A DNA stretch of 13,535 nt from Pelagophyceae sp. CCMP2097 (taxonomy: Eukaryota; Sar; Pelagophyceae), in assembly GCA_026770575.1 (NCBI GenBank), contig MU657343.1, forward strand, positions 66,252 to 79,786. Direction: 5' to 3'. The notes beneath the pieces are model-generated. The model saw only the letters and a list, made by a program, of their open reading frames with translations, did no database searches and was not told the DNA's origin. This document shows positions 1 through 13,535 of this stretch, one piece after another (positions within the stretch are counted from its first letter, which is position 1; each line of letters begins with the position of its first letter). Position numbers and translations under genes: made by a program.

Positions 1-658
1 AAGTAGTCGGGGGCGGACTCCTCGACGGCCGAGAGGATGTCGCCGATCTTCATCGGCGTGACGAGCGGCACCGTCTGGAACGTCGTCTTCTCGTCGACGT
101 CCTCGGCAGGAACCTTTTCCCTGCCGCGCTGCGACGGGCCGTAGACGAGCACGTCCGTGAGGCTCTTGTCGCGCTCGTCGGCGGGGCAGAGGCCTTCGAT
201 GTTGGCCTTCCAGCCGCACTTCTTACACTTCTCGACAGCATCATCGAGGATGATGCCGCAGCAGAGCGGCATGTACGAGGAGGGGGCGCGCAGGTCCGCG
301 GGCGCTTCCGGGCAGACGAACTGCGGGATGAGGACTTTGCCGCACGGAAGCAAACCTTCCGAAAGACGCTGCCCCCTTTACCTGGCGTGAGCAAGCCGCA
401 GTACCCGAGGGTGCTTGGGTCGATGAACTTTACATTGCAGAAGTCGCAGGTGCAACCCTCGGGAAGGTATAACGCCGGGTCGTCCCATTTGGGATCTCCG
501 ACAAACGCGCTCAGGAACGCATCGGCCTCGTCGTCCATCGTAGACGCGGTAGACGCGGTAGACGCGACGACGAGCGCGAGCAACGTCGCGAACCGCGCCG
601 CCAGCGAGGCCCAACGAGAGGTCGCCGTAGAGATTAGCGCGTAGAAGCAATAATACAC
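1..658 (-). CDS. Secreted cysteine-rich host protein, 3' end beyond window; frame break or mini-intron near 335-381
   Basis: Minus-strand frame, GC-rich, not recognised as a known family. The first segment (658 to about 381) has a hydrophobic, signal-peptide-like stretch (ARFATLLALVVAS) followed by an acidic region and a cysteine cluster (CTCDFC, then YCG). From about 355 down to 1 the coherent frame changes and carries a second cluster (CCG...CKKCGW...LC) in an acidic, lysine-rich context, open to the window edge. Together the cysteines suggest a metal-binding or disulfide-rich secreted protein (inference). The frame change coincides with a good donor (CCAG then GTAAAG, minus strand at 381). 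Two AG acceptors restore the frame, giving introns of 26 nt (356-381) or 47 nt (335-381). No ATG opens the first segment; the frame begins at a GTG, so an upstream exon or a different start is likely. Confidence 0.5.
335..381 (-). other. Candidate short spliceosomal intron in the left host gene
   Basis: On the minus strand a GTAAAG donor lies at 381-376. AG acceptors at 357-356 and 336-335 give introns of 26 or 47 nt, and either one joins the upstream frame to the downstream cysteine-containing frame. The 47-nt version is the more usual size for protists. The alternative is a simple indel, in the genome or in the assembly. Confidence 0.35.
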
Positions 659-1400
659 AACGGCATTAAATTTTTAATAATGTTGACGTCTCTGAAGGCT
701 GATTTAATTTGGACTGGGACCTACATATGATTCGATGCTGTCGCTATCGACAAGATCACAAAGTCCCGGCCCGACGGACACCGTTTACAAAAGTCTCGGC
801 GCAATTCTTTCGCGCGCCGATAACTCCCCAGGCGCATCGGCACCGCGAATCGGTCGCACGATCGCGCCAACGAAGCGGTGCAGAATCCCTGACAGGCATC
901 GCGCTGGGATCAACCCGACGCGCACCACCGAGGCTCGACACCTCGGCGTATTTTGGACACCGGCACCCTTCAAGTCGGTGACCTTTCCATGTTCACCAGG
1001 TCCACCCCGGCAGCTACTGCCGACGCCCCTAGCGTCGGCAGCCCCATGCTCGGCGGGCCCACCCCGACAGTCCCGCCGCCGACACCCCCTGCGTCGGCAG
1101 CCTTTCCAAGCTGTGCGCCACCGACGCTCGACTCGCCGGCAACGAACACACGCAGGACGGTCCCCACCGACGTTCGACACGCCGTAGATCTCGTACACGC
1201 ACCGTAGGCGCTGGTCTACCGGCGCTCCACATCGTCGCTGCCGCGCGCAATTCCGGTGACGAGGCGCCCCAGCCGCCGCCGGCGTACCGGCCGTGGATGT
1301 CTGGGATGAATCGCGCCTCGCCACTCGCCGTCCTTGTGACGGTTCGGGTTTCCCAGTCCGGGTTTTCCAAGTTGCTTTTTCTGTAACCCGACGCATGATC
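659..1400. repeat. GC-rich degenerate repeat-bearing intergenic DNA
   Basis: No convincing gene. Frames are open on both strands only because stop codons are rare in GC-rich sequence, and the translations are low-complexity arginine, proline and alanine. Short variants of GCGTCGGCAG and CCGACGCC recur between about 1010 and 1110. The stretch 762-838 is similar to 2209-2283 (see that entry), so this is host repetitive DNA. Confidence 0.5.
762..838. repeat. Dispersed repeat, copy 1 (partner 2209-2283)
   Basis: It starts with GTCCCGGCCCGACGGACACCG and later contains GATAACTCCCCAGG followed by GCAT. The partner has the same order: GTCCCCGACGGGCACCG, then GATAACTCCCCGG, then GGGCAT. Spacing inside both copies is nearly the same, which argues for common ancestry rather than composition alone. 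Confidence 0.5.
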
Positions 1401-1830
1401 TATAGGTGGGCAAAGACAGTGTAGAGAATTATTGGCCCCTGGTTTTACTGTAACTACAGTGTAATTACTGTTACATACGTATTTACAGTGTAAAGAAGGT
1501 CATATTTTTAGAGGCGCTAAAACGAGGCGCAATGGGGCTTAGCGCGAGCGGGAGGCTCCGCCGAGTCGCCCCGGCGAACTGACGAGCTCAAATACGAGGT
1601 GTGGCTCTGCATGCGCATGTGTTTGCGGTAAAAGTCTAACTTTTGTTCAAACAAGTGGGGGAAAGTCACAATTTCGAGATGCAAGGCGCCCGAAATTCGC
1701 AAATATCGATGGATTGGAGATGTATTTTCAAGGGCACTACAGGCAAAATTTGGGGGTCGTGTAATTGCATGTAATAAAATGTAAAATCAAATACAATTTT
1801 TACAAATTATTTTACAGTGCCACCTATTGG
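1401..1830. other. AT-richer intergenic stretch with ACAGTG motif cluster
   Basis: No gene is supported. ACAGTGTA or close variants occur at 1416-1423, 1456-1463 and 1485-1492, and ACAGTG again at 1814-1819. The first and last copies are each followed closely by ATTGGC, so the interval could be a small mobile element or a spaced binding-site cluster. Base composition is lower in GC than both flanking blocks. Confidence 0.3.
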
Positions 1831-2400
1831 CGCATCAGCGAAGCCCTGTTGGCGGATTCGGACGCACCACGGGTTCGACCCCACGACGCGCACTGACGCT
1901 CGGCGCGTCAGCGACACCCCGATACACGACGCGTCGCTGGGTCTTAAACACACGCCGGGGTCGACCTCATGACGCGCATCGCACGCCAGAGTCAGCCCTT
2001 CGACGCGCACCGCCGACGTTCGATGCGTCGTCAGTGGCTTCCAGACACGCGCACTGACACGGCAGGGATTCCCCTTGACGTGCACTGCCCACGCTCACAC
2101 GACAGCGGACTTCTTGACACGCGCCAGAAACCCCAGCGCCAGAACATCATGACAGGCGCCGTCGATGCGAGTCCGATACGTGACTCGCGTCTATAGAACT
2201 GTGTAGAGTCCCCGACGGGCACCGACTTATCATCTCGCGCCATTTGATTTTCTCCACGTGCGAGATAACTCCCCGGTGGGCATAGTCTACGCGCCTCGCG
2301 CTAACAGATTTCCTCCATACGCCGGGGGTGACCCCCCCACAGTCGCAACCAACGCGAGTCTGACACGCGACTTGCGTCGATGGAGCTGCGCAGAGACTCC
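1831..2400. repeat. GC-rich degenerate repeat block
   Basis: Many variants of GACGCGCAC and TTCGAC occur between 1850 and 2040. A second internal duplication is clear: 2163-2216 resembles 2350-2402, both reading GCGAGTC, then a variant of GACTTGCGTC, then an AGAG.CTCCGAC-like end, with an offset of 187 bp. No reading frame here looks coding. Confidence 0.5.
2209..2283. repeat. Dispersed repeat, copy 2 (partner 762-838)
   Basis: Similar in order and spacing to 762-838, including the GATAACTCCCC core at 2263-2273. It shows that the two GC-rich intergenic blocks flanking 1400-1830 are members of one repeat family. Confidence 0.5.
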
Positions 2401-2425
2401 GACTAAAATAATATACATTTTTTTT

Positions 2426-2485
2426 ACCTTTTCAAATGCCAAACGCTTTCGGCTTCGCCTCATCACGTTTGGCATTTGAAAAGGT
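2426..2485. repeat. Perfect 20-bp inverted repeat with 20-nt loop
   Basis: Arm 2426-2445 is the exact reverse complement of arm 2466-2485 (ACCTTTTCAAATGCCAAACG and its complement). The spacer 2446-2465 itself contains GGCTTCGCC, a small hairpin. It sits where the GC-rich repeats give way to AT-rich DNA, so it may mark or lie near the left boundary of the inserted element. A transcription terminator or a MITE-like relic are other readings. Confidence 0.85.
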
Positions 2486-2611
2486 TTAAAATAGTGTCCG
2501 TCGACGTTCCCCCCAAAAAAATAAAAAGGATTAAATCTTTTTTTTATATAAATTTTAGAATAATACCCATCATATAAATCATGTCACAATAATAAAATAA
2601 TAAAATAATAT

Positions 2612-2926
2612 TTATTCATACCTGCACTCAACTCCATGAGGTGGTTTGATAGTTAAAAACTCTCTCATTGAATCATTTGGTTCGGTTATTTTATCCTTTA
2701 TAATATAATTATCTACTGAGTGCGAATCCAAATGATTTTTCTTGGTACATAATAGGATGTTTCGTTGTTTCTTTTGGAACATAGAACCGATGCTTATGGG
2801 GTCTGTATAGGTACTAAAATTGTATATAGGTGAACGAGTCTTCTCTTTGTCATCTAATGTATCTTTTAAGGCAAACCAAAGATTAGAACCAGGCGCATAA
2901 GCATATGTACCTGTTATGCCAATCAT
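2612..2926 (-). CDS. Unassigned 104-residue AT-rich ORF
   Basis: Minus strand, starting at an ATG (2926-2924) and ending at a stop at 2612. The product is polar, with no signal peptide, no transmembrane segment and a single cysteine pair far apart; I recognise no motif. Composition matches the viral block rather than the host edges. It ends 124 bases to the right of the perfect inverted repeat and starts 25 bases from the hairpin at 2951. It could be the 3' remnant of a larger viral gene cut by the SINE-like insertion to its right. Coding status is uncertain. Confidence 0.4.
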   Translation of the reverse strand: MIGITGTYAYAPGSNLWFALKDTLDDKEKTRSPIYNFSTYTDPISIGSMFQKKQRNILLCTKKNHLDSHSVDNYIIKDKITEPNDSMREFLTIKPPHGVECRYE

Positions 2927-2950
2927 TCTTTTTCGCCAGATAGTTTATTG

Positions 2951-3013
2951 AGGACCCGAAGGGTCCTTGCCGTTTATTCAACGTCAGTTTACGGCAAGGG
3001 CCCTTCGGGTCCT
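2951..3013. repeat. 23-bp hairpin, one mismatch, 17-nt loop
   Basis: Arm 2951-2973 pairs with 2991-3013 with a single T/C difference. The left arm is itself nearly palindromic (AGGACCC GAA GGGTCCT), so two alternative folds exist. The core CCTTCGGGTCCT returns at 3386-3397, suggesting a repeat family. It directly precedes the microsatellite and tRNA-like segment and may be the 5' part of the same non-autonomous element. Confidence 0.8.
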
Positions 3014-3040
3014 TTGATTGAAGGATTACCAGGGGCAATT

Positions 3041-3081
3041 ATGTCTGTCTGTCTGTTTGTCCGTCTGTCCGTCTGTCTGTC
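3041..3081. repeat. TCTG/TCCG tetranucleotide microsatellite
   Basis: About ten tandem units of TGTC, with TTTG and TCCG variants. The plus-strand reading (Ser-Val-Cys-Leu repeats) is a by-product of the repeat and not a gene. Confidence 0.9.
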
Positions 3082-3128
3082 GCCCAGCAAATCCGAGGTT
3101 CCACCTTGGGAAGAAAAAAACAGCAACT

Positions 3129-3262
3129 CGGCCGATTTAGCGATTGGTGGTTGATGCGATTGCTAAAATTGGGAGTTGAGGTCGAGCAGGAGCCTCATTG
3201 GAATCATCATAGAAGAAGTTTTTGGTCACAGGTTCGAATCTGGTCGGCCGCAAAAAAAAGAA
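3129..3262 (+). repeat. tRNA-like, SINE-like segment with A-rich tail
   Basis: At 3231-3241 GGTTCGAATCT matches the RNA polymerase III B box (GGTTCGANNCC) except for the last base. At 3138-3150 TAGCGATTGGTGG resembles an A box. CGGCCGA at 3129-3135 can pair with TCGGCCG at 3244-3250 as an acceptor-like stem. TAGC (3138-3141) can pair with GCTA (3162-3165), but the loop between them is about 20 nt, too long for a tRNA D-loop. The A-to-B distance is about 80 nt, and the T-stem has a mismatch. A run of A follows at once (3252 onward). A tRNA-derived SINE fits better than a working tRNA; an intron-bearing tRNA is less likely. Confidence 0.45.
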
Positions 3263-3480
3263 AAAATAAATAGCTCAATAAGAAATAAAATAATAAAAAT
3301 AAAGATAAGGAGGATTTGAAAGTTCAGCGATTAGTTAAATAATTTCAATTTTTATGTGGGCATTGCAATGGGATTTGGCTGTATCCTTCGGGTCCTCCGT
3401 GTGCCTCCGGCGCGCTCTTGTAATAACAGAACCAGCAAGACTGTGTCACGTTAAATAAAGTTTTTCTTCTTTTCCTAAAT
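3263..3480. other. AT-rich spacer with GC-rich fragment at 3386-3420
   Basis: No gene seen. An A-rich run follows the tRNA-like segment. At 3386-3397 the motif CCTTCGGGTCCT repeats the hairpin core at 3002-3013 and is followed by a short GC-rich piece (to about 3420) that stands out from its surroundings. It may be the remnant of a second copy of the same repeat. Confidence 0.35.
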
Positions 3481-3497
3481 AATTCTTCACTTTTTTT

Positions 3498-3716
3498 TTA
3501 CTCATCTTCCGCTTCGCTAAAACGAGGGTTCGAGGACTGAGTATTTGTAAGTATTGAACTGTCTACTATAATGTCTTGTAAGTTATAAGGATTAGTCCCT
3601 CGACATACGAGGAAATTATCACCTGTTAAATTATCTCGATATAACTCCGAATGCCTGTCGCTAAAACCTTCATTTTTTTGTAAAACCGTTAGGGTTGTAG
3701 TTTGTATAGATGCCAT
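3498..3716 (-). CDS. Unassigned 72-residue ORF, divergent from the GIY-YIG-like gene
   Basis: Begins with ATG at 3716-3714 and ends at 3498. The product is polar, threonine- and asparagine-rich, with an acidic C-terminus (EAEDE) and no transmembrane segment. I do not recognise it. It is transcribed away from the gene starting at 3797, with about 80 bases of very AT-rich DNA between the two starts. Such a divergent layout supports both being genuine viral genes, though this one could also be a truncated fragment. Confidence 0.45.
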   Translation of the reverse strand: MASIQTTTLTVLQKNEGFSDRHSELYRDNLTGDNFLVCRGTNPYNLQDIIVDSSILTNTQSSNPRFSEAEDE

Positions 3717-3796
3717 TTGAAAGTAGTGCGTCTTTTTCTCTTAATTCAGTATCAATTTATTTTATATATATTTATTTATTAAAAAAATACTTGTTA
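3717..3796. promoter_or_regulatory. AT-rich divergent promoter region with TATA-like stretch
   Basis: The spacer between two outward-facing ATGs carries TTTATATATATTT at about 3761-3773, roughly 25-35 bases before the preferred plus-strand start at 3797. No experimentally known viral promoter motif was recognised. Confidence 0.35.
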
Positions 3797-4252
3797 ATGA
3801 AGTACTACAAAAAAATTAACTCCGAAGAATCTTATGAAAATACAGATAAAAATCGCTTGGTTTCTTTATTTGCTATTACGATGGACAATGCTAAAACTGG
3901 AAAGAGAGTGCGGATTAAAATCGGAATGTCTTCTTTTTTAACGCAAAGGTTATACAGTTACTCTCTGCCTATGCCTGATGGCTTTTATATAATTGGGATA
4001 TTGCGGATAAAAATTAAATATAAACATAAATTACGTGAATTAGAGAAACGTTTACAGATAACATCACAAGGGATACACTACCGAAGTGCGGCAAGACTGA
4101 ACAGCCAAGAGTTGTTGATTACGACATCAAAAAATCTAACGGAAAAAAAATCAGAGTTGTACAATCAAAACCCAGAGTATTATTTAGAACCTCCTACTCG
4201 CCCAAAGGCAACCCGGTTGGTGGAGTTAAACTTGTGCCTTTTATATATTTAA
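3797..4252 (+). CDS. Possible GIY-YIG / T5orf172-like protein
   Basis: An upstream in-frame ATG at 3710 would add a hydrophobic, phase-shadow-like extension over the promoter spacer, so I prefer the ATG at 3797 (MKYYKK). The product is about 151 residues. Residues about 21-45 read LVSLFAITMDN...KIGMS followed by a QRLYSYS segment, then PDGFYIIGIL and a LRELEKRL helix. The order (hydrophobic strand, KIG-small, RL, strand, E-containing helix) recalls the T5orf172/MUG113-type GIY-YIG nuclease fold, which occurs in PLVs and large DNA viruses. Near residue 95 HYRSAARLNSQELL could be the SEW-like end of that domain. The canonical GIY and YIG words are not obvious, so function is tentative. The last 30 residues may be a frame-shifted tail, because another frame there looks equally coding. 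Confidence 0.4.
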   Translation: MKYYKKINSEESYENTDKNRLVSLFAITMDNAKTGKRVRIKIGMSSFLTQRLYSYSLPMPDGFYIIGILRIKIKYKHKLRELEKRLQITSQGIHYRSAARLNSQELLITTSKNLTEKKSELYNQNPEYYLEPPTRPKATRLVELNLCLLYI

Positions 4253-4269
4253 AAATGTTATGATATTAT

Positions 4270-4567
4270 ATGTTTAGTGAATATAAATCATCTTATATCA
4301 TTAAAGAGACTTCGAATATAGAAGATGTTTATATTACAGATAATACCCTTGTGGTTAAATCAAATCTATCGCCTGTTAAATTTTATGATATACCGCAACC
4401 TGATGAATACATTAAAAGGTTGAATTCGAGAATAAAGACTTGCTTTTTATAGATAATTAAAATAAAGAAATAAATGTTAAAATATCTACTACAAACATCA
4501 TAGATATTTCTCAACTTGGAGACAATCTGGTTATACTCAAACAAGACTTGAGTATATAAAACGTTAA
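4270..4567 (+). pseudogene. Probable N-terminal part of the fibre gene, broken
   Basis: An ATG at 4270 opens a 60-codon frame to 4452 (polar, with VYITDN and VKSNLSPVKFYDI). Beyond its stop, a different frame from about 4471 reads INVKISTTNIIDISQLGDN and ends at 4560, only eight bases before the open collagen-like frame. Short polar N-terminal regions with heptad-like spacing before a collagen stalk are common in viral fibres. I infer these pieces are the virion-anchoring N-terminus of the downstream fibre, split by at least two frame changes. They could instead be a separate small gene. Confidence 0.4.
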
Positions 4568-4999
4568 TTTGAGGAATTTAAAGGAGACCCCGGCGCTCGT
4601 GGAGAGAAGGGGGATAGTATTATAGGCGCTCGTGGAGAGAAGGGCGATAGCATTGTAGGTGCTCGTGGAGAAAAAGGGGATAGTATTGTAGGCGCTCGTG
4701 GAGAGAAGGGTGATAGTATTGTAAGTGCTCGTGGAGAGAAGGGTGATAGTATTGTGGGTGCTCGTGGAGAGAAAGGGAATCGCGGCAGCAGGGGTAGTAC
4801 TGGCGAGAAAGGGAAAAGCGGCAGTAGGGGTAGCACTGGCGAGAAACGGAATAGCGGCAGCACAGGTTCAATTGGTCCTATCGGTCCTATCGGTCCTATC
4901 GGAATCCCAGGGCTTTCAATTAGCGGTGTAGACGGTAAGGATGCCACTCCAAACAGCGCGGAAAGCCCTTTATCTATTGATTCAAATGAATTTGATTAA
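4568..4999 (+). pseudogene. Collagen-like stalk of a viral fibre protein
   Basis: Open frame without an ATG: the preceding in-frame TAA is at 4565-4567, and the only internal start-like codon is a GTG at 4754. After FKGDP come six 33-bp units, each coding GARGEKGDSIV, at 4592-4789; the fifth starts with Ser instead of Gly. Then follow GSRGSTGEKG-type triplets and a GPIGPIGPIG run (to about 4905), then a non-repetitive acidic tail ending at 4999. Gly-X-Y repeats form trimeric stalks in fibres of phages, giant viruses and their relatives. The missing start and the stop before the head region mean the gene is broken at both ends of this segment. Head-like sequence resumes in another frame right after the stop. 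Confidence 0.8.
4592..4789 (+). repeat. Six tandem 33-bp collagen-like units
   Basis: Unit starts at 4592, 4625, 4658, 4691, 4724 and 4757. Each codes three Gly-X-Y triplets (GAR GEK GDS) plus two extra residues (Ile-Val or Ile-Ile), so the collagen phase is broken regularly every 11 residues. The final unit diverges into GEKGNRGSR. Confidence 0.9.
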
Positions 5000-5836
5000 A
5001 GTTTGACGATACTCTGCTTTTAAATAACTCGAATCTTTCTGTGCGTCCATATGAGACTCCATATCAAAAACTTATTAGACTGAAACCACCTCATATGTAA
5101 TTTTCTGCCGGCACCTATTTGAATGATGATAACTTTTTAAAAAAATAGTGTTTTTTCTGGGATTGATGCCGTGATAACAGGGGATTTAATTAGAACATCA
5201 TCGCCTGGACTGAAAAGTGGCTTAATACCCGTACTTGAAGGTTACGCGCAAAATTCAGTTATTTATTTTACGGTCATGCCTGAACAATTCACTATATTTT
5301 CAATAACGAGATATACATCAAATGATGCGGACAAGAGGAAAAGGATTCTCACAGGAGAAACGAGCGCTGTGGATTAAAGTGTTGCACATAATAATGATGG
5401 AAAAGGATATGTTTCCTGTAGTTCCAGACGTTATACCCCTTTACAATCAGGCGACATATTAGAATTAACAAATATTGCATGTACCAAATACCCAGAAATG
5501 GAAAGCCCCGATAATATAATATTAAACAATAAAAGTATAGCAATTAATAAAATACCACGTTTAAAGAATTCGAGAAGATTGTGTATAAATGGGATGCAAA
5601 AAGACCAAGAGCCAAAAATTATTTTTAAGTTTAAATCTGATTTCCATTTTTCTAAATTGTTGGTTTTCGATGTCGCTCTAATTGTGGAAGAAATGCAAAT
5701 CGTCTCGGGTGGTTTCCAGGAATATATTGAAACAGGAAACTTTGATATGTTCACTGAAAATTATACATCAGGAAACGAAAATAAATTAATCGATTCAAGG
5801 ACTCGAAAAATATCATCAAAAACACGATATACTCCG
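5000..5836 (+). pseudogene. Fibre head module, copy A (frame-broken)
   Basis: Coding-like sequence spread over several frames. Landmarks, in order: PYETPYQKLIRLKPPHM then a stop then FSAGTYLNDDNF (5047-5133); an ITGDLIRTSS...PEQFTIFSITRYTSND segment (5171-5377); ESPDNIILNNKS (5501-5536); and VALIVEEMQIVSGGFQEYIETGNFD (5674-5748) followed by a YTSG motif. The same landmarks in the same order recur in 6090-6790 (copy B), which shows this is a duplicated domain. The stop at 5097-5099 is TAA where copy B has TCA. There is no database-recognisable enzyme motif; by position after a collagen stalk I infer a receptor-binding or spacer domain of the fibre. Confidence 0.6.
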
Positions 5837-6075
5837 CAGGACCGAATATTAATAGATCTGCTGACAACGTGATAAGTTCCACATCGCCCGATGCGACCTA
5901 TTCAGCCGGTTCGAATATTAATATTTATGCTGACAACGTGATAAGTTCCACCTCACCCGATGCGACCTATTCCGCCGGTTTGAATATAAATATATCTGCT
6001 GACAACGTGATAAGTGCATCCTCAATAAATAATGCGTATACAGCAGGGAATAGCATCAACATATCAGAAACAAAT
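5837..6075 (+). repeat. Tandem 69-bp repeats coding Y-x-A-G-x-N-I-x-I motif
   Basis: The shared GCTGACAACGTGATAAG starts at 5860, 5929 and 5998: a period of exactly 69 bp, or 23 residues. Each unit reads Y-[ST]-A-G-x-x-[IS]-N-I, four or so residues, then NVIS; the first two full units are nearly identical in DNA. A further copy lies just before 5860 (YSAGPNIN), in frame with the array but not with the preceding head-module frame, so a frameshift lies near 5815. Periodic Y-x-A-G / I-x-I patterns are typical of repetitive beta-structured fibre shafts (inference). Confidence 0.8.
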
Positions 6076-6803
6076 GTAATCAACTTCAATGGTTTTGAAA
6101 CAAAATTAAGCCAAATACTTCGAGAACATCCACCCTATATGTCATATTCTGCCGGCACCTATGTAGATGGTGATAATTTTTTTGAAATAAATGGTGGGTT
6201 TTCTGGAAAACCATAAGCGGAACTATCAGGTACTCCATTAATAAAAAACAATCTTCAAGTATATGTGTAGTGTCTGGACAATCAAAATCTGTTATTGTCT
6301 TTGGGTTCTACCGAGCAACTTCCATATTTTCGCGATAACGAAATATGCATCAGAAGATGGAGAATGTGGACGAACTTTTTCGACTGATATGAACATGATT
6401 ATAGGACATCATAACCATACATCCCGTGCAGTATATCTGGACGGCTTGCTTACACAAAGATTCAATGAAGAAAACTACGCCGGTTTTAATAATATTTCGT
6501 TAACAAATTTAAACCATATTACAGAACCAGATAATGTTATAATAAACAATGAATCCATTGGACTGTCCGCATCGTCTTCCTTATCGAACTCTTTACTATT
6601 TATAAACCGAAGGGGGAATGAGGCAAGTAGTTTGAATTTTCAAAATTATTGGTTTTTGACCAACCATTAATATTGGCTGAAGTGAAGATTATAACAGGGG
6701 TATTGGAGAATTACATTCAAACAGGTATTTTTGATAATATGGATTATACGGCGGGGGGAAATATTCAGATAGATATACAAGACAAATAACAGCAAAAGGA
6801 TAT
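6076..6803 (+). pseudogene. Fibre head module, copy B (frame-broken)
   Basis: It continues the frame of the repeat array with FETKLSQILREHPPYMSYSA and GTYVDGDNFF, ending at a TAA at 6214-6216. Frames then change: FHIFAITKYASED lies at 6319-6357, ITEPDNVIINNESIG at 6518-6562, and an AEVKIITGVLENYIQTGIFD-like segment at 6676-6735 in a further frame, followed by DYTAGGNIQI. Order and content parallel copy A, offset by about 1040 bp. At least three frame changes prevent expression as one protein. Confidence 0.6.
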
Positions 6804-7010
6804 AATGCCGGTCAAAACATTTTAATTTCCGATACAAATGTTATCAGTGCAACAAATACTGATAATAAATATTTGGGAGGGACAAACATTTCAATTTCTG
6901 ATACAAATGTTATCAGTAGTGTGTATGACAAATATACAATGGGAGCAAATTTTGATATATCTGCTGCCAATATTATCAGTGCGTGGCGGTATATCGCAGG
7001 TGACGGCATG
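6804..7010 (+). repeat. Second Y-x-[AG]-G fibre repeat array
   Basis: Three tandem units of about 22-23 residues: YNAGQNILIS...NVIS, YLGGTNISIS...NVIS and YTMGANFDIS...NIIS, ending in YIAGDGM. SDTNVIS is repeated almost exactly in the first two. The array occupies the same position after copy B as 5837-6075 does after copy A, so shaft and head were duplicated as a pair. Confidence 0.75.
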
Positions 7011-7758
7011 CGGCTTTCAAATTTCGTTTTTTATCTAACAAATATACCATACACAATAGATGAGGTTAACATGCTGCTCACGAGCAAACGGTTGACATTA
7101 ATAGCAACCGTCGATAATATATTAACTTCTATTATCCAGGCAGGTAATCTCATCGAAGCAGTTTGTTATGGATTCGGACAAATAAAGATTAGTACGAAGG
7201 ATTTTTATAGTAAGAATGGAGTGAAGGCGTTGTTCTATCAACTCATTAAACCCGGGAAGGTCATCAATCTTCTGGTTGACAGGGGTGTGTCTTAATTACC
7301 CTCGATAATAGTGTGCCATTCATAGTTGCTACTGGAAGAGTCGATGGAAATACAGGTAATTAATCATCCTATGGGTGTTATACACAAAGAAAATGCGAAA
7401 GGAACATTCATCATTCGTTATTTCCCTTACAGGCGTCCAGATTTGCCTCATATAATAACTGCGACGGTTCATTCTGAACGCTTTACACAGGTTATTTATG
7501 TAGATGAAACTTCCGACTTGTGAGATAGTTTTAATCTGGGAAGCGGGGTGTTCGGGTTTTGTATACGTGTTAACAGGACAAATAAGAGTATGACTGACTC
7601 AAACATTTCCTTAACTGTTGTCGAAAAAATTAAAGAATAATTTTTATAATTATGTTCCCTTTTTCGAGGCAAACGGTATTATTGACCAACTTGGGGATTT
7701 TATTACAACAAGTGCGAATGATGTAAACAATAAATTCATTTTTTCAAAAGAAAACTGA
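7011..7758 (+). pseudogene. C-terminal module of the fibre locus
   Basis: It continues in frame from the second repeat array to a TAA at 7293-7295 (about 95 codons: NVMLL-type strand-rich sequence, ...KPGKVINLLVDRGVS). A second open piece at 7326-7523 (EIQVINHPMGVIHKENAKGT...FTQVIYVDETSDL) and a third from about 7528 to 7640 (SGVFGFCIRVNR...ISLTVVEKIKE) lie in changed frames. A last piece ends KFIFSKEN with TGA at 7756-7758. The content is unlike head copies A and B, so this is probably the terminal receptor-contacting domain; its fold is not recognised. Two or more breaks make it non-functional as it stands. Confidence 0.5.
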
Positions 7759-7798
7759 ATTTTAACATAAAGTTTAAATTATTCTGTGTCGGAATTGT

Positions 7799-7999
7799 TT
7801 AAATCGTCCACTTTAAGAATTTGGTTGATGAGTCTTCATGAATAGGGATGTTATCAAATTCGATACAACCAACCTCACAATGTGATATTCTTGTAAGCAG
7901 ACAAGTTTGAAGTGTGCGGAAATAAACGATACACAATATGCCCAAAACAGAAATGATCAAAAACGTGTTTTCGGTGGGGTTGTCAAATTTGGGAATCAT
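7799..7999 (-). CDS. Small single-pass membrane protein, 66 residues
   Basis: The frame is open from 8092, but the extra 31 residues are low-complexity AT-rich translation, so I choose the ATG at 7999-7997 (MIPKFDNP). About ten polar residues are followed by one hydrophobic span (FLIISVLGILCIVYF, residues about 13-27) and a polar C-terminal region with two cysteines and acidic residues. Small single-span proteins of this kind are frequent in PLVs and virophages, where some are virion membrane or entry-related components; no specific family is recognised. It is convergent with the fibre locus, 40 bases from its end, and intact as read. Confidence 0.5.
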   Translation of the reverse strand: MIPKFDNPTENTFLIISVLGILCIVYFRTLQTCLLTRISHCEVGCIEFDNIPIHEDSSTKFLKWTI

Positions 8000-8440
8000 T
8001 TTAAAAATGTAATATGAAATATGTACGAAGTTTTTTAAATGAACATGCGAGAAAGAAAGAAAAATTAAATATTTTTTTAAATAAAGGTTCATTCAAGATA
8101 CTGGACTCGTATCTCTCAAAGAGGCTGATATGAATAGATGGACAATATCGAATTATAAGAGGAATAAGCAAATGAACAAACCTATTTCATACTTCTTATA
8201 TTTCTGATAAACTTTTTAAATATATTATGTCAACAATTGTAAATATCATTTATAAAGCAAAGATTCTATACGAAATGTGACAGATAAAACTTTGTTTTTT
8301 AATTATCCGAGACTATTATAAACCTACATAACAAACGTGCTTTATAGAGGTTTCAGGTTTTCAGTTTATAAACCTGATAATAAATTTAACAAACAAAATA
8401 CGTTATAATAACCAAAAATAAGAATGGGGATGTGCGAAAT
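8000..8440. other. AT-rich spacer before the capsid genes
   Basis: No gene supported on either strand. The sequence is highly AT-rich with frequent stops. It lies between a minus-strand start (7999) and a plus-strand start (8441), so it must hold divergent promoter sequence if both genes were functional. The motif AAACCT occurs at 8182, 8321 and 8370. Confidence 0.35.
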
Positions 8441-9033
8441 ATGGAGGTAATTGACGGCTTTTATACATCAAGCGATATTTTGGAATGTTTAAAAAGTACT
8501 CTTAAAAAAACAAGACTTCGGTTAATCGTTCGAAACAAAAAAAATTTACTGTTGTATCTGAGAACGTTTTTCATTTATCCGAATCATTTATAGATTATAA
8601 AATTATGAAACAGATAGCTGAATTAATCGAATCATTAGTTTCGAAAAGTGTGGTTGATTTTTATAAATTTCAGTTAAATATACATGAAGTATGTGTTGAT
8701 ATGAAAAATAGTATTATTTCAACGAACAATGATACTTTATTCATGGGCTCAAAAATTTCAAAAATTTCAGTAAAATGCGTTCTTGGGTAGTTTATAATAA
8801 ACGGAAACGTTAGCAATTTTCACAAAAAATTATGCGATTGTATTCTTTACTCTTTTAAGATTCGCATATTAAACGACAACGATATAGATGTTTTTAATGA
8901 TGTGACTTGGATTATGACAGTTAAATTAATTATAAACTCAGATGAATCTGCACCATCAGATCTCGGCGTAGTATACAATAACAATACAGCAGGCAATCAA
9001 AACAACCCCATTGTCAATAACCAGGTTATTTAA
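8441..9033 (+). pseudogene. Probable minor capsid (penton) protein, frame-broken
   Basis: An ATG at 8441 opens with MEVIDGFYTSSDILECLKST. The G-[FY]-Y-x-S then helix pattern near the N-terminus is what I know from penton/minor capsid proteins of polinton-class viruses. After about 33 codons the coding frame shifts: a sequence with FTVVSENVFHLSESF begins near 8547 and stays open through 8787. There it meets a single in-frame TAG (8788-8790) inside a VLG-stop-FIINGN context, then continues in the same frame to TAA at 9031-9033. Total about 197 codons, short for the family. Its position immediately before the MCP candidate is the usual order in PLVs and virophages. One frameshift and one stop inactivate it. 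A different structural protein is the alternative. Confidence 0.5.
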
Positions 9034-9128
9034 TTGAAGACAGCACGCGATCTTTATGTAAATCTCTAAATTATATTCAAAAAGAAATTTAATATAATTA
9101 TAGTTTTACTGAAGGAGAATTGAAACGC

Positions 9129-9973
9129 ATGAAACAAGGTCATTCCAACTACTGGAAGTTCTTTCAAAGGAGGTGGAACTTGTCGAATCAAATTGCCATC
9201 AAATAAGATCGCCAGTTACGTAAATCTCGCATCCAGTTTCTTCTCAAGAGACGTAAAATCATCTGTCAAATAAGATCGCCAGTTACGTAAATCTCGCATC
9301 CAGTTTCTTCTCAAGAGACGTAAAATCATCTGCCGATGTTAAGATGTCAAGTCTTGGTTGTAGTTTTTTTTTCTGCCGTTGCCCTGCGCAATCAAGGTTC
9401 AAAATTGTCGCAAATCATGAACTATCCTGTTTATCGAAGTTTACATCATAAAAATGAACAGGTTTCGAAAGAATACATGAGTGGAGATGGGAACATTTGT
9501 CTCGGGATGAAAGATGCCGCTGATGGGCGGAGTCTTACCGGGGGAAAAACTATTCTTTCACCGAGCCACTTGCCAATTTGGTAAGTTCTTTATTCGCAAA
9601 CGGGACATATATACCCCTCTTTTTCTCAGATTCTTCGGGAATAGACCTCGTGTCTGGTGTAAACAGTTTCAGTTTTTCCTATATTAAGGCGGATACGGAA
9701 GCGGGGAAAAGTGCAGCCGCAACCATGCAATCGACTCAAGATGGTGATGATAATGGGTAAATATTTTCAAACAATTTCCTTTACCTCGCGATTGTCGAGT
9801 GTGCCCCCGAGGTTGATAGACAATTTATCTCCACTCATGACGGTATATTCAAATATCTGGCTGTAAACACAACATCATTCGTTAGCAAAATCCCAGCCGG
9901 TACACAGACGCATATATATAACCTTGGTGCGAGTAAGTCCTCAGTCAATTCAATTAATATAGTGTTAACTTAA
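9129..9973 (+). pseudogene. Probable double jelly-roll major capsid protein, disrupted
   Basis: Coding pieces follow each other in changing frames from about 9129 to TAA at 9971-9973 (about 280 codons; family members are usually 450-600, so parts are lost). The N-terminal piece (9139-9270) has GSSFKGGGTCRIKLP and a following SYVNLASSFF, matching the first-strand region of polinton/PLV capsid proteins. Next, 9336-9584 has ALRNQGSKLSQIMNY, comparable to the 'GS-x-LE-x-I-x-x-Y' element of that family. The last piece (9762-9970) reads FLYLAIVECAPEV...FKYLAVNTTSF...IPAGT and ends in a K-SSVNSINIVLT strand, like the C-terminal jelly roll with IPAG. A 67-bp tandem duplication (9199-9332) and a T8 run near 9362-9369 coincide with frame changes. 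Family assignment is by motif order and neighbours. Confidence 0.55.
9199..9332. repeat. Exact 67-bp tandem duplication inside the MCP candidate
   Basis: 9199-9265 and 9266-9332 are identical base for base. 67 is not a multiple of 3, so the duplication shifts the reading frame and creates a TAA in the first frame just after the junction. The lack of any difference implies a recent event or an assembly artefact. Confidence 0.95.
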
Positions 9974-10450
9974 CAATTCCCAAGATACGACCACCAGTTC
10001 CAAACCTTTATAAAAAAATAAACTTATAAAATGAACTGTATTTATTGAAGGAACACCGATAATGATAACGAATCGCCTCAAATCATCTAAGTAATTTAAG
10101 TATTTACAGTAGCGATACACTGAATGAGTATGAATCTCGTTCATTTTAATATCACTGGATATGGAATCAATGATAGGGAAGTGCGAGTCATTGCATTCGG
10201 GGATTGACATTTCATCATGAACCTCATCAATCGAACTCGAATTTTCAGACCCAACCACAGAAATTTTGACGATAACCTCGTTTGTAAATTTCGATGCATT
10301 AATCTCTTTGGACCTTACAACTACAAGAACCTTTGAACTTTCTGATAAGAAAATAAATAATATTTTATGTGTTAAATAAAAATTCTGTAAATCATTTTTA
10401 ATAATAGATCTCACAGTAAAATAATCGGATTTCAAATTTAAATAGTTTTA
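9965..10450 (-). pseudogene. Unassigned minus-strand ORF, about 156 codons, no ATG
   Basis: Open from just after a TAA near 10450 down to a stop at 9965, convergent with and overlapping the end of the MCP candidate by nine bases. No ATG opens it; the first start-like codon is TTG at 10435, and internal methionines lie far downstream. The product is rich in serine, isoleucine and acidic residues, with short hydrophobic patches (HKILFIFLS; VIIIGVPS) but no clear transmembrane or enzymatic motif. I do not recognise it. It may be a truncated viral gene, or chance open sequence opposite a degraded plus-strand region, though I see no good plus-strand candidate there. Confidence 0.35.
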
Positions 10451-10558
10451 AAGAGCAAATAAAACTCTCACAGGTGTTCTTCTGGTATAATAAAGGTTAT
10501 ACTCAGCCATTCAAAAAAAGAATACTCAAAATAATAATAATAAAATAAAGTTAACTTT

Positions 10559-10702
10559 ATGGAGACTAACGAGATAATAAATAATACGTTACAGTTGGAA
10601 GTTGTTAAGCAATGCGTAGATAATGAATTTAAATACTATGATAAAAAACGAACACCCACAAACACGCCGACTGGATTGATTAAAAAAGTTTTTTTAATAT
10701 AA
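10559..10702 (+). CDS. Small 47-residue ORF upstream of the ATPase
   Basis: ATG at 10559-10561, TAA at 10700-10702, five bases before the ATPase ATG. The product is hydrophilic (METNEIINNTLQLEVVKQCV start, a KYYDKKRTP segment, a short hydrophobic end) with no known motif. Very close spacing to the next start and an AT-rich leader with ATAATAATAATAAAATAAAG upstream suggest a small viral gene. A 5'-truncated remnant of a longer protein is the alternative. Confidence 0.4.
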   Translation: METNEIINNTLQLEVVKQCVDNEFKYYDKKRTPTNTPTGLIKKVFLI

Positions 10703-10707
10703 AAATA

Positions 10708-11273
10708 ATGTCTGCGTCTTCACCGGTTAATGTGGAAGCGGAAAGACAACCCTTGCACAAAGTATGGTATCGAGTATTAAGCATAGAGTGTACGCCGGAG
10801 TTTTCGACCATATTGAAGTGTGTTGTCCCCCAAGTACGTTGAGTTTATTGGGGTGAAAACAACCCCTTTAAAGAATAAGATCCTTCCCAAAAATAAGATA
10901 CTTTTGATGAATGGTTTTTGGATGAAGCTTATGAATTGCTATTAACAACAAGTCCTGAAAGAAAGGATATTTTAATCTTCAATGATGATGCCGGCAATAG
11001 TTTTAAAAAAAAGCTCTCGAATAAATTTAGCAATATTATCATGAAACACCGTCAGTTAAAAATTAGTATCTTGCTTTTGTGCCAAGATAAATTGCAGTTG
11101 CCTCTCCCAAGTAGAATAAATAAATTAAACGACCAGAAAGAACAGATTATAACGGAACATCAACTGATAATACGTTTTTACAAAATGAAGCATGGCTGGA
11201 AAGAAATCGGGAGCTGGCTGCTGAGAAGAAAGAAAAGAAAAATAATCATCATCAAGTCAATAATAAATATTAA
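10708..11273 (+). pseudogene. Genome-packaging ATPase (A32 / FtsK-HerA type), frame-broken
   Basis: P-loop ATPase that in this class of viruses pumps the genome into the capsid. The ATG at 10708 is in frame 1. The Walker A motif CGSGKTTLAQ (10731-10760) lies in frame 0, open 10731-10853. Frame 1 then resumes with FDEWFLDEAYELLL, Walker B ILIFNDDAG (10969-10995) and KHRQLKISILLLCQD...LP...RIN (11044-11121), which matches the A32-type H-R...IS...Q...P..R.N signature. The C-terminal coding sequence moves back to frame 0 (NEAWLERNRELAAEKK) and stops at 11271-11273. Two TAA codons (10870s and 10890s) also interrupt frame 1. About 188 codons in all, short for the family. The motif set makes this the firmest viral call in the window. 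Confidence 0.8.
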
Positions 11274-11285
11274 ATTAAATTTTAT

Positions 11286-11541
11286 TCAAACGAATTTAAA
11301 CAAAGTTTCTCTATCATCTAACTCCTCTTCTGACTCATCAGATGACTCTTTAATTTTCGAACTTTTCGAACTTTGGGGGCTGTTTGAGCTGTTTGGGCTT
11401 TTTGGGCTCTTTGGTTGTTTTGTGTTGTTGGCTCTTCTTCTTTCCTCGATTCAATCGCCATCTCAATGATTCGGTTAATCTCAGTGAGTTTTTCCTCATC
11501 TTTAATCGTTTAATTATTATCTTTTTTTCCTTATAACGCAT
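11286..11541 (-). pseudogene. Small basic protein with Ser-Pro linker and acidic tail, frame-broken
   Basis: ATG at 11541-11539, six bases downstream (in its own direction) of the stop of the next minus-strand gene, so the two were probably co-transcribed. The first codons are very basic (MRYKEKK). A second frame reads EEKLTEINRIIEMAIESRKE, a likely amphipathic helix. A third frame reads KSPKSPNSSNSPQSSKSSK, then SSDESEEELDD, and stops at 11286-11288. The same DNA read on the plus strand gives the Leu/Phe/Gly-rich tail of a long plus-strand frame, which I take as a shadow. Function unknown. Confidence 0.4.
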
Positions 11542-11546
11542 TTTAT

Positions 11547-11767
11547 TTAATTCTCCCAGTTTTTATCCGCCACAATCTGCTTTAAAGTTCTTTTTAATTT
11601 GGTTTTAATCAAATCCCCTTCTTCTATACATGGAGAATATGTTCCATACTTTATGTATTTCTTTTATTTTCTTCAACAAGTTCAACATTTTCTTCAAAAA
11701 AATCCACATTCTTTTTCGAAGGACGTCCACTTTTTGGTTTATTTACACAAAACGGTGCTTTCTCCAT
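11547..11767 (-). pseudogene. Small protein with AT-hook-like GRP motif, one frameshift
   Basis: Preferred ATG at 11767-11765 (MEKAPFCV); the longer upstream frame to 11866 is low-complexity. Residues 11-19 read KPKSGRPSK, the GRP core flanked by basic residues seen in AT-hooks. An acidic helix follows (VDFFEENVELVEEN). Around 11655-11665 the frame changes, and the continuation KYGTYSPCIEEGDLIKTKLK...QIVADKNWEN stops at 11547-11549. Without the single break it would be about 73 residues. A DNA-binding role is inferred from the GRP motif only. Confidence 0.45.
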
Positions 11768-12010
11768 ATAATATAATATATATTTAATATAAAAAAGGAA
11801 TTGTGGATGTTCGGAAAACCAAAGTAAGTCGAGATTCATCATCACCGCAGATGTATTTGATTTCAATTATAATAAAGGAAGGTTTCCTTTTTCGAAGACC
11901 ACATCATCGGACTTATTTCAAATAATGGCCGTGAAAAGGTTATAGGAAGTCCTTGCCCCTATTGGATTCGGGATTGTCGGAAGGTCCCCTATTGAATTCA
12001 CGAATTTTTC
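11768..12010. other. Right transition zone from AT-rich viral DNA to host DNA
   Basis: No gene is supported on the plus strand. On the minus strand a short stretch (about 12020-11920) reads EKFVNSIGDLPTIPNPIGAR, which may be a fragment of an unidentified gene. CCCCTATTGGATTC (11956-11969) and CCCCTATTGAATTC (11987-12000) form a short direct repeat 31 bp apart. TGAAAAGGTT (11931-11940) also occurs at the left margin (2476-2485), a possible but weak boundary signal. Confidence 0.35.
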
Positions 12011-12068
12011 GGGGGAAGCAATTAGAGCCCTCTCATTGGCCGGTTGCCAGCCAGGACTCAGCCGAACT

Positions 12069-12291
12069 GACGCGAGGCAAGCGGGGGCGCGGTGGGCGCA
12101 CGCATGCGCGTCGGCCCGGGGCCGCGGCGCGCGGAGGGGGGGCATCGCTCCGAGGTTGGCCGCCCCCGACAGCAGCGGAGACGCGAGGCAAGCAAGGGCG
12201 CGGTGGGGCCTCGCATCTGCGTCTGCCCGGGGCCGCGGAGCGGCGCTGAGGGAGGGGCATCGCTCCGTTGGCCGCCCTCGACAGTCGCGGA
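12069..12291. repeat. Imperfect 111-bp tandem duplication, GC-rich
   Basis: Units start at 12069 and 12180, both with GACGCGAGGCAAGC, followed by GGGCGCGGTGGG, CCCGGGGCCGCGG, GGGGCATCGCTCCG and TTGGCCGCCC in the same order and spacing. Divergence is modest, with small balanced indels. It lies just downstream (in gene direction) of the right host gene. Open frames on both strands here reflect GC content. Confidence 0.9.
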
Positions 12292-12352
12292 AAACGGCCC
12301 GCGCAGGATCTTGGGAGGAGCCAAGGTGAAGCACTTTAGTGTCGATTGTGCA

Positions 12353-13535
12353 TCAGTTAAGCGTGGTGTAGACGCCCCCGTCGTCGTCGCTCATGTCCTG
12401 CTCCCCCTCGCTCATCAGCTCGTCGTCGTCCTCCTGGGCGAGCACTGGAAGCATGGCCTTGTGCTGGGCCAGCAAGACGCCTTCGTTGAAAGCGCCGGCC
12501 GCCCAGGCGGCGATGCCGGTGGGCTTGGTGGTGTTGCTCCATGGCACCGGCACGGCCACGCCGCGCCACTCCAGCAGAGCCTTGACCTTCGGGAGGGTTA
12601 GGGCCGCGATGTCGTAGCCTTTCTCAATCAAGTCGCCGAGCGCGGCGCACAAGTCGATGGCCTTCTTGTCGCCGCGCGCGGTGGCCTTCTTGGCGCGCTT
12701 CGACGCCTTCTCTGCGAGCTCCGCGGCTTCGGCCTGCTCTTGTGCGTACAGCTCCGCCATGATCAGTGTCGCGTCTCCGCCGAGCGACGTGTTGGGGCAG
12801 CCGCGCTTCGCACGCTTACGTCTTCCCGCCGTAGAGGCGGCGCGCAGCTGCTGGCCGGACTCCTCCAGCGGCCGGCGAATGACTTCGAATACGACTTTGC
12901 GCACCACCAAGGCCCGCGACGCGGGGACGAGCGCGACCAAGTGATCGCCAATCTCGACGGTGCGCGGCGTGACGAGCGCGGCCCGGAGGACCTCGAGCTG
13001 CGCCTCCGAGATGTTCATCGAAGCCGCGAGCACTCGCTGCTCTCCGAGCACGCGAGCCTCGGCCTCGCGCCGGAGGTCGCTCTCCAGCGCCTCGCGGACT
13101 TGATTCTCGGCGCGTTTGTGGCAGCGGCGAGCCATCTTCGCCGAGTCGAGCGCCGCGTCGCGCAAGGCCTCGGCCGCCCCCTTGACGACGAAGCGCGTGC
13201 CGACGCCGGCGAGCACAGCCGCGAGCGGCAGCGCCGCGAGCTTGTACGCCGCGTCGTCGTAGAGGAGCGTGAACGTCTCCCCGCGTCGTACCATCGTCGC
13301 GCGCAAGGCGCCGGCGCGCTGGTCGGCGGCGGTGAGGTCCGTGCAGTCTCCGTCGGCCAGCGTCGGCGTGGCGTCGGTGACGTTGAACGAGGCCCCTGTC
13401 GGCGCCGACTCCAGTTTGCCGCGCGCCAGCGTGTCGAGCAGCCTCGCGGACTCCGAGTCGCCGGCGCCGCCTCGGCGCGTCGGCGGCGCGCACTTGAACG
13501 CGGCGGCCTCCTGCTCGTTGATTGAGCTCGGCTCC
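12353..13535 (-). CDS. Host protein of unknown function with possible SAP-like motif, 5' end beyond window
   Basis: A single uninterrupted frame runs from the right edge (13534) to TGA at 12355-12353, about 393 codons. The first in-frame ATG is at 13294-13292, but the frame stays open and protein-like to the window edge (EPSSINEQEAAAFKCAPP), so the true start lies outside. The middle is alanine-, arginine- and glutamate-rich and probably helical or coiled-coil (AENQVREALESDLRREAEAR). A basic cluster RRKRAKR could be a nuclear signal. Near the end, LTLPKVKALLEWRGV then KPTGIAAWAA resembles a SAP-type helix-turn-helix. The C-terminus is strongly acidic (EDDDELMSEGEQDMSDDD). A nuclear DNA-associated protein is a reasonable guess and no more. 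Clean frame and high GC mark it as host rather than viral. Confidence 0.65.
   Translation of the reverse strand, partial: EPSSINEQEAAAFKCAPPTRRGGAGDSESARLLDTLARGKLESAPTGASFNVTDATPTLADGDCTDLTAADQRAGALRATMVRRGETFTLLYDDAAYKLAALPLAAVLAGVGTRFVVKGAAEALRDAALDSAKMARRCHKRAENQVREALESDLRREAEARVLGEQRVLAASMNISEAQLEVLRAALVTPRTVEIGDHLVALVPASRALVVRKVVFEVIRRPLEESGQQLRAASTAGRRKRAKRGCPNTSLGGDATLIMAELYAQEQAEAAELAEKASKRAKKATARGDKKAIDLCAALGDLIEKGYDIAALTLPKVKALLEWRGVAVPVPWSNTTKPTGIAAWAAGAFNEGVLLAQHKAMLPVLAQEDDDELMSEGEQDMSDDDGGVYTTLN

What the first reader, a model, noticed from the sequence alone, without database searches (positions are those of the whole stretch)
3498..11767. Decayed endogenous polinton-like / virophage-like virus in a GC-rich eukaryotic genome
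The AT-rich block carries, on one strand and in consecutive order, a fibre, a candidate penton, a candidate double jelly-roll MCP and an A32-type packaging ATPase, flanked by small viral-type ORFs. GC-rich host-type genes lie on both sides. Walker A, Walker B and the A32 H-R/Q/R-N motif are directly visible; the capsid calls rest on motif order and context.
Basis: partly seen in the sequence, partly recalled or inferred. Interest (0 to 1): 0.8.

Follow-up and report, generated by a model that had tools for sequence, protein, structure and literature searches.

The report
Broken algal virus with hairpin ends
This stretch is the broken remains of a small DNA virus stuck in the genome of an alga, one of dozens of copies of a little-known virus group whose ends carry a hairpin-forming sequence and in which no known integration enzyme was found.

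Summary

Unexpected: the capsid search found two relatives among 5.8 billion proteins. The window's left edge and 22 other ends share an A-rich tip beside an inverted repeat, often with a conserved loop. No rve or tyrosine integrase was found on their contigs. Such PLV termini were not described in the papers searched. Loop inversion is weakly supported.

The parts
1..2404 (.). GC-rich left flank (host)
   Evidence: GC 0.592
2405..2510 (+). Left terminus of the element: A-rich tip, then a palindrome with arms 2420-2445 and 2466-2491 and a 20-nt loop
   Evidence: palindrome score 20 against a maximum of 14 in 40 Markov sequences; sister copies of the tip elsewhere in the genome
2615..2943 (-). 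One half of a lipase-like gene
   Evidence: 63% identical to L041:106-300 over 65 aa; weak, below-cut-off Lipase_3 and alpha/beta hydrolase matches in relatives
2944..3426 (.). Dispersed host repeat inserted in the lipase-like gene
   Evidence: Window copy plus 39 other near-full-length copies at 95-98% (40 scored of 1277 candidates); the relative C223 has 42 bp where the window has 519 bp
3486..3771 (-). Other half of the lipase-like gene, in two frames and with stops
   Evidence: 55% and 47% identical to L041:361-660
3710..4249 (+). T5orf172 (GIY-YIG-like) nuclease gene, open over 180 aa
   Evidence: Pfam T5orf172 E 0.0076, below its cut-off; 79% identical to L041 over 96 aa; pN/pS 0.17
4264..4449 (+). 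Small conserved ORF
   Evidence: 56% identical to L041:1168-1344
4568..4996 (+). Collagen-like fibre segment with 33-nt repeats
   Evidence: Pfam Collagen 1.1e-10; repeat family D1
4996..6786 (+). Fibre modules in several frames
   Evidence: Matches to L009:3459-4508 and L011
6738..7775 (+). Distal fibre region, broken
   Evidence: 48% over 281 residues of L017:9051-9899 (window 6969-7775), E 7e-71, 8 stops
7802..8092 (-). Small conserved ORF with a hydrophobic stretch
   Evidence: 64-70% identical to L009, L016 and L017 over 46-56 aa
8288..9090 (+). Penton (minor capsid) candidate, broken
   Evidence: 47% to L017:7639-8610, E 6e-60, two overlapping frames, stops
9133..10343 (+). Major capsid protein gene (double jelly roll), broken; residues 1-24 not matched
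   Evidence: Three HSPs in three frames to L009:7570-8844; fold of the relative
9199..9332 (+). Perfect 67-bp tandem duplication inside the capsid gene
   Evidence: Repeat family D5
10550..11286 (+). A32-type packaging ATPase gene, broken
   Evidence: Two HSPs in two frames, 4 stops; relative: Pox_A32 6.3e-7, Zot 4.8e-9
11380..11767 (-). Charged-protein gene fragment
   Evidence: 37% and 30% to L012:896-1363 in two frames, 8 stops
11941..11975 (.). End of another host repeat, where viral similarity stops
   Evidence: 28/28 identity to two places in L059, 91% over 35 to L016
11976..13535 (.). GC-rich right flank (host)
   Evidence: GC 0.697; 393-aa open frame 12353-13534 without Pfam match

Best explanation
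The block is the remains of an integrated polinton-like virus in an alga's genome, from a lineage with many copies there. Shown: gene order, capsid fold of an intact relative, ATPase family, copy number, the broken genes, the host repeat inside the virus, and the palindromic terminus. Inferred: the ancestor was a linear DNA virus of about 15.7 kb, replicated by its own protein-primed PolB, packaged by the A32-type ATPase into a double jelly-roll capsid with collagen-like fibres, with a lipase that helped entry. It was inserted with its end at the A-rich tip. It then lost function through stops, frame changes, a tandem duplication, a repeat insertion and loss of the right-hand half. This copy can no longer make its own capsid or copy itself.
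Against: No sequence match of the capsid, penton candidate or PolB to a named PLV protein was obtained, though no PLV reference set was at hand. The first capsid model, from 5 rows, was poor (pLDDT 41.8); the good one needed the within-genome relatives. The capsid's best structural matches are giant-virus capsids. The penton candidate has no meaningful profile or PDB match. The flanks beyond the window are withheld, so insertion could not be checked by an empty site.
Confidence: 0.93

Rival explanations
1. The element is intact and its apparent decay is an assembly artefact.
For: PMC10120064 section 7 (read) reports that error correction removed the stops seen in a protist PLV.
Against: In the same assembly 5 full-length capsid matches have no stop. 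The window combines stops, frame changes, a 67-bp duplication, a 483-bp host repeat inside a gene and four absent genes. Over the longer alignments it is only 63-65% identical in DNA to the relatives held, and 71% to the best other place in the genome, so collapse of near-identical copies is unlikely.
Confidence: 0.05
2. It is a true polinton or virophage rather than a PLV.
For: PolB of the DNA_pol_B_2 family in relatives; Sputnik and mavirus capsids match structurally.
Against: No rve integrase on any contig with a capsid or PolB match. The capsid profile finds no PDB sequence, those of Sputnik and mavirus being among the solved ones. No search aimed at a cysteine protease was run.
Confidence: 0.1
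3. It is a fragment of an endogenous giant virus (Nucleocytoviricota).
For: Best fold matches are PBCV-1, SGIV, faustovirus and ASFV capsids.
Against: The sister C571 measures about 15.7 kb tip to tip, and the polymerase of relatives is of the DNA_pol_B_2 family.
Confidence: 0.03

Closest known systems
Polinton-like viruses (PgVV, TVS, Gossevirus and other groups; PMC4642659 and PMC10120064, passages)
   Same: Double jelly-roll capsid, A32-type ATPase, PolB or helicase replication module, lipase, GIY-YIG, TIRs, about 15 kb, many copies in an algal genome
   Different: The capsid search found only two relatives among 5.8 billion proteins; A-rich tips with an inverted repeat; no integrase found
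Endogenous PLVs of cryptophytes (PMC12220804, passages and section 10)
   Same: Divergent PLV groups in one algal genome, TIRs
   Different: There rve or YREC is carried by half or more of the members of clusters C1 to C4; the words palindrome and hairpin have 0 occurrences in its main text
Oxyrrhis marina PLVs (PMC12721341, passages)
   Same: Endogenous PLVs with ongoing pseudogenisation in a protist
   Different: Helicase-pPolB fusion there; here a 1138-aa PolB ORF and, in other copies, SF1- or D5-like helicase ORFs
Polintons / Mavericks
   Same: PolB of the protein-primed family, TIRs
   Different: No rve integrase found on the element contigs

Membership tests
Polinton-like virus | Double jelly-roll major capsid protein | tested here: met
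   Model of the intact relative L009:7570-8844; window gene 54-80% identical in pieces
Polinton-like virus | PgVV-like capsid sequence (criterion in PMC4642659, passage) | tested here: inconclusive
   No sequence match to a named PLV; Tetraselmis viridis virus S1 appears in the fold searches at 18-19% identity
Polinton-like virus | A32/FtsK-type packaging ATPase | tested here: met
   Relative above the Pfam cut-offs for Pox_A32 and Zot; window piece alone only E 0.019, below cut-off
Polinton-like virus | Penton / minor capsid protein | tested here: inconclusive
   Conserved gene in the expected place; no PHROGs match, one PDB row at E 0.76; not modelled
Polinton-like virus | Protein-primed PolB or helicase replication module | tested here: met
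   In relatives only: DNA_pol_B_2 2.9e-43; DUF5906 2.2e-6 above cut-off, D5_N and SF1 helicase matches below cut-off. No PolB match in the window
Polinton-like virus | Terminal inverted repeats | tested here: met
   In relatives: C571 carries the tip at both ends; fibre-side end of C223 matches PolB ends. The window has one tip only
Polinton (Maverick) | rve integrase | tested here: not met
   11 rve matches in the genome, none on capsid or PolB contigs; withheld stretches could not be searched
Virophage (Maveriviricetes) | Virophage-type capsid and cysteine protease | tested here: inconclusive
   Sputnik and mavirus capsids match in fold but no sequence match; cysteine protease not specifically searched

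The most novel reading that the evidence does not exclude
A PLV lineage whose linear genome ends in an A-run plus a hairpin-forming palindrome with a conserved loop, and which enters host chromosomes at those ends without an rve or tyrosine integrase: a terminal structure and insertion route not described for PLVs in the papers searched.
Probability: 0.35. Interest if true: 0.72.

Novelty: new variant of a known kind. Interest (0 to 1): 0.5.

Why it matters
It ties an orphan capsid lineage, with two relatives found among 5.8 billion proteins and none in the IMG/VR scans made, to an algal host in which it has inserted many times. If the ends and the missing integrase hold up, it raises a testable question: how small protein-primed viruses enter chromosomes without a dedicated integrase, and whether terminal hairpins take part in replication, packaging or insertion.

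Tried and rejected
Host identity: the own-genome search for 18S rRNA (RF01960) did not complete. A recalled 18S 3'-end pattern gave 0 matches.

Covalently closed, flip-flop hairpin telomeres: considered and downgraded. In a word test of 15 type-1 or diverged tips, 7 read alpha, 3 beta and 5 were undecided. One alpha call (C442, score 11) does not exceed the maximum of its shuffled control (12). All 3 beta tips (C186, C223, C568) have a truncated inner arm; some alpha tips (C224, C308) are damaged too. Of 9 type-2 tips, the window's among them, 8 are alpha and 1 undecided. A real flip-flop telomere should show both forms in intact tips, so beta may be later rearrangement.

Target-site duplication: none seen by eye in C571, the one element with both tips clearly in hand, nor between the two C177 tips, whose pairing is uncertain.

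ATPase phylogeny: not done, no reference PLV set at hand. IMG/VR: capsid, ATPase (40), PolB (87), P0001 (120) and family-C capsid (121) gave no relative; alignment A3 was too diverse for the scan. Tip patterns, exact, gave 0 matches. PolB against PDB sequences gave no meaningful match.

Full report
What the window is. The window is G000:C179:66252-79786 of a 66.2 Mb, 638-contig genome. It is a photosynthetic eukaryote by 60 matches to the chlorophyll a/b-binding family. The species could not be named. The AT-rich block (GC 0.34) sits between GC-rich flanks (0.59 and 0.70).

The gene row is real. Open pieces of the window were compared with loci around other ATPase and capsid copies. They match in order and orientation: lipase-like gene (2615-3771, minus), T5orf172 nuclease (3710-4249), collagen-like fibre and fibre modules (4568-7775), a small minus-strand ORF (7802-8092), penton candidate (8288-9090), capsid (9133-10343), ATPase (10550-11286) and a charged-protein fragment (minus strand, 11380-11767). 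In relatives two small genes lie between penton candidate and capsid, and PolB and a GIY-YIG gene lie beyond the ATPase. Five queries for these (133 aa, 139 aa, two PolB, one GIY-YIG) have no match in the window.

Other proteins. The relative's ATPase scores Zot 4.8e-9 and Pox_A32 6.3e-7, both above cut-off; the window piece alone reaches only E 0.019. PolB of C114 matches DNA_pol_B_2 at 2.9e-43. By eye it has a Cys/His pair like a vOTU domain and a DTD motif; that is my reading, prompted by PMC11071308 (passages). Other copies carry different replication genes: C452 below-cut-off SF1 helicase matches with GIY-YIG, C286 a D5-like ATPase. The penton candidate has conserved columns but no PHROGs match and only one PDB row at E 0.76, so it stays a candidate.

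Copy number. The capsid query finds 109 matches on 59 contigs, the window's C179 included (lower bounds). Five full-length matches have no stop (C186, the query itself, and C223, C454, C114, C402). There are at least three families: A (window-like), B (38-43% to A) and C (21-25%) in alignment A3. PolB gives 71 matches on 39 contigs. C186 and C421 are 91-95% identical in DNA, while the window is 63-65% identical to its relatives over the longer alignments and 71% to the best other place, C446.

How the window copy is broken (unless stated). The capsid lies in three HSPs in three frames, with 11 stops, 4 of them in well-aligned context. The ATPase has two frames and 4 stops, all in context. The penton candidate has two overlapping HSPs in two frames, with 6 stops (3 in context) and 7 (1 in context). 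The distal fibre has 8 stops, 1 in context. A perfect 67-bp tandem duplication lies in the capsid gene. A 483-bp repeat (2944-3426), with 39 other near-full-length copies at 95-98% among the 40 scored of 1277 candidates, splits the lipase-like gene; where the window has 519 bp the relative C223 has 42 bp. Another repeat end begins at about 11941, where viral similarity stops. The capsid still shows past constraint (pN 0.268 against pS 0.79, saturated), so most of its divergence probably predates decay. The T5orf172 gene is still open over its whole match and has the lowest pN/pS (0.17 against 0.34-0.46 for four other pieces). PMC10120064 (section 7) warns that stops in such elements can be assembly errors. 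The inserted repeat, the duplication, the missing genes and the clean copies elsewhere make that unlikely here, but reads were not available.

The ends. At about 2405 the GC-rich flank meets an A-rich stretch and a palindrome with 26-nt arms and a 20-nt loop. Its score of 20 exceeds the maximum of 14 in 40 Markov sequences of the same length. The tip recurs elsewhere in the genome (32 matches over 19 candidates, the window included). Eight of those places were fetched; seven show an A-rich tip, the loop and an inverted repeat, damaged in part in C177's right tip, and one (C11, only 81 bases fetched) departs within the loop. Tips of the C421 type or its diverged forms were read at C421, C186, C114, C207, C442, C224, C223, C571 (both ends), C308, C242, C198, C568, C349 and C180. 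All 15 begin with an A-run of 4-10 followed by TATAG, and by eye an inverted repeat, complete or part-deleted, follows. Most were picked for similarity to the C421 tip, so this is not a random sample of ends. Against it: the PolB side of C419 was read and showed no tip, and that of C349 is mostly withheld and showed none. The tip stands at both ends of C571, about 15.7 kb apart, and at the fibre-side end of C223, which shows terminal inverted repeats. In a scan for palindromes over the loci then held, 4 of the 11 found (two of the 11 are one place in two overlapping loci) lay at a sharp GC change, all four element ends.

What the ends may do. Two readings: protein-capped ends in which the A-run lets PolB start and slide back (recalled mechanism), with the palindrome as origin or packaging signal; or covalently closed hairpins. 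The first fits the polymerase family better. Inversion of the loop, the sign of hairpin telomeres, was seen in 3 of 10 decidable tips of the first set (15 tested), all three damaged, and in 0 of 8 decidable type-2 tips (9 tested), so I do not lean on it.

Integration. PF00665 (rve) has 11 matches in the genome, none on a contig with a capsid or PolB match. PF00589 (tyrosine recombinase) has none, while all 14 control genomes rang. The readable ORFs of two copies, C223 for the fibre half and C421 for the PolB half, viewed side by side and not joined, leave no unexplained ORF that I would call integrase-sized. But parts are withheld, and a divergent recombinase could be missed: PMC4642659 found its OLV11-type only by iterated search (passage). 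In cryptophyte PLVs rve or YREC is carried by half or more of the members of clusters C1 to C4 (PMC12220804 section 10), and PMC10120064 says most protist elements encode integrases (abstract passage).

Novelty. Endogenous PLVs in algae are well known. Unusual here are the orphan capsid lineage, the palindromic tips and the missing integrase. Literature searches (listings) and term searches inside PMC12220804, PMC12721341 and PMC10675990 showed no description of palindromic or hairpin PLV termini. The ten papers that hold both 'polinton-like virus' and 'hairpin' and the eight with 'palindrom' were seen as listings only, except PMC11071308, where hairpin occurs once, in a reference title. The library holds open-licence papers only. 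PMC7805220 was seen only in a listing.

Noticed in passing
window 3710-4249: The T5orf172-like nuclease gene is still open over its whole match in this dead copy and has the lowest pN/pS (0.17); it might be retained for a reason.
   Followed up: partly
L014:1264-3932; L018:123-2147; L012:2059-5472: Copies with related capsids carry different replication genes (SF1 helicase-like with GIY-YIG, D5-like ATPase, or PolB), suggesting module exchange within one host.
   Followed up: partly
L009:6110-7009: In C186 the penton ORF runs directly into the basic-protein ORF, apparently through a deletion.
   Followed up: no
L060, C224 from about 42,930: A tip of one element is followed by sequence resembling the start of another element's PolB, then by the dispersed repeat: possible nested or adjacent insertions.
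   Followed up: no
L068 (C349:29746-30033): A small element with inverted ends (TAGGAAGTTCCTGCCCC) sits inside the terminal palindrome; a similar repeat end marks the right edge of viral DNA in the window.
   Followed up: partly
L027 to L036 (family C): A third capsid family (about 450 aa, several open copies) with its own penton-like and ATPase-like genes; no relative found in the one IMG/VR scan made.
   Followed up: partly
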